Assembly (NCBI RefSeq): GCF_030160635.1
Contig: NZ_BSOS01000090.1
Span: forward strand, 62,001 to 126,000
Reading direction: 5' to 3'
Source: Acidocella aquatica
Lineage (GTDB): Bacteria; Pseudomonadota; Alphaproteobacteria; Acetobacterales; Acetobacteraceae
DNA: 64,000 nt
Each line of letters opens with the position of its first letter. Position 1 is the first letter of the stretch. A program made the position numbers and the translations under genes. Below the pieces are notes generated by a model that did not search any database, had not been told where the DNA came from, and worked only from the letters and a program-made list of their open reading frames with translations. This document shows positions 1 through 64,000 of this stretch, in pieces.

Positions 1-864
1 CTGCAGCAGGTGTTTCTGCGTTTTGCCCTGCAATTACGGCCGGATTTAACCGCCGCGCGGCTGCTGCTGGCCAATACGCTCTCCGGCGCGGATAATCCGG
101 CGGCGACCCCCTCCCCTGTTATGTTGCAAAACGCCCTGGATGCCCTGGCACCCGTAACGCCACATGATCCTCTGTTCGCCCCGGTGGCCATGCAGGAAGC
201 CAATTTGCTCGCAAGCCTGGGACGCTCCGCCGACGCCGTCACACTGCTCGACAAGTTGATCGCGATAAGCCCGCAGGACCCGGGCCTGCTGGCGACCGCC
301 GGAGACACGTTGCGCGCCGCCAATGAGATGGAGGCGGCAATTCCCTATTACAGCAAGGCGATTGCGGCCATGGGTGACCCGCCGCCGCCGGCCGCGTGGT
401 CATTGTTCTTTGACCGCGGCATTTGCGAAGATACGGTGAAGGACTGGGCGGCGGCGGAACCTGACATGCTGCAGGCGTTGGCGCTGGGGCCGAACCAGCC
501 GTATGTGCTGAACTATATAGGTTACACCTGGGCCATGAAGGGTGAAAAACTGGACGAGGCGCAGGCGATGCTGGAGCGCGCAATGGCGCTTGACCCCAAT
601 GACGGCGCGGTGATCGACTCGCTGGGCTATGTGAACATGAAGCGGGGCAATATCCAGACCGCGCTAAGTCTGTTGACGCAGGCGGTGCAGCTCTCGCCCG
701 ACGATGCCGAAGTGAATGGGCATCTGGGTGATGCATTCTGGCAGGCGGGCGAGAAACTGCAGGCGGCGTATCAGTGGCAGCGCGCCCTTTCGCTGGGGCC
801 GGATGCGAAGCTGGAAGCCGAGCTGAAGGCGAAGATCCAGCAGAATTTTCCGCCGGTTTCATGA
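1..864 (+). CDS. TPR-repeat protein, 5' end outside window
   Basis: The frame is open from base 1 and stops at TGA 862-864, so the gene starts upstream of the window and only about 287 C-terminal residues are visible. They form consecutive helical TPR units: clear repeats include 'LDEAQAMLERAMALDPND' and the next unit 'IQTALSLLTQAVQLSPDD', each with the usual small/aromatic spacing and a closing Asp-Pro type turn. TPR proteins are scaffolds for protein contacts, often at the envelope in alphaproteobacteria; no catalytic domain is visible. The stop overlaps the ispE start as ATGA, so the two are almost certainly co-transcribed. The specific partner is unknown. Confidence 0.85.
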   Translation: MQQVFLRFALQLRPDLTAARLLLANTLSGADNPAATPSPVMLQNALDALAPVTPHDPLFAPVAMQEANLLASLGRSADAVTLLDKLIAISPQDPGLLATAGDTLRAANEMEAAIPYYSKAIAAMGDPPPPAAWSLFFDRGICEDTVKDWAAAEPDMLQALALGPNQPYVLNYIGYTWAMKGEKLDEAQAMLERAMALDPNDGAVIDSLGYVNMKRGNIQTALSLLTQAVQLSPDDAEVNGHLGDAFWQAGEKLQAAYQWQRALSLGPDAKLEAELKAKIQQNFPPVS

Positions 865-1709
865 TGCTGCGGCGTTTTGCACCGGCGAAGGTGAATTTGT
901 TCCTGCATGTCACCGGTAAACGGGCGGATGGGTATCATTTGCTCGACAGTCTGGCGGTGTTTCCCGCCGTGGGGGATGTGGTGGGCGTGGCACCCGGCGA
1001 GGCGCTGACGCTTAGCCTCTCTGGGCGGTTTGGCGGGGTGTTGCGGGCGGAGCCGGATAATCTTTTGTTGCGCGCGGCGCGGGCGTTGCGGCCCGATGGG
1101 CATGCGGCGCTTTCGCTCGAGAAAAACCTGCCGGTGGCGTCAGGCATTGGCGGCGGCTCGGCCGATGCCGCGGCGGCGTTGCGGTTGCTGGCGCGCTACT
1201 GGGGCATAAAGGCGCCTCTGGAGGAGATTGCCCTTGGGCTGGGGGCGGATGTGCCGGTTTGTCTGGACTCGAAACCGGCGCGGATGGGCGGAATTGGCGA
1301 GGTTTTATCCCCGGCGCCGGCGCTGCCCCAATTTGGCATGGTGCTGGTGAATCCGGGGGTGGCGGTGCCCACGCCGGCGGTGTTTCGCGCGCGGCGGGGG
1401 GGATTTACGCCACCGGCGGAACTGGCGGACCGCTGGGCGGATGCGGCTGGCATGGCGGCTGATCTGGCGCGGTGCACGAATGATCTGCAGGCGGCGGCAA
1501 TCGGGATTGAGCCGGTGATCGGCGAGGTGCTGAACGCGCTGGCGGAGCTGCCCGGCGCGCTGCTGGCGCGCATGAGCGGCTCCGGCGCGACATGCTTCGC
1601 GTTGTTTGCCACGCCGGCGCAAGCGGCGGCGGCGGCGGGGGGGATAAACCAGCCGGGCTGGTGGTGTTGGGGTGGGGGGCTTTACGACCCTGCCCTTGCC
1701 GACATATGA
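861..1709 (+). CDS. ispE: 4-diphosphocytidyl-2-C-methyl-D-erythritol kinase
   Basis: IspE phosphorylates CDP-methylerythritol with ATP, the fourth step of the non-mevalonate (MEP) isoprenoid pathway in the cytosol. The 282-residue protein starts with the family N-terminus 'APAKVNLFLHVTGKRADGYH', carries the GHMP-kinase glycine/serine loop 'GIGGGSADAA' near residue 95 and the C-terminal GHMP motif 'RMSGSGATCFALF' near residue 235. The start at 861 is chosen because the family N-terminus begins there; the open frame continues upstream only inside the TPR gene. It overlaps that gene by 4 nt. The C-terminal residues after about 255 are low complexity and divergent. The identification is firm. Confidence 0.96.
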   Translation: MMLRRFAPAKVNLFLHVTGKRADGYHLLDSLAVFPAVGDVVGVAPGEALTLSLSGRFGGVLRAEPDNLLLRAARALRPDGHAALSLEKNLPVASGIGGGSADAAAALRLLARYWGIKAPLEEIALGLGADVPVCLDSKPARMGGIGEVLSPAPALPQFGMVLVNPGVAVPTPAVFRARRGGFTPPAELADRWADAAGMAADLARCTNDLQAAAIGIEPVIGEVLNALAELPGALLARMSGSGATCFALFATPAQAAAAAGGINQPGWWCWGGGLYDPALADI

Positions 1710-1720
1710 GCAGGGCGCAT

Positions 1721-1795
1721 TGGGACGTCGCCAAGTGGTAAGGCAGCGGATTTTGATTCCGCCATTCGGAGGTTCGAATCCTCCCGTCCCAGCCA
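1721..1795 (+). tRNA. tRNA-Gln (anticodon TTG)
   Basis: The acceptor stem TGGGACG (1721-1727) pairs with CGTCCCA (1785-1791), followed by discriminator G and an encoded CCA (1793-1795). The anticodon loop contains TTTTGAT, giving anticodon TTG, and the T arm GGTTCGAATC is canonical. It lies 11 nt after the ispE stop, in the same direction. Confidence 0.97.
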
Positions 1796-1875
1796 GCTAA
1801 ACTTTTCCGCGAAATATCAGCCGGTTTTGGGCAGTGACCCGAAAGCAGGCGGCGCGGCCATAACTGATGTTAAGC

Positions 1876-1966
1876 AGTCATGCCGGGGTCATCGCACTCA
1901 GTCCAGAGGGCGATTCAGACCCCGGCTTTTGCCGCTGAGCGGGGCAAGCCGGGGTCATCGCACTCT
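1876..1966. repeat. Direct repeat enclosing a long imperfect hairpin
   Basis: The motif GCCGGGGTCATCGCACTC occurs at 1882-1899 and again at 1949-1966. The second copy also closes a stem: GACCCCGGCTT (1918-1928) pairs perfectly with AAGCCGGGGTC (1946-1956), and the loop contains a smaller CCGC/GCGG stem. It lies between tRNA-Gln and the convergent enoyl-CoA hydratase gene, so it may act as a bidirectional terminator or be a REP-type element. No T-tract follows the stem. The terminal ATCGCACTC also ends the 42.3-kb palindrome. Confidence 0.6.
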
Positions 1967-1981
1967 CTAAAAATGAATGAA

Positions 1982-2755
1982 CTAAGAATGAGTGAAATTC
2001 GCGGGGCGCTTCTCAACGAAGGCGGCCATGCCTTCCTTCTGGTCGTTGGTGGCGAATTGCGAATGGAACAACCGGCGCTCGAAGAAAATACCTTCGCGCA
2101 ACGAGGATTCAAAGGCGCGCGAGACGGTCTCCTTGGTCATCATCGCAATCGGCTTGGACATGGAAGCGATGGTGGTGGCGATCTTCAGGGCTTCTTCCAC
2201 GAGCTCGGTGGCGGGGAAGATGCGTGCCACGAGCCCGGCGCGTTCGGCTTCCTCGGCGCCCATCATGCGGCCGGTGAGGCACATTTCCATCGCCTTCGCC
2301 TTGCCGACGGCGCGGGTGAGCCGCTGCGAGCCGCCCATGCCGGGCATCACGCCAAGCTTGATCTCCGGCTGGCCAAACTTCGCGGTATCGGCTGCCAGCA
2401 AAATGTCGCACATCATCGCCAGCTCGCAGCCGCCGCCCAGCGCGAAGCCCGCGACCGCCGCGATGAGCGGGGTGCGCAGCGCGGTCAGCCGGTCCCAGGT
2501 GGAGAAGAAATCGCTCAGATAGGCTTCCATATAGGTCTTGCTCTGCATCTCCTTGATGTCCGCCCCGGCGGCAAAGGCCTTGGCCGAGCCGGTGATGAGG
2601 ATGGCGCCGGTCTCGTTCGAGCGGTCAAACGCCTCGGCGGCGGTGACCAGCTCGTTCATCAGCTGGCTGTTCAGCGCGTTCAGCGCCTGCGGGCGGTTGA
2701 GGGTGATCTGGCCGACGCGGCCTTTCTGTTCGACGATAATGGTCTCATAACTCAT
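1982..2755 (-). CDS. enoyl-CoA hydratase (crotonase family)
   Basis: This hydratase adds water across the double bond of 2-trans-enoyl-CoA in fatty-acid or short-chain acyl-CoA degradation. The 257-residue protein shows the crotonase oxyanion-hole motif '[10 protein letters not shown]', the first catalytic glutamate in '[11 protein letters not shown]' and the second in '[14 protein letters not shown]', spaced as in mitochondrial crotonase. The start is ATG at 2755 (MSYETIIVE); the open frame extends upstream but without homology. The start overlaps the ispD stop as ATGA, so it is translated from the ispD transcript, an unusual pairing. The substrate cannot be told from sequence; the family is certain. 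Confidence 0.94.
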
Positions 2756-3444
2756 GGTGTGGCTCCTTCCTGAAGCTTGGTTTTTAGAAAAATCTCGGCG
2801 CGTTGCAGGTCCTGCGCGGTGGTGATCTTGAAATTGTCTTCCGAGCCCAGGACCATTTCCACCGGCATGCCCAGATGCTCGGCGATCATGCAATCGTCGG
2901 TGAACTCAATCCCCAGCCCTTGCACCTGGCGGTGCGCGGCCAAAATGGCGGCGTAGCCGAAGCCCTGCGGGGTTTGCGCGCGGTAGAGATTGGCGCGGTC
3001 CACCGTGGCGGTGACGCGGCCGTTTTCCACGCGCTTGAGCGTATCGGCCAGGGGCACGCCGGCGAGCGCGCAAGGGGAGCGCTCCAGCGCCTCCAGCACG
3101 GCGGAAATGGTGGTGTGGGTGATAAAGGGCCGCACCGCGTCATGGATCAGCACTTTGGCGGGGTTCAGCCCGGCGACCCCCTCCAGCCCGAGACGCACCG
3201 AATCCTGCCGCGCGGCGCCGCCCAACAGCGGCGGGAGGATGCTCAGCCCGGCGGTGGCGGCGGCGTAGAGAGCGCTGTCATCGGGGTGGATGAGCACCTG
3301 CACGGCGCCGATGCGCGGATGCGAGGCCAGGGCCTGGATGGTGTGGCGCAGAATCGGCTGCCCGGCCAACGGCAGATATTGCTTGGGCAGCGGCCCGCCC
3401 AGACGGTAGCCGCGGCCGGCGGCAACGATGATCGCGATGTTCAT
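2752..3444 (-). CDS. ispD: 2-C-methyl-D-erythritol 4-phosphate cytidylyltransferase
   Basis: IspD couples CTP to MEP, the third MEP-pathway step. The protein begins '[17 protein letters not shown]' with the nucleotide-binding glycine-rich loop, then '[15 protein letters not shown]', '[10 protein letters not shown]' and '[14 protein letters not shown]', all family hallmarks. At 230 residues it is monofunctional: it ends in '[13 protein letters not shown]' with no IspF domain, unlike the IspDF fusion of many alphaproteobacteria. ATG 3444 is chosen because homology starts there. It sits on the opposite strand, about 1.7 kb from ispE, and is coupled to the downstream enoyl-CoA hydratase gene. Confidence 0.95.
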
Positions 3445-3745
3445 ACTTGTCCCTGCACCAAAATGAGCGGCCAATTTACCCCCCGATAAGCACGCGGCCC
3501 GGAAAGGTTCAACTTCCCGCGGGGTTTGTCCCAACCTCTGGCCCCGCAGGGAGTTATGAATAGTTAACCAAAACCCCGTTTATATTGCGAAGGCGGGTGA
3601 ACTGTGTAACTGTTTCGATAGAAAAACCGTGGGGATTTTTGAAACCGCAAAAAAATGCCGTCCGTAGCAGATCGTGCCCGGTTGAATTGCGCCGCAATTT
3701 AACCGGCTGGTTAGGTTCGCCTTTAACCCGCGGCGTCACGCGCGG
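3445..3745. other. Intergenic region between divergent ispD and GGDEF-EAL genes
   Basis: These 301 bases separate two divergent genes and must hold both promoters. The stretch around 3550-3720 is noticeably A+T richer than its surroundings. No convincing gene, RNA or repeat is visible; the small open frames here have no start context or recognisable product. Confidence 0.5.
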
Positions 3746-5692
3746 ATGCCGGGCGCCGGTGCAATGCTGAATACAGCGCAAATTTCGCTTGCCGAGGTGA
3801 TGCGTGACCGGCGCAGGCAACTCAGCACCCGGCTGGCCGCGGGGCTTACCCAAATGGTCTGTGGCGGTCTGCTGCTTGGCTGGACCTGGAGCATTCCCCT
3901 GATGACGGCATATATCAGCCTCCAGGGGGTGGAGGTCTTCTATTTCTCGGCCGTGAAACGCGATATCCCACCCCATGAAGGCCGCGAACATGTCATCGCC
4001 CTGACGATCATCGCCCTGAGTTCGGTCTTGTTCGGGGCTGCGACCATGCTGCTTGGCCAAAAACTGGGAAGCTGGGGCGATGTGACCGCTGCTTTTTTGC
4101 TCTGCGGCACGATTCTGAACTCCGTTTTGATCACCATTGGCTGCCTGGCGGCGTTTCAAGCCATGGTTTTTCCTTATCTTGTCTATTTCTGCTTGCTGCC
4201 GTTCAACACCCTGTCACGGCATGAAGGCCCGTCCCTGCCGGTTCTTCTGAGCCTGCTCGCCTCCGGCCTGTTTCTGGTTACAAGCGTCGGGCAGATCTGG
4301 CAGCGATGGAGTCGTAATAAAGCGGCTGAAATTTTGGCCGTGCGGCGCTATGTCGCCGAACGCGACGCCAATGAGGAACGGCTGCTGCTGCTCTCGCAGC
4401 AGGACGCGCTGACCGGGCTATTGAACCGCAACGCGCTGCGGGCGCAACTCGCCCGCAATATCCGTAGCGCCGGGGCGCTTCTGCTGATCGACCTGGACGG
4501 TTTCAAATATGTCAACGATACGCTGGGCCATTCCGCCGGGGACCGGGTTTTGGGCGAGATTTCCGAGCGGATTCAGCGCGCCGCACAGCCACCGGACACC
4601 GCGGCGCGGCTCGGCGGGGATGAATTCGCGTTACTGCTGCCCGGCGTGACCGGCCCGGTCGCGGTCATGGCCAGGGCTGATCTGCTGATTACGGAGATTT
4701 CGCAGCCGGTCATGCTGGATGGCCACCCGATCAACATCGGCGCGAGCATCGGCATCGCCATCCACCCGCTGCATGGCAAAGACCCCGAACAACTCTTCGC
4801 CAATGCCGATCTGGCACTTTACCAGGCCAAGGCGGAAGGCCGGCATTGCGCGCGCATCTACCACGCGGGCTTACGCGCCCAGGCTCAAGGCAAGGTGCTG
4901 CGCGACACAGAGCTGCGCCTGGCGCTGGAACGCGGCGAGTTTGAGATGTTCTACCAGCCGCAGGTTCGCCTGGCCGATGGCGCATTGACGGGGGCGGAAG
5001 CGCTGCTGCGCTGGCGCCATCCCGAGCAGGGCCTGCTCACCCCGGAGCATTTCCTGAGCGCGCTGGAGGGCGGGCTGCTCTCGGCCCGCGTCGGCGCCTG
5101 GGTGATCGAGACCGCCTGCCGCCAGGCGGCACTCTGGCGGGCGCAGGGAAAGGCTGATTTCCGGATCGGGGTGAATATTTTTGGCGCGCAGTTTCGCTCC
5201 GGCAATCTGGTGGAATGGGTGGTGCGCACCTGCGCGGCCGCCGGACTGCCTCCGGAGGCGCTGGAACTCGAAATTACCGAAAACATCATCCTGCGGCATG
5301 AGGATGATATCATCGCTCCATTGCAGGAGTTGCGCGAGCTGGGGGTGGGCGTTGCGTTTGATGATTACGGCACGGGCTTCGCCTCGCTCAGCATGCTCAC
5401 GCGCTTTCCCGTGTCGCGGCTGAAGATCGACCGCAGTTTTACGCACTCCATCTGCGACAACCAGGCGGAAGCCGCCGTGATTCATGCCGTGCTCGCGCTG
5501 GCCCGCTCGTTGCACCTGAAGGTAACGGCGGAGGGAATTGAGTCCAAGGCACAGGCCCTCGCCCTGGTGCGGGAAGGCTGCGATGAGGGCCAGGGTTATT
5601 ATTTTGGCCGCCCCATGAATGCCGCCGCCTTTGCCCGCACGTTCAATCTTGGCGTGGCCGGCGCAACCGCCCGGCAACCATCGCGCTTGTAA
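3746..5692 (+). CDS. Membrane-anchored GGDEF-EAL cyclic-di-GMP protein
   Basis: A 648-residue protein with about five N-terminal membrane helices (residues 30-190), then a GGDEF domain (about 210-370) and an EAL domain (about 385-640). The cyclase signature GGDEF is intact (residues 290-294). The inhibitory I-site, RxxD five residues upstream, reads QPPD, so product feedback is probably lost. The phosphodiesterase signature EALLRW (from residue 418), 'DDYGTGFASLSML' and 'AEGIES' keep the metal and catalytic residues, so both activities are possible. There is no PAS or HAMP domain; the membrane part may be the sensor. It is monocistronic. Confidence 0.93.
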   Translation: MPGAGAMLNTAQISLAEVMRDRRRQLSTRLAAGLTQMVCGGLLLGWTWSIPLMTAYISLQGVEVFYFSAVKRDIPPHEGREHVIALTIIALSSVLFGAATMLLGQKLGSWGDVTAAFLLCGTILNSVLITIGCLAAFQAMVFPYLVYFCLLPFNTLSRHEGPSLPVLLSLLASGLFLVTSVGQIWQRWSRNKAAEILAVRRYVAERDANEERLLLLSQQDALTGLLNRNALRAQLARNIRSAGALLLIDLDGFKYVNDTLGHSAGDRVLGEISERIQRAAQPPDTAARLGGDEFALLLPGVTGPVAVMARADLLITEISQPVMLDGHPINIGASIGIAIHPLHGKDPEQLFANADLALYQAKAEGRHCARIYHAGLRAQAQGKVLRDTELRLALERGEFEMFYQPQVRLADGALTGAEALLRWRHPEQGLLTPEHFLSALEGGLLSARVGAWVIETACRQAALWRAQGKADFRIGVNIFGAQFRSGNLVEWVVRTCAAAGLPPEALELEITENIILRHEDDIIAPLQELRELGVGVAFDDYGTGFASLSMLTRFPVSRLKIDRSFTHSICDNQAEAAVIHAVLALARSLHLKVTAEGIESKAQALALVREGCDEGQGYYFGRPMNAAAFARTFNLGVAGATARQPSRL

Positions 5693-5713
5693 ATTTACCG
5701 TGGACCGCACCCT

Positions 5714-5738
5714 TTTATAGGGTGGGGGGGTATGTTAT
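5714..5738 (+). promoter_or_regulatory. Candidate G-tract operator for DmeR
   Basis: The sequence TATAGGGTGGGGGGGTATG lies just upstream of dmeR. RcnR/FrmR/DmeR repressors bind G- or C-tracts flanked by A/T-rich inverted bases, and the layout here (TA, G-run, TA) fits. It would place the operator at the transcription start, allowing metal-relieved autorepression of dmeRF. This is inference from the pattern. Confidence 0.5.
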
Positions 5739-5746
5739 CAGGCGGC

Positions 5747-6025
5747 ATGACCCATACCGTCCGCGGCAAACAAAAGCTCCTGGCGCGCGTGCGCCGGATC
5801 AAAGGCCAGATTGACGCCATTGAGCGCACGCTGGAGGCGGAGGCGGGCTGCGAGCAGGTGATGCATCTGATCGCGGCCGTGCGCGGGGCCATCGCCGGGC
5901 TGATGGCCGAGGTGGTGGAGGAGCATGTGATGACGCATCTGGTGGACCCTGAAAAATACCCCGGCGCGCTGAACACCGAAGGTGCTGAGCAATTGCTCGG
6001 CGTGATCAGAACCTATTTGAAATGA
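5747..6025 (+). CDS. dmeR: RcnR/CsoR-family Ni(II)/Co(II)-responsive repressor
   Basis: This small all-helical repressor senses cytosolic Ni/Co and controls the adjacent exporter. Starting at ATG 5747 (MTHTVRGK) the 92-residue protein has His3, Cys35, His60 and His64, exactly the four RcnR metal ligands. FrmR-type formaldehyde sensors lack His3 and His64. An upstream in-frame ATG at 5732 would move His3 away from the N-terminus and falls inside the putative operator, so 5747 is preferred; AGG lies 4 nt before it. dmeF follows 7 nt later. By analogy with Rhizobium DmeR-DmeF, metal binding should release repression. Confidence 0.9.
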   Translation: MTHTVRGKQKLLARVRRIKGQIDAIERTLEAEAGCEQVMHLIAAVRGAIAGLMAEVVEEHVMTHLVDPEKYPGALNTEGAEQLLGVIRTYLK

Positions 6026-6032
6026 GATTGCC

Positions 6033-7259
6033 ATGACCGAGACCAGACCGGCCGCTACCGCCCATGATCATGTGTTTCTGGGCGGCACCCATGCGCAGAA
6101 CGAGCGCCGCACATGGATCGTGATCTGGCTCTGCGCCGCCATGATGGTGCTGGAGATTGTTGGCGGGTGGTGGTTCGGCTCGATCGCGCTGGTGGCCGAT
6201 GGGCTGCACATGAGCACCCATGCGGGCGCCTTGTTGCTGGCGGCATTGGCCTACACCTTTGCCCGCAGGCACGCGCATGACCCGCGCTTCTCGTTTGGCA
6301 CCGGCAAGCTTGGCGACCTCGCGGGGTTCACCTCCGCGATCATCCTCGGCATGATCGCGCTGTTGATCGGCTTTGAGGCGGTGCGCCGGTTTTTTGCGCC
6401 GGTGCCAATTCATTTTAATCAGGCGATCCCGATTGCCGTGCTGGGGTTGGTTGTGAACGTGGTCAGCGCCTGGCTGCTGAGCGGCGGGCACGACCATGGG
6501 CATAGCCATGGGCATGATCACGCGCATGACCACCCGCATGATGAGGTGCGCCGCCTGGAAACGCAAAATGGCTCGCTGAGCCTGGAGATTTTCGAGGAGG
6601 GCGTCCCGCCTTGCTTCCGGCTGTATGCCGGGACGGCCCCCCTGCCCGCCACCGCGCGGATCGAGATTTCCCGCCCCGATGGCCGCGCCGAAACCTTCAC
6701 CATGCTCTCGCGCGGCGGCTATCTGGAGTCGGCCGAGGAGATTCCCGAGCCGCATGAATTCAGCGCCACCACGTATATCAACGGTGAGAGCCATACGGTT
6801 GTGTACGCCGAACACCAGCACGCGCACGAGAAAACCGGGCGTGACAACAATATGCGCGCGGCGCTGGTGCATGTGATGGCTGATGCCGCCGTCTCCGTGC
6901 TGGTCATCATCGGCCTGTTCACCGCAAAACTCTTTGGTCTGATGTGGATGGATCCGCTGGCCGGCATCGTCGGCGCCTGTGTTATCGCGAGCTGGGCGGT
7001 GGGCCTGGTGCGCGACACCGGGGGCATCCTGCTCGATATGAACCCGGACCAGGATATGGCGCAAACCATGCGCGAGACCATCGAGGAGGGTGGCGACGAG
7101 CTGGCTGATCTGCACCTCTGGCGCCTGGGGCCGGGGCATTTGGGCGCCATTGTGTCGGTGACCACCAGCCAGGGCCGCGATGCGGAATATTACCGCACCC
7201 GCCTGCAACGTTTCCGCGCGCTCTCGCATATCACGGTGGAAGTGCGGCCGGCGGCTTAG
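6033..7259 (+). CDS. dmeF: CDF-family Co(II)/Ni(II) efflux transporter with extra loop domain
   Basis: DmeF exports Co/Ni from the cytosol in exchange for protons. The 408-residue protein begins with the DmeF hallmark 'HDHVFLGGTH' followed by 'NERRTW'. It shows the TM2 site 'ADGLHMSTH' (about 55-63), the matching TM5 'HVMADA', a His-rich loop at 153-169 (GHDHGHSHGHDHAHDHPH) and the family motif DNNMRAALVH at 271-280. Between the His loop and TM5 lies an additional segment, residues about 176-265, with alternating hydrophobic and charged pattern suggesting a beta-rich domain; usual DmeF loops lack it. It is co-transcribed with dmeR. Its 3' end overlaps the convergent yceI gene by 4 nt. Confidence 0.92.
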   Translation: MTETRPAATAHDHVFLGGTHAQNERRTWIVIWLCAAMMVLEIVGGWWFGSIALVADGLHMSTHAGALLLAALAYTFARRHAHDPRFSFGTGKLGDLAGFTSAIILGMIALLIGFEAVRRFFAPVPIHFNQAIPIAVLGLVVNVVSAWLLSGGHDHGHSHGHDHAHDHPHDEVRRLETQNGSLSLEIFEEGVPPCFRLYAGTAPLPATARIEISRPDGRAETFTMLSRGGYLESAEEIPEPHEFSATTYINGESHTVVYAEHQHAHEKTGRDNNMRAALVHVMADAAVSVLVIIGLFTAKLFGLMWMDPLAGIVGACVIASWAVGLVRDTGGILLDMNPDQDMAQTMRETIEEGGDELADLHLWRLGPGHLGAIVSVTTSQGRDAEYYRTRLQRFRALSHITVEVRPAA

Positions 7260-7810
7260 TTTTTGTTCGCCACCAGGGTGAAGTTGACACCGGCGGTGAA
7301 CGAGACCCAGTCGCCGGTGGCCCAATTACCCTGGCCGACGCCGTAATCAGTGCGCTTGAGCGCGACCTGCCCCTTGGCCACGGCCTGATTGCCGGTGACA
7401 ACCAGTGAGAACGGCAGGGTCAGCTTCTGGCTGATGCCGCGAATCGTCAGCGTGCCGGTGGTCTGGTAGTTCGCCCCGCCCTCGGGCGTGAAGCCCGTGG
7501 CCTCAAACACCGCCTGCGGGAAGGCTGATGCATCGAACCAGTCGGCGCCGGGCATCGCCTCGTCGCGCTGGGTATCGCCGGTTTTGGCGCTCGATGTGGC
7601 GATGGTGATTTTTATATGCGCGGCCTGGGGGGTGGCGGGATCAAAACTGATCTGCGCGCTCCATTGCCCGAATGTTCCCTGAAAGGGCGAGCCGGTCTGC
7701 ACGCCGGAGAAACCCAGCGTGCTTTGCGCGGGTACCATGGTCCAGTTGGCGGCCAGTGCCGGGGAGGAGGCAAGCGCGAGCAGGGTGAGGCCGGAGGCAA
7801 GACGTTTCAT
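7256..7810 (-). CDS. YceI-family periplasmic lipid-binding protein
   Basis: YceI proteins are secreted lipocalin-like beta barrels that bind polyprenyl/quinone-type lipids. The 184-residue precursor has a clear signal peptide (MKRLASGLTLLALASSPALA, cleavage after residue 20). The mature part has the family pattern 'STLGFSGVQTGSPFQGTF', 'DASAFPQAVFEATGF' and 'GTLTIRGISQKLTLP'. It is the last gene of a minus-strand operon azoR-yceI-cytochrome b561-yceI, 12 nt after the b561 gene. The repeated yceI/b561 pairing suggests a quinone or lipid redox role at the inner membrane; the exact ligand is unknown. Confidence 0.92.
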   Translation of the reverse strand: MKRLASGLTLLALASSPALAANWTMVPAQSTLGFSGVQTGSPFQGTFGQWSAQISFDPATPQAAHIKITIATSSAKTGDTQRDEAMPGADWFDASAFPQAVFEATGFTPEGGANYQTTGTLTIRGISQKLTLPFSLVVTGNQAVAKGQVALKRTDYGVGQGNWATGDWVSFTAGVNFTLVANKN

Positions 7811-7822
7811 CGGAGAAATCCT

Positions 7823-8425
7823 TTAAAGAAAGGGAAGCATCCGGCGCAGAATACCGTCGCGCAGGAGGAAATGGTGGCGCAAGGCGGCGGCGGCATGCAG
7901 GCCGAGCAGCGCGATGATCAGAAATGCGAGCCGCGTATGCACGAAGGTGGCGATGGCATCAGCCAGCTTGCCGCCAGCGAACCCGGCGAGACCGGGAAAA
8001 TCCGGCCAGGGAACCAGGCGGAAGAGCACGGTGGGAATATGATACGGCGAGACGGTAACCTCCGCCCAGCCGGTGAGCGGGAGGGCGAACATCAGCGCAT
8101 AAAGCCCCCAATGCGTCGCCTCGGCGGCGAAGCGCTCCAGCGCGGGCATGGTGGCCGGCAAGGCGGGCGGACGATTCGCCAGCCGCCACGCGACACGCAC
8201 AAAAACCGCCAGCAGCACCGTGATGCCGATGGATTTATGCAACTGGTAGAGCTGGAATTTCAGCCCGATGGGGATGGCGAGATGCGTCATGGCGAGGCCC
8301 ATGACGATCTGCACCAGGATACCCAGCGCGATCACCCAATGCAGGATGATCGCGACCGTGTTGTAGCGTGCCGGGGCCACGGGCTTACTTGACGAAGGCC
8401 GCGCTGATGATGAGCGTGACATCAT
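7823..8425 (-). CDS. Cytochrome b561-family membrane protein
   Basis: A four-helix, two-haem inner-membrane electron carrier. The first helix is 'TVAIILHWVIALGILVQIV' with haem-ligand His, then 'LYQLHKSIGITVLL', 'THWGLYALMFALPLTGW' and 'HTRLAFLIIALLGLHAA', giving the expected paired histidines. Length from ATG 8425 is 200 residues, but this start overlaps the upstream yceI gene by 41 nt and its first 14 residues are forced by that frame. GTG at 8380, 4 nt after the yceI stop, gives a protein starting just before the conserved region and may be the true start. It is sandwiched between two yceI genes. Confidence 0.9.
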   Translation of the reverse strand: MMSRSSSARPSSSKPVAPARYNTVAIILHWVIALGILVQIVMGLAMTHLAIPIGLKFQLYQLHKSIGITVLLAVFVRVAWRLANRPPALPATMPALERFAAEATHWGLYALMFALPLTGWAEVTVSPYHIPTVLFRLVPWPDFPGLAGFAGGKLADAIATFVHTRLAFLIIALLGLHAAAALRHHFLLRDGILRRMLPFL

Positions 8426-9017
8426 CGCCGATCAGCGGGACATAGGTTTTCTGGTTGAAGTCGCTGCGCTTGATATGGCCGCTGGCGTTGAAGCCCACGG
8501 TGTATTGCTTGCTCAGCATGTTCACGCCGGAGGCGTTGAAGGTGACATCCAGGGTTTCGGGCCGGGTGACACCATGGAAGGTCAGCTCGCCCGTCACCTT
8601 GGCCGTATCGCGCCCGGTGCGGACAATCTTCTCCGATTTGAACTCGATGACCGGGTATTTCGCCGTGTCGAACCATTCCGGGCTGTTCAGCTCGCCATCC
8701 AGCTTGGTGTTGGTGGTGGAGATGGTGTTGGCGGGAATGGTGATGTCAAACGAGCTGGAGGACAGCGCCTTCGGGTCAAGGTTCAGCGTGCCCGAAACAT
8801 TGGTGAACTGGCCGTACCAGGTGGTGAAGCCCATGTGCGAGACCGCGAACAGCACGCGCGTGTGGGTGGGCTCAACGCTATAGGCCGCCGCGGGAATGGC
8901 GGCGGGGTTGGTGTTGAGCGGCGGGATGCTCTGCGCCTGTGCGAAAGCGGGGGCAAGAGCGGGGGCGGCGGCAAGCAGCGTGGCCCCGAGAGTCAGAGTT
9001 TTTACGTTGAATTTCAT
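8385..9017 (-). CDS. YceI-family periplasmic protein (second copy)
   Basis: A 210-residue secreted YceI protein with a signal peptide ending near 'PAFAQAQ' (about residues 1-29). Family motifs are 'YSVEPTHTRVLFAVSHMGF', 'NSPEWFDTAKYPVIEFKS', 'GELTFHGVTRPETLDVTF' and the C-terminal 'SDFNQKTYVPLIGDDVTL'. It is longer and more typical than the copy at 7256-7810; the two are divergent paralogues, not a recent duplication. It lies 20 nt downstream of azoR in the same direction and its end overlaps the next cytochrome b561 reading frame. Confidence 0.93.
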   Translation of the reverse strand: MKFNVKTLTLGATLLAAAPALAPAFAQAQSIPPLNTNPAAIPAAAYSVEPTHTRVLFAVSHMGFTTWYGQFTNVSGTLNLDPKALSSSSFDITIPANTISTTNTKLDGELNSPEWFDTAKYPVIEFKSEKIVRTGRDTAKVTGELTFHGVTRPETLDVTFNASGVNMLSKQYTVGFNASGHIKRSDFNQKTYVPLIGDDVTLIISAAFVK

Positions 9018-9037
9018 GGCAAAAGTCTTTCCTTGAA

Positions 9038-9649
9038 TTAAGCGGCGAGCGCGGCGATCTGCGCCTGCGCGGCGGCGATGGCGGCGGGTTTCAGATCCGG
9101 CACGGCCACGCCCTCGGCGCGGATGACGGTGACATCGGTAAGGCCGATGAAGCCAAGCGTGGCTTTCAGCAGGGTTTCCTGATGGTCGAGGAAGGCGGTC
9201 GGCGAACCGGCGCTATGCACGCCACCGCGCGAGGAGGCGATGTATACCTTCTTGCCAGCCGGCAGCAGCCCGACCGGAACACCGGCCTCGGTGTATTTGA
9301 AGGACTTGCCCGCCACCAGCATACGGTCAATCCAGCTCTTCAGCTGCGTCGGCAGCGTGAAATTATACATCGGCGCGCCGATGACGATGATATCGGCGGC
9401 GAACAACGCGTCCAGATACGCGGCACCGGTGGCGATATCGGCCTGCACAGCGGCATCAGCGGGCGGGTGGCCGAACATGGCGCCGATATGGGCGGGCGAG
9501 AGGTGTTGCAACGGCTGCTGCGCCAGGTCGAGATAGGTGACTTCCAGTGCTGGGTGCAGGGATTTTTGCTGCGCAACGATACCGGCGGTGAGGCCGCGCG
9601 AAACGGAGTTGCCGCCGAGCACGCTGGAGTCGATATGTAAAAGCTTCAT
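9038..9649 (-). CDS. azoR: FMN-dependent NADH-azoreductase
   Basis: AzoR is a flavodoxin-like cytosolic dimer that reduces quinones and azo compounds by two electrons using NADH. The 203-residue protein starts '[18 protein letters not shown]' (FMN phosphate loop), with '[17 protein letters not shown]' and '[13 protein letters not shown]' forming the flavin site. ATG 9649 is preferred because homology begins there; a longer frame adds 16 unrelated residues. It is the first gene of the azoR-yceI-b561-yceI operon and is divergent from a LysR gene across a 115-bp promoter region. Quinone stress would fit the whole operon (inference). Confidence 0.94.
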
Positions 9650-9732
9650 GGTGAAATCTTTCAAAGTGGTTCGATGGCGCCGATATAGGCTTTTCAAACT
9701 ACTCTTAAAAGACTATAGATTTTAATGGATAG

Positions 9733-9749
9733 TATCGTATATTCCGATA
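9733..9749 (+). promoter_or_regulatory. Candidate LysR-type operator between azoR and lysR
   Basis: TATCG at 9733-9737 and CGATA at 9745-9749 form a perfect inverted repeat with a 7-nt spacer. It contains the T-N11-A core expected of LysR-type sites and lies 16 nt before the LysR start codon. It probably serves autoregulation and control of the divergent azoR operon; no binding data. Confidence 0.45.
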
Positions 9750-9764
9750 TATAGGACGAACCCC

Positions 9765-10742
9765 ATGCTCGACGGCGTTTCCTTCGACCAGCTGCGCTGC
9801 TTTATCACCGCCGCCGAGGAAGGTAGTTTTTCCGCCGCCGCGCGGCGCCTGAACCGGGCACAGTCGGTCATCAGCCAGACCATCGCCGGCCTGGAGGCGC
9901 ATCTTGGCGTCGCGTTGTTTGAGCGCTCCGGGCGCTACCCGGTACTGACCGAGGCGGGGCGGCTGCTGCTGGCGGATGCAAGGGCGGTGGCGAACACGCT
10001 CAACGCCTTGAAGGCCCGCGCCAAGAGCATGTCCTCGGGCGTGGAGCCTGAACTTTCCGTGGCAATTGACGTGATGTTCCCGATGGCGGTGCTGACGCGG
10101 GCGGCGGCTTCCTTCGGCGAGCGCTTCCCCGCGACGCCGCTGCGCATCTATGTGGAAGCGCTGGGCGGTGTGGCCAAGGCGGTGCTGGATGGGCAGTGCC
10201 AGCTGGGGGTGATCGGCACGCTGCCGTTGAGTGTGCCGGAGCTTGTGAGTGAGCGCCTGCTGGGGGTGAAGATTGTGTTCGTCGCGGCTCCCACCCACCC
10301 GCTGGCGCAGATTGCGGGGCCGGTGCCCGAATGCGAGTTGGCCCGGCATGTGCAACTGGTGCTGACCGACCGCACCGAGCTTTCCCACGGGCGGGAGTTC
10401 CGCGTGATGTCGCCGCGCAACTGGCGCCTGGCGGATCTGGGCGCCAAACATGCGTTTCTGCTGGCCGGACTCGGCTGGGGCGGGATGCCGCTGGCCATGG
10501 TGGCGCGCGACATCGCCGAGGGCGCGCTGAGCGAAATACGGGTGGAGGATGAGCCCGACGGGCGGGAAATTATGCCGATGTCGGCCGCCTACCGCGCCGA
10601 CACGCCGCCAGGGCCTGCCGGGCGCTGGTTCGTTGAACAGTTGAAACTGTTTGCCGCTGAGGAACCCGCGAATATTCTACTGAAAACAGGTAAACAATTG
10701 GGAATGGTGGGTGCTGTAGGGATCGAACCTACGACAAGCTGA
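9765..10742 (+). CDS. LysR-family transcriptional regulator
   Basis: Standard LysR layout: N-terminal winged helix ('FDQLRCFITAAEEGSFSAAARRLNRAQ' region, residues 5-65), linker helix and a periplasmic-binding-like effector domain to about residue 300. Divergent from the azoR operon, which it probably controls. The last dozen residues (from about residue 312) are oddly non-homologous because the frame runs on into the tRNA-Lys gene on the other strand and stops at TGA 10740-10742. No earlier in-frame stop exists, so the overlap of 38 nt looks real. The effector is unknown. Confidence 0.9.
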   Translation: MLDGVSFDQLRCFITAAEEGSFSAAARRLNRAQSVISQTIAGLEAHLGVALFERSGRYPVLTEAGRLLLADARAVANTLNALKARAKSMSSGVEPELSVAIDVMFPMAVLTRAAASFGERFPATPLRIYVEALGGVAKAVLDGQCQLGVIGTLPLSVPELVSERLLGVKIVFVAAPTHPLAQIAGPVPECELARHVQLVLTDRTELSHGREFRVMSPRNWRLADLGAKHAFLLAGLGWGGMPLAMVARDIAEGALSEIRVEDEPDGREIMPMSAAYRADTPPGPAGRWFVEQLKLFAAEEPANILLKTGKQLGMVGAVGIEPTTS

Positions 10743-10780
10743 TTAAGAGTCAGCTGCTCTACCAACTGAGCTAAGCACCC
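10705..10780 (-). tRNA. tRNA-Lys (anticodon CTT)
   Basis: Read on the minus strand: acceptor GGGTGCT (10780-10774) pairs with AGCACCC (10715-10709), discriminator A and encoded CCA at 10707-10705. The anticodon stem GCTGA/TCAGC encloses loop CTCTTAA, giving anticodon CTT. The T arm is canonical. Its 3' half is overlapped by the convergent LysR reading frame. Confidence 0.97.
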
Positions 10781-10892
10781 GCCGCGCGCACCCTCTAGCA
10801 AACCCCGCCGCGAATGGAAAGCCCTCCCCGGATATTAAGGCCCGCCCAATTTGCCCGGCGGCTTGATAACCTCCGGGAAAATAGGTTTATTC

Positions 10893-10919
10893 AAAAACTC
10901 ACGGAATCGTGAGTTTTTT
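10893..10919 (+). terminator. Intrinsic terminator (A-stem-T, bidirectional form)
   Basis: AAAAACTCACG (10893-10903) pairs perfectly with CGTGAGTTTTT (10908-10918) around a GAAT tetraloop, with six T at 10914-10919. It lies downstream of the plus-strand LysR gene and upstream of the CZB gene, so it should end LysR transcription and insulate the next gene. The A-tract would also allow function on the minus strand. Confidence 0.8.
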
Positions 10920-10987
10920 GCTATTTTAGATAGATTTAATTTTTTAAAAATGGTATGAAAGGTTGTAACTCAGTTCTGGAGGGGAAT

Positions 10988-11362
10988 GTGGCGATTCAGA
11001 TATTACGTGCTGTGACGCAGCATGTGAACTACGTTAAAATGGTCCGCAGTTGCCTGGCAAAAAACTCCGAGGAGCCTCATTGTTGCGACCATAGCAGTTG
11101 CCAGTTCGGACAATGGTATGAAAATGACGGAAACGAACTGATCCGTGACATGGATGTGCCCGAGGCAACGGCTTTATGGACCGAAATCGGCCAGCATCAC
11201 GAAGCTTTTCACGACACCTCGATCGCCGCGGTGAATGCGCGCCGCACAGATGCGATACGTGCCAGACAAATGGAAACGGCGATGTTGCAACGATCTACCC
11301 TTTTGGTAAACCGTTTGCTGGCGCTTGATGGAATTGTGAATCAAAAATCCATGGTTGCGTAA
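10988..11362 (+). CDS. Stand-alone CZB (chemoreceptor zinc-binding) domain protein
   Basis: A 124-residue protein consisting almost wholly of a CZB domain, which holds Zn through a 3His/1Cys site and tunes chemoreceptors or diguanylate cyclases. Visible ligands are the first His in 'TQHVNYVKMV', the Cys in 'CQFGQWYEND' and His residues in 'GQHHEAFHDTS'. No receptor or GGDEF domain is attached. GTG 10988 is preferred because GGAGG lies 5 nt before it; an in-frame ATG at 10955 lacks this. Base composition (about 50% G+C) is clearly lower than the neighbours, and it sits beside tRNA-Lys, suggesting transfer. Its partner is unknown. Confidence 0.8.
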   Translation: MAIQILRAVTQHVNYVKMVRSCLAKNSEEPHCCDHSSCQFGQWYENDGNELIRDMDVPEATALWTEIGQHHEAFHDTSIAAVNARRTDAIRARQMETAMLQRSTLLVNRLLALDGIVNQKSMVA

Positions 11363-11441
11363 GGGCCTCATCGGCCAGGTCTTGCGTAGAGAACACCCGG
11401 CCGTAAGATTCCGCAACATACCGTTATAAAACCGCGTGCGC

Positions 11442-13010
11442 TCAGCGCCTCTCGCGTGTTGCGGAAAAGGTGATTTCGGGGAAATTGTCCTTCATGCGGT
11501 TAAGCTCCCAGCTGTTGCGCACCAGGTAGACCGGCGCACCTTCGCGGTCTTCGCTCATGGCGGATTTGTTCTGCTCGATGAAGGTTTTCAGGCGCGCCTG
11601 ATCCTCGGAGAATATCCAGCGGGCGGTGTCATACGGGGCGGCCTCAAAAGCCACGGGCACGGAATATTCCTGCTCGATGCGGCTGGAGAGCACATCGAGC
11701 TGCAACGCGCCGACAACGCCGACAATCCATTCCGCGCCGGTCATCGGGCGGAACACCTGGGTGACGCCCTCCTCCGCCAGATCCTCCAGCGCCTTGCGCA
11801 TCTGCTTGGCCTTCATCGGGTCTGCCAGGCGCACGCGGCGCAGGATTTCCGGGGCGAAATCCGGGATGCCGGTGAAGCGCAGCTTCTCGCCCTCGGTCAG
11901 CGTGTCGCCCACGCGCAGCGTGCCGTGGTTGGGGATGCCGATGATGTCGCCCGGATAGGCTTCCTCGGCCAATGAGCGGTCCTGCGCGAAGAAGAAGATC
12001 GGCGCCTGGATGGCCATGGGCTTGAGCGTGCGCGAGTGGATCAGCTTCATGCCGCGCACGAATTTGCCTGAGCAGATGCGGGTGAAGGCGATGCGGTCGC
12101 GGTGCTGGGGGTCCATATTGGCCTGCACCTTGAAGACAAAGCCGGTGACGGGGATCTCAGTTGGTTCCACCACGCGCGTATCGGCCGCGCGAGGTTGCGG
12201 CGCGGGGGCGTTGGCGACCAAGCCTTCCAGCAGCTCGCGCACCGAATAATCCTTGAGGGCCGAGCCAAAATACACCGGGGTCAGGTGCCCCTCGGAGAAG
12301 GCCTGCTGGTCAAACTCCGGGTAGGCGGCGCGGATCAGCTCCACATCCTCCTCCAGCTGCGCCTGCTGGTTGGCCGGAATGTCAAATTTCACGCCCGCGG
12401 GGTCCTGGCCGGGTTTCACCGCCGAGACCAGACGGTTTGAGCGCAGATCATAGCAGCCGCGGAACAGCCCGCCGGTGCCGATGGGCCAGACCATCGGCGT
12501 GATGTCCAGCGCCAGGGTGTTGGCGATCTCATCCAGCAGCTCGAACGGATTCTGGCCCTCGCGGTCCACCTTGTTGATGAAGGTGGTGATCGGGATGTTG
12601 CGTAGGCGGCAGACCTCGAAGAGCTTTTTCGTTTGCAGCTCGATGCCCTTGGCCGCGTCGATCACCATCACCGCCGAATCCACGGCTGTGAGGGTGCGGT
12701 AGGTGTCCTCGGAGAAATCCTCGTGGCCTGGCGTGTCGAGCAGGTTGAACACGGCGCCGCCGAACTCGAAGGTCATCACCGAGGAGGTAACCGAAATGCC
12801 GCGCTGGCGCTCGATCTTCATCCAGTCCGAGCGGGTCTGCCGGCGGTCCTGGCGGGCCTTGACCATGCCGGCCTCGCGGATGGCGCCGCCGAAGAGCAGC
12901 AGCTTCTCCGTCAGCGTGGTTTTACCGGCGTCCGGATGGGAGATGATGGCGAAAGTGCGCCGGGGCGGGATCTTCGCGCCGGTTTCGGAAATGGGTAGGG
13001 CCTGGTCCAT
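11442..13010 (-). CDS. prfC: Peptide chain release factor 3
   Basis: RF3 is a translational GTPase that recycles RF1/RF2 from the ribosome after peptide release. The 522-residue protein carries G1 'SHPDAGKTT', G2 'QRGISVTSSVM', G3 'DTPGHEDFSEDT' and G4 'NKVDREGQNP', followed by the elongation-factor beta domains and the RF3 C-terminal domain ending 'LNRMKDNFPEITFSATRERR'. ATG 13010 is chosen because TAGGG lies 7 nt upstream; GTG 13016 would add two residues. It is convergent with the CZB gene and appears to be transcribed alone. Confidence 0.97.
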   Translation of the reverse strand: MDQALPISETGAKIPPRRTFAIISHPDAGKTTLTEKLLLFGGAIREAGMVKARQDRRQTRSDWMKIERQRGISVTSSVMTFEFGGAVFNLLDTPGHEDFSEDTYRTLTAVDSAVMVIDAAKGIELQTKKLFEVCRLRNIPITTFINKVDREGQNPFELLDEIANTLALDITPMVWPIGTGGLFRGCYDLRSNRLVSAVKPGQDPAGVKFDIPANQQAQLEEDVELIRAAYPEFDQQAFSEGHLTPVYFGSALKDYSVRELLEGLVANAPAPQPRAADTRVVEPTEIPVTGFVFKVQANMDPQHRDRIAFTRICSGKFVRGMKLIHSRTLKPMAIQAPIFFFAQDRSLAEEAYPGDIIGIPNHGTLRVGDTLTEGEKLRFTGIPDFAPEILRRVRLADPMKAKQMRKALEDLAEEGVTQVFRPMTGAEWIVGVVGALQLDVLSSRIEQEYSVPVAFEAAPYDTARWIFSEDQARLKTFIEQNKSAMSEDREGAPVYLVRNSWELNRMKDNFPEITFSATRERR

Positions 13011-13058
13011 CGGCACGCCCTACCAAAATTCTCCGCCCCGCGCCACCGGCCCGGAGTC

Positions 13059-13349
13059 TCAGGCTACGGTGTTGCTGTGCCAGACTTTTGGCGCCACCGC
13101 GAAAAACTGGCCGACATTGCCGCGCCAGATCTGAAATTCGGCGGCGCCGCGGAATTTTTCCATATGGTCGGCCACGGTTGCCCACTTAACCTGCAACACA
13201 AAATGCTGCGGGCTCTCGATGCTCTGGTGCAGCTCCAGGCCATGGCAACCGGGCGAACGGAGAAAGGCTTCGCGGCTCGCCGCCACCCCGGCGATGAACT
13301 GCGCTTCGGTTCCGGGGATGACCTCGATTTCGGCGAACTCTGTAACCAT
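13059..13349 (-). CDS. Antibiotic-biosynthesis-monooxygenase (ABM) domain protein
   Basis: A 96-residue ferredoxin-like alpha+beta barrel protein of the ABM family. It shows the usual start 'VTEFAEIEVIPGTEAQF', then 'SPGCHGLELHQSIESP' and 'FVLQVKWATVADHMEKFRGA'. Members act as small cofactor-free oxygenases or ligand-binding dimers; activity cannot be assigned. The gene begins 4 nt after the FAH-family gene in the same direction, so the two form an operon and may act on one aromatic or dicarbonyl metabolite (inference). Confidence 0.88.
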   Translation of the reverse strand: MVTEFAEIEVIPGTEAQFIAGVAASREAFLRSPGCHGLELHQSIESPQHFVLQVKWATVADHMEKFRGAAEFQIWRGNVGQFFAVAPKVWHSNTVA

Positions 13350-13353
13350 GAAC

Positions 13354-14199
13354 TTAACCTCCGATCGTCTTATAACTTTGCTCGCCCAGCCCTTGCACGC
13401 CGATTTTCATCTGCTGACCGGGGCGCAGGAAGATGGGCTCTGGTTTTTTGCCCAGCCCCACGCCGGCGGGGGTGCCCGTCGCGATGATGTCGCCGGGGTG
13501 CAGGGTGATGAACTGGCTGACATAGCTGACCAGAAACCGCACGCCAAAGATCATGTTGCTGGTGCTGCCATCCTGCATGCGCACGCCATCCACCTCGGCC
13601 CAGAGCTTCAGGTTTTGCGGATCGGGCACTTCATCCTTGGTGACGAGATAAGGGCCGACGGGGCCAAAACTGTCGCAGCCTTTGCCTTTGTCCCAGGTGC
13701 CGCCGCGCTCGGTCTGGTAGGCGCGCTCGGAGACATCGTTCACGGTGCAATAGCCCGCGACGTGGTCCATCGCGTCCGCCTCGGCCACATGCGCGGCCTT
13801 GGTGCCGATGACAACGCCAAGCTCCACCTCCCAGTCGGTCTTCTGTGAACCAGGCGGGATGACGATGTCATCATAGGGTCCTGAAAAAGCGGAGAGGGAT
13901 TTGAGGAAGAGAATCGGCTCCTTGGGGATTTTGGCCCCGGTTTCGGCCGCATGGTCGGCGTAATTGAGGCCGATGCAGACAAAATTCAGCGGCCGGGGAA
14001 TCGCCGGGCCGATGCGGCGGCCGGTTTTGAGAATCGAGAGCTTCGCCGGGTCCAATGCCTCCAGCTGCGCCAGCCATTCCGGGCTGAGCGGATCGCCGGT
14101 CACGCCGACGAGCGCATCGTCCAGCGTGCGGACATGCCCCCCCGCATCGAGAATGCCCCATTTTTCCTGGTGTGGATCGCCGTAACGGAGAAGCTTCAT
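13354..14199 (-). CDS. Fumarylacetoacetate hydrolase-family protein
   Basis: FAH-fold enzymes cleave C-C bonds of beta-dicarbonyl compounds or isomerise hydroxymuconates using Mg2+/Mn2+. The 281-residue protein has the metal/active-site blocks 'CIGLNYADHAAETGAKIP', 'DWEVELGVVIGTKA', 'GYCTVNDVSERAYQ' and 'GDIIATGTPAGVGLG'. ATG 14199 (MKLLRYGD) is the family start; the longer frame has no homology. It resembles the ureidoglycolate-lyase/2-hydroxyhepta-2,4-diene-dioate isomerase subgroup, but the substrate is not predictable. It is upstream of the ABM-domain gene and divergent from the YciI gene. Confidence 0.93.
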   Translation of the reverse strand: MKLLRYGDPHQEKWGILDAGGHVRTLDDALVGVTGDPLSPEWLAQLEALDPAKLSILKTGRRIGPAIPRPLNFVCIGLNYADHAAETGAKIPKEPILFLKSLSAFSGPYDDIVIPPGSQKTDWEVELGVVIGTKAAHVAEADAMDHVAGYCTVNDVSERAYQTERGGTWDKGKGCDSFGPVGPYLVTKDEVPDPQNLKLWAEVDGVRMQDGSTSNMIFGVRFLVSYVSQFITLHPGDIIATGTPAGVGLGKKPEPIFLRPGQQMKIGVQGLGEQSYKTIGG

Positions 14200-14321
14200 C
14201 CTGATATTCCTTACAATCACAGGTTTAGCGCAAAACTCAAAGCTGGGTGGCGTTGATAAGCAATGTAAAACAGGCAAATTGATTCTAACTATAGCCTCTT
14301 AATGAGAGAGAGTTAAATACG

Positions 14322-14612
14322 ATGCCGTTATTTGCCCTCCATGCGCTCGACCGGCCCGGCGCGCTCGCGCTCCGGTTGGAACATTATGCCGCGCATCGCG
14401 CCTTTGTGGAAACAGACGCAGACTATGGCATTACCATCGCATTATCCGGCCCCCTGCAAAGCGATGACGGCGAGACGATGATCGGATCGCTCTTTCTCAT
14501 TGAGGCCGCGGACCGCGCGGCGGTTGAGGCTTTTGTTGCCGCTGACCCGTTCACGCTGGCGGGTGTGTGGGGCGAGGTGATCATCACGCGGTTCCACCGC
14601 CGCAAGGGTTAG
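14322..14612 (+). CDS. YciI-family protein
   Basis: A 96-residue ferredoxin-like protein with the YciI pattern 'MPLFALHALDRPGAL...HRAFVE' and 'LSGPLQSDDGETMIGSLFLIEA', followed by 'ADPFTLAGVWGEVIITRF'. The conserved His and Asp of the family pocket are present. YciI proteins are dimers related to dechlorinating muconolactone isomerases, but their physiological reaction is mostly unknown. It is divergent from the FAH/ABM pair, which may point to a shared metabolite. Confidence 0.9.
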   Translation: MPLFALHALDRPGALALRLEHYAAHRAFVETDADYGITIALSGPLQSDDGETMIGSLFLIEAADRAAVEAFVAADPFTLAGVWGEVIITRFHRRKG

Positions 14613-14668
14613 CCGCTACACTATATTGCAGTGCAACATAATTCATGGGTCAAATTAATTTCGCGCAT

Positions 14669-14696
14669 AAAAAAGGCCGGTCTGTTGCGACCGGCC
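14669..14696 (-). terminator. Strong intrinsic terminator on the minus strand
   Basis: On the minus strand GGCCGGTC (14696-14689) and GACCGGCC (14682-14675) form an 8-bp G+C stem with loop GCAACA, followed immediately by six T (14674-14669). A small GTACC/GGTAC hairpin (14698-14712) precedes it. It would end transcripts from the parA gene, 172 nt upstream, or from a small RNA in between. Confidence 0.8.
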
Positions 14697-14868
14697 TGTA
14701 CCTTTTCGGTACGAATTGCGTAGCTCCCTAAACTTGGCGGCTGACACTTCCGGGTTTTTTGCCCTTCGCGTCACGAGCAGGTATGTGGCGGAAAAAAGGC
14801 AACCATGCAAGCCCTTTCATGCGGCTTCTTGCCTGGAGAAGGGGTGGCTATGAAGTTTTTTTCATATT

Positions 14869-15501
14869 TTATGAACCAATCGCCGCTTTAAGGGCCAAAA
14901 CAGCGGCGCGAATCTCGGCCGCCGCCTGGGTGGAGGGGCCTGCCTCGGTCACGCCCAACCCATCGGCGAAGGCATTTGCGTAGCCAGCCCGATTCGCCAG
15001 TGCACTATCCAGCAGGATCAATCCCCGCGCCGCGATCTCCGCCTCCAGCCGCTTGCGCAGCCGCGAGGCCGCGGGAGCCCGGTTGAATATCAGCGCGGTT
15101 TTGCGTTTCTCCTCAGCCGCCAGTTTCAACGTGCCCTCAGCCGCCCAAAGATCTGGCGGGGCCGGATTTAGCGGTATCAGCACCAGATCGGCCCCACGGA
15201 TGGCGCGCCGCGCGTCCGAGTCGATGACCGGCGGCGTGTCGATGAGCACGAAATCATGCGAGGCTTTTAGTTTTTCCACCTCATTTGCCAGGCGCCAGCC
15301 CGAAATCGTGGCCAGCGTGAGGGCCTGCGCCGCCTTGGGCGCGTTGGCGCGCAGCTTGCCCCAGATGGTCAGACTGCCCTGCGGGTCAATATCCAACACG
15401 GCCACGCTTGCGGTTTCCGCCAGGGCCACGGCCAGTTGTGCTGCCAGCATGGTCTTGCCCGCACCCCCTTTTTGCTGTGCAACCGCAATTACTTTGCCCA
15501 T
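14869..15501 (-). CDS. ParA/MinD-family ATPase (orphan)
   Basis: A 210-residue ATPase with the deviant Walker A 'QQKGGAGKTMLAAQLA' (residues 8-23), 'VAVLDIDPQGS' and 'DFVLIDTPPVID', typical of ParA proteins that drive partition or positioning of DNA or protein cargo. ATG 15501 is the family start, directly before MGKVIAVAQQKGGAG. No parB or parS-like repeat lies beside it, so it is probably a cargo-positioning ParA or MipZ-like protein rather than a plasmid partition system. It is divergent from nnr across 62 bp. The cargo is unknown. Confidence 0.9.
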   Translation of the reverse strand: MGKVIAVAQQKGGAGKTMLAAQLAVALAETASVAVLDIDPQGSLTIWGKLRANAPKAAQALTLATISGWRLANEVEKLKASHDFVLIDTPPVIDSDARRAIRGADLVLIPLNPAPPDLWAAEGTLKLAAEEKRKTALIFNRAPAASRLRKRLEAEIAARGLILLDSALANRAGYANAFADGLGVTEAGPSTQAAAEIRAAVLALKAAIGS

Positions 15502-15563
15502 ATATAAGTCTCCTTCATGAACATGAATTAACCGCAGTTTCTTGCGAAAGGCCAAGGATATTT

Positions 15564-16901
15564 ATGAACGAGCTGCTGACACCGGCCGAGATGGGGCGGG
15601 CCGACGCCCTGGCTGGGAACGCGCAGGCGCTGATGGATGCCGCGGGCCGCGCGGTGGCGCGCGCCATAATGCAGCGATACGCCCCCTGCTCTACCCTGGT
15701 GCTGGCCGGCCCCGGCAATAATGGCGGCGATGGCCATGTCGCGGCGGATTATCTGCGCCAGGCCGGATGGGCGGTAACCGTGCGCGCCTGGAACAAGGCC
15801 AGCGTGGCCGAGGTGGCCCGCGCGGGGCTGGTGATCGACGCGATTTTCGGCGCTGGGCTGGCGCGCGATGTCTCCCCGGAGGTGGCGGCGCTGCTGCGCG
15901 CGGCAAAGCGGCTGGTGGCGATCGACGTTCCCTCCGGCCTGGACGGCGCCACCGGCGCGGTGCGCGGCTATGCGCCGCAGGCCGAACTCACTGTGACATT
16001 TTTCCGCGCCAAACCCGGGCATTATCTCTACCCCGGCCGGGGCCTGTGCGGCGAGCTGGTGCTCCGCGACATCGGCTTGCCCGGTTCGGTGCTGGCGCAA
16101 ATCAACCCGCAAACCTGGGTGAACGGCCCGGCGCTGTGGCATTTGCCCGCACGCGCGCCCACCGGACACAAATATAGCGCCGGAGATGTGAGCGTGCTCT
16201 GTGGCAACATGCCGGGCGCCGCGCGGCTGGCCTGCGCGGGCGCGCGGCGCGCGGGCGCCGGAATGGTCACGTTGGCCGCCGATGCGCCGTTTTTGCCGCC
16301 CGAGGCCGGGTTGATCGTGCGGGCTGAGCCGCTTGAGGTGCTGCTCCAGGATGCACGGCGCAAGATATGGGTCTGCGGGCCGGGGCTTGGGCCATTGGCC
16401 GGGCACAAGCTGGCCCGGCTCATCGCCGCGGGCCGGATCATCGTCGCCGATGCCGATGCGCTGACCGCCTGCGCCGGCGCGCCGGAAAAACTGCGCGGGG
16501 CCGCAGTCATCACCCCGCATGAGGGCGAGTTCAGCCGCGTATTCGGGTCGCTGCGGCATGACCGGCTGAGCGCCGCGCGCGCCGCCGCGCGAGCCACGGG
16601 CGCGGTGGCTGTGTTGAAAGGCGCTGACACTATCATCGCCGCGCCCGACGGCCGCGCCGCGATCAACGCCAACGCGCCGCCTTATCTGGCCAGCGGCGGC
16701 ACCGGCGATGTTCTGGCCGGGATCATCGCGGCCCTGCTGGCACAGGAGATGCCCGCATTCGAGGCCGCCTGCGCCGCCGTATGGCTGCACGGCGCGGCGG
16801 CCCTGAAAGTGGGGCCGGGGTTGCTCGCGGAGGATATCCCCGCCGTATTGGGGCCGTTGATGGCGCGCTTGCGTCCCCCGTTCAATCCGGCCGATTATTG
16901 A
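15564..16901 (+). CDS. nnr: Bifunctional NAD(P)H-hydrate epimerase / ADP-dependent dehydratase
   Basis: Nnr repairs hydrated NADH and NADPH. The 445-residue fusion has an N-terminal YjeF_N epimerase domain (about 1-205: 'AGPGNNGGDGHVAADYLRQ', 'VIDAIFGAGL', 'VAIDVPSGLDGATG') and a C-terminal ribokinase-like dehydratase (about 215-440: 'GAGMVTLAAD', 'VITPHEGEFSRVF', 'LASGGTGDVLAGIIAALLA'). ATG 15564 matches the usual N-terminus 'NELLTPAEMGRADALA'. It is transcribed alone, divergent from parA; the convergent Rieske gene ends at the adjacent base. Confidence 0.96.
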   Translation: MNELLTPAEMGRADALAGNAQALMDAAGRAVARAIMQRYAPCSTLVLAGPGNNGGDGHVAADYLRQAGWAVTVRAWNKASVAEVARAGLVIDAIFGAGLARDVSPEVAALLRAAKRLVAIDVPSGLDGATGAVRGYAPQAELTVTFFRAKPGHYLYPGRGLCGELVLRDIGLPGSVLAQINPQTWVNGPALWHLPARAPTGHKYSAGDVSVLCGNMPGAARLACAGARRAGAGMVTLAADAPFLPPEAGLIVRAEPLEVLLQDARRKIWVCGPGLGPLAGHKLARLIAAGRIIVADADALTACAGAPEKLRGAAVITPHEGEFSRVFGSLRHDRLSAARAAARATGAVAVLKGADTIIAAPDGRAAINANAPPYLASGGTGDVLAGIIAALLAQEMPAFEAACAAVWLHGAAALKVGPGLLAEDIPAVLGPLMARLRPPFNPADY

Positions 16902-18014
16902 TTATAAAACCATCGGCTCAACCGCCCCCTCCAGCGGCAGCCCGCAGCTTGCCAGCAATGCCGTCAGTTCGCGGATCACGGGAAACACCTCCTGGTTCCA
17001 GTTGCCGTCCTGCGCGTCATGCGCGGCTTGTTCGGCCTCCACGATCCAACGGTCCTCCTTAAAAATCCGCTCGGTGAACATAACCAGAAACGGCCAGCCG
17101 ATGCTCAGCGCCGCGCGGCCGAGCATGCCGCCCGGCTTATGGATGGAGAGGAGACCAAAGGTGCGGATCGTCTTCTGCGCTTTGTCCTGCGGCACATAGG
17201 AAATCCACAAATCCATCACCGGCTCCCCGCCGCCCGCCGCGACGATGCGCAGGGTCTGGTATGGATATTCGGTGCGGATGGTCATCACATCGCGGTCATT
17301 CACATCCGCCGTGCGCCGCCCGCCAAACACCGCCGCCTCGCCCAAAGGCTGCTTACCGGCCGTGCGGGCAAATGTGTATTGCACCTCCAGCCAATCCTCA
17401 CCCAGTTTGCGGCCGAGATAGCGCGGCCGTATCTGGCCCATCTGTTTGCGATGCAAAAACTGGTGGTTCATGTCCATCAGGTTTTCATGCATGAAGGAGT
17501 AGTGACACGCGACCATCCGGCCAAAGCGGCGGACTTTGTAATCGGGGTTGGCGGCGGCTGCGAGATTTGGAAAGTTGTCGGATTTTTCAGCGTCGCCCGG
17601 AAAAATGAAAATCAATCCAGCTTCCTCGCGGCAGGGATAGGCCTTAACGCCGTTCGGCAATTTGCCTTTGCCGAGATACGGCACGTCAATGCAGTTGCCA
17701 GCGGCATCATAGGTCCAGCCATGGTAACTGCAACGGATGGCGCAACCCGAAACCACGCCGGCATCGAGCGGCACCTGCCGATGCGCGCAACGATTTTCCA
17801 GCGCGAACACCGCGCCCTCCTTGGGGCGGACCAACACCACCGGGTCCCCCGCGAAACGCACGGCCAGCGTTTTCCCTGCCTTCAACTCGCGCGACCACGC
17901 AACCGGATACCAATGATCGGGATGAATCTTTACACGCCGGGCATCGATATTCGCCACGGTTCCGGGCGGCGGAACGGCGGCTGTGTCGTCGGTGTTGAAC
18001 GTGATCGAATCCAT
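16902..18014 (-). CDS. Rieske-type ring-hydroxylating oxygenase, large subunit
   Basis: A 370-residue oxygenase alpha-subunit: an N-terminal Rieske domain with [2Fe-2S] ligands in 'NRCAHRQVPL' (C-x-H) and 'CSYHGWTYD' (C-x2-H), then a catalytic START-like domain. The mononuclear iron region is 'HENLMDMNHQFLHRKQMG', with two His spaced as expected. Such enzymes hydroxylate or O-demethylate aromatics (vanillate demethylase/phenylpropionate dioxygenase class). No reductase or beta-subunit gene is nearby, so electrons must come from elsewhere. ATG 18014 has AGGGG 10 nt upstream; ATG 18044 is an alternative. The substrate is unknown. Confidence 0.9.
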   Translation of the reverse strand: MDSITFNTDDTAAVPPPGTVANIDARRVKIHPDHWYPVAWSRELKAGKTLAVRFAGDPVVLVRPKEGAVFALENRCAHRQVPLDAGVVSGCAIRCSYHGWTYDAAGNCIDVPYLGKGKLPNGVKAYPCREEAGLIFIFPGDAEKSDNFPNLAAAANPDYKVRRFGRMVACHYSFMHENLMDMNHQFLHRKQMGQIRPRYLGRKLGEDWLEVQYTFARTAGKQPLGEAAVFGGRRTADVNDRDVMTIRTEYPYQTLRIVAAGGGEPVMDLWISYVPQDKAQKTIRTFGLLSIHKPGGMLGRAALSIGWPFLVMFTERIFKEDRWIVEAEQAAHDAQDGNWNQEVFPVIRELTALLASCGLPLEGAVEPMVL

Positions 18015-18425
18015 TTGGAATATTCCCCTGCGTTTGACCGCCATGTAGCTTTCCGCACGGCGGTGCCAGCAGAGCATAAGCCGTGCCGAAAGACCATGAC
18101 ATTCGCGGCATTTTGACAGCCGGTTAGAAAATTTTACCCTGAACCCGGATTATTTATTCGTCATGCAACATTCATCCGTTTTGCAGCCGATGATGCCGCC
18201 GCGCCGGCGCCTCAGCACTACAGACGCAATTTTCGTTTCATAAGTGAATTTTTTATACCCCCCTGGCGAGCGCCCCGCCAAAGGGGCCAGGCGATGATGC
18301 AAGCGGGGATTATCACACCGCGCCAATCTCCCCGCTGCAATGCAGCAATTTTTTACGGCCGGTTACATCCAGGGCGTGATTACAAGTGATTCCCATGGCC
18401 CCAGGTTTGTTCTAGACTCCGCCCT
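18015..18425. other. 411-bp intergenic region with several hairpins
   Basis: Between the divergent Rieske gene and the PDH-E1-like gene there is no credible reading frame. Two structured stretches precede the plus-strand gene: CCTGG/CCAGG enclosing GCCCC/GGGGC (18265-18294), and AGCGGGGA (18302-18309) pairing with TCCCCGCT (18329-18336). The latter is followed by a short spacer and six T near 18353-18358, so it resembles an attenuator. No known riboswitch signature (such as the TPP CUGAGA motif) was found. Confidence 0.5.
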
Positions 18426-20789
18426 ATGAATGAAATGCGGCCGATAGAACCGGAACTCGATGGATTGGAAACGCTGGCAGCCGTTGAGCAGAAGCTGCTC
18501 TGGCTGTCCTCGTGGATGATCCATAATGCCAACCATTTGCGGCCGAATCGCGATGGCCTGAAGGTCGGCGGGCATCAGGCCTCCTGCGCCTCGGTCACCT
18601 CCATCATGGCGGCGCTGTATTTTGACAGCCTGCGCCCGCAGGACCGCGTGGCCGTGAAGCCGCATGCCGGGCCGGTGCTGCATGCCGTCAACTACCTTTT
18701 TGGCCGCCAGAGCGTGGAACAGATGGCGGGGCTGCGCCAGTTTGGCGGCGCCCAGGCGTATCCATCGCGCACCAAGGACGGCCCGGAGATCGATTTTTCC
18801 ACCGGCTCGGTCGGCCTCGGCGTGGCGATGACCAGCTTCACCTCGTTGATGCAGGATTATGTGCGCGCGCACGCGATGGTGGACCCCGCCACCCCGCGCG
18901 GGCGGCAAATCGCCATCGCGGGCGATGCGGAGCTGGACGAGGGCAATATCTACGAGGCCCTGTTGGAAGGCTGGAAGCACGATGTCCGCGATGTGTGGTG
19001 GGTGGTGGACTACAACCGCCAAAGCCTCGACTCTGTGATGCCCGACCGGCTGTTCGGCCGGTTCGAGGGGTTGTTCCGCGACATGGGCTGGCGCGTGGTG
19101 ATGTTGAAATATGGCAAGCGGCTGGAGGCGGCGTTCGCGCGGCCAGGCGGTGGCGCGCTGCGCAACTGGGTGGATGCGTGCCCGAACTCGACCTATTCGG
19201 CGCTCACCTTTCAGGGCGGCGCGGCATGGCGGGAGGCGATCCTCGCGGATCTGGCCAAAAACCGCGGCGTGCGCGGCATTATCGACCCGTTGAACGACGC
19301 CGAACTCGGCGCGCTGATGACCAACCTCGCCGGGCACGACCTGGGCAGCCTGACCCAGGCCTTCCGCGCCGCTGCCCAGTCCAGCCAGCCGACCGTCTTC
19401 CTCGCCTATACCATTAAGGGCATGGGCCTGCCCTTTGCCGGGCATAAGGACAACCACGCCGGCATGATGACGGTGGAGCAGATGGACGCGTTCCGCGCCG
19501 CCATGCACATCCGCCCCGGCCATGAATGGGACCGTTTTGAGGGGTTGGCCGAGCCCCGGGCGGTGGAGAATTTTATCAACAGCGTGCCCTATGCCACGCC
19601 GCTGACCCCAAACGGCCGCCGCCTGCCCGCCGCCACCGTGCCGGTGCCCGCCATGCTGCCGCAGCCGCGCATTATTGGCCGGCGCATGAGCACGCAGGCC
19701 GGGTTTGGCGAAATCCTCTCCGAGATCGGCCGCGCGCAGGGCGAATCGGCCGAGATGTCGCGCCATATCGTCACCATGAGCCCGGATGTCGCGGTTTCCA
19801 CCAACCTCGGCCCCTGGATCAACCGGCGCGGCGTGTTTGACCGGCATACCCGCGAGGATGTGTTCCGCGACGGCAAGCTGGCCAGCGCGCAACGCTGGGG
19901 CACCAATCCGCAGGGGCAGCATATCGAGCTTGGCATCGCCGAGCAGAACCTCTTCCTGCTGCTCGGCGCGGCCGGGTTGTCGCACGATCTCAACGGCGCG
20001 CGGCTGCTCCCCGTCGGCACGGTGTATGACCCGTTCGTGAATCGCGGCCATGATGCGTTGTTCTATGCCTGCTACCAGGATGCGCGGTTTCTGCTCATCT
20101 CCACCCCCAGCGGCATAACCCTGGCGCCCGAGGGCGGGCAGCACCAGGCCACCAACACGCCACTGCTGGCGATCGTGCAGGACCGGCTGGCGAGCTTCGA
20201 GCCCGCCTATTGCGACGAGCTGGCGATTTTGCTGCGCCATGCCTTTGAGCACATGCAAAAGCCCGACGGCTCGGCCGTGTGGCTGCGGCTCTCCACCCAG
20301 GTGCTCACGCAGCCCGAGCGCAAGCTGAACGCCGCGCATGTTATCGCAGGCGGGCATTGGGTGGTGCCGCCCGCACCCGGTGCGGGCATCGCCATCGCCA
20401 CCCAGGGCGCCGTGGCGGGCGAGGCGGAAAAAGCCTTCGCCGTGCTGCGCGAGGATGTGCCCGAGGCCGGGCTGCTCGCCATCACCAGCCCCGACCGGCT
20501 GTATGCCGGATGGCGCGAGGCCCAGCGCCAGCGCCGCCAGGGGGTTCATGCCAGTTCGCACATCGAAGACCTGCTGGCCCCGCTCGCGCCCGGCGCCGCG
20601 CTGGTGAGCGTGCTGGACGGCCATCCGGCGGCCCATGCCTGGCTCGGCGGCGTGCGCGGCAACCGGATCATGGCGCTGGGGCCGGACCGTTTTGGCCAGT
20701 CAGGCGACATCACCGATCTCTACCGCGAATACGAGATCGACGCGGCGGCAATTCTGGACGCCTGCGCGGAAGGCCTGCTCGGGACTTGA
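18426..20789 (+). CDS. Transketolase-family enzyme, homodimeric pyruvate dehydrogenase E1-like
   Basis: A 787-residue thiamine-diphosphate enzyme in the AceE/transketolase arrangement: ThDP-binding domain (about 30-370, 'GGHQASCASV', 'GDAELDEGN' in the GDG position, 'VVDYNRQSLDS'), pyrimidine domain (about 420-620, 'IELGIAEQNLFLLLGAAGL') and C-terminal domain. AceE itself is about 890 residues, so this is a shorter relative, and no E2 or E3 gene is nearby. The reaction (2-oxoacid decarboxylation or ketol transfer) is not certain. The next gene starts inside its stop as TTGA. A structured leader precedes it. Confidence 0.82.
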   Translation: MNEMRPIEPELDGLETLAAVEQKLLWLSSWMIHNANHLRPNRDGLKVGGHQASCASVTSIMAALYFDSLRPQDRVAVKPHAGPVLHAVNYLFGRQSVEQMAGLRQFGGAQAYPSRTKDGPEIDFSTGSVGLGVAMTSFTSLMQDYVRAHAMVDPATPRGRQIAIAGDAELDEGNIYEALLEGWKHDVRDVWWVVDYNRQSLDSVMPDRLFGRFEGLFRDMGWRVVMLKYGKRLEAAFARPGGGALRNWVDACPNSTYSALTFQGGAAWREAILADLAKNRGVRGIIDPLNDAELGALMTNLAGHDLGSLTQAFRAAAQSSQPTVFLAYTIKGMGLPFAGHKDNHAGMMTVEQMDAFRAAMHIRPGHEWDRFEGLAEPRAVENFINSVPYATPLTPNGRRLPAATVPVPAMLPQPRIIGRRMSTQAGFGEILSEIGRAQGESAEMSRHIVTMSPDVAVSTNLGPWINRRGVFDRHTREDVFRDGKLASAQRWGTNPQGQHIELGIAEQNLFLLLGAAGLSHDLNGARLLPVGTVYDPFVNRGHDALFYACYQDARFLLISTPSGITLAPEGGQHQATNTPLLAIVQDRLASFEPAYCDELAILLRHAFEHMQKPDGSAVWLRLSTQVLTQPERKLNAAHVIAGGHWVVPPAPGAGIAIATQGAVAGEAEKAFAVLREDVPEAGLLAITSPDRLYAGWREAQRQRRQGVHASSHIEDLLAPLAPGAALVSVLDGHPAAHAWLGGVRGNRIMALGPDRFGQSGDITDLYREYEIDAAAILDACAEGLLGT

Positions 20790-21820
20790 AAAAATCCGTA
20801 TCGAGCGCGCCGGCGCACCGGCTGGGCTCGCTGGAGCTTGGCCGGTTGATTGCCGCCAGCCTGGTCATGGTCTCGCATCTGGTCAGCCTGGATGCCGCCC
20901 CCGGCCCGCTCGGCGTGCAATATTTCTTCGTGCTCAGCGGCTTCGTGATGATCACCGCGCATCACGGCGATTTTGGCCGCTGGCGCGGGCCGCTCAAATT
21001 CTGGTGGCGGCGGATCTGCCGGATCTACCCGCTCTACTGGCTGATGCTGCTGCCGGTGATGTTCTACTATTACCACGGCCTGGCCCCGGCTGGCACCAAC
21101 TGGGCGCTGTTTTCGCTGACGCCGCGCGTGGTGAACGACCTGATCCCCCCGGCGTGGACGCTGCGTTTCGAGGTCGCGTTTTATATCATGTTCGGCCTGT
21201 GCCTGCTGCCACATGTGGGCCGGGTTATTCTTGCCGGTTGGGTGCTCAGCGTGCTGTGGCTGCTGGTGCCGATCCATGTGTTCCGGTTTTTCCATATCCA
21301 CCGCTACAACATCATGTTCCTGCGCGCGGTCGGGCTCAACAACCATTTCATTTCGGTTTTTGAACTCTATTTCTTCGCCGGGCTGCTTGGCGGCTGGCTG
21401 CTGATAAAGTCGCGCCCCAGCATCATATTGGCGCTGGCCGGGCTGCTCACCGGCGGCGCGCTGATGTTCATGAAGCTCAGGGTCACGCAATGGGGATATG
21501 TGTATCCGGGGCCGATTGATCTCGCTGTATTATCGCTGGGCTATGCCGGGGTGATGTTCGGCCTCGCCATGCTGGAGCGCTGCGGCGTCTTCCATCTGGG
21601 CAAATGGGCGGCCTGGGCGGGTGCCATCTCTTATCCGCTGTATATTTCACATTCGCCGCTGCTGCTGGCGGTGGATACGCTGTTGCCCGCGCATCTGCGT
21701 GCGAATATTCTGGTGGAAGGCGTGTTGCTGGTGTTGATCTACGCCGTGGCGATCTGGCTGGCGTTCAACGTGGACCGGCCGCTGCAACGTATGCTGCGCC
21801 GGGGTTATAAAAACGCCTGA
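20786..21820 (+). CDS. Acyltransferase-3 family membrane protein
   Basis: A 344-residue integral membrane O-acyltransferase with about ten helices. It starts 'LGSLELGRLIAASLVMVSHL' (catalytic-type His in the first helix), then 'GVQYFFVLSGFVM' and 'WWRRICRIYPLYWLM', the usual AT3 pattern. Such enzymes acylate sugars, lipids or peptides at the envelope. No ATG fits; TTG 20786 overlaps the preceding TGA as TTGA and gives a sensible N-terminus, so translation is probably coupled. Its end overlaps the convergent LysR gene by 16 nt. The substrate is unknown. Confidence 0.87.
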   Translation: MKKSVSSAPAHRLGSLELGRLIAASLVMVSHLVSLDAAPGPLGVQYFFVLSGFVMITAHHGDFGRWRGPLKFWWRRICRIYPLYWLMLLPVMFYYYHGLAPAGTNWALFSLTPRVVNDLIPPAWTLRFEVAFYIMFGLCLLPHVGRVILAGWVLSVLWLLVPIHVFRFFHIHRYNIMFLRAVGLNNHFISVFELYFFAGLLGGWLLIKSRPSIILALAGLLTGGALMFMKLRVTQWGYVYPGPIDLAVLSLGYAGVMFGLAMLERCGVFHLGKWAAWAGAISYPLYISHSPLLLAVDTLLPAHLRANILVEGVLLVLIYAVAIWLAFNVDRPLQRMLRRGYKNA

Positions 21821-22674
21821 GCGCGGCAGAGTTTCACGAAACTCGCCGCCGCCGGGTTGAGCGGGCGCCCTGCGACCGCGGTAAGCAAAATTCGCCGCGA
21901 GAGTTCCGGATCCGTGAAACGCCGCGCCACCAGCGGCGGCGCAATGCCCAGCCGGCCGGAGAGCAACGCGATGCCGAGACCCGCGCCCACAAGGTCCAGC
22001 AGTTGCCCCACAGCACCGTTGCAGCGTTGCAGGCGCAGCGAAAATCCGCTGATCCGCGCAAGACTTTGCGCGAAGCCGCCACAAGCGTCACCGACCAGAA
22101 TGGTCTCCTCCAGCACATCCTGTCCACACAGCGCATTGCGTGCCGCCAACGGGTGGTCCACCGGCAGAACGGCGACGGCGGTTTCGGTATACAGCGGCCA
22201 GCGGTTCAACCGCTCGGGCAGATCACAATCATCGGGCAGCAGCGCGCAGTCCAGCCGGTCGGTCAACATGGCGTCAATCAGCGCCGCAGGGCTGGATTCA
22301 TCAAAATGCAGCGCGCAGCCCGGCAGCATTTTCGTGACCTCGCGCACCGCGCCAACAATGCTGGCCGCGCCCACGCCGGGGCCAAGGCCAATTTTCAGGC
22401 TTGCCTGAAAACTCCCGCGTTTTGCTTGCGCCAGCGCGGTCGCGGCATCGGCCGCTTCCAGCATCGTTTCCAGATGCGGGCGCATGACGCGGCCCAGCTC
22501 GGTGAGCTGGGTTAAATTACGTTCACGGAACAAAAGCGCGCCGCCGAGTTCGTCCTCCAGCCGCTGAATGGCGCGCGAGAACGCCGGTTGGGTGACATTG
22601 CATTGTTCCGCCGCGCGCGAAAAATTAAGCGCGCGGCACAAAGTGATGAAATAGCGGACCTGTGCGAGTTCCAT
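21805..22674 (-). CDS. LysR-family regulator beside peroxiredoxin gene
   Basis: A 289-residue LysR protein: winged helix (residues 1-60, 'LAQVRYFITLCRALNFSRAA'), then an effector domain. It contains Cys in 'ILVGDACGGFAQ', at roughly the position of the OxyR peroxidatic Cys region, and another in 'RLQRCNGAVG'. The alignment is loose, so redox sensing is only a suggestion. The gene starts 3 nt after the peroxiredoxin-like gene on the same strand, so both are co-transcribed. It may control the peroxiredoxin and the divergent cytochrome b/molybdoenzyme operon. Confidence 0.9.
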   Translation of the reverse strand: MELAQVRYFITLCRALNFSRAAEQCNVTQPAFSRAIQRLEDELGGALLFRERNLTQLTELGRVMRPHLETMLEAADAATALAQAKRGSFQASLKIGLGPGVGAASIVGAVREVTKMLPGCALHFDESSPAALIDAMLTDRLDCALLPDDCDLPERLNRWPLYTETAVAVLPVDHPLAARNALCGQDVLEETILVGDACGGFAQSLARISGFSLRLQRCNGAVGQLLDLVGAGLGIALLSGRLGIAPPLVARRFTDPELSRRILLTAVAGRPLNPAAASFVKLCRAQAFL

Positions 22675-22677
22675 CCG

Positions 22678-23226
22678 CTACATCCGCCTCAGCGCGGCCA
22701 ATATATCATCCGGCTCCGCGCGGTGGGTGAAATCAACATCGACAAACCGCCAGGCGATGCAACCATCCGGCGCGATGATGAAGGTGGCCGGCACCGGCAG
22801 ACACCAGGCGGCGTTGCCGTGGCGCTGCGGAAAGTTTAACCCCGCGGCATCGAGCCGCGCACGGTAGAGTTTTGGAATCTTGAAAACCACGCCGGCGGAA
22901 AGACCTACCCCGAAATCCACATCCGCCAGCACCTCGAACACCGCGCCATGGCGGGTTTTCATGCTCAGCGGCAGCCCGCCGGTCTCGGGTGTCAGCGCCA
23001 GCAGGCTTGCCCCGGCCGCCTCGATACGTGGCAGCGCCTCCGTCAGCGCGTCGAGCGTGAGTTTACAGAACGGGCACCACTCACCACGAAAAAACGAGAG
23101 CACCACCGGCCCCCGCGCCAACTGTTCCGCCAGCGCCACCAGCCTGCCTTCAGCGCTGGGCAGCACAAAATCCGGAAACATCGCGCCGGTTTGCGCAATG
23201 CCGGAGAGAAACCCCTCCCGGTTCAA
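22678..23226 (-). CDS. AhpC/TSA-type peroxiredoxin-like protein (start uncertain)
   Basis: A thioredoxin-fold protein with the active site 'SFFRGEWCPFCKLTLDAL' (CPFC) and 'FPDFVLPSAEGRLVALAE', typical of the peroxiredoxin-like AhpC/TSA group that reduces peroxides or disulfides. The only canonical start is TTG 23226 (182 residues). The same frame continues upstream for about 33 more codons with a plausible N-terminal helix ('TLTSRLDALLASRRQSAEWD'), as homologues usually have. A strong GGGAGGGAGGG Shine-Dalgarno lies at 23327-23337, but no ATG, GTG or TTG is in frame there, so a CTG (23325) or ATC (23319) start is possible. Confidence 0.85.
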   Translation of the reverse strand: MNREGFLSGIAQTGAMFPDFVLPSAEGRLVALAEQLARGPVVLSFFRGEWCPFCKLTLDALTEALPRIEAAGASLLALTPETGGLPLSMKTRHGAVFEVLADVDFGVGLSAGVVFKIPKLYRARLDAAGLNFPQRHGNAAWCLPVPATFIIAPDGCIAWRFVDVDFTHRAEPDDILAALRRM

Positions 23227-23382
23227 CCTGGCCAGGATTTCCTGATACGCTGCGTCCCATTCCGCGCTCTGGCGGCGGCTGGCAAGCAGCGCATCGAGGC
23301 GGGATGTCAGCGTTTCGATGTTCAGACCCTCCCTCCCGCCTTTGACAACGTTATCGCGCCGTGCCGGCGCGATGACAATGGA

Positions 23383-23637
23383 TTATTGCTGCATGCCATT
23401 GCTGGACATGCCGCCCGGCGCCATCGGCTTCGCCTTCATCGCGTCCGGCTTCATCGCATCGGTCTTTTTCGCCGCCGGCGCCATGGTGTCATGCGACATG
23501 CTGCTGCTCATGCTGCCGGGCGTCATCGTATTGCCGCCCATGGCGTTGCTGCTCATGGAGCTGGTGCTCTGCGCCAGCGCGGCGCCCGAGCTGAGCAGCA
23601 AGGCGCAGACTGCCGCGGAAAAAATGCGTGACTTCAT
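23383..23637 (-). CDS. Small secreted methionine-rich protein
   Basis: An 84-residue protein with a textbook signal peptide (MKSRIFSAAVCALLLSSGAALA, residues 1-22). The mature part of about 62 residues is disordered and low complexity, built of Ser, Ala, Lys, Gly and 11 Met (about 18%), in repeats such as 'KKTDAMKPDAMKAKPMAPGG'. No Cys or His pair supports classical metal binding. A secreted Met-rich peptide can act as a sacrificial oxidant scavenger (MrpX in Azospira) or bind Cu(I). It is divergent from a cytochrome b/SUOX-family molybdoenzyme operon and follows the peroxiredoxin region, which favours the oxidant role (inference). Confidence 0.75.
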   Translation of the reverse strand: MKSRIFSAAVCALLLSSGAALAQSTSSMSSNAMGGNTMTPGSMSSSMSHDTMAPAAKKTDAMKPDAMKAKPMAPGGMSSNGMQQ

Positions 23638-23797
23638 GGGAAAATCTCCTGATTATATGGCCGGACAAGCTCCGGCGAGAGCTGTATGCCCCGCCATGGG
23701 CAACACGGGCCAATGCTCTTTGGGCATCAATTCCATGCCTGGACGCAACCCCGCCCCGGGTGCAGCCTGTGCCGGAGATGAAACAAGGGGAAGTGTC

Positions 23798-24409
23798 ATG
23801 GCTGAGAAAAAACCAAAACGCCGGGTTATCCATCCCTGGCCGCTGCGGCTCACCCATTGGCTGAACGCGCTGGCCATTGTGATGATGATCGGCAGCGGCT
23901 GGCAGATTTATGACGCCTCGCCGCTGTTCGCCTTCACCTTCCCGCCGCTCATCACCATCGGCCAATGGCTGGGCGCCGCCATTGCGTGGCATCTGGCGTT
24001 CATGTGGCTGCTGGCCGTCAACGGTCTGGTCTATTTCATCTGGAGTGCCGCCAGCGGGCATTTCGCGAAATTTTTTCCGCTCAGCCCGCGCGCGGTGTGG
24101 CGCGATTTCACCGCCGCCCTCAGCTTCAAATTGCCGCACGAAACCGGCGTTTATAACGCCGTGCAAAAACTCCTCTATCTGGGTGTGCTGTTCGCGGGCG
24201 TGGTTATCGTCATCTCCGGCCTGGCGATATGGAAGCCGGTGCAGCTCTGGTTTTTTACTGATCTGTGCGGCGGCTATGTCATCGCCCGCTATGTTCATTT
24301 TTTCGCGATGACGGCCATCGCGGGCTTTTTCGTGGTGCATCTGCTGCTGGTCGCCATGGTGCCCAAGGTGCTACCCCCGATGATCACCGGCGGGAGGATC
24401 GAGCCATGA
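23798..24409 (+). CDS. Cytochrome b561-type membrane subunit of a molybdoenzyme
   Basis: A 203-residue membrane cytochrome b with haem-ligand His residues in 'HPWPLRLTHWLNALAI', 'AIAWHLAFMWLLAVNG' and 'YVHFFAMTAIAGFFVVHLLLV', four to five helices, of the hydrogenase/formate-dehydrogenase type b family. ATG 23798 has AAGGGGAA a few nt upstream. The stop overlaps the next gene as ATGA, so it is the membrane anchor and quinol electron donor for the adjacent periplasmic molybdoenzyme, as YedZ/MsrQ is for YedY/MsrP, though it is not an MsrQ homologue. Confidence 0.9.
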   Translation: MAEKKPKRRVIHPWPLRLTHWLNALAIVMMIGSGWQIYDASPLFAFTFPPLITIGQWLGAAIAWHLAFMWLLAVNGLVYFIWSAASGHFAKFFPLSPRAVWRDFTAALSFKLPHETGVYNAVQKLLYLGVLFAGVVIVISGLAIWKPVQLWFFTDLCGGYVIARYVHFFAMTAIAGFFVVHLLLVAMVPKVLPPMITGGRIEP

Positions 24410-25122
24410 AAAACGTCAACCGCCGTTCCATGCTCTTTCGCGCCATGGCGCTGGGGGCCGTGAGCACCTTGCCCGGCTGTGACTACGAAGACCCGGCCCA
24501 CCCGGACATTGCCGATAAATTCCTGCATGCCATGTCCGCCTGGAACGACCGCGTGCAGGAGGCGCTGTTCGACCCGCACACGCTGGCGCCGACCTTCCGG
24601 GCGGACCAGATCACCAACCCGCCGCGCTTCAACGCCTTCTACGACATCTCCCAGGTCCCGGTGGTGGACCCGGCAACCTATCAGCTCGAGCTTGGCGGCC
24701 AGATACAGGACAAATCCCCCTGGACCCTGGCGGCGCTGAACGCGCTGGCGCAGACTTCGCAGATCACCCGGCTCACCTGCGTCGAAGGCTGGCGCGTGAT
24801 CGGCGAATGGGAGGGGGTGCCGCTGGGCGATTTCTTGCGCCGCATCGGCGCCGACACCACCTGCCGCTATGTTTCCTTCAAATGCGCGGACGGATATTAT
24901 TCGAGCATCGACATGCCCTCCGCTCTGCACCCGCAAACCATACTGGCGTTGAAATTCCTGGGCGCGCCGCTTACCCCGCCCTTTGGCGCGCCCGTGCGCC
25001 TGCGCATCCCCACCAAGCTCGGCTTTAAAAACCCGAAATCCATCATGCAACTGGCCGTCACCAACATCTACCCCGGCGGCTATTGGGAGGATCAGGGCTA
25101 CAACTGGTTCAGCGGCTCTTGA
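24406..25122 (+). CDS. SUOX-family molybdopterin oxidoreductase, exported
   Basis: A 238-residue sulfite-oxidase-fold molybdoenzyme. The Mo-ligand cysteine is in 'ITRLTCVEGWRVIGEWEG', followed by 'LGDFLRRIGAD', 'RYVSFKCADGYYSSIDM' and the C-terminal 'LGFKNPKSIMQLAVTNI'. The N-terminus 'NRRSMLFRAMALGAVSTLPGC' combines a twin-arginine pair with a lipobox-like LPGC, so it is probably exported folded by Tat and possibly lipidated. It is shorter than MsrP and lacks its full N-terminus, so methionine-sulfoxide reduction is a hypothesis, not a family assignment. It is coupled to cytochrome b upstream and a DUF1223 protein downstream. Confidence 0.88.
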   Translation: MKNVNRRSMLFRAMALGAVSTLPGCDYEDPAHPDIADKFLHAMSAWNDRVQEALFDPHTLAPTFRADQITNPPRFNAFYDISQVPVVDPATYQLELGGQIQDKSPWTLAALNALAQTSQITRLTCVEGWRVIGEWEGVPLGDFLRRIGADTTCRYVSFKCADGYYSSIDMPSALHPQTILALKFLGAPLTPPFGAPVRLRIPTKLGFKNPKSIMQLAVTNIYPGGYWEDQGYNWFSGS

Positions 25123-25793
25123 GGCCTGCGCGCGCCGCCCTGCTGCTGGCCTCCCTGGCCCTTGCCCCGGCCGCCCAGGCGCGCCCGGTGGTGGTGGAGC
25201 TGTTCACCTCGCAGGCATGCGCCTCCTGCCCGCCCGCTGATGCACTGCTCGCCACCTACGCGAAAAACCCCGGCGTGCTGCCGCTCAGCTTTAACGTCAC
25301 CTACTGGAACAGCCCGGTATGGTCAGACCCGGACTCCCTGAAAGCCGCCACCGCCCGCCAGGCTTGGTACGCCGGCCTCGCCAACAGCCAGAGCGTATAC
25401 ACGCCGCAGGCCATCGTGGACGGCACCGTGCAGCTGGTTGGCTCCGACGCCACCAAACTCGCCGCCGCCATCGCCGCCGCGCAAGCCGCCCCGGCGGGGG
25501 ATGTGCCGGTGAGCGTGAAGGATGGCGCCATGGTGCGCCTCGTCATCGGCATGGGCAGCGGCAGCGGCAATATTCTGCTGCTCGGCTTCGATGCCAGACA
25601 CATCACGCATATCGGCGGCGGTGAAAACAGCGGCGCGGTGGTCACCGAGGTGAATGTGGTGCGCAGCATCACCAGCCTCGGCCCGTGGAGCGGACAACAG
25701 ATGGCCATGAGCATGTCCCGCCCCGCGGGTCAGCACATGGCGGTGCTGCTGCAGGCCAACAACGGCGCGATCCTCGGGGCGGGCACGAACTAG
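25119..25793 (+). CDS. DUF1223 secreted thioredoxin-like protein
   Basis: A 224-residue protein beginning at TTG 25119 with a perfect signal peptide (MRPARAALLLASLALAPAAQA). TTG overlaps the upstream TGA (TTGA); starting further upstream breaks the signal peptide. The mature protein opens 'RPVVVELFTSQACASCPPAD' with a CxxC in the thioredoxin position, then 'VTYWNSPVWSDP' and 'YTPQAIVDGTVQLVGSD', the DUF1223 pattern. Function is not established; a periplasmic dithiol role fits the neighbouring redox genes. A long imperfect palindrome follows 2 nt after the stop. Confidence 0.9.
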   Translation: MRPARAALLLASLALAPAAQARPVVVELFTSQACASCPPADALLATYAKNPGVLPLSFNVTYWNSPVWSDPDSLKAATARQAWYAGLANSQSVYTPQAIVDGTVQLVGSDATKLAAAIAAAQAAPAGDVPVSVKDGAMVRLVIGMGSGSGNILLLGFDARHITHIGGGENSGAVVTEVNVVRSITSLGPWSGQQMAMSMSRPAGQHMAVLLQANNGAILGAGTN

Positions 25794-25795
25794 GT

Positions 25796-25845
25796 TGCGA
25801 TCGTTTGAGGGTCGCTCGGATGAGCGAGCCGAAAACATTGATCGC
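25796..25845. repeat. Imperfect long palindrome, relative of the 42.3-kb palindrome
   Basis: The left arm TGCGATCGTTTGAGG followed by GTCGCTC is nearly identical to the element at 42262-42313. The right arm (TGAGCGA ... GATCGC) is diverged, so the hairpin is interrupted. It starts 2 nt after a stop codon, like the other copy, suggesting a dispersed family placed at 3' ends of genes, perhaps terminating transcription or protecting mRNA. Confidence 0.75.
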
Positions 25846-25858
25846 CCTCGGAAAAAGA

Positions 25859-25897
25859 GGCAGAGCATGATCGCAGTTAAAGCGGTCATGCTCTGCC
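25859..25897. repeat. Perfect 12-bp stem-loop following the palindrome
   Basis: GGCAGAGCATGA (25859-25870) pairs perfectly with TCATGCTCTGCC (25886-25897) around a 15-nt loop. With the preceding palindrome it makes a two-hairpin unit between the DUF1223 gene and the GT39 gene. No T-run follows on the plus strand. Confidence 0.7.
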
Positions 25898-25927
25898 ACC
25901 GGCTTGCCAAGCCCGCCACACCGCGCC

Positions 25928-27406
25928 ATGCAAACGGGCATGAAGAATGCCCTCATCACCGTGCTGCTGGCCACGACCCTGCGCCTGATATTCGCCCGCT
26001 ACACCGGGCTGGGAATTGATGAGAGCTACATGGTGGCGGCCAGCCACCAGTTCGCCGCCTCGTATTTCGACCATCCCCTGGCCTCCTGGTGGCTGGAGCT
26101 GGGCAGCCGCTGGGTGTTCGGCAGTGCCGACCCGATTGTGGTGCGCCTGCCGTTCATCATCCTCTCGGCTGTTTCTTCCTGGCTGCTTTATCTGCTCACA
26201 ACCAGGCTTTATGGCGCGCGCGCGGGGTTCTGGGCGGTGGTGGCCTATAACATCTCACCCGTGTTCTCGCTCGCCTTTGGCTGCTGGGTCCTGCCCGACG
26301 GCCCGCTCGACGCCTCCCTGCTCGCCGCCGCCTATGCGCTGAGCCGCGCGCTTGGCGTGGCCGATGGCGAGGCCGAGCCGGAAGCGCGCTGGTGGGCGGC
26401 GGCGGGGTTTTTCGCCGGGCTGGCGATGTTGAGCAAATACAGCGCCGCGCTGGTGCTGCTGGGGGCGGTGTTCGTGCTCCTCACAGACCCTCTGGCGCGC
26501 ACCCAGTTGCGCCGCCTCGCCCCCTGGGGTGCGGGGGTTCTGGCGGTGTTGATGTTCACGCCGGTGCTTTATTGGAACGCGCGGCACGGCTGGCAGTCCT
26601 TCGGCTACCAGAGCGGGCGGGCGCTAGGGCTGCGGCTGCATCCGCTGGCGCCTTTGAGCATCTGGGGCGGCGAGGCGCTGTTCGTGCTGCCCTGGCTATG
26701 GGTGCCGATGATGGGCCTGCTGCTGGGCGCGCTGCGCCGCGGACCGCGGGAGCGGCGCGGCTGGATGCTGAGCTGCCTGGCGATTTTGCCTGTGGTGCTG
26801 TTCTCGCTGGTCGGTATCTGGTCATCCACCCGTATTCTCTACCATTGGGCAACGCCGGGGTATCTGCTGCTGTTGCCGATGCTCGGCCATTGGGCCGCGG
26901 GCTGGCACCCGCGCTGGCGCAACGCGGTTGCTGTGTTCTCGGCTTTATTGCTGACCAGCGCCGCTCTGTTGATCGCGGCCGAGGTGACCTACGGCATTAT
27001 CCCCAATTCAGCGATACCCGCCAAACCTGGAAAATCGCCCTTGCTGCAGGTGGTGAACTGGGATTCGCTCGCCCCCGAAATTCCCCCCGGCATCGATGCG
27101 GTGGCGGCATTGCGCTGGTACGACGCGGGGAAAATCGGCTACGCCCTGCGCGGCACCGCAACCGTTGTCACGGTCTTCGGGCCGGAGCCGCACGAATTTG
27201 GCAATGCCGCGCCGCCGTCCTCGTTACTGGGTAAAAACATTCTGCTTATCGCCATGCCCGGCAATGCGGCCAAAATCGGCGCGCTCTACGCGCCTTATTT
27301 TAAGACTTTGCAGCCAGGGCCAACGCTTACCGTGATGGACCACGGCCAGCTCCTGTTGGCGATCCCGACTTTTACTGGCACGGATCTGCTCTCGGCTCCA
27401 CAATAG
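25928..27406 (+). CDS. GT39/ArnT-like membrane glycosyltransferase
   Basis: A 492-residue polytopic protein of the dolichyl-phosphate-mannose/ArnT class, which moves sugars from polyprenyl-phosphate donors onto protein or lipid on the periplasmic face. The first luminal loop has the catalytic acidic pair in 'TGLGIDESYMVAASHQFA' and 'YFDHPLASWWLELGSRWVFG', with about ten further helices and a soluble tail. ATG 25928 is used; ATG 25940 is possible. It stands alone between repeat hairpins and a terminator. Donor and acceptor are unknown. Confidence 0.88.
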   Translation: MQTGMKNALITVLLATTLRLIFARYTGLGIDESYMVAASHQFAASYFDHPLASWWLELGSRWVFGSADPIVVRLPFIILSAVSSWLLYLLTTRLYGARAGFWAVVAYNISPVFSLAFGCWVLPDGPLDASLLAAAYALSRALGVADGEAEPEARWWAAAGFFAGLAMLSKYSAALVLLGAVFVLLTDPLARTQLRRLAPWGAGVLAVLMFTPVLYWNARHGWQSFGYQSGRALGLRLHPLAPLSIWGGEALFVLPWLWVPMMGLLLGALRRGPRERRGWMLSCLAILPVVLFSLVGIWSSTRILYHWATPGYLLLLPMLGHWAAGWHPRWRNAVAVFSALLLTSAALLIAAEVTYGIIPNSAIPAKPGKSPLLQVVNWDSLAPEIPPGIDAVAALRWYDAGKIGYALRGTATVVTVFGPEPHEFGNAAPPSSLLGKNILLIAMPGNAAKIGALYAPYFKTLQPGPTLTVMDHGQLLLAIPTFTGTDLLSAPQ

Positions 27407-27425
27407 AGGGGGCTTTCGCCCCCTC
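27406..27425. terminator. Hairpin between convergent GT39 and hsp20 genes
   Basis: GAGGGGGC (27406-27413) pairs with GCCCCCTC (27418-27425) around TTTC. It starts at the last base of the GT39 stop codon and sits between two convergent genes, so it probably serves both as a terminator. Neither side has a proper T-run. Confidence 0.6.
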
Positions 27426-27433
27426 CTTGCTGA

Positions 27434-27889
27434 TTACGCCGCGTGTGGCAGCTCCACCGTGGCACTGCCCGCCTTGGTCGCATCGACAACCGCGATACGG
27501 CGCGGCTTCGCCGATTCCGGCACCACGCGCTTGATTGACACATGTAAAAGTCCGTTGGCGATATCAGCACCTTCGACAACCATGTGGTCAGCCAGCACAA
27601 AACGCCGGGTAAACGCCCGCGCCGCGATGCCACGATGCAGGAACTCGCCTTTCGCCGCGGTTTCGGCCACGCGGCCGGCGACGATGAGAGCGTTATCCTT
27701 CACCGTAAGTTCGATATCCTCGGCCGAAAAACCCGCCACCGCGAGGGTAAGGCGGTAGGATTCGTCGCCGGTTTTCTCGATGTTGTAAGGGGGATAGCTC
27801 GCGGCATCCTGCGGGATGGTGTCCGCCAGACGCGCCAGACGGTCAAAGCCGATCGCGGTGCGGAATAAGGGCGTGAAATCATAAGTCAT
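27434..27889 (-). CDS. Hsp20-family small heat shock protein (IbpA-like)
   Basis: A 151-residue ATP-independent holdase that binds unfolding proteins in large oligomers. It has the alphaproteobacterial N-terminus 'MTYDFTPLFRTAIGFDRL', an alpha-crystallin domain ('YNIEKTGDESYRLTLAVAGF' to 'ARAFTRRFVLADHMVV', about 35-125) with 'GLLHVSIKR', and a C-terminal tail. ATG 27889 has AGGAGG upstream. Expression is probably controlled twice: by a heat-shock-type promoter at 27996-28023 and by a ROSE-like RNA thermometer in the leader, where the ribosome-binding site is paired. Confidence 0.94.
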   Translation of the reverse strand: MTYDFTPLFRTAIGFDRLARLADTIPQDAASYPPYNIEKTGDESYRLTLAVAGFSAEDIELTVKDNALIVAGRVAETAAKGEFLHRGIAARAFTRRFVLADHMVVEGADIANGLLHVSIKRVVPESAKPRRIAVVDATKAGSATVELPHAA

Positions 27890-27989
27890 GAGGAAACCTC
27901 CTGAAACAAGCAAGGTTAAAGATATATCCGGCTCCCATCTGGCAAGCCGGCCAGGCGAACGCCCGAACCCTCGGTGAGGCATTCAGGCG
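27890..27989 (-). promoter_or_regulatory. ROSE-like RNA thermometer in the hsp20 leader
   Basis: The roughly 100-nt leader folds into several hairpins, including CCGGCT/AGCCGG and, next to the start codon, CCTTGCT pairing with AGGAGG. In that last hairpin a G is bulged between CCTT and CT, which is the ROSE signature (conserved TTGCT opposite the Shine-Dalgarno). ROSE leaders typically control alphaproteobacterial small heat shock genes, melting at high temperature. Folded by eye only. Confidence 0.65.
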
Positions 27990-27995
27990 ATTTGT

Positions 27996-28023
27996 ATTAT
28001 AGGAAATTTTTTACGCGCTTCAA
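27996..28023 (-). promoter_or_regulatory. Promoter of hsp20 (sigma70/sigma32-like)
   Basis: On the minus strand TTGAAG (28023-28018), 16-nt spacer, TATAAT (28001-27996). The -35 is preceded by C, giving CTTG-N18-CTATAAT, close to the alphaproteobacterial heat-shock sigma-32 pattern. It lies directly upstream of the ROSE-like leader. Confidence 0.65.
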
Positions 28024-28054
28024 GATTTTTTCTTCGAGCGCGATGGCGCCTGTC

Positions 28055-29683
28055 TCAGCCCGCCGCCGCCATCAGCGCGCCGCCGGTCAGGCGCCAGATG
28101 CGGTCTAGCTGTTCCGCCCCGGTGAGGCGGTGGGCGATCAGCACCACCGTGCGCCCCTGCGTGGCGGTATTGAGCACCTTCATGAACTCGGTCTCGGTAT
28201 CGGCATCCAACCCGGCGCAGGGTTCGTCGAGCAGCAGAATCGGCGCTTCGGAGAGCAATGTGCGCGCCAGCGCCAGGCGCCGCCCCTGGCCGCCGGAAAG
28301 ATTCTGCCCGCCCTCGCCCAGCCAGGTGTCCAACCCTTCAGGCAGGCCCATGATGGTCTGCGCCAACTGCGCCGCCTCCAGCGCCGCCCATAGTTTTTCC
28401 TCGCTCGCCGTGGGGTCGCCCAGGCGCAAATTGTTGCGGATGGTATCGGCGAACAAATGCGTGGTCTGGCCGAGATAGGCGATACGGTGGCGCACCGCCT
28501 CGGACGGCAACGCGGCAAGGTCGGCAGCGCCCAGGCGTATCTGCCCGCGCTGGGGCACCACGAGCTTGAGCAGCAGTGCCGCGATGGTGGATTTACCCGC
28601 CCCCGACGGCCCGAGGATGGCGGTGCGCGACCCGGCGGGGAGCTGCAGCGAGAGGTTCTCAAACACAAACGGCAAATTATCGGCGTAGCGGAAGCTGACA
28701 TGCTCGAAGGCGACCGAATTGCCCGCGGGCATCGGCACGGGGGCTAGCGGTTCGGCCACCGCAGGCGGCGCGGTTGCGGCTTCCACCACCCGGGCGGCGG
28801 CGGCGCGCGCCTGGCCGTAGAGCAACCCGGCGCGGGGCAGGCCGAGCACCGTCTCAAACGCGGTGATCAGCACGAAAACAGTTATTACGGTAAACACTGG
28901 CGCCCCGGCCAGGCCGATCAGCATCGCCAGCAGCAGCCCCGCCTGCGCCGCGATAAACGCGATTGCATTCAACGCGCTGGTCTGCCCGGCCAGCTCGCGC
29001 TGCGCCGCCAGATACGCCGCCTCGCGCGCCTGCACGGCGGCGAGCATCCGCCCCTCGGCTGCGTATATCTTCACCTCGCGCAGGCCCGAGAGCGCATCCA
29101 GCGCGGCGCTGCGCAGGCCAGACATCGCAAGCCCGGCGCGGGCGCCGTTTTGCCCCGCCGCGCGCGCCGCCAGCGCGGGCAGATAAAAAGCGACAAAGCC
29201 AAACGGCAGCAACACCGCCAGCGCCCAGGGATGCTCATGCCAGAGCAGCACCGCCAGCACGGGGGTGAGCAGCACCGCGCCCAGCAGAGGCAGGAAAATC
29301 CGCAGGAACAGGCCATCCAACGCATCGACATCATTGACCAGCCGCGCCAGCGCATCGCCCGCGCGGCGGTAGCCAAGCCCGCCGGCGGCACTGCGCGCCA
29401 AGCCGGTGAACAGCCAGATGCGCAGACCCGCCAAGGCGCGGAACATCGCCTCATGCGTGAACACGCGCTCCAGATAGCGCAGCACCACCCGCGCAGCGCC
29501 GATATATTGCAGCATCGCCGGCACCAGCACGCCGCCGCCCAGCAGCGAGAGCGCGATATAGCGGCCGGAAGCCCCCATGAGCGCCAGCCCCGCCGCCAGC
29601 GCCGCCAGGAACAGCGCGGCGCCAAATATCATCCAGCCCGCCTGGCGCCACCACAACAGGAAAATCCGCGATACCGGGCTCAT
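28055..29683 (-). CDS. cydC: Thiol reductant ABC exporter subunit CydC
   Basis: CydC pairs with CydD to export glutathione and cysteine to the periplasm, needed for assembly of cytochrome bd and c-type cytochromes. The 542-residue half-transporter has six membrane helices (about 15-310) and a C-terminal ATPase with Walker A 'GPSGAGKST', signature 'LSGGQGRRLALAR' and Walker B 'ILLLDEPCAGLD'. Residues 'YRRAGDALARLVNDVDALD' are typical of CydC. It overlaps cydD by 4 nt and is the second gene of the operon. No cydAB is in the window. Confidence 0.93.
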   Translation of the reverse strand: MSPVSRIFLLWWRQAGWMIFGAALFLAALAAGLALMGASGRYIALSLLGGGVLVPAMLQYIGAARVVLRYLERVFTHEAMFRALAGLRIWLFTGLARSAAGGLGYRRAGDALARLVNDVDALDGLFLRIFLPLLGAVLLTPVLAVLLWHEHPWALAVLLPFGFVAFYLPALAARAAGQNGARAGLAMSGLRSAALDALSGLREVKIYAAEGRMLAAVQAREAAYLAAQRELAGQTSALNAIAFIAAQAGLLLAMLIGLAGAPVFTVITVFVLITAFETVLGLPRAGLLYGQARAAAARVVEAATAPPAVAEPLAPVPMPAGNSVAFEHVSFRYADNLPFVFENLSLQLPAGSRTAILGPSGAGKSTIAALLLKLVVPQRGQIRLGAADLAALPSEAVRHRIAYLGQTTHLFADTIRNNLRLGDPTASEEKLWAALEAAQLAQTIMGLPEGLDTWLGEGGQNLSGGQGRRLALARTLLSEAPILLLDEPCAGLDADTETEFMKVLNTATQGRTVVLIAHRLTGAEQLDRIWRLTGGALMAAAG

Positions 29684-31368
29684 GCCAGCACCTCGCGCCT
29701 GCGCGCATGGCGCAGCGAGTCCAGATCCAGCCGCTTCGCCCCGGAGTTGCGCGCGAACTCCACCGCGATGGCTGAATGAGTCGCCATAATAACGGTGCGC
29801 CCGGTGGCCAGACGCTTGATGCTCTCCAGCACCTCGCGCTCCACCGCGGGGTCGAGATGCGCGGTCGGCTCATCGAGCAGCAGCAGCGGCGCGTCCTTCA
29901 GAAACGCGCGGGCAATGGCGATGCGCTGCGCCTGCCCGCCCGAGAGGCCAAAGCCCCCCTCGCCCAGCGGCGTTTTAACCCCCTCGGGCAGAGAGTCGAC
30001 CAGCGCGGAGAGCTGCGCGTTGCGGATCGCCTCGGCAACATCCTCATCCGCCGCCTCTGGCCGGGCGAAACGGATGTTCTCCTCAATGGTGCCCGCGAAA
30101 ATCATCGGCTTCTGGCCGATCCAGCCGATCATCTTGGTCCGCGCGGCGGGGATCAGTACCGGCAGGTCGACGCTGTTGATCGTCACGCGGCCGGAATCGG
30201 GCGTGATGAAGCCGAGAATCAGATCCATGATCGTGGATTTGCCCGCGCCGGACGCGCCGGTGAGCAGCAATATCTCCCCGCTGACCGCGCGGAAGGAGAG
30301 ATGCTCCAGCACCGGGCCGCGGGCGGCATCCCAGGTGAAGGAAACATCCTCGAACGCCAGGGTCAGCCCATGCGCGGCGACGCTGCGGATGTCGGCGGCG
30401 GGCACCGGGGCGGGTGGTTCCGGCAGCGCGCAAAACGCATCGGCCACGGCCTCGGCCGCCATGCGGTCGGCATACACGGCGGAGAATGCCCGCAGCGGCG
30501 CGAAGAACTCGGGCACCAGCAGCAAAATGAACAAGGCCGTGGGCGCCAGGGCATGGTCATGGCGCAGCGGCCCGGCGAAACGCAACACAATGACAACCAG
30601 CGCCGCCGCCGCCGCCAGGTCCAGCGCCGTGGAGGAGAGAAACGCCACGCGCAGCACCCGCATGGTGCGCTGGCGCAACTCGCGCGCCGCCGCCGCCAGG
30701 GCGCGGGCCTCATCCGCCGCCCGCCCGGCCAGAACAATGGTGGAAATACCACGTATCCGGTCCAAAAACCGCGTCTGCAGGCGTGTGAGGGCAATAAACT
30801 GCCGCTTGGCCGCCACGCCCGCGCCAATCCCCGCCACCGCCATGGCAAAAGGCACCAGCAGCCCGGCGGTGAGCAACACCACGCCCGCGCGCCAGTCCAC
30901 CCACAACACCACCAGCCCCACCAGCGCCGGGCCGATTATCGCCAGCGCGGTCGCCGGTATCCAGCGCGCGTGCAAACCTTCCATGGCCTCCACCCGGTCC
31001 ACCGCCGTGGCGGCGAGTTCGCCTGAATGCTTGCCGCGCAGCCCCACCGGCCCCAGCGCCAGAATTGTGGACAGCACCGTGTTGCGCAACCGCCGCCGCG
31101 CCGCCGCCCCGCGCTCGAATCCCAGCCGCTCCGCCTGCATGCCGGCCGCCGCGCGCAGGGCCGCGAAAGCAATAAAGCCAATGGCATAGAGCACAACCGG
31201 CAGTCCGCGCGGCGCCAGATGCAACACGGCGGTTAGCAGATATGCCGCGCACCAGGCCTGGGCGATGCCAAGCCCCACCTGCGCCGCTCCCAATAAAACC
31301 GGCAGCCGCGCCGCACTCTGGCCGCGCTTCTGCTCCGCCCGCACCCACGCTTTTGTCTCAGCACTCAT
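29680..31368 (-). CDS. cydD: Thiol reductant ABC exporter subunit CydD
   Basis: Partner of CydC; a 562-residue ABC half-transporter with six helices and an ATPase domain carrying Walker A 'TGASGAGKST', signature 'LSGGQAQRIAIARAFL' and Walker B 'LLLLDEPTAHLD'. CydD features include 'GVAAKRQFIALTRLQTRFLDRI' and 'TVIMATHS' after the H-loop. ATG 31368 (MSAETKAWVR) is chosen from the start of homology; an upstream ATG would add 30 unrelated residues. Divergent from panC across 101 bp. The order cydD-cydC is as in E. coli. Confidence 0.93.
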   Translation of the reverse strand: MSAETKAWVRAEQKRGQSAARLPVLLGAAQVGLGIAQAWCAAYLLTAVLHLAPRGLPVVLYAIGFIAFAALRAAAGMQAERLGFERGAAARRRLRNTVLSTILALGPVGLRGKHSGELAATAVDRVEAMEGLHARWIPATALAIIGPALVGLVVLWVDWRAGVVLLTAGLLVPFAMAVAGIGAGVAAKRQFIALTRLQTRFLDRIRGISTIVLAGRAADEARALAAAARELRQRTMRVLRVAFLSSTALDLAAAAALVVIVLRFAGPLRHDHALAPTALFILLLVPEFFAPLRAFSAVYADRMAAEAVADAFCALPEPPAPVPAADIRSVAAHGLTLAFEDVSFTWDAARGPVLEHLSFRAVSGEILLLTGASGAGKSTIMDLILGFITPDSGRVTINSVDLPVLIPAARTKMIGWIGQKPMIFAGTIEENIRFARPEAADEDVAEAIRNAQLSALVDSLPEGVKTPLGEGGFGLSGGQAQRIAIARAFLKDAPLLLLDEPTAHLDPAVEREVLESIKRLATGRTVIMATHSAIAVEFARNSGAKRLDLDSLRHARRREVLA

Positions 31369-31469
31369 GTCTTCGAGATAGCCGCTGCGGGCGATGCTGC
31401 AAAGGGCGTTCCGCAAACGGTCACACGCCGCACTGGACGCGGGGCGCAAAATCGTCAAAACCGCAGGCT

Positions 31470-32294
31470 ATGAAAATCGCCCGGACCCTGACAGAGCTGC
31501 AAGCGGCCACCAAAACCATGGGAGACACCGCCTTCGTGCCGACCATGGGCGCGTTGCACAGCGGGCATTTATCGTTGCTGGCGGCGGCCAAGGCCGGCGG
31601 GCGGCCGGTGGTGGCCAGCATCTTCGTCAACCCGGCGCAGTTTGGCCCGAACGAGGACTATAACCGCTACCCGCGCGACGAGGCCGGCGATCTCGCCCAG
31701 CTGGAAGCCTCCGGCTGCGATCTGGTCTGGCTGCCTGATGTCCCCACCATGTATCCGGCGCACACCGCCACCACCATCCACGTTTCAGGCCCGGCCACGC
31801 GCTGGGAGGGTGCGGCCCGCCCGACCCATTTCGCCGGGGTCGCCACGGTGGTCGCCAAGCTGTTTGGCCAGATACGCCCGGCCGCCGCCTATTTCGGCGA
31901 GAAGGACTGGCAGCAGGTGCAGGTGATCTCGCGCATGGTGGAGGACCTGCTGCTGCCGGTGAAGATTGTCCCCGTGCCGATCGCCCGCGATGCCGACGGC
32001 CTCGCCCTCTCCTCGCGCAACCGTTTCCTGCTCCCGCCCGAGCGCGCGGCAGCCCCAGCGCTCTACGCGGCGCTGACCAAGGCGGCAAAACATATCGCGG
32101 CCGGTAAGGAAGTCGCGGCGACACTTCACAACGCCCGGCATGATCTGGCCGTGGCCGGAATGGTGCCTGACTACGTCGCGCTGGTGCATGCGCATTCGCT
32201 GGAGCCGCTGGCCGCGCTGGCGCAACCGGCCCGGCTGATCGCCGCCGCCAAGCTCGGCCATGTCCGCCTGCTTGACAACGTGCCGGTCGCGTAA
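31470..32294 (+). CDS. panC: Pantothenate synthetase (pantoate-beta-alanine ligase)
   Basis: PanC joins pantoate and beta-alanine with ATP to make pantothenate for coenzyme A. The 274-residue protein shows 'VPTMGALHSGHLSLL' (HIGH-type nucleotide motif HSGHL), 'SIFVNPAQFGPNEDYNRYPR', 'FGEKDWQQVQVI' and 'ALSSRNRFL'. ATG 31470 fits the family start MKIARTLTEL. Monocistronic, divergent from cydDC; it ends 3 nt before the convergent permease gene. panB is not in the window. Confidence 0.96.
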   Translation: MKIARTLTELQAATKTMGDTAFVPTMGALHSGHLSLLAAAKAGGRPVVASIFVNPAQFGPNEDYNRYPRDEAGDLAQLEASGCDLVWLPDVPTMYPAHTATTIHVSGPATRWEGAARPTHFAGVATVVAKLFGQIRPAAAYFGEKDWQQVQVISRMVEDLLLPVKIVPVPIARDADGLALSSRNRFLLPPERAAAPALYAALTKAAKHIAAGKEVAATLHNARHDLAVAGMVPDYVALVHAHSLEPLAALAQPARLIAAAKLGHVRLLDNVPVA

Positions 32295-32296
32295 CC

Positions 32297-33730
32297 CTAC
32301 CCCGGCAACAGCCACCAGAGCGCGCGGGGCGTCACCAACAGCCACACCGCGAGCGACCACACGCTGCTTACGCCCACGCCCAGGATCAACCCCAGCACCG
32401 TGCCCGTCTGCGCCTTGCCAAAATCAGCCCGCACCAGCGGGATCGGCAGGCGCAGGCCAAGCGCCAGATTGCTCACCAGCACCCCCGCCATGCCCAGCAG
32501 CAGGCTTGGCAACAACACGCCATCGCGCGCCAGCACACCGGTAACCGGCAGCGCCATCAGCACCAGCGTGGCATAACCCGCCGCCACCAGCGCAGCGCGC
32601 CGCAAAAAACCGGGCGCCACGGGCGCGCTGGCCGCCAGCTCCGGCGATTCGTCGGAGCCCACCATCACCGAGATGAAGAACAACGCCAGCTGCCCGGTCA
32701 GAAACACCAGCAGCGGCGCCACTATCTCCACCCCGCTGCCGGTTCGCAGCCTGCCGGTCAGGATCATCACCACCGGCACCAGCGTGAGCGAGCGATACAC
32801 CGTCTGCGTCACCACACCGGGAAATCGCGTCAGCAGCCGCAGGTTCTTCATCAGCACAGCGGCAAACGGACCGGCGCGGAACGCCCCGCCCTGGCGCGCC
32901 GCGCTGCCGCCGGGGCGGTAGGCCGCCGCGGTTATGGTGCCCGAGGCAAAGCGCGCATCGAGCATCACCCAGGCGAACAAAAACACCGTGCCGCTGAACA
33001 CCAGGCTGAAGGCCAGCGGCCAGGGCTGCCCGAGCAGCCCCTTGGCGAACACATATTGCAACCCTGGCGCATCCCCCGCCGGCAACAACGCCAACCAGAA
33101 ATGCCCCAGTGCCGCGGGCGGCAAAAAGCGCGGCGCCTGCCCCAGCGCGAAAATAAACACCCCCATCACCAGAGCCAGCATATGCCCGGCCCGGCGCGCC
33201 AGTTTCGGTCCCGTCCAGCCGACCAGCAACACCACCAGCGCGAAGGCCAGCGCCGCCACCACCACCGCCTCGGCCAGCAGCATCGGGTAGATCGCCAGCG
33301 CCCAGGCCTGGCCGAACACCGCCAGCGCATTGGCCAGCACCCCGCCCAACAGCACCCAGGGCGCGGCCACGCTGCCCGCCACGCCCAGCATGCGCACCGC
33401 CAGCACCCGCCCCGGCGGAATCGGCGAGGCCAGCAGAAAATCCACATCCCCGCGCCCGTACAGCACGTCAATCGCCGCGGTCATGGCGCGCGAGAGCATC
33501 AGCCAGAAAAAGAAAAATAGGTTGAGATCGGCGACCAGCACCATCTGCCCCAGCGGGAGAGGATGGCGCACGATCTGCGCCGCCAGGGCAAGCGCGATGC
33601 CCTGGAACATGAGCCCGACAATGATCACCGGCGCCAGCACATATTTATGCGTGCGCACCAAAATGGAACCGCGCCACAACACACGCGCCTCATTGAGAAA
33701 CAGCCAGGGGAAACCAGCCGGTTTGAACAT
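32297..33730 (-). CDS. ABC transporter permease, multi-helix (function unknown)
   Basis: A 477-residue hydrophobic protein with about eleven membrane segments, no enzymatic motif. The N-terminus 'FPWLFLNEARVLWRGS' and 'DVLYGRGDVDFLLASPIPP' resemble the putative permeases of the ABC-2-like group that pair with a single ATPase. It overlaps the upstream ATPase gene by 1 nt (TGATG), so the two form one exporter. The substrate is not predictable. Confidence 0.82.
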   Translation of the reverse strand: MFKPAGFPWLFLNEARVLWRGSILVRTHKYVLAPVIIVGLMFQGIALALAAQIVRHPLPLGQMVLVADLNLFFFFWLMLSRAMTAAIDVLYGRGDVDFLLASPIPPGRVLAVRMLGVAGSVAAPWVLLGGVLANALAVFGQAWALAIYPMLLAEAVVVAALAFALVVLLVGWTGPKLARRAGHMLALVMGVFIFALGQAPRFLPPAALGHFWLALLPAGDAPGLQYVFAKGLLGQPWPLAFSLVFSGTVFLFAWVMLDARFASGTITAAAYRPGGSAARQGGAFRAGPFAAVLMKNLRLLTRFPGVVTQTVYRSLTLVPVVMILTGRLRTGSGVEIVAPLLVFLTGQLALFFISVMVGSDESPELAASAPVAPGFLRRAALVAAGYATLVLMALPVTGVLARDGVLLPSLLLGMAGVLVSNLALGLRLPIPLVRADFGKAQTGTVLGLILGVGVSSVWSLAVWLLVTPRALWWLLPG

Positions 33731-34458
33731 CAGGCGGCGGTCAGCTGCAAAAATACGTCCTCCAGCGAGCCATGCGCCACCCCGGCCTGGCGTTGCAGCG
33801 CCGCCAGATCGCCTTCCGCCAGCAGCCGCCCGCCGGAGATAATCCCGATGCGCGTCGCCAGCCGCTCGGCGACATCGAGGATATGCGTGGTGAGTATAAC
33901 CGCCGCCCCTGCCTGCGCGCGCGCCTGGAGAATCTCCTTCACCAGCCGGGCGGAGGCGGCATCCAGCCCGGTGAACGGCTCGTCCAGCAGCAAAAAACGC
34001 GGCTCATGGATCAGCGCCCCCGCCAGCACGGTCTTCTGCTTCATACCGCGCGAGAACCCCTCGCAACGCTCAAACCGGTGCGCCCACAGCCCCAGCGTCT
34101 CCAGCAGCTCCTCGGCCCGGCTTTTGGCCAGCGCGGGCTCCACCCGCCACAGCCCGGCGACGAATTCGAGATATTCCATCGGGCTCAGCCGGTCATAGAG
34201 CAGCGGCTCATCAGGCAGCCACGCCATAATCGCCTTGGCCCCCAACGGGTTGGCCAGCACGTCGCGGCCAAACACCGAAACACTGCCCGCATCGGGGCGC
34301 ATCAGCCCGGCGATCATCCGCAATGTGGTGGTTTTGCCCGCCCCGTTAGGCCCCAGCAAAGCATAAAACTCGCCCGGCGCAATACTGAGGTCGAGCCCCG
34401 CAATGACCGGCCGGCCAAAGGATTTGCTCAACCCGCGAACGCACAAAGCCTCGCTCAT
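33730..34458 (-). CDS. ABC transporter ATP-binding protein
   Basis: A 242-residue ATPase with Walker A 'GPNGAGKTTTLRMIAGL', signature in 'GFSRGMKQKTVLAGALIH' (SRGMKQK variant), Walker B 'FLLLDEPFTGLD' and switch His 'TTHILD'. The 'SRGMKQK' form is usual in exporters of the ABC-2 group. First gene of a two-gene operon with the permease. It begins 37 nt from the tRNA-Pro gene. Confidence 0.93.
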   Translation of the reverse strand: MSEALCVRGLSKSFGRPVIAGLDLSIAPGEFYALLGPNGAGKTTTLRMIAGLMRPDAGSVSVFGRDVLANPLGAKAIMAWLPDEPLLYDRLSPMEYLEFVAGLWRVEPALAKSRAEELLETLGLWAHRFERCEGFSRGMKQKTVLAGALIHEPRFLLLDEPFTGLDAASARLVKEILQARAQAGAAVILTTHILDVAERLATRIGIISGGRLLAEGDLAALQRQAGVAHGSLEDVFLQLTAA

Positions 34459-34494
34459 GCAAACCCGCCCGCGCTGAAATGAATGGAAATGTTA

Positions 34495-34571
34495 TGGTCG
34501 GAGCGGCGGGATTCGAACCCACGACCCCCAGTCCCCCAGACTGATGCGCTACCAGGCTGCGCTACGCTCCG
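34495..34571 (-). tRNA. tRNA-Pro (anticodon GGG)
   Basis: On the minus strand CGGAGCG (34571-34565) pairs with CGCTCCG (34505-34499); discriminator A; encoded CCA at 34497-34495. The anticodon stem TCAGT/ACTGG encloses CTGGGGG, giving GGG. The T arm GTGGGTTCGAATCCCGC is canonical. Confidence 0.96.
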
Positions 34572-34658
34572 ACCGTGCGGGAGGCTGTAGCAACTAAGTC
34601 CGGCGCTCACAAGCAACGCGCGCCGAATTTCTTGCAACCCCACCCGCAGGCGAAATTT

Positions 34659-35360
34659 TCAGGGCGCGGGAAATGCCATGCCCGAGGCCGGATCAACGAA
34701 CAGCAGCTTGTCAGTGACCTCTTTAACCCCCGGCGCGTTCTCGGCGATCACCACCACCGCCTGGCGCTCCTCGTCGCTGAAGATCGTGCCTTCCAGCGTC
34801 ACCTTCTTGCCGTCCACCTTGATCCGGATCCCCGATTTGGGCGCCCAGCGGGCATGCTCCAGCTCAGCCTTGATATAATTGCTGATCGCCTCGTCGCTGG
34901 TGTTTTCCGGCGTTTCGATCAGCTTGCGGGCCAGGATGCGCAGCAGGTCCGTCCGGCTGATCATGCCGGCCAGCTTGCCGTCATCGAGCACCGGCAGGCG
35001 CTTGATGTGCTTGCGCAGCATCAGATCCGCGGCTTCGGCCAGTTCCGTGTCCGAGGTCACGAACACCGGGTTATGCGTCATCACGCCGCTGACATGGCGG
35101 GCATGCGTGGCCACATAATCAGCCGCGACGGTTGAGGGCAGCAGAAATGTCTTCAGCCACCCGGCCTGCTTGCCGTCGGTGCCGATCTCGGCGCGGCGCA
35201 ACAGATCCCCCTCGCTGACAATGCCGACCAGTTTGCCCGTGTCATCGAGCACGGGCAGGCCGGTGAGCCGATTCGCAAGCATGATCCGCGCAGCGTCCGC
35301 GACGGCGGTGGAGGGCTGCACGGAAACGATATTTTTGTTCATCAGCTCGGCAACCTTCAT
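34659..35360 (-). CDS. CBS-pair plus BON domain protein
   Basis: A 233-residue cytosolic protein with two CBS motifs (about 1-60, 'VSVQPSTAVADAARIMLAN' and 'GLPVLDDTGKLVGIVSEGDL'; about 95-150, 'RLPVLDDGKLAGMISRTDLL') forming an adenosine-nucleotide-binding Bateman module, followed by a BON domain (about 160-230, 'KVDGKKVTLEGTIFSDEERQAV'). Such proteins are common, of unclear role, and often FNR/FixK-controlled. ATG 35360 has GGAGG 5 nt upstream. It lies just downstream of the fnr gene; a weak FNR-like site sits at 35414-35427. Confidence 0.9.
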   Translation of the reverse strand: MKVAELMNKNIVSVQPSTAVADAARIMLANRLTGLPVLDDTGKLVGIVSEGDLLRRAEIGTDGKQAGWLKTFLLPSTVAADYVATHARHVSGVMTHNPVFVTSDTELAEAADLMLRKHIKRLPVLDDGKLAGMISRTDLLRILARKLIETPENTSDEAISNYIKAELEHARWAPKSGIRIKVDGKKVTLEGTIFSDEERQAVVVIAENAPGVKEVTDKLLFVDPASGMAFPAP

Positions 35361-35413
35361 GATATCCTCCATATTATATGTTCGGATCATCCCAGGCCGG
35401 CCGGCCCCGCGCC

Positions 35414-35427
35414 ATGACGCAGATCAA
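35414..35427 (-). promoter_or_regulatory. Weak FNR-like site upstream of the CBS-BON gene
   Basis: On the minus strand the sequence TTGATCTGCGTCAT differs from the FNR consensus TTGAT-N4-ATCAA in two positions of the second half-site. It overlaps the fnr stop codon and lies 54-67 nt upstream of the CBS-BON start. The distance from any promoter is not well matched to -41.5, so this is tentative. Confidence 0.35.
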
Positions 35428-36197
35428 ACCGCGGCTTCAGCGATTTCCGAGAGCGCGCGCGGACGGGTCAGGATGATCTCGTGGATGTTGGGAATGTCGA
35501 TTATTCCATCGCGTTTAAGCTGGCTGAGCGAGCGCGACACGGTCTCGATCGTCAGCCCCAGGTAGTCTGCAAGGTCGGTGCGCGAGAGCGGCAGTTTCAT
35601 TACGGCATTGGGTGCGGGCAAGCGGCCCGCCGGGCAGATTTCCAGCCGCTCCGCCCAGGCGAGCAGAAAGCTGGCGATCCGTTCGATCGCGGTTTTGCGG
35701 CCCAGCAACAACATCTGCTGCTGCGCAAGCACGAGTTCATGCATCGCGACATCGAGCAGCTTGCGCTCCAGCACCGGCAATTCCTCGAACACCGCCATGA
35801 GGCTGGCGCGGCTGAAGCGGCAGAGCTTCACATGGTCCATCGCCTCGGCGGAGAAGGCGTTGTTCTCACCCGCGGCGAGACCCAGGAAATATCCCGGCCC
35901 AGCAAACCCGGTGATCTGGCGGCGGCCGTCCGGCAGGGATTTGAACAGCCGCACATTGCCCTGGTTGATATTATAGAAATACGAGGCCTTCTCCCCCTCT
36001 TCGACAAACACGGTGCCGGGGGCGAGGCTCACGCGCTGCGCCGCGCGGGTTAAAAATTCGAGTTCGTCATCGGTCAGGGCATTGCACAACCCGCTATGGC
36101 GCGCGCCACAATCATCACAATTCGAGGCTGTTGGCCGATTTGCGAGATTGATCGGAAGCGGGCGCCGGAACTCCGAAAGCTCATGTAAGGTTGCCAT
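35424..36197 (-). CDS. fnr: FNR-type oxygen-sensing Crp-family regulator
   Basis: A 257-residue activator/repressor of the FnrN/FnrL class. Three N-terminal Cys in 'NCDDCGARHSGLC' (27, 30, 38) and Cys126 in 'VKLCRFSRASL' can hold the oxygen-labile [4Fe-4S] cluster; the N-terminal spacing C-x2-C-x7-C is typical of FnrN. A cyclic-nucleotide-binding-like beta-roll (50-140), dimer helix and HTH ('LADYLGLTIETVSRSLSQLK') follow, the latter with the E-x2-S-R motif that reads TTGAT. ATG 36197 is used. A perfect FNR box lies 28 nt upstream, so negative autoregulation is likely. Confidence 0.93.
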   Translation of the reverse strand: MATLHELSEFRRPLPINLANRPTASNCDDCGARHSGLCNALTDDELEFLTRAAQRVSLAPGTVFVEEGEKASYFYNINQGNVRLFKSLPDGRRQITGFAGPGYFLGLAAGENNAFSAEAMDHVKLCRFSRASLMAVFEELPVLERKLLDVAMHELVLAQQQMLLLGRKTAIERIASFLLAWAERLEICPAGRLPAPNAVMKLPLSRTDLADYLGLTIETVSRSLSQLKRDGIIDIPNIHEIILTRPRALSEIAEAAV

Positions 36198-36224
36198 GGT
36201 CAATCATTAACAAGGAATGCGGCT

Positions 36225-36238
36225 TTGATCCATATCAA
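36225..36238 (-). promoter_or_regulatory. Perfect FNR box upstream of fnr
   Basis: TTGATCCATATCAA matches TTGAT-N4-ATCAA exactly (it reads the same form on both strands). It is 28-41 nt before the fnr start codon, a position close to the promoter that normally gives negative autoregulation, as in E. coli fnr and rhizobial fnrN. Confidence 0.85.
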
Positions 36239-36280
36239 AAGGAAAATCGTCCCATCCAATTTGCAGCCGGGGATTGCAGC

Positions 36281-37159
36281 TCACCGCGCCAGCCGCCCCC
36301 GGCTGAACCACAGTCCCGCGCCGGCCAGGGCCAGCACGCCCAGGCTGAAAAGGCTACCCTCGGGTCCGGTGGCGCCGCCGGAAAGATACGCGGCGCCGCG
36401 CGGGGTAAAATCCAGGAGTGTGCCCAGGCAACTTGCACCGCTGTCATGCGTGCCGAACAGGTAGTTTTCGGCATAATCCCACCCGCCATGGAACCCGATG
36501 GACCACCACAGCGAGCCGGTCAGCCGGATGCCCAGAGCGAGCACCAGCCCGGCGCCGAAGATATCGGCCATGCCGATCGCGCTCTCTCCCGCATTCAACC
36601 CATGCAATACGCAAAACAACAGGCTGGTCAGCCCGGCCGCCGGCCAAAAACCTGTGCCCCGCGCCAACGCCGTGAGCAAATAGCCACGAAAGGCGAGTTC
36701 CTCGGCAACGCCGGTGAGCAGGCTGACCGCCAGCCAGGCGGCGCCGTAGCCAATCCCCGCAACCCAGCCGATTCCCCCTGATACGGCAACGCCATGGCCA
36801 CTCGCCAGCAGCGCCAGCGCCAGCAGCCCGAGCGCTGCCACCCCGCAGGCAAGCCCCAGCGCGACAAGCCGCCCCCGCCCTGCCCCGCCCAGGCCATAAG
36901 CGGTGAACGGCACATCCTCCAGAAACGCCATCGCCCCGGTCGCGCCCAGGGCCGGCAGCAACAGCGCCAGCTCGTTCAGGCCGATGAACAGCGGCGTATA
37001 GCGGCCGCCAACAATCAGCCCCGAATCCCCGGTATGGCGGATGGCAATGGCGAGCAGTGCCATCACCACGCCGAGCTGCACCACGCCCAGGGCCACAAAA
37101 ATCGCCGCGCGCCAGCCAGCCTTCACCCGCGCCGCATTCAGCCAGCCCCGCAGCCTCAT
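36281..37159 (-). CDS. CPBP-family intramembrane metalloprotease
   Basis: A 292-residue membrane protein with about eight helices. The Abi/CPBP catalytic motifs are present: 'AEELAFRGYLLTAL' (EExxxR, near residue 155), 'LLFCVLHGLN' (FxxxH) and 'IGFHGGWDYAENYLFG'. Relatives include the type II CAAX protease Rce1; bacterial members process or protect peptides, and the substrate here is unknown. It starts 21 nt downstream of the MFS gene on the same strand. Confidence 0.91.
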   Translation of the reverse strand: MRLRGWLNAARVKAGWRAAIFVALGVVQLGVVMALLAIAIRHTGDSGLIVGGRYTPLFIGLNELALLLPALGATGAMAFLEDVPFTAYGLGGAGRGRLVALGLACGVAALGLLALALLASGHGVAVSGGIGWVAGIGYGAAWLAVSLLTGVAEELAFRGYLLTALARGTGFWPAAGLTSLLFCVLHGLNAGESAIGMADIFGAGLVLALGIRLTGSLWWSIGFHGGWDYAENYLFGTHDSGASCLGTLLDFTPRGAAYLSGGATGPEGSLFSLGVLALAGAGLWFSRGRLAR

Positions 37160-37180
37160 TCTGGCGCTTCAGACTCCGCC

Positions 37181-38404
37181 TCAGGCATGGGTCGTGGCGG
37201 CCATCGAGACATTGCGCGCCTCGGGGCCGAAGATCATCAGCACAATCAACAACACGGCCACGCTACCCGCCACCAGGGTCAGCGCGTAGCCATAATCCCC
37301 GCCATGCTGCACCGCGATGCCCACCTGCAACGGCGCATTCACGGAAGCGATGAAATTGCCGAGCTGATAGATGACACCAGGAAACGTACCGCGGATTTCC
37401 GCCGGCGACAGCTCGTTGAGATGCACCGGCACCACCCCCCAGGCCCCCTGCACCGCAAACTGCATGAGGAACGCGGCAAGGCCGATCTCCACCGCGCTCG
37501 TGCCATGCGCCCAGAAATAGAGCACCAGCAGCGAGAGCACGCACGCGCCGATGATCGCGTAGCGCCGGCCGATGCGCTGGCTCAGCCAGCCGAACGCGAT
37601 ACCGCCAAAAATGGCGCCGAGATTATAGAGCAGCACAATATCAGTGAGCGTGGCGTGGCTGAAGTGCATCTGCTTGGCCAGGAACAGTTTGGGATAAATA
37701 TCCTGCGTGCCGTGCGAAAAGAAGTTGAACGCCGTCATCATCACCACGCCGTAGACCGCTAGCCTGGCATTCTTGCGCAGCACCTCCCAGATGGAGATCC
37801 GAGGCCCGACCTTGATTTTTTGGAAGGCCGGGCTTTCCTCGATCTGGCTGTTGATGAAGAAAATAAGCAACGCCGGTGCCGCGCCCACAAAAAACATCCC
37901 GCGCCAGCCAAGGGAATGATACGCAAAGCCAAACAGCAGCGTGGCGAGGAAATAGCCCGAGGGATACCCCGCCTGGAGCAGCCCCGAGACCCAGCCGCGC
38001 CAGCGCTCGGGGATCGTCTCCATCGCCAGCGAGCTGCCCACGCCCCATTCGCCGCCCATGGCCACGCCAAACAGCGTGCGAATCGCGAGGAACGAGGCAA
38101 ACGACCAGGCAAAGCCGCTGGCCGCCTCAAAGAGCGAGTAGAGGAAGATGACCAGCATCAACACCGGCTTGCGGCCATATTTATCGGCCAGACGGCCGAA
38201 GATAAAGGCGCCTACCGCGCGGGTGGCTAGGGTGAGCGTGATCGCCAGCGTGATGGAGGTGACGGAAACGCCAAAAGTCTTGGCCACATCATCAAAAGTG
38301 AAAATGAGAATGAAAAAATCGAACGCATCGAGCGTCCACCCCAGATACGCCGCCAACACGACATTACGGGCGCGCCGGAAATCCTCTTGCACGGTTGCGG
38401 ACAT
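37181..38404 (-). CDS. MFS transporter, metabolite:H+ symporter type
   Basis: A 407-residue 12-helix carrier. Family motifs are 'YLGWTLDAFDFFILIFTF' in helix 1 (the MHS D-x-F-D), 'GRLADKYGRKPVLM' in loop 2-3, 'GGEWGVGSSLAMETIPERWRG' and 'FGWLSQRIGRRYAII' in loop 8-9. It is closest to the lactate/sialic-acid/dicarboxylate type importers. Likely cotranscribed with the CPBP gene. The substrate is unknown. Confidence 0.9.
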   Translation of the reverse strand: MSATVQEDFRRARNVVLAAYLGWTLDAFDFFILIFTFDDVAKTFGVSVTSITLAITLTLATRAVGAFIFGRLADKYGRKPVLMLVIFLYSLFEAASGFAWSFASFLAIRTLFGVAMGGEWGVGSSLAMETIPERWRGWVSGLLQAGYPSGYFLATLLFGFAYHSLGWRGMFFVGAAPALLIFFINSQIEESPAFQKIKVGPRISIWEVLRKNARLAVYGVVMMTAFNFFSHGTQDIYPKLFLAKQMHFSHATLTDIVLLYNLGAIFGGIAFGWLSQRIGRRYAIIGACVLSLLVLYFWAHGTSAVEIGLAAFLMQFAVQGAWGVVPVHLNELSPAEIRGTFPGVIYQLGNFIASVNAPLQVGIAVQHGGDYGYALTLVAGSVAVLLIVLMIFGPEARNVSMAATTHA

Positions 38405-38529
38405 TGCTTCCCCCCATCATCTGCTTCTGTTTCGCGGAACGCTGCCTGATGGATAATCTGAAGGGAAATTTAATTCAGCACAATGGCCCTGAAACAGCCC
38501 GCCGTTCCAGAATTTATGAGACCATAAAA

Positions 38530-38607
38530 TGGTCGGAGTGAGAGGATTCGAACCTCCGGCCCCTGCGTTCCGAACACAGTACTCTAACCAGGCTGAGCTA
38601 CACTCCG
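38530..38607 (-). tRNA. tRNA-Pro (anticodon CGG)
   Basis: On the minus strand CGGAGTG (38607-38601) pairs with CACTCCG (38540-38534); discriminator A; encoded CCA at 38532-38530. The anticodon stem CTGTG/CGCAG encloses TTCGGAA, giving CGG. It is the second proline tRNA in the window. Confidence 0.96.
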
Positions 38608-38775
38608 TTGCGAGACCCTATAGCTGAACCCGCCCCCATACCGCAAGATGCTGTCCAAAGAAGAGTTCCACCCTCGGCATTCTGTATAAAAGTCCATGTT
38701 TTCAATAAGTCGTGGACAAAACCGTAGATATTACGCTAAGTGCGCACGCAAACCTTGTGGGCAGCATCCCGTATC

Positions 38776-39582
38776 ATGTGCGTAAACTGTCTCAGCCGCC
38801 GCCGTTTCGCCCAAATCACCCTTGGCCTCGCCGCCGCGGGCCTGACCGGCGCCGCGCCCGCACGCGCAAAAACCCGCATGCCGCCCTCGCTGCCGCTGGT
38901 GATGCTGGACCCCGGCCACGGCGGGCACGACCCCGGCGCCATTGCCCCGGACGGCATGTTCGAGAAACATATCACCCTCGCCACTGGGCTGACCCTGCGC
39001 CAAAGCCTGCTCGCCACCAGGCGTTACCGTGTCCGCATGACCCGTATGCGCGATGTGTTCATCCCGCTGGAAACGCGTGTCGCCGACGCGGTGGCGGCCA
39101 AGGCGGATTTGTTCCTGTCGCTGCATTGCGACCACCTGCCCGACTCCGCGTTGCGCGGCGCCTCAATTTTCACCCTCTCAAACACCGCCTCCGACAAACT
39201 GGCCGCCAGCATCGCCGATGACGAAAACAATGCCGGCGCGGCGCGCGCGCCGATGACCGGTGTGTCTCCCCAGGTGGCGGGAATCCTGGCCAGCCTGGAG
39301 ACGCGGGCGACCAAGCTCGGCTCGGCCACGCTGGCGCAGGATTTGAAAAATTCCTTCAAGGGCATGATCCCGCTGCTGCCAGACCCGCGGCGCAGCGCCA
39401 ATTTCGCGGTGCTGCGCGACCCTTCCACCCCCAGCACCCTGCTGGAAATGGGCTGCCTGACCAACCCGCTGGACGAAGCCCGCCTGCGCAACCCCAGGCA
39501 GCGCGCGGTGCTGACAAAACAAATCACCGCCGCCATCGACCTCTATTTCGAGCATTTCGCCGGCGGGCGAATGGCCGGCTAG
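38776..39582 (+). CDS. N-acetylmuramoyl-L-alanine amidase (AmiC-like, Tat-exported)
   Basis: A zinc amidase that cuts the peptide stem from muramic acid during cell division. The 268-residue protein has a Tat signal ('CLSRRRFAQITLGLAAAG', SRRRF), then an Amidase_3 domain: 'VMLDPGHGGHDPGAI' (Zn His), 'FEKHITLA' (Glu), 'LFLSLHCDH' (Zn His) and 'LLEMGCLTNPLDE' (catalytic Glu). ATG 38776 is chosen since the Tat motif follows; GTG 38740 is possible. It lies 92 nt before the PBP1A gene in the same direction, a common cell-wall pairing. Confidence 0.92.
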   Translation: MCVNCLSRRRFAQITLGLAAAGLTGAAPARAKTRMPPSLPLVMLDPGHGGHDPGAIAPDGMFEKHITLATGLTLRQSLLATRRYRVRMTRMRDVFIPLETRVADAVAAKADLFLSLHCDHLPDSALRGASIFTLSNTASDKLAASIADDENNAGAARAPMTGVSPQVAGILASLETRATKLGSATLAQDLKNSFKGMIPLLPDPRRSANFAVLRDPSTPSTLLEMGCLTNPLDEARLRNPRQRAVLTKQITAAIDLYFEHFAGGRMAG

Positions 39583-39674
39583 CGCCTTCCCCGCATAATC
39601 CCACCTAAATTGTTGCGGCAATTTTATTCAATCCATCCTCGCAGGCGTGAAAATGGAGTGCTAAGGAGCCGCCT

Positions 39675-42263
39675 ATGCCCGACTCAAGAGATTCCTTCAG
39701 CGCCGGTGAACGTTTAAGCCCCACCCGCCGAGATCCGCCACGCCAGCCGCCACGCAAGCCCTCCGCCCCGCGCGGAACCGGGCGCGGCCCGCAAAAACCC
39801 AGTCTTTTCAGCCGGATCATCCGCTTCTTCGTCACCAGCCTGTACCGTGTGGTATTCCTGGGCGCTGTTGCCGCCATTATCATCGGCGCGGGCGCCTTCC
39901 TCGTCTTCAGCGCCGGGCTACCCAGCATCGAGGCCCTGAAAACCTACACCCCGCCGCTGGAAAGCCGCGTCTATTCGGATGATTTCCACCTCGTCTCCGA
40001 ACTCGGCGGCCAGCATTGCGTCTATGTGCCCTACGACCAGATCCCGCCGCTGGTGGCGCAGGCATTCATTTCCGCCGAGGATAGGCTGTTCTGGGTGGAA
40101 CCGGGGATAAACCCCCTGGCCATGATGCGCGCCGGGCTGACCGACATTGCGCGCATGGGCAGCGGGCGCCGTCCGCAGGGGGCCTCCACCATCACCGAGC
40201 AGGTGGTGAAGAACATGCTCCTCGACAACCACATCACCTTCGGCACCAAGATCAAGGAAGTGCTGCTGGCTATGCGCGTGAGCCAGGCGATGAGCAAGCA
40301 GCAGGTCATCACGCTCTACCTCAACGAGGTTGACCTCGGCCACAACACGTTTGGCATCGCCGCCGCGGCGCAAACCTATTTCAACAAACCCCTGAGCCAG
40401 CTGGACATCGCGCAGGCCGCAACGCTGGCGGCACTGCCCAAGGCGCCGACCAATTACGATCCGTTCCTCCACCCGCAGGACGCGCTGACCCGGCGCAATT
40501 TCATCATCGGGCGCATGCTGGCCGATGGCGCCATCAGCCAGGCCCAGGCGGATGCCGCCACCGCGGAGCCGCTGCTGCCGCACGCGGGCGCCACATCCCC
40601 CGCCACCACCAGCGGCGACGGCTATTTCGCCGATGCCGTGAAGTCCGACCTCACGCAGCGTTTTGGCGCCGATGCCGTGGGCCAGGGCGGGCTGATTGTG
40701 CATACCAGCCTGGACCAGACTCTGCAGAGCGCCGCCACCGAGGCGGTGCGCAACGGGCTGGAGCGTTATGACCGCATCTATGGCGGCTGGCATGGGCTGG
40801 TCGCGCATATTGACGACGCCTCCCTGGCGGCTGACTGGCAGGCTGACCTGGCCAAGCAGGCAACCCCGCCAGGCATGCGCCACAACTGGCGGCTTGGCAT
40901 CGTGCTCGATGCGGGCGACAGCGCGGCCCGCATCGGCTTTATTGACCCACTCAGCAACGCCGCCAAAACCGGCACTCTGCCCTTGCAGAACATGCGTTGG
41001 ACCCACGCCGGCGCGGTCGCCGGCATTCTGCACCCCGGCGATATCATAATGATCTCCGGCGGTAATACCCTGTCGCTGGAGCAAATCCCCAAAATCCAGG
41101 GCGCGCTGATCTCCATGGACCCGCGCACCGGGCGCGTCCTCGCCATGGTCGGCGGCTGGAGCCATGACATCAGCCCCTTCAACCGGGTAACCCAGGCGCA
41201 GCGCCAGCCCGGCTCCTCGGTCAAACCGCTGGTCTATCTCACCGCCATGGAACAAGGCGTGCAGCCCGACGCGCCGGTCCTGGACGCCCCCTTCGTGCAG
41301 CAGATGTCCGACGGCACCACCTACCGCCCCGGCAATTATGAAGACAGTTTCCAGGGGCCGGTGCCGGTTTTCCACGCGCTGGAACAATCGCTCAACCTCG
41401 CCACCCTGCATCTGGCGCGCCAGATCGGCCTGGATAACATCGCCAACACCTTCCAGAGCTTCGGCATCATCGACCAGATGCCACCTTATTACCCCTCCGC
41501 GATCGGCGCGATTGACACCACCCTGTGGAAAATGGCCACCGCCTACGCCACGCTCGACGAATACGGCCGGCAGGTGCAACCCACGCTGATCGACAGTGTC
41601 ACCGGCCCGGACGGCAAGGTGCTTTATCAGGCGCAGAACCAGAACTGCGACAACTGCATGAACGGCGACCCCACGCAGCCGCCCATCATCGACTATTCCG
41701 GCGCACAGCTGGCTGACCCTGATTCGGTGTTTCAGATGCTCACCATGATGAAAGGCGTTGTGCTGCGCGGCACCGGCACCCCCGCCGTGGCCGGGATCAG
41801 CCAGCCGGTGGCGGGCAAAACCGGCACCACCAATAATTTCAACGACGCCTGGTTCATCGGCTTCACCCCAGGCGTGCTCACCGGCTGCTGGATCGGCTTC
41901 GACACCCCCGCAAGCCTCGGCAAGGACCAGACCGGCGGCAATGTCTGTGGCCCGATCTGGAACGAATACATGAAAGTGGCCCTGGCCAACCAACCGGACA
42001 TGGACTTCCCCGCCCCCGCCGGCATGACTCTACAGCAGGTGCCCGAACCTGACGGCACCATGGTGACCGAAGCCTTCAAACCCGGGCAGACCCCTGGCGC
42101 CCAGGCGAACGACAGCCTGCTCGGCGGCAGCCCTGGCGCGACACCTCCCGCGCCCGGAACGCCGGGGACTCCTGGAACAACTGATGCGTCCCCAGCGCCG
42201 GGGACGACCCCTCCGCCACCAACGCCATCGGCCATCGATAAATCCCTCGGCGGGCTGTATTAG
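39675..42263 (+). CDS. mrcA: Penicillin-binding protein 1A (bifunctional)
   Basis: PBP1A polymerises lipid II and cross-links peptidoglycan. The 862-residue protein has a Pro/Arg-rich cytosolic tail, one membrane anchor (about 58-80), a GT51 glycosyltransferase ('ISAEDRLFW' catalytic Glu and 'RRPQGASTITEQVVKN', about 105-290) and a transpeptidase with SxxK 'PGSSVKPLVY', 'SLNLAT' and 'VAGKTGTT' (about 460-770). The tail from residue 800 is Pro/Thr-rich, disordered. A perfect 25-bp palindrome overlaps its stop codon and should act as the transcription end or barrier. Confidence 0.96.
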   Translation: MPDSRDSFSAGERLSPTRRDPPRQPPRKPSAPRGTGRGPQKPSLFSRIIRFFVTSLYRVVFLGAVAAIIIGAGAFLVFSAGLPSIEALKTYTPPLESRVYSDDFHLVSELGGQHCVYVPYDQIPPLVAQAFISAEDRLFWVEPGINPLAMMRAGLTDIARMGSGRRPQGASTITEQVVKNMLLDNHITFGTKIKEVLLAMRVSQAMSKQQVITLYLNEVDLGHNTFGIAAAAQTYFNKPLSQLDIAQAATLAALPKAPTNYDPFLHPQDALTRRNFIIGRMLADGAISQAQADAATAEPLLPHAGATSPATTSGDGYFADAVKSDLTQRFGADAVGQGGLIVHTSLDQTLQSAATEAVRNGLERYDRIYGGWHGLVAHIDDASLAADWQADLAKQATPPGMRHNWRLGIVLDAGDSAARIGFIDPLSNAAKTGTLPLQNMRWTHAGAVAGILHPGDIIMISGGNTLSLEQIPKIQGALISMDPRTGRVLAMVGGWSHDISPFNRVTQAQRQPGSSVKPLVYLTAMEQGVQPDAPVLDAPFVQQMSDGTTYRPGNYEDSFQGPVPVFHALEQSLNLATLHLARQIGLDNIANTFQSFGIIDQMPPYYPSAIGAIDTTLWKMATAYATLDEYGRQVQPTLIDSVTGPDGKVLYQAQNQNCDNCMNGDPTQPPIIDYSGAQLADPDSVFQMLTMMKGVVLRGTGTPAVAGISQPVAGKTGTTNNFNDAWFIGFTPGVLTGCWIGFDTPASLGKDQTGGNVCGPIWNEYMKVALANQPDMDFPAPAGMTLQQVPEPDGTMVTEAFKPGQTPGAQANDSLLGGSPGATPPAPGTPGTPGTTDASPAPGTTPPPPTPSAIDKSLGGLY

Positions 42264-42313
42264 TGCGATCGTTTGAGGTTCGCTCACCTGAGCGAACCTC
42301 AAACGATCGCACT
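42262..42313. repeat. Perfect 2 x 25-bp palindrome overlapping the mrcA stop
   Basis: The left arm 42262-42286 and the right arm 42289-42313 are exact inverse complements with only CC between them. The first two bases belong to the TAG stop of mrcA. A related, decayed copy lies at 25796-25845 right after another stop codon. No T-run follows. It is either a strong hairpin terminator or a mobile REP/MITE-like element; it also insulates the ars promoter. Confidence 0.9.
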
Positions 42314-42337
42314 CTAGCGGGCGGAATTGACTGATTC

Positions 42338-42359
42338 TATAATTCCATTATTGTGGAAT
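42338..42359 (+). promoter_or_regulatory. ars promoter -10 and ArsR operator
   Basis: A perfect -10 box TATAAT (42338-42343) overlaps an inverted repeat ATTCCA-N6-TGGAAT (42342-42359) that ends one base before the arsR start codon. Binding of ArsR there would block RNA polymerase. No good -35 is visible and the leader would be only about 10 nt, with no clear Shine-Dalgarno. Confidence 0.6.
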
Positions 42360-42360
42360 C

Positions 42361-42687
42361 ATGGAAAAAGACACGGCACTTGCCGCCCTTGGCGCATTGG
42401 CACAAGGCGCGCGGCTCGACATTTTCCGCCTGCTCGTCCAGGCCGGCAGTGATGGCCTGCCTGCCGGGCAGATCGCCGGGCGCCTCGGCCTGCCCGCCAA
42501 CACACTCTCCTTCCACCTCAACCAATTGCGTCATGCCGGGCTGATCAGCTTCCGGCGCGAAAGCCGTTCATTGATATACGCCGCTGAATACAGTGCCATG
42601 AACGCCCTGCTCGCCTACCTCACGGAAAACTGTTGCCAGGGCAATCCTGGCGCGTGCCTCCCGCCCAAGGAAATGAACCATGACTGA
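42361..42687 (+). CDS. arsR: ArsR-family arsenite-responsive repressor
   Basis: A 108-residue winged-helix repressor of the ars operon. HTH 'IAGRLGLPANTLSFHLNQL' and wing 'GLISFRRESRSLIYAAE' are typical. The classical ELCVCDL metal motif is absent ('GLPAGQIA' instead), but the C-terminus has Cys91, Cys92 and Cys99 in 'ENCCQGNPGAC'. This is the same CC...C tail that binds As(III) in Acidithiobacillus ferrooxidans ArsR, so arsenite sensing at the tail is expected. ATG directly follows an inverted repeat operator. It overlaps the next gene by 8 nt. Confidence 0.93.
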   Translation: MEKDTALAALGALAQGARLDIFRLLVQAGSDGLPAGQIAGRLGLPANTLSFHLNQLRHAGLISFRRESRSLIYAAEYSAMNALLAYLTENCCQGNPGACLPPKEMNHD

Positions 42688-43207
42688 ACGCGCCTACAAC
42701 GTGATGTTCCTCTGCACCGGCAACACCGCCCGTTCGATCCTCGCGGAATCAATCCTGCGCAAGGAGGGCGCCGGGCATTTCCATGCGTATTCAGCCGGCA
42801 GCCACCCCAAGGGCACAGTCAATCCCTTTGCGCTTAAAGTGCTGGAAAGCTTCGGCTACCCCACCACCGGCCTGCGTTCAAAAAGCTGGGACGAATTCTC
42901 CGCCCCCGGTGCCCCTGCAATGGATTTCATCTTCACCGTCTGCGACAACGCCGCCGGCGAGCTTTGCCCGATCTGGCCCGGCCACCCGATAACCGCGCAT
43001 TGGGGGATCGACGACCCAGCCGCCGTCACCGGCAATGACATTCAGATCGAAAAAGCCTTCGTGGAGGCCTTCAAATACCTGAAAAACCGCATCGGCTTGT
43101 TCCTGAGCCTGCCGCTGGCCAGCGTCGACAAGATGGCGCTGGGCACCAGGCTGCATGAAATCGGCCAAACCCCTGGCGCTTCATCCCATTCTCCCGGAGC
43201 TAAATAA
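42680..43207 (+). CDS. Low-molecular-weight phosphatase-type arsenate reductase
   Basis: A 175-residue protein of the LMW-PTP/ArsC fold. The P-loop 'MFLCTGNTARSILAES' (C-x5-R) holds the catalytic Cys; 'FIFTVCDNAAGELCPIWPG' supplies further Cys seen in thioredoxin-type ArsC enzymes. It would reduce arsenate to arsenite using a Cys cascade. It overlaps arsR by 8 nt and the next gene by 1 nt. Its strong position in the ars operon supports arsenate rather than protein phosphatase activity. Confidence 0.9.
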   Translation: MTERAYNVMFLCTGNTARSILAESILRKEGAGHFHAYSAGSHPKGTVNPFALKVLESFGYPTTGLRSKSWDEFSAPGAPAMDFIFTVCDNAAGELCPIWPGHPITAHWGIDDPAAVTGNDIQIEKAFVEAFKYLKNRIGLFLSLPLASVDKMALGTRLHEIGQTPGASSHSPGAK

Positions 43208-43638
43208 TGTCTGAACAGAGCGTCACCATCTATCATAACCCCGCCTGCGGCACCTCACGCAACACGCTGGCGATGATCCGCAACGCCGGGATCGAACCCG
43301 TCGTGATCGAATATCTCAAGACCCCGCCCAGCCGCGCCGAACTGACGGTGCTGGCCAAACAGGCGGGTGGTGCGCGCGCGCTGCTGCGCGAGAAGGAAAA
43401 GCTCGCCGCCGAACTCGGCCTCAACGCCGATGTGCCGGACGAGACCATTCTCGACGCCATCGCCGCCCACCCACTCCTGCTCAACCGCCCCGTGGTGGTG
43501 ACGCCCAAAGGCACCAAAAGCTGCCGCCCCTCAGAGGCCGTGCTGGATCTGCTGCCCGAACCGCAGCGCGGCGCCTTCACCAAGGAAGACGGCGAGGCCG
43601 TGGTCGACGCCGCCGGCCACCGCATCGTGAAGGGCTGA
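43207..43638 (+). CDS. arsC: Glutaredoxin-dependent arsenate reductase
   Basis: A 143-residue ArsC of the plasmid R773 type, unrelated in fold to the preceding gene. The N-terminal 'TIYHNPACGTSRNTLAMI' carries the catalytic Cys; 'LLLNRPVVVTPKGTKSCRPSE' gives the basic triad region. It reduces arsenate with glutathione/glutaredoxin. Start ATG 43207 overlaps the upstream TAA by one base. Two different arsenate reductases in one operon suggest robust or condition-specific arsenate reduction. Confidence 0.95.
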   Translation: MSEQSVTIYHNPACGTSRNTLAMIRNAGIEPVVIEYLKTPPSRAELTVLAKQAGGARALLREKEKLAAELGLNADVPDETILDAIAAHPLLLNRPVVVTPKGTKSCRPSEAVLDLLPEPQRGAFTKEDGEAVVDAAGHRIVKG

Positions 43639-43642
43639 AATC

Positions 43643-44665
43643 ATGGGCTTTTTCGAACGCTACCTCACCCTCTGGGTCGGCCTGTGCATCGTCGCGGGCA
43701 TCATTCTCGGCCAGTTGTTCTCCGGCGTTTTCGAGAGTCTCGGCGCCGCCACCCTGGCGCATGTGAACCTGCCCGTTGCTCTGCTGGTCTGGCTCATGGT
43801 CATCCCCATGCTGCTGAAAATCGACTTCGCCGCGCTCGGCGAGGTCGGCAAACACTGGCGCGGCATTGCCACCACCCTTGGCATCAACTGGCTGGTGAAA
43901 CCTTTCTCCATGGCGCTGCTCGCCGCGATTTTCATCGGCCATCTTTTCCGCCCATGGCTCCCGGCCGACCAGATCAACTCCTACATCGCCGGGCTGATCC
44001 TGCTCGCCGCCGCACCCTGCACCGCCATGGTCTTCGTCTGGTCCAATCTGGTCGAGGGTGAGCCGCATTTCACCCTTTCGCAGGTGGCGCTCAACGACGC
44101 CATCATGGTCATCGCCTTCGCCCCGATCGTGGCGCTGCTGCTTGGCATCTCCTCCATCACCGTGCCATGGAGCACGCTGCTGCTCTCGGTCGTGCTCTAT
44201 ATCGTGGTGCCGGTAGCCATTGCGCAGCTCTGGCGCCGCAGCCTGATCCTGCGAGGCGGCGAGGATGCGCTTGCCCGCACCCTGCACCGCCTCGCCCCGC
44301 TCTCGCTCTCTGCTCTCCTGCTCACTTTGGTGTTACTTTTCGGTTTGCAAGGCCAGGAAATTGTCCGTCAGCCAACAATTATCGCGCTGTTGGCGGTGCC
44401 GATCATCATCCAGGTCTACTTCAACGCTGGCCTGGCCTACTGGCTCAACCGCCAGCTTGGAGTCGCCTGGTGTGTCGCAGGCCCCTCCGCCCTCATCGGC
44501 GCCAGCAACTTTTTCGAACTCGCCGTCGCCACCGCCATCGTCCTCTTCGGCTTCCAGTCCGGCGCCGCCCTGGCCACCGTGGTCGGCGTGCTGGTCGAAG
44601 TGCCTGTCATGCTCACCGTCGTCTCCCTCGTCCGCCGTTCGCGCGGATGGTATGAGCGGACATGA
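43643..44665 (+). CDS. acr3: ACR3-family arsenite efflux permease
   Basis: Exports arsenite across the inner membrane using proton motive force. The 340-residue protein has ten helices; helix 4 contains the essential Cys in 'LAAAPCTAMVFVWSNL', with 'IPMLLKIDF' in helix 2 and 'GPSALIGASNFFELAVATAI' in helix 9, all ACR3 hallmarks. No arsA is present, so it works as a secondary carrier. It starts 4 nt after arsC and overlaps tag by 4 nt. Confidence 0.95.
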   Translation: MGFFERYLTLWVGLCIVAGIILGQLFSGVFESLGAATLAHVNLPVALLVWLMVIPMLLKIDFAALGEVGKHWRGIATTLGINWLVKPFSMALLAAIFIGHLFRPWLPADQINSYIAGLILLAAAPCTAMVFVWSNLVEGEPHFTLSQVALNDAIMVIAFAPIVALLLGISSITVPWSTLLLSVVLYIVVPVAIAQLWRRSLILRGGEDALARTLHRLAPLSLSALLLTLVLLFGLQGQEIVRQPTIIALLAVPIIIQVYFNAGLAYWLNRQLGVAWCVAGPSALIGASNFFELAVATAIVLFGFQSGAALATVVGVLVEVPVMLTVVSLVRRSRGWYERT

Positions 44666-45219
44666 CCGCAAAAACCCGTTGCGCCTGGGCCGAGAGCGAC
44701 CCCATTATGCGCGCCTACCACGACCACGAATGGGGCAACCCCCTGCGTGACAGCCGCGCCCTCTGGGAACTCCTCATGCTCGAAGGCTTCCAGGCCGGCC
44801 TCTCCTGGCGCACCATCCTGCACCGCCGCGACACTTTCCGCACCGCCTTCGCCCATTTCGACCCCGAGATCGTCGCTCGCTTCACCCCGGCTGATGTCGA
44901 GCGCCTGATGGCCGACCCCGGCATCATCCGCGCCCGCGCCAAAATCCTCGCCACCATCGGCGGCGCGCAAGCCTATCTCACCATGCGCGACGCAGGTGAA
45001 GATTTCGCGTCCTTCGCCTGGAGTTTCACCGGCGGCATCCCCCTGCAAGGCGACGGCAAAACAATGCCCGTCAGCACACCCCTCTCCGAACAAATTTCCA
45101 AGGCCCTCAAACAACGCGGCTTCAAATTCGTTGGCCCCGTTATCGTCTACGCCTGGATGCAGGCCGCCGGCCTGGTCAACGACCACGCGGCGGCGTGCTT
45201 CTGCCGGTCCAAGGGTTAA
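44662..45219 (+). CDS. tag: DNA-3-methyladenine glycosylase I
   Basis: Tag removes 3-methyladenine from alkylated DNA. The 185-residue HhH-type enzyme shows 'TRCAWAESDPIMRAYHDHEWG' (Zn Cys and His), the catalytic-pocket 'LMLEGFQAGLSWRTIL' and the C-terminal zinc ligands in 'NDHAAACFC'. It overlaps the acr3 stop by 4 nt (ATGA) and so is translated with the arsenic operon, an uncommon partnership. It is only 7 nt from the convergent small membrane protein gene. Confidence 0.95.
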   Translation: MTAKTRCAWAESDPIMRAYHDHEWGNPLRDSRALWELLMLEGFQAGLSWRTILHRRDTFRTAFAHFDPEIVARFTPADVERLMADPGIIRARAKILATIGGAQAYLTMRDAGEDFASFAWSFTGGIPLQGDGKTMPVSTPLSEQISKALKQRGFKFVGPVIVYAWMQAAGLVNDHAAACFCRSKG

Positions 45220-45226
45220 CGCCTCA

Positions 45227-45421
45227 TCAAAACCCCGAAGCACTGGCGTACCGCCGGTCATATAAAAACCGCCCCCCTGCCGTGGCCCGCGGCGGCGCCA
45301 TGGTCCGGCTGCTCATGGCCATTTGCCGGGCGGCACTCACAATCTCGCACACCTGCGCCACGCAAACCAGAAACATACAAGCGCAGCCCACCATCGACGC
45401 CAATCCGATCACGATATTCAT
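45227..45421 (-). CDS. Small single-span membrane protein, unknown
   Basis: A 64-residue protein: one hydrophobic helix (residues 1-30, containing Cys in 'GCACMFLVCVAQVCE') and a polar, Arg-rich tail. ATG 45421 is used because GGGGAG lies 6 nt upstream; ATG 45427 abuts that Shine-Dalgarno. It begins 22 nt after the radical SAM gene stop on the same strand and may share its transcript. I do not recognise the family; it could be spurious. Confidence 0.45.
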   Translation of the reverse strand: MNIVIGLASMVGCACMFLVCVAQVCEIVSAARQMAMSSRTMAPPRATAGGRFLYDRRYASASGF

Positions 45422-45443
45422 ATCCATCTCCCCTTTTTATTTT

Positions 45444-46550
45444 CTAAAACAGACTCATCTGCGCCACCGCCGCCCTTGCCGCAGGCGCCGCGAACTGCCC
45501 ACAATCCAGCGGCGCGCGCTCCTGGTTCAGTTGCAGTTGCCGCACCACCCGCTCCATCCTCTGCCCCAGCAGCGCCGCATACGGTCCGCTCCCCTGAAAA
45601 CGCGTGTGAAAATTCGGGTCATTCAACGCTCCGGCCCGGCTCTGACGGATAAGGCTCAGCACATGCCCCGCCCGCTCGGGCAGATGTTTGTTCAGCCAGT
45701 CTGAGAACAAATCCCCCAACTCATGCGGCAGCCGCAATAAAATCGTATGCGCGCTCAGCGCCCCGGCCTTCGCCGCCGCTTCCACGATGCTCTCCAACTC
45801 CGCATCGTTCAGCCCCGGGATCATCGGCGAAGCCAGCACACCCACCGCAATCCCCGCCTCCGCCAGCCCGGCGATCACCGCCAGCCGCCGCGCGGGCGAG
45901 GCCGCGCGCGGTTCCATGGCGCGCGCCAGCACTGGGTCCAGCGTGGTGATGGAAACATGCACCTGCGCCAGATTTTTCGCCGCCATACGGCTTAGAATAT
46001 CCACATCCCGCAACACGCCCGCTGATTTGGTAACGATGCTTACCGGGTGGTTGAACCGCTCCAGCACCTCCAGCAGGCTGCGCGTGATACTGAGCGTGCG
46101 CTCCACCGGCTGATACGGGTCGGTGTTCGACCCCAGCACAATCGTCCCCACTTTATATCCCGGCTTTGAGAGTTCCTTCTCCAGCAGCCGCGCCGCCTCC
46201 GGCTTGAAGACAATCTGCGTCTCGAAATCCAGCCCGGCGGAGTATCCCAGATACGCATGGCTCGGCCGGGCGAAACAATAGATGCACCCGTGCTCGCAGC
46301 CTCGATACGGATTGACGCTGCGCTCGAAGTTCAAATCCGGACTGTCATTGCGCGCGATGATGCTTTTCGCCGCATCGCGGATCAGCGTGGTCCGCGGCCG
46401 GCTCACCTCCTCGGGTAAATCCCAGCCGTCATCAAAAGCCTCCACCCGCGCGCGCTCAAACCGGTTCGGCGGATTGCGCGCCGTGCCCCGGCCTTTCCAA
46501 ACGCCGTGCTTAATATCCTGATTGATCTGTAGCCGGGAAACTGCCACCAT
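45444..46550 (-). CDS. PA0069-family radical SAM protein (spore photoproduct lyase-like)
   Basis: A 368-residue radical SAM enzyme related to spore photoproduct lyase and Rv2578c. The cluster motif is 'GCEHGCIYCFARPSHAYLG' (CxxxCxxC); other blocks are 'GTIVLGSNTDPYQPVER', 'VTKSAGVLRDVDIL' and 'LRLPHELGDLFSDWL', matching the PA0069 family. The substrate is not known, but a DNA repair role is the usual guess. ATG 46550 has GGAG 7 nt upstream; upstream in-frame ATGs exist. Two perfect SOS boxes (46551-46565 and 46602-46616) in its 76-bp promoter region suggest LexA control. Confidence 0.92.
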   Translation of the reverse strand: MVAVSRLQINQDIKHGVWKGRGTARNPPNRFERARVEAFDDGWDLPEEVSRPRTTLIRDAAKSIIARNDSPDLNFERSVNPYRGCEHGCIYCFARPSHAYLGYSAGLDFETQIVFKPEAARLLEKELSKPGYKVGTIVLGSNTDPYQPVERTLSITRSLLEVLERFNHPVSIVTKSAGVLRDVDILSRMAAKNLAQVHVSITTLDPVLARAMEPRAASPARRLAVIAGLAEAGIAVGVLASPMIPGLNDAELESIVEAAAKAGALSAHTILLRLPHELGDLFSDWLNKHLPERAGHVLSLIRQSRAGALNDPNFHTRFQGSGPYAALLGQRMERVVRQLQLNQERAPLDCGQFAAPAARAAVAQMSLF

Positions 46551-46565
46551 GTTCCTGCTCCGTTC
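46551..46565 (-). promoter_or_regulatory. LexA/SOS box 1 (alphaproteobacterial)
   Basis: GTTC-CTGCTCC-GTTC matches the alphaproteobacterial LexA consensus GTTC-N7-GTTC exactly. It lies immediately before the radical SAM start codon, covering its ribosome-binding region, in plus-strand orientation. On that strand it reads toward the moaB gene. Confidence 0.7.
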
Positions 46566-46601
46566 TGGTGGCATTAAGTCATTCCACCCCCGGCAAGTCA
46601 A

Positions 46602-46616
46602 GAACAAAATAAGAAC
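46602..46616 (-). promoter_or_regulatory. LexA/SOS box 2 (alphaproteobacterial)
   Basis: On the minus strand GTTC-TTATTTT-GTTC, an exact match to GTTC-N7-GTTC, 52-66 nt upstream of the radical SAM start codon where the promoter must be. The A/T-rich core is typical of functional sites. Confidence 0.8.
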
Positions 46617-46626
46617 ATCAGCCTTT

Positions 46627-47166
46627 TCAGCCGGTCAGATGTTCCTTGAGCCGCGGCATCAGCTCAACCAGATTGCAAGGCCGGTGGCGCGAATCGAGCT
46701 GGTAGCGCAAAATATCGTCCCAGCCATCCTTCACGGCCCCCGTGCTGCCCGGCAACGCGAACAGATAAGTGCCATTGGCCACCCCGCCCAGCGCCCGCGA
46801 CTGCATCGTCGAGGTGCCGATTTTCTGGTAGGAAAGCATCCGGAACAGCTCGCCGAACCCCTCGATGGTCTTCTCCAGCACCCGCGCAAACGCCTCGGGC
46901 GTCACATCCCGCCCGGTTATGCCGGTGCCCCCCGTGGTAATCACCACGTCTATATGCGGATCGGCGATCCAACCGCGCAGCCTCGCCTCGATCGCATCAG
47001 CCTCATCACGAATAATCGCCCGGGCGGCAACCACATGCCCGGCCGCGGCAATGCGAGCCGCCAGCGTGTCGCCCGAGGTGTCGTTTTCAGCGTTGCGCGT
47101 GTCCGAGATCGTCGCCACCGCGATGTGCACCGGGAGAAAAACCCTCGCCTCGTCAATCCGGTGCAT
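46627..47166 (-). CDS. moaB: Molybdenum cofactor biosynthesis protein MoaB
   Basis: A 179-residue MogA/MoaB-fold protein that adenylylates molybdopterin before Mo insertion. Key blocks are 'ISDTRNAENDTSGDTL', 'VVITTGGTGITGRDVTPEA' and 'TYLFALPGSTGAVKDGWDDIL'. It lies 6 nt downstream of the lytic transglycosylase gene in the same direction. Mo cofactor is needed by the SUOX-family enzyme at 24.4 kb and by other enzymes. The small intergenic space after it holds the SOS boxes. Confidence 0.94.
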   Translation of the reverse strand: MHRIDEARVFLPVHIAVATISDTRNAENDTSGDTLAARIAAAGHVVAARAIIRDEADAIEARLRGWIADPHIDVVITTGGTGITGRDVTPEAFARVLEKTIEGFGELFRMLSYQKIGTSTMQSRALGGVANGTYLFALPGSTGAVKDGWDDILRYQLDSRHRPCNLVELMPRLKEHLTG

Positions 47167-47171
47167 CAGGC

Positions 47172-48797
47172 TCAGTTCGCCGAGGCGGTATAAAAATTCG
47201 CGCCAAGCTGAGGGAAATTCCCCTGCGCCAGCTGGTCCAGGCTTTCCGGCTTCAGCCCGATCTCCTCGGCATACAACCAGCTATCGGCCATCACCTGCCG
47301 CACGAAACGCCGGGTCTCGTCATTGGGTATCGTCTCGATGAACAGCAGCGGGTCGCTGTCATCCTGCGATGTCCAGCCAGCGGCGGCATTCGGCCCGGCG
47401 TTATAGCTCGCCAAAATCGCCAACAGGTTATTATTGATCCCCGGCTGCCCGCCCAGGTAACGGATATATCCCTGCCCCAGGGCGAGGTTCGCCGAAGGGT
47501 CGCTCAGCGAACCGCTCACCCCCTCCTGCCGGCTGACATAGGAAGCTGTAACCGGCATCAGCTGCATCAACCCGCGCGCACCGCAGCGCGAAACGGCATG
47601 AACATCAAAGCCGGATTCGGTGCGCGCCAATGCGTAGACCAGCGCCGGATCAATGGTAAAACCGCCCGAGGGATGCAGCGCCGGGAGCGGCAGGTGAGCG
47701 CCTGCGATTTCGTCCACCGGGCTTGGCAGCTCGCTGGCGACGGAAATCGTCACATCCACCAGCCCGGCACGGGCGGCCACCGCCATCACGGCCCGGCCAA
47801 GGTCAGGGTTGGCCTGAATCGCCGGCCATAAGGCGCGTAACGCCGTCTCGGCCTGGTCAGTGGCGCCCACCTGCAACAGCGCGAAGGCCAGATGCCCATC
47901 GGGCGTTGCGTCCACGGCGGTAATATCGGCTTCCGTCAGCGTCGCCGCGATGCCGCTTGGGCCAAAGCCCTGGCCAAGCAGCCGTCCGGCCAGCATGCCA
48001 TAGAAGGAATCACCCGCCCAGGCGGCTTGGTGCAGCCAGTTCAGATAGGCCTCCGGCTGCTGCATGCGCAACGCCGCGCGGGCCGCCCAGAACTGGCTGG
48101 CGGCGCGGTCATCATCGGAAATGCCCGCCATCCCGGCCGTGGCATCAAAAGCGGCGGCGGCAGAGGTCAGGTCACCTTTTTCCCAGGCCTGGATACCGGC
48201 CATGAACCGCCGGTGCCAGACGTAGCTGTCAGGCGCGGCCACGGGGCGTGCCGCGGCGCCCGCGGTAATCGTGGTCTCGGGCAACAGCGAGACCACCGGT
48301 GCCGCCGGCATCTGGCTCGCGCGCAGCTTATGCTGCATCAGCGCATACACATCCGCCGCCTCCGGCTGGCTGCTGTATTGCGCGTACCAAGCCAGCAGCT
48401 CGGCCGGTTTTGTGATGTAATTATTGCTCAAATACCGCTGCGCCAAAATCGGCCCCACCAGCGTGGTATCGTCCAGCCGGGCGATCAGCCGGTCCGCCTC
48501 GGTAAACGCCCCGGCGGATTGCGCGGCGAGAATGCGCTGATACATCGCCACGGCACTCGGCGGCAGCGGCTCCGGCAGCACGATTTCAACATCTGGAGAG
48601 GGGGCATTACGCGGTACCGCATAGGCTACGGTGTCCCCGCCTGTTGCGCTAGCGGGCGCTGAGGGGGGCGGCATCGGTCCCGTACCTTGTCCCCAAACCG
48701 GGGACTTCGCCGCCGCACTCGTGGGGACCACGAGCCCGAGGGCAAAAACTGACACCGTGGCCAAAGCGAGCCGGGTGACGTTCAGGCGGGAGAGCAT
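47172..48797 (-). CDS. Soluble lytic murein transglycosylase
   Basis: A 541-residue secreted enzyme that cleaves glycan strands with anhydromuramic acid formation. It has a signal peptide (about 1-28, '...VVPTSAAAKS'), a long alpha-superhelical U-domain (about 60-360) and a C-terminal SLT domain with catalytic Glu in 'YALARTESGFDVHAVS', 'GARGLMQLMPVTA' and 'LAILASYNAGPNA'. ATG 48797 has GAGGAG 8 nt upstream; ATG 48815 is in frame but without this. It is first in an apparent operon with moaB. Confidence 0.93.
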   Translation of the reverse strand: MLSRLNVTRLALATVSVFALGLVVPTSAAAKSPVWGQGTGPMPPPSAPASATGGDTVAYAVPRNAPSPDVEIVLPEPLPPSAVAMYQRILAAQSAGAFTEADRLIARLDDTTLVGPILAQRYLSNNYITKPAELLAWYAQYSSQPEAADVYALMQHKLRASQMPAAPVVSLLPETTITAGAAARPVAAPDSYVWHRRFMAGIQAWEKGDLTSAAAAFDATAGMAGISDDDRAASQFWAARAALRMQQPEAYLNWLHQAAWAGDSFYGMLAGRLLGQGFGPSGIAATLTEADITAVDATPDGHLAFALLQVGATDQAETALRALWPAIQANPDLGRAVMAVAARAGLVDVTISVASELPSPVDEIAGAHLPLPALHPSGGFTIDPALVYALARTESGFDVHAVSRCGARGLMQLMPVTASYVSRQEGVSGSLSDPSANLALGQGYIRYLGGQPGINNNLLAILASYNAGPNAAAGWTSQDDSDPLLFIETIPNDETRRFVRQVMADSWLYAEEIGLKPESLDQLAQGNFPQLGANFYTASAN

Positions 48798-48959
48798 GTT
48801 GAGGGCTCCTCGCATAGGAATTTTCCCTACACATTCAGCCCCTGCGACGCAAGACCTACATGAGAGACGAATCTCATAGAATGAGACGTTTTCAGCAGTT
48901 TCCTGGACTTACGGCCCGTCCTTGCGATCACGATTTCGTGATATTAGCACAATTTAAGG

Positions 48960-49751
48960 CTACTCAGGCTTCGACTCTAAAAATTCTCGCAGCTGCAATA
49001 AATCCCGCCACGCCTCCGCCTTGGCTGAAGGCATGCGCAGCAGATACGCCGGATGATAGCTTGGCAGGCATGGCATCGCCTCCGCCAGCCCCGGTATTTT
49101 CACCTGCCGCCACACGCCGCGCAGCCGCCTGATCCCCTGCCCGCGCTCTGGCTCGGGCAGCACCGCCTTGGCCGCCACCGCGCCCAGCAGCAGCAGGCCG
49201 CGCGGCCGCACCAGGGCAATATGGCGCAACAAAAACGGCAGGCACACCGCCACCTCGGCATCGGTTGGCGAACGGTCGCCAGGCGGCCGCCACAACACGG
49301 TGTTGATGATCCGCACCTTGCTCCGGTCCAGCCCGATGCTACCCAGCATTTTATCCAGCAACTGCCCGGCCGGCCCCACAAACGGCCGGCCCGCCCGGTC
49401 TTCCTCCGCTCCGGGCGCCTCGCCCACCACGACCAGCCGCGCATCCGCCGCGCCATCGGCAAACACGAGCTGTGTCGCCGTGTCGCGCAATGCGCAGCCG
49501 CTAAACCCCGCGATCGCCTTTTCCAGCGCCTCCAGGCTCTCGCAACCCTCCGCCAACATCTCCGCCTGCGCCGCCCCCCCCGGCAAAGCGGCGGCGGGGC
49601 GGAGCGTATGAACCCGCTTGGCCGGAGCCGCCGCTTGCACAGTAACAGCCACGGGCGCAGCCTGCGCCGCGCGCCTGTCCTGCACCGCATCCAGCAGCGC
49701 CTCGTCGGCTCCCCACTCCACTTGCAGGCGCAGCGCCTCGATCAAATCCAT
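48960..49751 (-). CDS. Family 4-type uracil-DNA glycosylase
   Basis: Removes uracil from DNA, starting base-excision repair. The 263-residue protein contains the active-site 'VVVGEAPGAEEDRAGRPF' and 'PSYHPAYLLRMPSA', plus 'IINTVLWRPPGDRSP'. Family 4 enzymes hold [4Fe-4S] by four Cys; here the first pair is not CxxC but C-x15-C ('EGCESL' and 'FSGCAL'), with later Cys in 'VAVCLPF' and 'AMPCLPS'. The variable N-terminal 75 residues are Ala-rich. ATG 49751 fits homologues; ATG 49769 is possible. Confidence 0.9.
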   Translation of the reverse strand: MDLIEALRLQVEWGADEALLDAVQDRRAAQAAPVAVTVQAAAPAKRVHTLRPAAALPGGAAQAEMLAEGCESLEALEKAIAGFSGCALRDTATQLVFADGAADARLVVVGEAPGAEEDRAGRPFVGPAGQLLDKMLGSIGLDRSKVRIINTVLWRPPGDRSPTDAEVAVCLPFLLRHIALVRPRGLLLLGAVAAKAVLPEPERGQGIRRLRGVWRQVKIPGLAEAMPCLPSYHPAYLLRMPSAKAEAWRDLLQLREFLESKPE

Positions 49752-49897
49752 AAATCCATACTTAACCATACCTTCAGCGATTGAAATAACCGCCAATATG
49801 ATTTTAACCCTTTCCCAGCCGGCAACCCAGCGGCCGAGACTTTACGCAAGCTAACAAGTTTCCTTATACGACTGCCAGCAGAACAGGAGTGAACAAG

Positions 49898-51535
49898 ATG
49901 TCAGACCAGATGGAACCGCGCGAGGCGATGGAGTTCGATGTGCTGGTGGTAGGCGCTGGCCCTGGCGGCCTGTCCGCAGCCATCAAGCTCAAGCAGCTCA
50001 ACCCGGAGCTTTCGGTCTGCGTGGTGGAAAAAGGCGGCGAAGTCGGCGCCCACACCCTCTCCGGCGCCGTGCTCGAGCCGCGCGCCCTGCTCGAACTCTT
50101 CCCCGAATGCGACCCGGCGCTGATCCCGCTGGCCACCCCGGTGTCCGAGGATCGCTTCATGTACCTCACCGAGACCAAGGCGTTCACCTCGCCGGTCACC
50201 CCGGCGACCATGCACAACCACGGCAACTACATCGTCTCACTGGGCAACGTGGTGCGCTGGCTCGGCCAGCAGGCGGAAGAACTCGGCGTGGAAATCTATC
50301 CGGGCTTCGCCGCGGCTGAGGTGCTCTTCGATGGCGAACGTGTCGCGGGCGTGGCCACCGGGGATATGGGCATCGGCAAGGACGCCAAGCCCACGGGCAA
50401 CTTCCAGCGCGGCATGGAGCTGCGCGCCACCTATACCATATTCGCCGAAGGCTGCCGCGGCTCGCTCTCCAAGCAGTTGATGGCCAAATTCGACCTCAAC
50501 GCCAAAAACGACCCGCAGACCTACGGCATCGGCATCAAGGAACTCTGGGAGGTCAAACCCGAGCACTTCAAAAAGGGCCTCACCATCCACAGCGTCGGCT
50601 GGCCCCTCAAATCCGACACCTATGGCGGTTCGGCTATCTACTTCTTCGGCGAAAACCTCATGGCCTACTGCTTCGTCGTTGGGCTGGACTACAAAAATCC
50701 CTATCTCTCGCCCTTCCAGGAAATGCAGCGCTACAAAACCCATCCGGCCATCGCGCCGTTCTTCGAGGGGGCCAAGCGTATCTCCTACGGTGCGCGCGCG
50801 CTCAATGAGGGCGGCTTCCAGTCCCTGCCCAAACTCACCTTCCCCGGCGGCATGCTCATCGGCTGCGCGGCGGGCACCCTCAACGTGCCCAAGATCAAAG
50901 GCAGCCATACCGCGATGAAATCCGGCATGGTCGCCGCCGAGGCCATCGCCGAGGCGCTGGCCGGTGAGCGCCCGGATGAAGTCACCGCCTACGCCACCAA
51001 GCTGGAAGCCAGCTGGGTCTGGCCCGAGCTGCACAGCGTGCGCAATGTGCGCCCCGGCTTCGCCAAATGGGGTTTTTACGGCGGCATGATCAACGCCGCC
51101 ATCGACACCTACATCTTCCGCGGCAAGGCCCCCTGGACCCTGAAAAACCACTACGACCACCTGCAGCTCAAAAAAGCCAAGGACTGCCAGCCGATCGACT
51201 ACCCCAAACCCGACGGCAAACTCACCTTTGACCGCCTGTCCTCCGTCTTCCTCTCCAACACCAACCACGAGGAAAACCAGCCGGTTCACCTCACCCTGCT
51301 TGATGCCAGCAAGGCCATCAGCGTCAACTATAATGAATACGCCAGCCCGGAGACCCGCTACTGCCCGGCCGGCGTGTATGAAATCGTCGGCGAGGAGGCA
51401 GGCAACCCGCAGCTGCAAATCAACGCGCAAAACTGCGTCCACTGCAAAACCTGCGACATCAAGGACCCCACCCAGAACATCAACTGGGTGGTGCCGGAAG
51501 GCGCTGGCGGTCCCAACTATCCGGGCGGGATGTAA
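49898..51535 (+). CDS. Electron transfer flavoprotein-ubiquinone oxidoreductase
   Basis: ETF-QO passes electrons from acyl-CoA dehydrogenases via ETF to ubiquinone at the membrane. The 545-residue protein has FAD loop '[17 protein letters not shown]', '[18 protein letters not shown]', the monotopic quinone region and a C-terminal [4Fe-4S] domain with Cys in 'RYCPAGVYE' and '[12 protein letters not shown]'. ATG 49898 has GGAG 8 nt upstream; GTG 49889 is less likely. No etfAB is in the window. It fits with the enoyl-CoA hydratase at 2.0 kb in fatty acid oxidation. Confidence 0.96.
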
Positions 51536-51598
51536 ATTTCGGTTAGCGAAGCCAGGGGGCTTTCATGGCCGGCTTCAACCGGGGATAACTTAAACGCC

Positions 51599-52177
51599 AT
51601 GGAAAACGATCGTTTGGCGGCATTCAGCGACGGCGTTATCGCCGTCATCATCACCATCATGGTGCTGGAGCTGAAAGCCCCGCAGGGCACTGGTTTTAGC
51701 GCCCTGCTGGGCGCCGCCCCCACCTTCGTCAGCTACATCCTCAGCTTCGTTTATGTCGCGATCTACTGGAACAACCACCATCATTTCTTCCAGCTTGTCC
51801 CGCGCGTCACCGGCGGCATCCTCTGGGCCAACCTGCATCTGCTTTTCTGGCTATCGCTGGTCCCCTTCTCCACCGCCTGGCTCGGCGAACACCATGCCGC
51901 CGCGCTCCCAACCGCGCTGTATGGCGTCAGCCTGCTGATGGCGGCCATCGCCTGGTATATCCTGCAAAGCACGATCATCCGCAGCCAGGGCCAAAACTCC
52001 GCTCTCTCAAAAGCCGTCGGCCGTGACATCAAGGGCAAGATTTCCCCGATTCTCTACACGGCCGGAATTATCCTGGCGTTTTTCAGCACAACGGGCGCCG
52101 ATGGCATTTACGCCGCCGTCGCCATTTTATGGCTCATTCCCGACCGCCGCGTCGAACGCGAGATTGACCGCCGGTAA
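51599..52177 (+). CDS. TMEM175-family potassium channel-like protein
   Basis: A 192-residue membrane protein with the single TMEM175/DUF1211 repeat. The first helix has the selectivity motif 'RLAAFSDGVIAVIITIMVLEL' (R...FSDG), followed by 'YWNNHHHFFQLVPRVTGG' and four more helices. Bacterial members form tetrameric, leak-type K+ channels. It starts 63 nt after the ETF-QO gene, perhaps co-transcribed; convergent with argB. Confidence 0.9.
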   Translation: MENDRLAAFSDGVIAVIITIMVLELKAPQGTGFSALLGAAPTFVSYILSFVYVAIYWNNHHHFFQLVPRVTGGILWANLHLLFWLSLVPFSTAWLGEHHAAALPTALYGVSLLMAAIAWYILQSTIIRSQGQNSALSKAVGRDIKGKISPILYTAGIILAFFSTTGADGIYAAVAILWLIPDRRVEREIDRR

Positions 52178-52200
52178 CACCGGGTGGCCACGCCCCACGC

Positions 52201-53097
52201 CTATTTGTGGATCATCGTCCCGATGCCGCCATCGGTGAAAAGCTCCAGCAATAGCGCATGCGGCACCCTTCCATCCAGGATGGTCGCCCCTTTGACCCCA
52301 AGCGTGACGGCCTCCATGCAGGTCTCCACTTTCGGGATCATCCCGCCCGAGATGGTGCCATCGGCGATCAGCGCCTGGATCTGCGCCAGCGACAAATCCG
52401 GCATCAGCTTCTTGTTCTTATCTAACACACCGGGCACATCGGTGAGCATCAGCAGCCGGTTGGCGTTCAGCGCGCCTGCAATGGCGCCCGCCGCGGTATC
52501 GGCATTGATATTATAAGTCTCGCCGTTCTCGCCTGTGCCAACGGGCGCGATCACGGGGATCAGCCCGGCGCCGGTCAGCGCATGGATCACGCGCGTATCA
52601 ATGAACGCGGGTTCCCCGACAAACCCCAGGTCCAGCACGCTCTCAATATGCGAATCCGGGTCCTTCTTGGTGCGGTGCAGCTTGCGCGCGCGGATCAGCC
52701 CGCCATCCTTGCCCGAGATGCCCACCGCCAGCGCGCCGGCGCGGTTGATCAGCCCGGCCACCTGCTTGTTCACACTGCCCGCCAGCACCATTTCCACCAC
52801 CTCGACCATCGCGGCATCGGTCACGCGCAGCCCGTCGATAAAGCTGGATTTGATCGCCAGCCGGTCCAGCATGGCGTTAATCTGTGGCCCGCCGCCATGC
52901 ACGATCACCGGATTGATGCCGACCTGCTTGAGCAGCGCGATGTCACGGCCGAATTCGCCCGCCAGAACATCCTCGCCCATCGCGTGCCCGCCGTATTTCA
53001 CCACGATGGTCGCGCCCGCGTAACGGCGCAGAAACGGCAGCGCGCTGGCGACGATATGCGCCTGGGCGGCGGCGGATTTCAGCTCCTCGGTATTCAT
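52201..53097 (-). CDS. argB: N-acetylglutamate kinase
   Basis: ArgB phosphorylates N-acetylglutamate, the second step of arginine synthesis. The 298-residue protein shows '[14 protein letters not shown]', '[16 protein letters not shown]', '[16 protein letters not shown]' and '[14 protein letters not shown]', all standard. Start ATG 53097 is the family start; the upstream frame lies in engB. It is last in the rpmH-rnpA-yidD-yidC-engB-argB block, 25 nt after engB, which is conserved in many alphaproteobacteria. Confidence 0.97.
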
Positions 53098-53122
53098 CTC
53101 GGCTCCTGGAAAAACTCTGCTG

Positions 53123-53821
53123 CTAGATAAAGCCCGCGATGGTGGCGCGCAAATCATCCATGCCAAGCCCCGTGGTGCTGGAGGTGGTAATCACGAACGG
53201 CAGCGCGGCCGGGTGCTCCTTGGTCAGCGCGGCGATCTCCTCCTGCTTGCGCCGCAGCGCCGCGGGCTTCACGTCATCGGCCTTGGTCAACACCAGTTGA
53301 TACGCCACCGCCGACTGGTCGAGCAGTTCCATCACCACCTCATCCGCCGGTTTCAGCTCGATGCGCGCGTCCAGCAGCAGAAACACCCGGCGCAGGTTCG
53401 GCCGCCCGCGCAAATAATCGAGCATCAGCCCCTGCCAGTCACGCTTGATGGCTTTCGGCGCCTCGGCATAGCCGTAGCCCGGCATGTCCACCAGCACGAT
53501 CGGTGCGGCTTCCATCTGGAAGAAGTTCAACTGCCGCGTGCGCCCCGGCTGGTGCGACACGCGCGCCAGCGCCTTGCGCCCGGTCAGCGCGTTCAACAGC
53601 GAGGATTTGCCGACATTGGAGCGCCCCGCGAAGGCCACTTCAATCCCGTTCGGCTCCGGCAAATGGTCGAGCGCCTGCGCCGCATAAAAAAATTCGCAAT
53701 GTGAGGCGAAGAGTTTCCTCCCCGCCTCCAGTTGCTCCGGGCTGAAAGTCCCGGCCGCGAAAACTAGATTTTCGCCGGCACTCTCACCCGTGGGTTGCCC
53801 GCCTGGCGCATGATCAGCCAT
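53123..53821 (-). CDS. engB: Ribosome biogenesis GTP-binding protein YihA/YsxC
   Basis: A 232-residue GTPase needed for large ribosomal subunit assembly. G motifs: '[19 protein letters not shown]' (G1), 'TRQLNFF' (G2), '[12 protein letters not shown]' (G3) and 'LTKADDVK' (G4). Its start overlaps the yidC 3' end by 58 nt in another frame; no later ATG fits before the conserved domain, although the first 25 residues are non-conserved. Coupled expression with yidC is likely. Confidence 0.95.
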
Positions 53822-55494
53822 TGTTGTCCTACCGAAAGAAGATTGTTCCAGGCCCAGTATAGCACAAGGCCGGAAGGGGAGCGCGCCAGCATGAAGGTGA
53901 AAATAAGCGGCATGAACTGAAACATGCGCGCCTGCACCGGGTCCGCCGGCGCCGGGTTAAGCCGTTGCTGCATGAACATGGTAAAGCCCATGATAATCGG
54001 CAAGGCGCCGATATGCAGCACCGGGCTGATGAGCGTGGGATCGAAGGGGATCAGCCCGAACAGGTTGAACAAATTGGTCGGGTCCGGCACCGAGAGATCG
54101 TGAATCCAGCCAAAGAACGGCGCCTGGCGCATTTCGATGGTGATGAAGATGACTTTATAAAGCGAGAAGAACACGGGGATCTGCACCAGCATCGGCAAAC
54201 AGCCGGAAGCGGGGTTGATCTTCTCCGCCTTATAGAGCGCCATCGTCTCTTGCTGGATCTTCGTGTTGTCGTCCTTATACTGCTCGCGCAGCGCCTTGAT
54301 CTTCGGCTGCACCAGTTTCATCTTGCCCATCGAGCGATAAGAGTAGCTCGCCAGCGGGAAGAACAGCAGCTTGATGCCAACGGTGAACACGATGATCGCC
54401 AGGCCGAAATTGCCCAGCAGCGAGTTCAGCCAATCGAGCGCGAAGAAGATCGGCTTGGTGATGATGTAGAGATGCCCGAAATCCACCGCCTTGTAGAAAT
54501 TGGGGATGCCGTATTCGCTCTGATACGCATCGAGAATTTTCACCACCTTGGCGCCGGTGAAGAGATGGCTGGTCAGGTTTGCCGTCCCCCCCGCCGCCAC
54601 GGTCTGCGGGGCCGCGGTGATGAACGAGGTCTGATACGCGCTGCCGTCGCCATCGCTCACCGTGCCATAGCTCATGGAGCCGGTGAGGTTCACCGACTGG
54701 TCCGGCGCCACGGCGGTCAACCAATATTTATCGGTAATGCCGATCCAGCCGCCGGGGCTGGTCTCGCTATAGGCCACGCCGCCGGGCGCCTGCGCGCCGT
54801 CGGCCTTCAGCGATTTATAGGATTCCTGCTTCAGCGTGTTGTTGAACACACCAAGCGGACCATCGAAGAGAATATAGGTTGTCTGCTCAACCGGCTTGTA
54901 GTCGCGCACCACGCGCGACCAGGGGAAGAGCTTCACCGCCGCGCCCGTGTGGTTCACCACCTGCTGATTCACTGTGAACATATAATTGTCATCGACTGAG
55001 AGCAGCAATTGGAAGGTCAGCCCCTGCCCGTTGTCCCAGGAGAGGGTAACCGGCGTCTGCGGCGTCAGCTTGCCGGCCGAAGCCGTCCATAGCGCCGTGT
55101 CATCGGGCACCTTCACATCGCCAACCGCGGTCCAGCCAAACTGCGCGTAGGAGGGTTTGTCTCCGCCGCGATGCCCGAGGATCTGCACCAGCGGCGAATC
55201 CGGGGCGATGGTCTCGTGGTAATTTTTCAGCACCACATCATCAAACACCGCGCCGGTGAGCACCACGCTGCCGGAGAGTTTTGGCGCGTCTATGGCCAGG
55301 CGCGGCCCGTTGGCGGCGGCCAACGCCGCTGGGCTGGCCGCGTTGGCGGGCGCGCCGCTGGCGGCCTGCACCTGGGCAGTGCTCTGCACGGGCACAGGTG
55401 CTGGGTGCGGCAGATATTTTTGGAACGCATACTGAAACACCAGCATGATGCCGAGTGACAGGGCGATGGCAACCATCAGGCGCTTCTGGTCCAT
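53764..55494 (-). CDS. yidC: Membrane protein insertase YidC
   Basis: YidC inserts and folds inner-membrane proteins, alone or with SecYEG. The 576-residue protein has the N-terminal anchor 'KRLMVAIALSLGIMLVFQY', a large periplasmic beta domain (about 60-350) and the conserved helical core: 'LDWLNSLLGNFGLAIIVFTV', 'MGKMKLVQPKIKALREQYKDD' (with basic residues) and 'PASGCLPMLVQIPVFFSLYKV'. It lies 6 nt after yidD, in the conserved ribosomal/insertase block. Confidence 0.97.
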   Translation of the reverse strand: MDQKRLMVAIALSLGIMLVFQYAFQKYLPHPAPVPVQSTAQVQAASGAPANAASPAALAAANGPRLAIDAPKLSGSVVLTGAVFDDVVLKNYHETIAPDSPLVQILGHRGGDKPSYAQFGWTAVGDVKVPDDTALWTASAGKLTPQTPVTLSWDNGQGLTFQLLLSVDDNYMFTVNQQVVNHTGAAVKLFPWSRVVRDYKPVEQTTYILFDGPLGVFNNTLKQESYKSLKADGAQAPGGVAYSETSPGGWIGITDKYWLTAVAPDQSVNLTGSMSYGTVSDGDGSAYQTSFITAAPQTVAAGGTANLTSHLFTGAKVVKILDAYQSEYGIPNFYKAVDFGHLYIITKPIFFALDWLNSLLGNFGLAIIVFTVGIKLLFFPLASYSYRSMGKMKLVQPKIKALREQYKDDNTKIQQETMALYKAEKINPASGCLPMLVQIPVFFSLYKVIFITIEMRQAPFFGWIHDLSVPDPTNLFNLFGLIPFDPTLISPVLHIGALPIIMGFTMFMQQRLNPAPADPVQARMFQFMPLIFTFMLARSPSGLVLYWAWNNLLSVGQQWLIMRQAGNPRVRVPAKI

Positions 55495-55500
55495 GGGGCT

Positions 55501-55734
55501 TTACGAGTCCTTGAGTGGTGGAACCGGGTCGAAGCCGCCCGGATGCCAGGGATGGCAACGCAAAATCCGGCGCCCGGCGAGCAAACTGCCGCGCCCGGCG
55601 CCATGCGTGCAGATCGCCTCCCGCGCATAGGCGCTGCAGGAGGGGTAAAAACGGCAATTGGCGCCGATCACCGGGCGCAATGTCAGTTCATAAACGCGGA
55701 TGGCACCCGAGAGCATATAGGCCGCCGGGCTCAC
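55501..55734 (-). CDS. yidD: Membrane protein insertion efficiency factor YidD
   Basis: A 77-residue amphipathic membrane-associated protein that aids YidC insertion. Motifs: 'RVYELTLRPVIGANCRFYPS' region and 'CSAYAREAI', with 'HPWHPGGFDPVP' at the C-terminus, all diagnostic. GTG 55734 overlaps the rnpA stop as GTGA and leads into 'SPAAYMLSGAIRVYE'; a longer frame adds unrelated residues. Confidence 0.94.
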   Translation of the reverse strand: MSPAAYMLSGAIRVYELTLRPVIGANCRFYPSCSAYAREAICTHGAGRGSLLAGRRILRCHPWHPGGFDPVPPLKDS

Positions 55735-56075
55735 TTGAGCGCCTCCGCGAGAGCGGCTTCGATGCCGCCGCATAGTCTTTCAAACGGCATGCGCCCTGTT
55801 TCCTGCCGGCAGATCAGCACCAGCTCAACACCGGCGAGATCACGCCCGGCCAATGTCAGCCGGGCCGCCTCTTTCAGCCGCCGCCGCGCGCGATTGCGCG
55901 CCACGGCGTTGCCGATTTTTTTGGTGGCGGTGTAACCGGTCCGCAAAGGGGCCTGGCTTTCACTGCTGCAAAACTGCATCACGAAGCCAGGCTTGGCGAT
56001 TTTCCGCCCGCGCGAGGCCATGCGCAGAAACTCCGCGCGGCGCTTAAAAGTTTCCGGTGGAGACAATGCGGGCAT
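55731..56075 (-). CDS. rnpA: Ribonuclease P protein component
   Basis: A 114-residue basic protein that assists the RNase P RNA in 5' tRNA maturation. It has 'RRAEFLRMASRGRKIAKPGF' and the RNR-box 'KIGNAVARNRARRRLKEAAR', the family signature. ATG 56075 (MPALSPPETFKR) is preferred, near the rpmH stop; the longer frame lies in rpmH. 34 nt separate it from rpmH. Confidence 0.96.
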   Translation of the reverse strand: MPALSPPETFKRRAEFLRMASRGRKIAKPGFVMQFCSSESQAPLRTGYTATKKIGNAVARNRARRRLKEAARLTLAGRDLAGVELVLICRQETGRMPFERLCGGIEAALAEALK

Positions 56076-56109
56076 TGTCAGGCCCTTAAAGGCGCGCGGG
56101 AGGGGAAAA

Positions 56110-56244
56110 TCAGGCAGAAAGTTTGGCGCGGCCTTTGGCACGGCGGTTGGCGATAACCTTGCGGCCGCCAACGGTTGCCATGCGGGCGCGGAAACCATGC
56201 CGGCGCTTGCGGACAAGTTTGGAAGGTTGATAGGTCCGTTTCAC
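56110..56244 (-). CDS. rpmH: 50S ribosomal protein L34
   Basis: A 44-residue, strongly basic ribosomal protein ([20 protein letters not shown], then [20 protein letters not shown]), exact family length. The start is GTG 56244, preceded by GGAG with an 8-nt spacer. It is first in the rpmH-rnpA-yidD-yidC-engB-argB block. A TATATT sequence upstream could be a -10 but no clear -35 was found. Confidence 0.97.
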
Positions 56245-56408
56245 GTGATTCACTCCGGCGATAGCTAATATAAGCTGATAAAACAGGTTTCGGCCGAACC
56301 GTCCCCGGTCCAGCGCAACGAGGCCGGGATATAGGCGGCGCGCGCAGTGCCGTCAATGCAAAGGCCGCGGCGCTTGCCCTGGCCCGCTACAAAGTGCAGC
56401 TTGCTCCC

Positions 56409-57335
56409 ATGCATATATCCTCAGCGACTCGGCCGCGCACCGTTCTGGCCCTGCAAGGGGGCGGGGCGCATGGCGCCTTTACCTGGGGCGCGCTGGACCG
56501 CCTATTGGAGGACGGGCTGACCTTTTCAGCCGTCACCGGCGTCTCCTCCGGCGCCATGATCGCCGCCATGGCGGTTCAGGGCTATGTCCATAACGGGCCA
56601 AAAGGCGCGCGCGCCTCGGTCAGCAAGCTATGGCACCGGGTCGCGGAGGCGCATATTTTTGGCCCCATGAACGCCTCGATGGACTGGCTCTGGGGCTGGG
56701 ACAAGGGGATGGAGCTGGGCAACGAGATGGCCTGGGCCGGCATCACCAGCGCCTTGCGCCTGTTCAACCCCGGCCAGCTCAATCCTTTCGGGCAAAATCC
56801 ACTCGGCCCCCTGCTCGCCGAGCTGCTGGACCTGGACGCCATCCGCAGCGCCGATGCGCCGCGCCTCTACGTCGCCGCGACCGATGTCGAATCCGGCGCC
56901 GCGAAGATATTCAGCAACGGCGAAATGAGCGTTGACGTGCTGCTGGCCTCCGCCTGCATCCCGATGATGTTCCCCGCCGTGAACATCGGCGGGCGGCACT
57001 ATTGGGACGGCGGTTATTCCTGCAACCCGGCGCTCGCCCCCGTGCTCTCGCCCCGGCCGGAGCGGCTGGTGTTGATCCGCGCGCAGCCGCGCGTGCGTAA
57101 GGGCGTGCCCAACAGCACCGCCGACATCGTCCACCGCCTGCATGAAATCGCCTTCCAGGCGCCGCTGGATGCCGAAGTCGCCCTGCTGCCCAAACAGGTC
57201 CGGCTGCTCGATATTTCCGCCGACGCCGCGCTGGCCCGTCATCCACTGACCTCCAAGATGAACACCGAGAAAAACTTTTTGGACAACCTGTTCGCCGCCG
57301 GGCGGGAGGCTGCCGGAATCGTCCTTCCCGCATGA
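56409..57335 (+). CDS. Patatin-like phospholipase
   Basis: A 308-residue serine hydrolase with a Ser/Asp dyad: oxyanion loop 'LALQGGGAHGAFTWG', nucleophile 'VTGVSSGAMIAAM' (G-x-S-x-G) and 'YWDGGYSCNP' (DGG). Such enzymes hydrolyse phospholipids or other esters. It also has 'ATDVESGAAKIFSNG', common in the RssA-like group. ATG 56409 is used; GTG 56394 is an alternative. It overlaps the next histidine kinase gene by 4 nt (ATGA), divergent from rpmH. Confidence 0.92.
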   Translation: MHISSATRPRTVLALQGGGAHGAFTWGALDRLLEDGLTFSAVTGVSSGAMIAAMAVQGYVHNGPKGARASVSKLWHRVAEAHIFGPMNASMDWLWGWDKGMELGNEMAWAGITSALRLFNPGQLNPFGQNPLGPLLAELLDLDAIRSADAPRLYVAATDVESGAAKIFSNGEMSVDVLLASACIPMMFPAVNIGGRHYWDGGYSCNPALAPVLSPRPERLVLIRAQPRVRKGVPNSTADIVHRLHEIAFQAPLDAEVALLPKQVRLLDISADAALARHPLTSKMNTEKNFLDNLFAAGREAAGIVLPA

Positions 57336-58819
57336 AGCGGCCCCAGCGCAAAACCTTCATGCGGCACCTCGAACTCGAATTGTTCGGCACCAGCCTCTCG
57401 GGCCGCGTGCTCTGGTTGACCGTCGCCATCATCCTGGGCGTTGAGCTGGTGCTGCTGACCCCCATGCTGGGCAATGAACGCCAGCACTGGCTGTGGGACC
57501 ATATCAGCCTGGCCCATATCGCGGCACTCTCCGCGGCCATCCCGCAAAACAACAACCTGGCCCCGCCTCCGGCCCAATTCCTGCCGCAGCTCCCAGACGT
57601 GGAAGCGATCAAGCTGACCCTGCCCGATTCGACCGTGCGGCAAGTGGCGAGCGGCCGAATCGCGCAACCGGCGCGCCTTATTTATCTGGCCCACGAAACC
57701 GTTCTCTATAGCAGCTGGCGCGCCCTGCAGCGCATCGCCGGGCTCGGCGCCGCCCGGATCGAAGTGATCGCCCCAAGCCCGCTCCAGGCCGGCGCCACCG
57801 TTGATATCATCGCCAATGCCGCCCCGCTGAACAAGGATCTGCGCGGCTACGCCTCACATCTGGCGGTGATTTCGCTCATTGTCGCATTGGTGACCGGCTT
57901 GCTGCTGTTCGCGGCGCTGAACCGGCTGCTGGTGCGGCCGATGCGGATCATGACCGAGAGCATTTCCGGCTTCCGCAACGACCCGGAACATGCCGGGCAG
58001 AGCGAGCTGACCTCGCTGGCCGCCCGGGGAGATGATGAAATCGCCCAGGCCGCGCAAGAGCTTAAAGAGATGCTGGAGACAATGCGCACCGCACTCTGGC
58101 GCAACGCCCGCCTCGCCGCGCTCGGCACCTCGGTGGCAAAAATCAGCCACGATCTGCGCAACATCCTAAGCTCGGCACTGCTCGTCGCCAGCCATTTGCA
58201 GGACAGCACCGACCCCTCCGCCCAGCGCGCCGCCCACACGCTGGGCGGCGCGGTGGAACGCGCTGTCCAACTGGTGAGCCGCACGGTGGATTTCGCGCGC
58301 GAGGGCCCCCCCGCCATCATCCGCACGCCGGTTTGCCTGCGCGACGTGTTGGACGAAGCAATATTGGCCGTCCGGCCGGACGGCGCCGTCATCACCATCG
58401 AGAACCATGTTCCCGCCGAGCTGGTCCTGCCGCTGGACCGCATGCAGATCTACCGTGTGCTGCTTAACCTGCTGCGCAACGCGGCCGAGGCCGGCGCAAA
58501 GGCCGTGGTCGTCACCGCGGAAACCGAAACCGACGCCCCTAAAATCATCGTAACCGATTACGGCCCCGGCCTGCCCCCGCGCGTGCTGCAAAATCTGTTC
58601 AAGCCCTTCGCCGGCTCGGGGCGCCAGGGCAGCTCGGGCCTGGGCCTTGTCATCTCCCGCGACCTTATGCGCGCCCATGGCGGCGAGCTCACGCTGGCGC
58701 AAACCGGCCCGCTCGGCACGGTGTTTGTTCTGGAACTATCAGGCAGCGATATGCCCGCTCCCGCCCTGCCGCTTCCGCAAACCCCCTATAAGTCTACCGG
58801 ACCAATGGAGTTTTTCTAA
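57332..58819 (+). CDS. Membrane sensor histidine kinase (orphan)
   Basis: A 495-residue kinase: N-terminal helix (about 24-46), periplasmic domain (about 47-175), second helix (about 176-200), HAMP (about 200-255), H-box 'VAKISHDLRNILSSAL' with phospho-acceptor His, N-box 'LLNLLRNAAEAGA', G1 'DYGPGLP' and G2 'GSSGLGLVISRDL'. No response regulator is adjacent, so the partner is elsewhere. Translation is coupled to the patatin gene, suggesting the signal may concern lipid or membrane state (inference). Confidence 0.94.
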   Translation: MKRPQRKTFMRHLELELFGTSLSGRVLWLTVAIILGVELVLLTPMLGNERQHWLWDHISLAHIAALSAAIPQNNNLAPPPAQFLPQLPDVEAIKLTLPDSTVRQVASGRIAQPARLIYLAHETVLYSSWRALQRIAGLGAARIEVIAPSPLQAGATVDIIANAAPLNKDLRGYASHLAVISLIVALVTGLLLFAALNRLLVRPMRIMTESISGFRNDPEHAGQSELTSLAARGDDEIAQAAQELKEMLETMRTALWRNARLAALGTSVAKISHDLRNILSSALLVASHLQDSTDPSAQRAAHTLGGAVERAVQLVSRTVDFAREGPPAIIRTPVCLRDVLDEAILAVRPDGAVITIENHVPAELVLPLDRMQIYRVLLNLLRNAAEAGAKAVVVTAETETDAPKIIVTDYGPGLPPRVLQNLFKPFAGSGRQGSSGLGLVISRDLMRAHGGELTLAQTGPLGTVFVLELSGSDMPAPALPLPQTPYKSTGPMEFF

Positions 58820-58944
58820 GTTTCACTTTGCGGCAAGCCCGGTTGAAACGCTAAAAGTTTTTGTCTGCCCACCGGCCAAAAGAAGAATATGCTTATTTTT
58901 CTTGTGTCATTGATCTTGGAGAAAAAATCATTTTCTAAGAGTTC

Positions 58945-59520
58945 ATGATTCCCTTGGCACTCGACCCGAAACACCTCCAGCTGGCCATCGCCGGCAACGG
59001 CGCGCTTGCTCTGCGCCGGCTGCTGGCGTTGCGCCGCGCGGGGGCCGAGGCCGTCCTGGTCTTCGCCGATGCGCCCGAACCGGAGCTGGCGGCGCAGGCC
59101 GGTGAATTTCTTCGCCCCTTCCTGCCCGATGCAGCCGCCCTGGCCGAATTGCACCTGCTCTGGATCACCGATCTGCCCGAACACATCGCCGCCGGGCTGG
59201 CGCAGGCCACCCGGCAGGCGCGCGTGCTGGTGAATGTGGAAGATGTCCCCTCCGGCTGTGACTTCCATTCTGTCGCCGAGGTCCGGCGCGGCGACCTGCT
59301 CATCACCGTTTCCACCAACGGCGCCGCCCCCGGCCTCGCGCGGGGCGTCCGGCGCGGACTGGAAGCCTGTTTCGGCCCGGAATGGGACGCGCGGGTGGAG
59401 GAAATCGCGGCCCTGCGCCACGGCTGGCGCGCCGAGGGTTTGAGCATGCCCGAGATCAGCCGCCGCATTGAAGCCCTGATGGCGGAACGCTGTTGGCTCT
59501 CCTGCCCCAAACCCCAGTAA
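58945..59520 (+). CDS. Precorrin-2 dehydrogenase/sirohydrochlorin ferrochelatase-like (CysG N-terminal)
   Basis: A 191-residue protein of the siroheme synthase N-terminal class. It has the nucleotide loop 'LAIAGNGALALRRLLALRRAG' (GNGxxA), the conserved Asn-Val-x-Asp region 'VLVNVEDVPSGCDFHSVAE' and 'RRGDLLITVSTNGAAPGLAR'. It oxidises precorrin-2 with NAD and may insert iron for siroheme. cysH follows 83 nt later, so both support assimilatory sulfate reduction. The methylase CobA/CysG C-part is not in the window. Confidence 0.9.
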   Translation: MIPLALDPKHLQLAIAGNGALALRRLLALRRAGAEAVLVFADAPEPELAAQAGEFLRPFLPDAAALAELHLLWITDLPEHIAAGLAQATRQARVLVNVEDVPSGCDFHSVAEVRRGDLLITVSTNGAAPGLARGVRRGLEACFGPEWDARVEEIAALRHGWRAEGLSMPEISRRIEALMAERCWLSCPKPQ

Positions 59521-59603
59521 GCCCTTCTTTTTTGCTTTTAGGTATTCGCCATGACCAACCCTCCCCTCCCGCCCCTGACCCGGCAAAACCATAAGGACGC
59601 CGC

Positions 59604-60296
59604 GTGATGCTCGATACGGTAGACCCCGCCGCCGGGCAGGCTGTGCTGGCTGATGCCATCACCTCCCGCTTCGCCGGCAAAATCGCCCTGGTGTCATCCT
59701 TCGGCACCGAATCGGCGATCCTGCTGCACATGGTCGCGCAGATCGACAAGGCAACGCCGGTCATCTTCCTCGAAACCGGCAAGCTCTTCCCCGAAACCCT
59801 GGCCTACCGCGACGCGCTGATCGCGCGCCTCGGCCTCACCGGCGTGCGCAACATCCGCCCCAGCCCGGCGCAGCTCACCACCTGGGACCCTGAAGGCACA
59901 CTCTGGGAGCGCGACACCGAACTCTGCTGCGCCATCCGCAAAACCAACCCGCTGGACGAAGCCCTGGAAGGCTTCACCGCCTGGATCACCGGGCGCAAGC
60001 GTGTGCAGGGCGGCGGGCGGGCCAACCTGCAACTGGTGGAGCCGGGCGCCGACGGCCGCATCACGGTCAACCCGCTGGCCTTCTGGAACGATGACGAGCT
60101 GGACGCCTATTTCGTGACCCACAACCTGCCGCGCCACCCGCTGCAGGCCCAGGGCTACACCTCCATCGGCTGCGCCACCTGCACCCTGCGCCCGCTACCC
60201 GGCCAGGACAAACGCTCCGGCCGCTGGGCCGGGCAGAAAAAGACCGAGTGCGGCATCCACACCGCCCGCCTGGCCGCCACCGCCTGGGAAATCTGA
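59604..60296 (+). CDS. cysH: Phosphoadenylyl/adenylyl-sulfate reductase
   Basis: A 230-residue reductase making sulfite from (P)APS. Motifs: 'LVSSFGTESAILLHMV' (PP-loop), 'TELCCAIRK' and 'GCATCTLRPLPGQDKR', giving the CC...CxxC pattern of [4Fe-4S] APS reductases, and C-terminal 'KTECGIHT' with the catalytic Cys. GTG 59604 or ATG 59607 may be the start; AAGGA lies 6 nt before GTG. It ends 1 nt before the convergent MFS gene. Confidence 0.95.
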   Translation: MMLDTVDPAAGQAVLADAITSRFAGKIALVSSFGTESAILLHMVAQIDKATPVIFLETGKLFPETLAYRDALIARLGLTGVRNIRPSPAQLTTWDPEGTLWERDTELCCAIRKTNPLDEALEGFTAWITGRKRVQGGGRANLQLVEPGADGRITVNPLAFWNDDELDAYFVTHNLPRHPLQAQGYTSIGCATCTLRPLPGQDKRSGRWAGQKKTECGIHTARLAATAWEI

Positions 60297-60297
60297 A

Positions 60298-61719
60298 CTA
60301 CCCGTGATGCCCGCTCAGCGCCTCTCCGGCACTAGGGTGCAGCCGCGCGCAAAACGGTACCGCCATCAGTGAGAACAGCCCGACCACGATGAACCCCATC
60401 GCATAATCCGACTGCATCGCCACCGCGTGGTGATGCCACTGAGCCGATAGCTCCAGCGTGGTGGCTCCCACCACAATCCCCAAAGTCAGCGTGAGCTGCT
60501 GAATTGTGGAATACAGCGAGGTGGCGGCTGACATCTGCGCGCGCGGAATATCGCCATAGGCAATGGTGTTGAAGGCGGTGAACTGCAGCGAGCGGAAAAA
60601 CCCGCCCAGCAGCAAAATTCCATCCAACACCAGCGGCGGCCAGCCTGGCTGAAAACTCGCGCAGACCATGATGAACAACGCCGCGATAAAGCCGTTGAGC
60701 ATCAGCACGGTGCGAAATCCAAACCGCCGCAACAGCGGCTGCGCGGCGGGCTTCATCGCCAGCGCGCCGGCGGCCGAGGCAAAGGTGATCAACCCGCTCT
60801 GCATCGGCGACTTGCCGAACCCCAGTTGCAGCATCAGCGGCAGCAGAAACGGCAACGCGCCCACGGCAATGCGGAACAGGCTGCCCGCCACCACCGAACT
60901 GGCAAAGGTGGGGATTCGCAGCAGCGCAAAATCCAGCACCGGCTGCGGGTGGCGGCGCATATGCAGCAGATAAACCCCAACCGCGCCCGCACCGGCCGCC
61001 AGCGCGCCCAGTGTCCAGGAGAGCGGCACAAGGCCGCGCCCCGCGGTCTCAAAGCCGGCCATCATCGCCGCCATGGCAAAGCCGGTCAGGATCAGCCCCC
61101 AGACATCCAGCCTGCCGCCACGCCCGGCCTCGCGGCTGTCGGGGATGAACAAGCTCACCGCGATCACCCCGATGATGCCGATCGGCACATTGATATCGAA
61201 CACCCAGCGCCAGGAAAAATACGTCACGATGAACCCGCCCAGCGGTGGCCCCAGAATCGGGCCGACGAGGGCCGGCATGGTCAGCCACGACATCGCCGCC
61301 ACCATCTGCGCCCGGCTGACCGAGCGCAGCAGCACCAGCCGCCCAACGGGCAGCATCATCGCCCCGCCCAGCCCCTGCACCACGCGCGCGGCAACCAGAA
61401 ACCCCAGGCCCGGCGCCATCCCGCAGGCCACCGAGGCGAGGGTGAAAATCACAATCGCGATGCGGAACACCTGCCGCGCGCCAAAATGGTCCGCCACCCA
61501 GCCGCTGGCCGGGATGAACACCGAAAGGCTGATCAGATAGGAGGTCAGCGCCACGCTCATATGCAGCGGCGGCGCATGAAAACTCCGCGCCATCGCGGGC
61601 AGCGCCGTGGCGATGACGGTGGAGTCAAGATTTTGCATGAACAAAGCGGTCGCGATGATCACCGCCATCAGCCGCATCCGGCCCACGGAAATAACCGGTT
61701 CGGTTTCGCTCTCCGCCAT
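60298..61719 (-). CDS. DHA2-family MFS multidrug exporter
   Basis: A 473-residue carrier with 14 predicted helices. 'LDSTVIATALPAMARSF' in helix 1 and 'GPILGPPLGGFIVTYFSWRW' (motif C, antiporter type) are typical of EmrB/QacA. No EmrA-like partner is nearby. It probably exports a drug or metabolite. ATG 61719 overlaps the previous stop by one base; GTG 61722 is an alternative. It is the last gene of a five-gene operon. Confidence 0.9.
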   Translation of the reverse strand: MAESETEPVISVGRMRLMAVIIATALFMQNLDSTVIATALPAMARSFHAPPLHMSVALTSYLISLSVFIPASGWVADHFGARQVFRIAIVIFTLASVACGMAPGLGFLVAARVVQGLGGAMMLPVGRLVLLRSVSRAQMVAAMSWLTMPALVGPILGPPLGGFIVTYFSWRWVFDINVPIGIIGVIAVSLFIPDSREAGRGGRLDVWGLILTGFAMAAMMAGFETAGRGLVPLSWTLGALAAGAGAVGVYLLHMRRHPQPVLDFALLRIPTFASSVVAGSLFRIAVGALPFLLPLMLQLGFGKSPMQSGLITFASAAGALAMKPAAQPLLRRFGFRTVLMLNGFIAALFIMVCASFQPGWPPLVLDGILLLGGFFRSLQFTAFNTIAYGDIPRAQMSAATSLYSTIQQLTLTLGIVVGATTLELSAQWHHHAVAMQSDYAMGFIVVGLFSLMAVPFCARLHPSAGEALSGHHG

Positions 61720-62069
61720 CACGCGCGGCTGGCGCCAGCACTCTCCAGCCGGTGCAGGTAGCGCTGCCAGCGGGTGGCGTGTTCCCGCCCCAGTTCCTCA
61801 AGATAGTCCCAGGTGAATATCCCGGTATCATGCCCGTCGGAAAAACTCAGCCGCAGCGCGTAATTGCCGGTGGGCTCAACGCCGGTGATCCCCACATGCT
61901 GCTTGCCCGTCACCAGAGCCGCCTGCCCCGGCCCGTGGCCCTGCACCTCGGCGCTGGGGCTTTCCACGCGCAGATACTCCGCCGGCAGGCGCAGCATGCT
62001 GCCATCCTCATAGCTGAGTTCGAGCAGGTTCTCCGCGCGCCTCAATTTAATCTGTACTGGCACACTCAC
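61719..62069 (-). CDS. DUF971 (GBBH-like N-terminal) protein
   Basis: A 116-residue protein consisting of one DUF971 domain: '[20 protein letters not shown]' and '[21 protein letters not shown]', both diagnostic. The same domain is found at the N-terminus of gamma-butyrobetaine hydroxylases and beside Fe-S scaffold ATPases. Function alone is not established. Start GTG 62069 overlaps the trm112 stop as GTGA. Confidence 0.9.
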
Positions 62070-62251
62070 GGCGTGAGAACGCGCGCTTCTTCCGCCAGCA
62101 TGATCGGTATGCCGTTGCGGATCGGATATGCCAGCCCGGCCTTAACGCTGATCAATTCGCCGTGCTCCCGATCATAGGTCAACGGTCCGCGGGTCAGCGG
62201 GCAGACCAGTATCTCCAGCAGCCTCGGGTCGATCGGCGGTTCGTTATCCAT
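62066..62251 (-). CDS. Trm112/UPF0434-family small protein
   Basis: A 61-residue protein with '[17 protein letters not shown]' and '[20 protein letters not shown]', the Trm112p pattern. In eukaryotes Trm112 activates methyltransferases; bacterial role is unclear. Only one Cys of the zinc pairs is kept ('VCPLTRG'), so it is probably zinc-free. ATG 62251 is used; TTG 62257 would overlap the upstream stop as TTGA. Confidence 0.92.
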
Positions 62252-62253
62252 GC

Positions 62254-62928
62254 TCAACTCGCTTTCGGTTCATCATCATCGTCATCATGCCCACCCTCGA
62301 AGGCATTTATCTCCAGCAGCGCCAGCAGCGCGCGGGCGCGTTCGGCCTCGTCGCGCGCCTCCAGCAAAGCCTGTTTCTCCTCAACGTCAAACGGGCAGGC
62401 CATGGCCAGCGAGACAACCAGCGCCGCATCGGGCATATCGGCGATGGTGTCCCAGTTCGCCTCCACCCCGGCCCGGGCAAAATAACGGCGCAGCGCCGCC
62501 ACCAATATCCCACGCTCAAAGGGCAAGCAGGCCTGCGGCTCCTGCAAATCCGCGGCAAAGCCGCTGAACGCCCCACGCACCCGCCGATAACCCCGCCGCG
62601 CCTCCACTTCTTCGACAATGGTGAACCGCGCGACTCCGCTCAGTGTGATGAGATAGCGTCCGTCGCCGCTCTCCTCGAAAGCCGAAATCCGCCCCAGGCA
62701 GCCAATGCGATACAGACCAGGCCCATTATTCCCCCGCGCCAGCCGTTTATCGGGCTGCACCATGCCCAACATCCGCCCTGCCGCCAACGCATCCTCCACC
62801 AAAGCGAGATAGCGCGGCTCGAAGATATTGAGCGGCAGCTTGCCGCCAGGCAGGAGCAGCGCCCCCGCGAGCGGAAACACCGGAAACTCCTCTGGTAGAT
62901 CTTCCAACGCGGGGGGCAAGGCCGCCAT
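62254..62928 (-). CDS. LON substrate-binding domain protein
   Basis: A 224-residue protein equivalent to the N-terminal domain of Lon protease without ATPase or peptidase. Pattern '[34 protein letters not shown]' region and '[23 protein letters not shown]' identify it. The tail is acidic ([11 protein letters not shown]). Commonly beside CnoX/thioredoxin-TPR genes in alphaproteobacteria, suggesting a protein quality-control function. It starts 3 nt after the preceding gene. Confidence 0.9.
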
Positions 62929-62931
62929 GCG

Positions 62932-63873
62932 CTAGCGAAATAACAGCGCTGAAAGCTTGCGCCGCGCCGCCATGGTGGCCTCATCGTCAAACCCCCAGGC
63001 CTCGAAAAACTTCAGCAGTTGCAGCCGCGCGGCATCCTCGTTCCAGGCCCGGTTGCGGCGCACGATCTCCAGCAACGCATCCGCCGCCGCATCACGCTCG
63101 CCAGAGGCGTTCAGCGCCGTTGCCAGCTCATAACGCGCCTCGAAATCATCAGGATTGGCGGCCAGCCGCGCCTCCAGCCCGGCCCGCGCGCCCTGCGCCT
63201 TGCGCCCCTCGGCAGCCAGCGCCAGCGCTGAGCGCGCGCCCGCGATCTCGCCATGCTCCGCCAGCTTCTCAGGCACCCCGGCCAGCACCTCGGCGGCCTG
63301 CTCCTCATCGCCCAGCGCGATCAGCGCCCGCGCCAGGCCGGACCACGCCTCCGGCTTCTCACGGTCAGCCTGCACCGCGGCGGCAAAATGCTGCGCCGCC
63401 GATTCGGCATCGCCCTGTTCCAAATATTCCTTGCCCTGCGCGATCAGCTCCGCCCCTGGCGCCGCCGAACCCGCCATTTTCAGCAAGCCCTCGACGAATC
63501 GCCTCACCTCGCTCTCCGGCAGCGCGCCGGAGAACGTATCGGCCACCTGCCCCTGCCAGAACGCCACAACGGTCGGCACTGATTGCAACGGCAACCCCAT
63601 GCGGGTGAGCTGCGCCACCAGGGCCTGGTTCTTGTCGATATCGATCTTCACCAGCCGCACCCGCCCGCCCTGCGCGCGCACCACTTTCTCCAGCGCCGGT
63701 GTCAGGGTTTTGCACGGGCCGCACCATGTCGCCCAAAAATCCACCAGCACGGGGATTTCACGCGAGGCATCGACCACATCGGCCATAAAACTGGTCTGGT
63801 CGCTGTCGATAATCATGTTGGCCGGCGGGGGCGCCGGAGTCGCATCGGTCTCGGTACTGAATAGGCTGCTCAT
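62932..63873 (-). CDS. Thioredoxin-TPR co-chaperone (CnoX/YbbN-like)
   Basis: A 313-residue protein: thioredoxin domain (about 20-130) with active 'DFWATWCGPCKTLTP' (WCGPC), then TPR-like helical repeats ('AAQHFAAAVQADREKPEAW', 'ARYELATALNASGERDAAAD'). CnoX binds unfolded proteins and hands them to GroEL/DnaK; alphaproteobacterial forms keep the redox CxxC lost in E. coli YbbN. ATG 63873 follows another ATG at 63876. First gene of a five-gene operon with a LON-domain protein. Confidence 0.93.
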   Translation of the reverse strand: MSSLFSTETDATPAPPPANMIIDSDQTSFMADVVDASREIPVLVDFWATWCGPCKTLTPALEKVVRAQGGRVRLVKIDIDKNQALVAQLTRMGLPLQSVPTVVAFWQGQVADTFSGALPESEVRRFVEGLLKMAGSAAPGAELIAQGKEYLEQGDAESAAQHFAAAVQADREKPEAWSGLARALIALGDEEQAAEVLAGVPEKLAEHGEIAGARSALALAAEGRKAQGARAGLEARLAANPDDFEARYELATALNASGERDAAADALLEIVRRNRAWNEDAARLQLLKFFEAWGFDDEATMAARRKLSALLFR

Positions 63874-64000
63874 CACTCTTAATCCGTATGGGTTTCCTTG
63901 AGGCAGTATATAGTATCAATCCGCGCGCTCACACCCCACGCAAAGTAACTCACGGTTGGAGGCTTGCAATCCTCTCCGAGGGGCCTTAAAGAGCCGCTCA

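Follow-up and report, generated by a model that had tools for sequence, protein, structure and literature searches.

The closest described systems are the splB-type genes, for which control by the SOS response was predicted in 2012 in alpha- and betaproteobacteria and not observed in gammaproteobacteria, according to the relevant parts of that study (PMC3323433). Passages in other papers term SplB SOS regulated in several species (PMC8565304), link SplB-like radical SAM proteins with SOS components (PMC3765255), include a radical SAM gene in a table of the Streptomyces LexA regulon (PMC9380542), report that mitomycin C induces a ‘DNA repair photolyase’ gene of Mycobacterium tuberculosis and that this induction depends on RecA (PMC8151990) and mention a SplB-like photolyase in Paracoccus, with LexA control left unstated in that passage (PMC3925955). 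The LexA motif of Caulobacter is given as GTTC-N7-GTTC (PMC12700426), and the words ‘photoproduct’ and ‘radical’ are absent from the main text of two Caulobacter papers (PMC12700426, PMC1839093). Likewise, the terms PA0069 and radical SAM do not occur in PMC3323433, and its relevant parts make no mention of paired operators. Since true spore photoproduct lyase (SPL; PF20903) was detected in 4 of 200 genomes of the phylum, all of one genus, the splB genes of that study probably correspond to the PA0069 family. Literature searches, which lay mostly outside subscription journals, returned nothing on PA0069 together with radical SAM or with LexA, on Rv2578c with LexA, or on LexA with Acetobacter and SOS box, and no earlier description of a double-operator arrangement for a radical SAM gene was found in the literature searched.

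The locus compared here lies in a window (the whole stretch of DNA that was analysed) of 64,000 nucleotides from Acidocella aquatica, and positions are those of the window. On its minus strand, positions 45444 to 46550 encode a radical SAM protein of 368 amino acids with the cluster motif C85-X3-C89-X2-C92, which belongs to the PA0069 family by its match to NF033668 (PA0069 family radical SAM protein; 496 bits, cut-off 360, model positions 1-348 of 348). The next NCBIfam model by score, the Rv2578c family radical SAM protein (NF038135), reached 209.9 bits and thus stayed below its 430-bit cut-off. Both PA0069 itself and Rv2578c are, we presume, members of published LexA regulons. The gene starts with ATG at 46550-46548, and three close relatives (L100, L156 and L296; 75, 65 and 75% identical) align from this codon, so that the gap between the stop codon of moaB, the co-directional upstream neighbour (46627 to 47166, minus strand; TIGR02667, 249.3 bits), and the start of the radical SAM gene is indeed 76 bp, as a preliminary description had held. 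An alternative in-frame ATG at 46574 would place the first of the two sites discussed below (46551-46565) within the reading frame; it has no counterpart in the sequence of the three relatives, each of which carries GAAC-N7-GAAC ending 0-3 bases 5′ of the start codon.

Into this gap the same description had placed two exact LexA boxes of the form GTTC-N7-GTTC, and both were recovered as exact matches, GTTCCTGCTCCGTTC on the plus strand at 46551-46565 and GTTCTTATTTTGTTC on the minus strand at 46602-46616. Reading along the gene strand, one meets the moaB stop (46627, outside the putative switch), a predicted upstream LexA operator O1 (GTTCTTATTTTGTTC, 46616-46602), a −35 element TTGACT (46601-46596) that abuts O1 and of which TTGAC is well conserved, a spacer of 17 bases, a predicted −10 element CTTAAT (46578-46573), a predicted downstream operator O2 (46565-46551; GAACGGAGCAGGAAC on the gene strand, that is, GAAC-N7-GAAC), and directly after it the ATG at 46550. 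The −10 assignment is our own and is weak; A and T stand at two positions of this region in 60-80% of the family loci. O2 is predicted to cover the transcript start and the ribosome-binding site. The O1 spacer is A/T at 7 of 7 positions, like that of the recA box, and so resembles the five other SOS-type boxes of the genome (5 to 7 of 7), which the O2 spacer, with 2 of 7, does not. Exact boxes also precede lexA, recA and uvrA in Acidocella aquatica, and one lies between SRAP and a umuC-type polymerase; lexA and recA carry the same box in the same genome (L028, L047). Two further exact boxes of this genome were seen in passing, one, the last of the five just compared, about 116 nt before a Peptidase_S24-domain gene, possibly a second LexA-like repressor (L007:1501-1515), and one about 53 nt before the gene of a TrcR (DUF1013-type) cell-cycle regulator (L058:2059-2073).

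Single boxes are close to chance level in the window, where three exact ones were found against 1.2 expected and 11 of 100 shuffles reached three; genome-wide there are 73, against 43 for the reversed pattern. The third exact box of the window (42675-42689) falls in the overlap of the frames of an ArsR-type regulator and an arsenate reductase and is probably a chance match. Being near chance, the single-site counts for window and genome were dropped as evidence, and relatives were therefore compared. Within the family (Acetobacteraceae), NF033668 was matched in 117 of 150 genomes, 110 of them above the cut-off, and the set used comprises 110 of the 111 over-cut-off places, including the window's own; the remaining place (L380, genome G098) has the operator pair as well. 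In the region that reaches from 300 nt before the extrapolated start to 20 nt past it, 107 of the 110 loci have an exact box, where other words and spacings gave 0-7 of 110. Within 600 nt upstream the count is 108 of 110 (controls 2, 6 and 9), and conservation of GTTC-N7-GTTC before this gene in related Acetobacteraceae, which the preliminary description had named as a check on its reading, was thus found. The sole misses, L076 and L082, belong to one genus and show no exact box in the stretch scanned; they have lost the boxes, have kept TTGAC before the gene and have an RNase HII-type gene directly downstream.

The search was extended to the phylum, in which 171 of 398 genomes exceeded the NF033668 cut-off. 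Ninety loci were used: 60 had been picked across families before the upstream DNA was examined, and the other 30 were the best matches, 26 of which came from two families; the sets of loci overlap partly, and relatives are non-independent samples. In other families of the same class the alpha box preceded the gene at 54 of 60 loci, at none in the opposite orientation, and was absent at 6 (5 if scanned to 600 nt). In other classes of the phylum GTTC-N7-GTTC was found at 0 of 30 loci and CTGT-N8-ACAG at 19 (20 when the scan runs to +80), with controls at 0-1, which leaves 11 loci with no box (10 when scanned to +80). A third LexA-type motif sought in these 11 gave nothing common to more than four of them; in a longer stretch one (L254) has CTGT-N8-ACAG and another (L238) has a TTAG-N6-TACTA motif. 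In named genomes, where the 80 best of at least 596 matches were used, 61 loci have the alpha box and 7 the gamma box, every one of the six Pseudomonas loci being in the latter group, and 12 have neither, the longer stretch included. A box that switches with the class of its host is hard to explain other than by LexA, and since it is kept in relatives and replaced by the class-matched box elsewhere, control of the PA0069-family radical SAM gene by LexA appears very probable, as does its being switched on by DNA damage. The membership in the SOS response put forward earlier is, at the level of sequence comparison, strongly supported by the same observations.

More specific than the single box is the inverted pair, which occurs once in the Acidocella aquatica genome. 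Two exact inverted boxes within 300 nt were found at 67 of the 110 family loci, in no case in the opposite order, and their distance from start to start, searched from 40 to 62 bp, took only the values 49, 50, 51 and 52 (4, 23, 35 and 5 loci, respectively); such a narrow spacing can reflect promoter geometry or contact between two LexA dimers. Within a wider stretch, 71 of the 100 family loci that have a plus box carry the exact pair. Over whole genomes, 78 of 150 in the family have exactly one pair each, where the reversed-pattern control gave 0 in 150; 71 of these pairs stand at the radical SAM gene, 3 stand before fragments of it, and the remaining 4 point off the end of a contig. None of the 78 stands before any other gene, no gene being visible at the 4 contig ends. 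The pair is absent from the 60 loci of other alphaproteobacteria and the 30 from other classes, and present at ten of the 80 named loci (taken as the best from at least 596 matches); the titles of these ten give Acetobacteraceae, Rhodospirillales or unspecified Proteobacteria; Rhodopila, Pseudoroseomonas, Rhodovarius, Neoroseomonas, Roseomonas and Siccirubricoccus are here assumed to be Acetobacteraceae.

The two groups also differ in where the promoter sits relative to the box. TTGAC follows the plus box directly at 90 of 100 family loci as opposed to 0 of 54 loci in other alphaproteobacteria (counts that stay at 90 and 0 when the box nearest the gene is always taken), whereas TTG occupies box positions 5-7 at 4 of 100 and 39 of 54, respectively. 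Because these counts differ, two placements of the −35 element are suggested: within the one operator in other alphaproteobacteria and, in the family, just outside O1, where the far end of the promoter would have received an operator of its own. At 63 of the 70 loci with a pair, no more than 20 nt (median 6) separate the end of O2 from an in-frame start codon, and because the start codon adjoins it, O2 probably doubles as the ribosome-binding site.

This closeness to the start codon admits another reading, in which O2 is no operator and its GAAC...GAAC a by-product of having a ribosome-binding site next to a start codon, so that LexA would bind O1 only. It would account for the position of O2, mostly right before the start codon and with GGA/GGG runs like a ribosome-binding site, and for the lack of a second box at the family spacing in other alphaproteobacteria. 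A ribosome-binding site, however, needs no GAAC at both ends, and the exact 4-7-4 direct repeat is present at 71 of 100 loci, 48-52 bp from O1 and inverted to it. Moreover, the 29 loci with a plus box and no exact O2 do not form a gradual series: 5 have one, 2 have two and 22 have 3-6 of the 8 positions wrong, so that O2 is mostly either there or gone. We therefore consider the by-product reading improbable. Still further from the data is the notion that a genome of 4 Mb simply contains such boxes by chance, which the single sites of the window, lying near expectation, might seem to favour; set against the comparative counts and the conservation found in relatives, it is barely credible. In the preferred reading, that of a promoter between two operators, the 76 bp would form a sigma70-type promoter of the PA0069-family radical SAM gene with a LexA operator on either side, the −35 element beginning where O1 ends and O2 beginning at about the presumed transcript start and extending to the start codon. 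In the undamaged cell LexA would occupy O1 and O2 and keep the promoter shut; upon damage, RecA-driven cleavage of LexA would free it, and the SPL-like enzyme produced would act on damaged DNA, presumably with a hydrogen donor other than the cysteine of SPL. As a whole, a promoter between two LexA operators that drives an SPL-like, damage-linked radical SAM enzyme is, judging from the sequences compared, a likely explanation. Counting against it are the GC-rich O2 spacer in the window, the 29 loci without an exact O2 and the loci at which no box was found.

What the enzyme does is approached here through its predicted fold. A structure model built from 68 sequences has a mean pLDDT of 83.2 and a pTM of 0.83, with residues 1-23, 42-46 and 69-74 below 50, and all six of its best Foldseek matches in the PDB, with E-values between 1.5e-7 and 1.7e-6, are spore photoproduct lyase; after them come other radical SAM enzymes, among them NifB and SkfB, which modifies peptides. 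SPL (4fhc and its mutants; PF20903) is thus the closest solved fold and shares the CX3CX2C cluster motif, but identity to the window protein is 16-17% and the TM-score by query length 0.46-0.53. Sequence searches of the PDB gave no match at E 0.001 and, up to E 10, unrelated proteins, NifB (0.53) and SkfB (0.013). The cluster cysteines C85, C89 and C92 are present in 200 of 200 aligned members, and no other cysteine is conserved. The catalytic C140 of SPL, located through the C140A and C140S chains, stands three residues before an Asp; at position 141, its counterpart by motif (A-A-C-T-S-D against G-S-N-T-D) and not by full alignment, because the profile comparison (hhalign) with true SPL spans only residues 186-286, a cysteine is found in 0 of 200 members (T72, S67, A35, I13, V6, G5, M1, P1). 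With no cysteine counterpart to C140, SPL chemistry seems unlikely for the PA0069-family enzyme, and since SPL is nevertheless the closest predicted fold, repair of a lesion is plausible.

Gene neighbours say less, and the counts are lower bounds because the flanks extend to at most 2.5 kb. A link to tag, which the preliminary description had noted close by, was rejected: among the 110 family loci tag was a neighbour at the window's own only, and it was found at just one of the 80 named loci, so that it is not conserved. Uracil-DNA glycosylase lies within these flanks at no fewer than 3 of 110 family loci, 3 of 60 in other alphaproteobacteria and 1 of 80 named loci. The moaB gene recurs at 30 of 110 family loci (that of the window included), 15 of 60 in other alphaproteobacteria, 32 of 80 named loci and 0 of 30 in other classes. 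A co-directional ORF from a single cluster, of which one member was scanned and proved to be RNase HII, lies directly 3′ of the gene at 45 of 279 loci (10 of 109, 16 of 60, 19 of 80 and 0 of 30, in the same order), and a functional link between this RNase HII-type ORF and the radical SAM gene is possible. A general clustering of neighbours was overwhelmed by shadow reading frames and gave way to these direct tests.

Two other views of the enzyme have to be set against action on damaged DNA. It might be a true spore photoproduct lyase that merely came under SOS control through O1 and O2, in keeping with the fold, with the name splB that the literature gives to such genes, with weak PF20903 matches in 12 of the 68 members (best 1.5e-5) and with the profile comparison (E 3.2e-5 over residues 186-286). 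The protein of the window itself has no PF20903 match, however, none of the 200 members has Cys at position 141, conservation among cysteines is limited to the three of the cluster, and in a non-sporulating lineage we know of no obvious source of spore photoproduct, so that we give this view little credence; a true SPL (PF20903) was not found in the Acidocella aquatica genome either. Somewhat less remote, though still unlikely, is an SOS-regulated enzyme whose substrate is RNA, protein or a small molecule. The fold matches next in rank, NifB and SkfB among them, and the recurrence of moaB would suit such a substrate, but the six best matches are all SPL, the LexA boxes are kept across classes and the ORF cluster with its RNase HII member hints at DNA. 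That the enzyme works on damaged DNA and takes its hydrogen from a donor other than the SPL cysteine is in our judgement about an even bet. More speculative, and held only tentatively, is the wider proposition that the gene provides a core SOS function of the Pseudomonadota, reversing a lesion by radical chemistry without the SPL cysteine, and that in the Acetobacteraceae-like family it would be uniquely double-locked, with O2 serving as ribosome-binding site too, since uncontrolled expression would be costly.

Compared with what has been described, SOS control of splB-type genes was already predicted in 2012, and membership in the SOS response is therefore not new in kind. What looks new from these alignments is the conserved, gene-specific double operator around the promoter, and likewise the apparent absence from the PA0069 family of the catalytic cysteine of SPL, which raises the question of what role a widespread, probably damage-induced radical SAM enzyme plays without the cysteine on which SPL depends. 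The loci also offer a natural series for studying how an SOS promoter is tightened, from one operator with TTG inside, to two flanking the promoter, to their loss in one genus. In the relevant parts of PMC3323433, as here, a SplB-like gene is predicted to be LexA regulated in classes with different LexA motifs; the trait went unseen there in gammaproteobacteria, whereas in the present set the gamma box precedes the gene at six Pseudomonas loci. Promoters with more than one LexA site are known elsewhere; at this locus the two sites stand about 51 bp apart with the predicted promoter between them.
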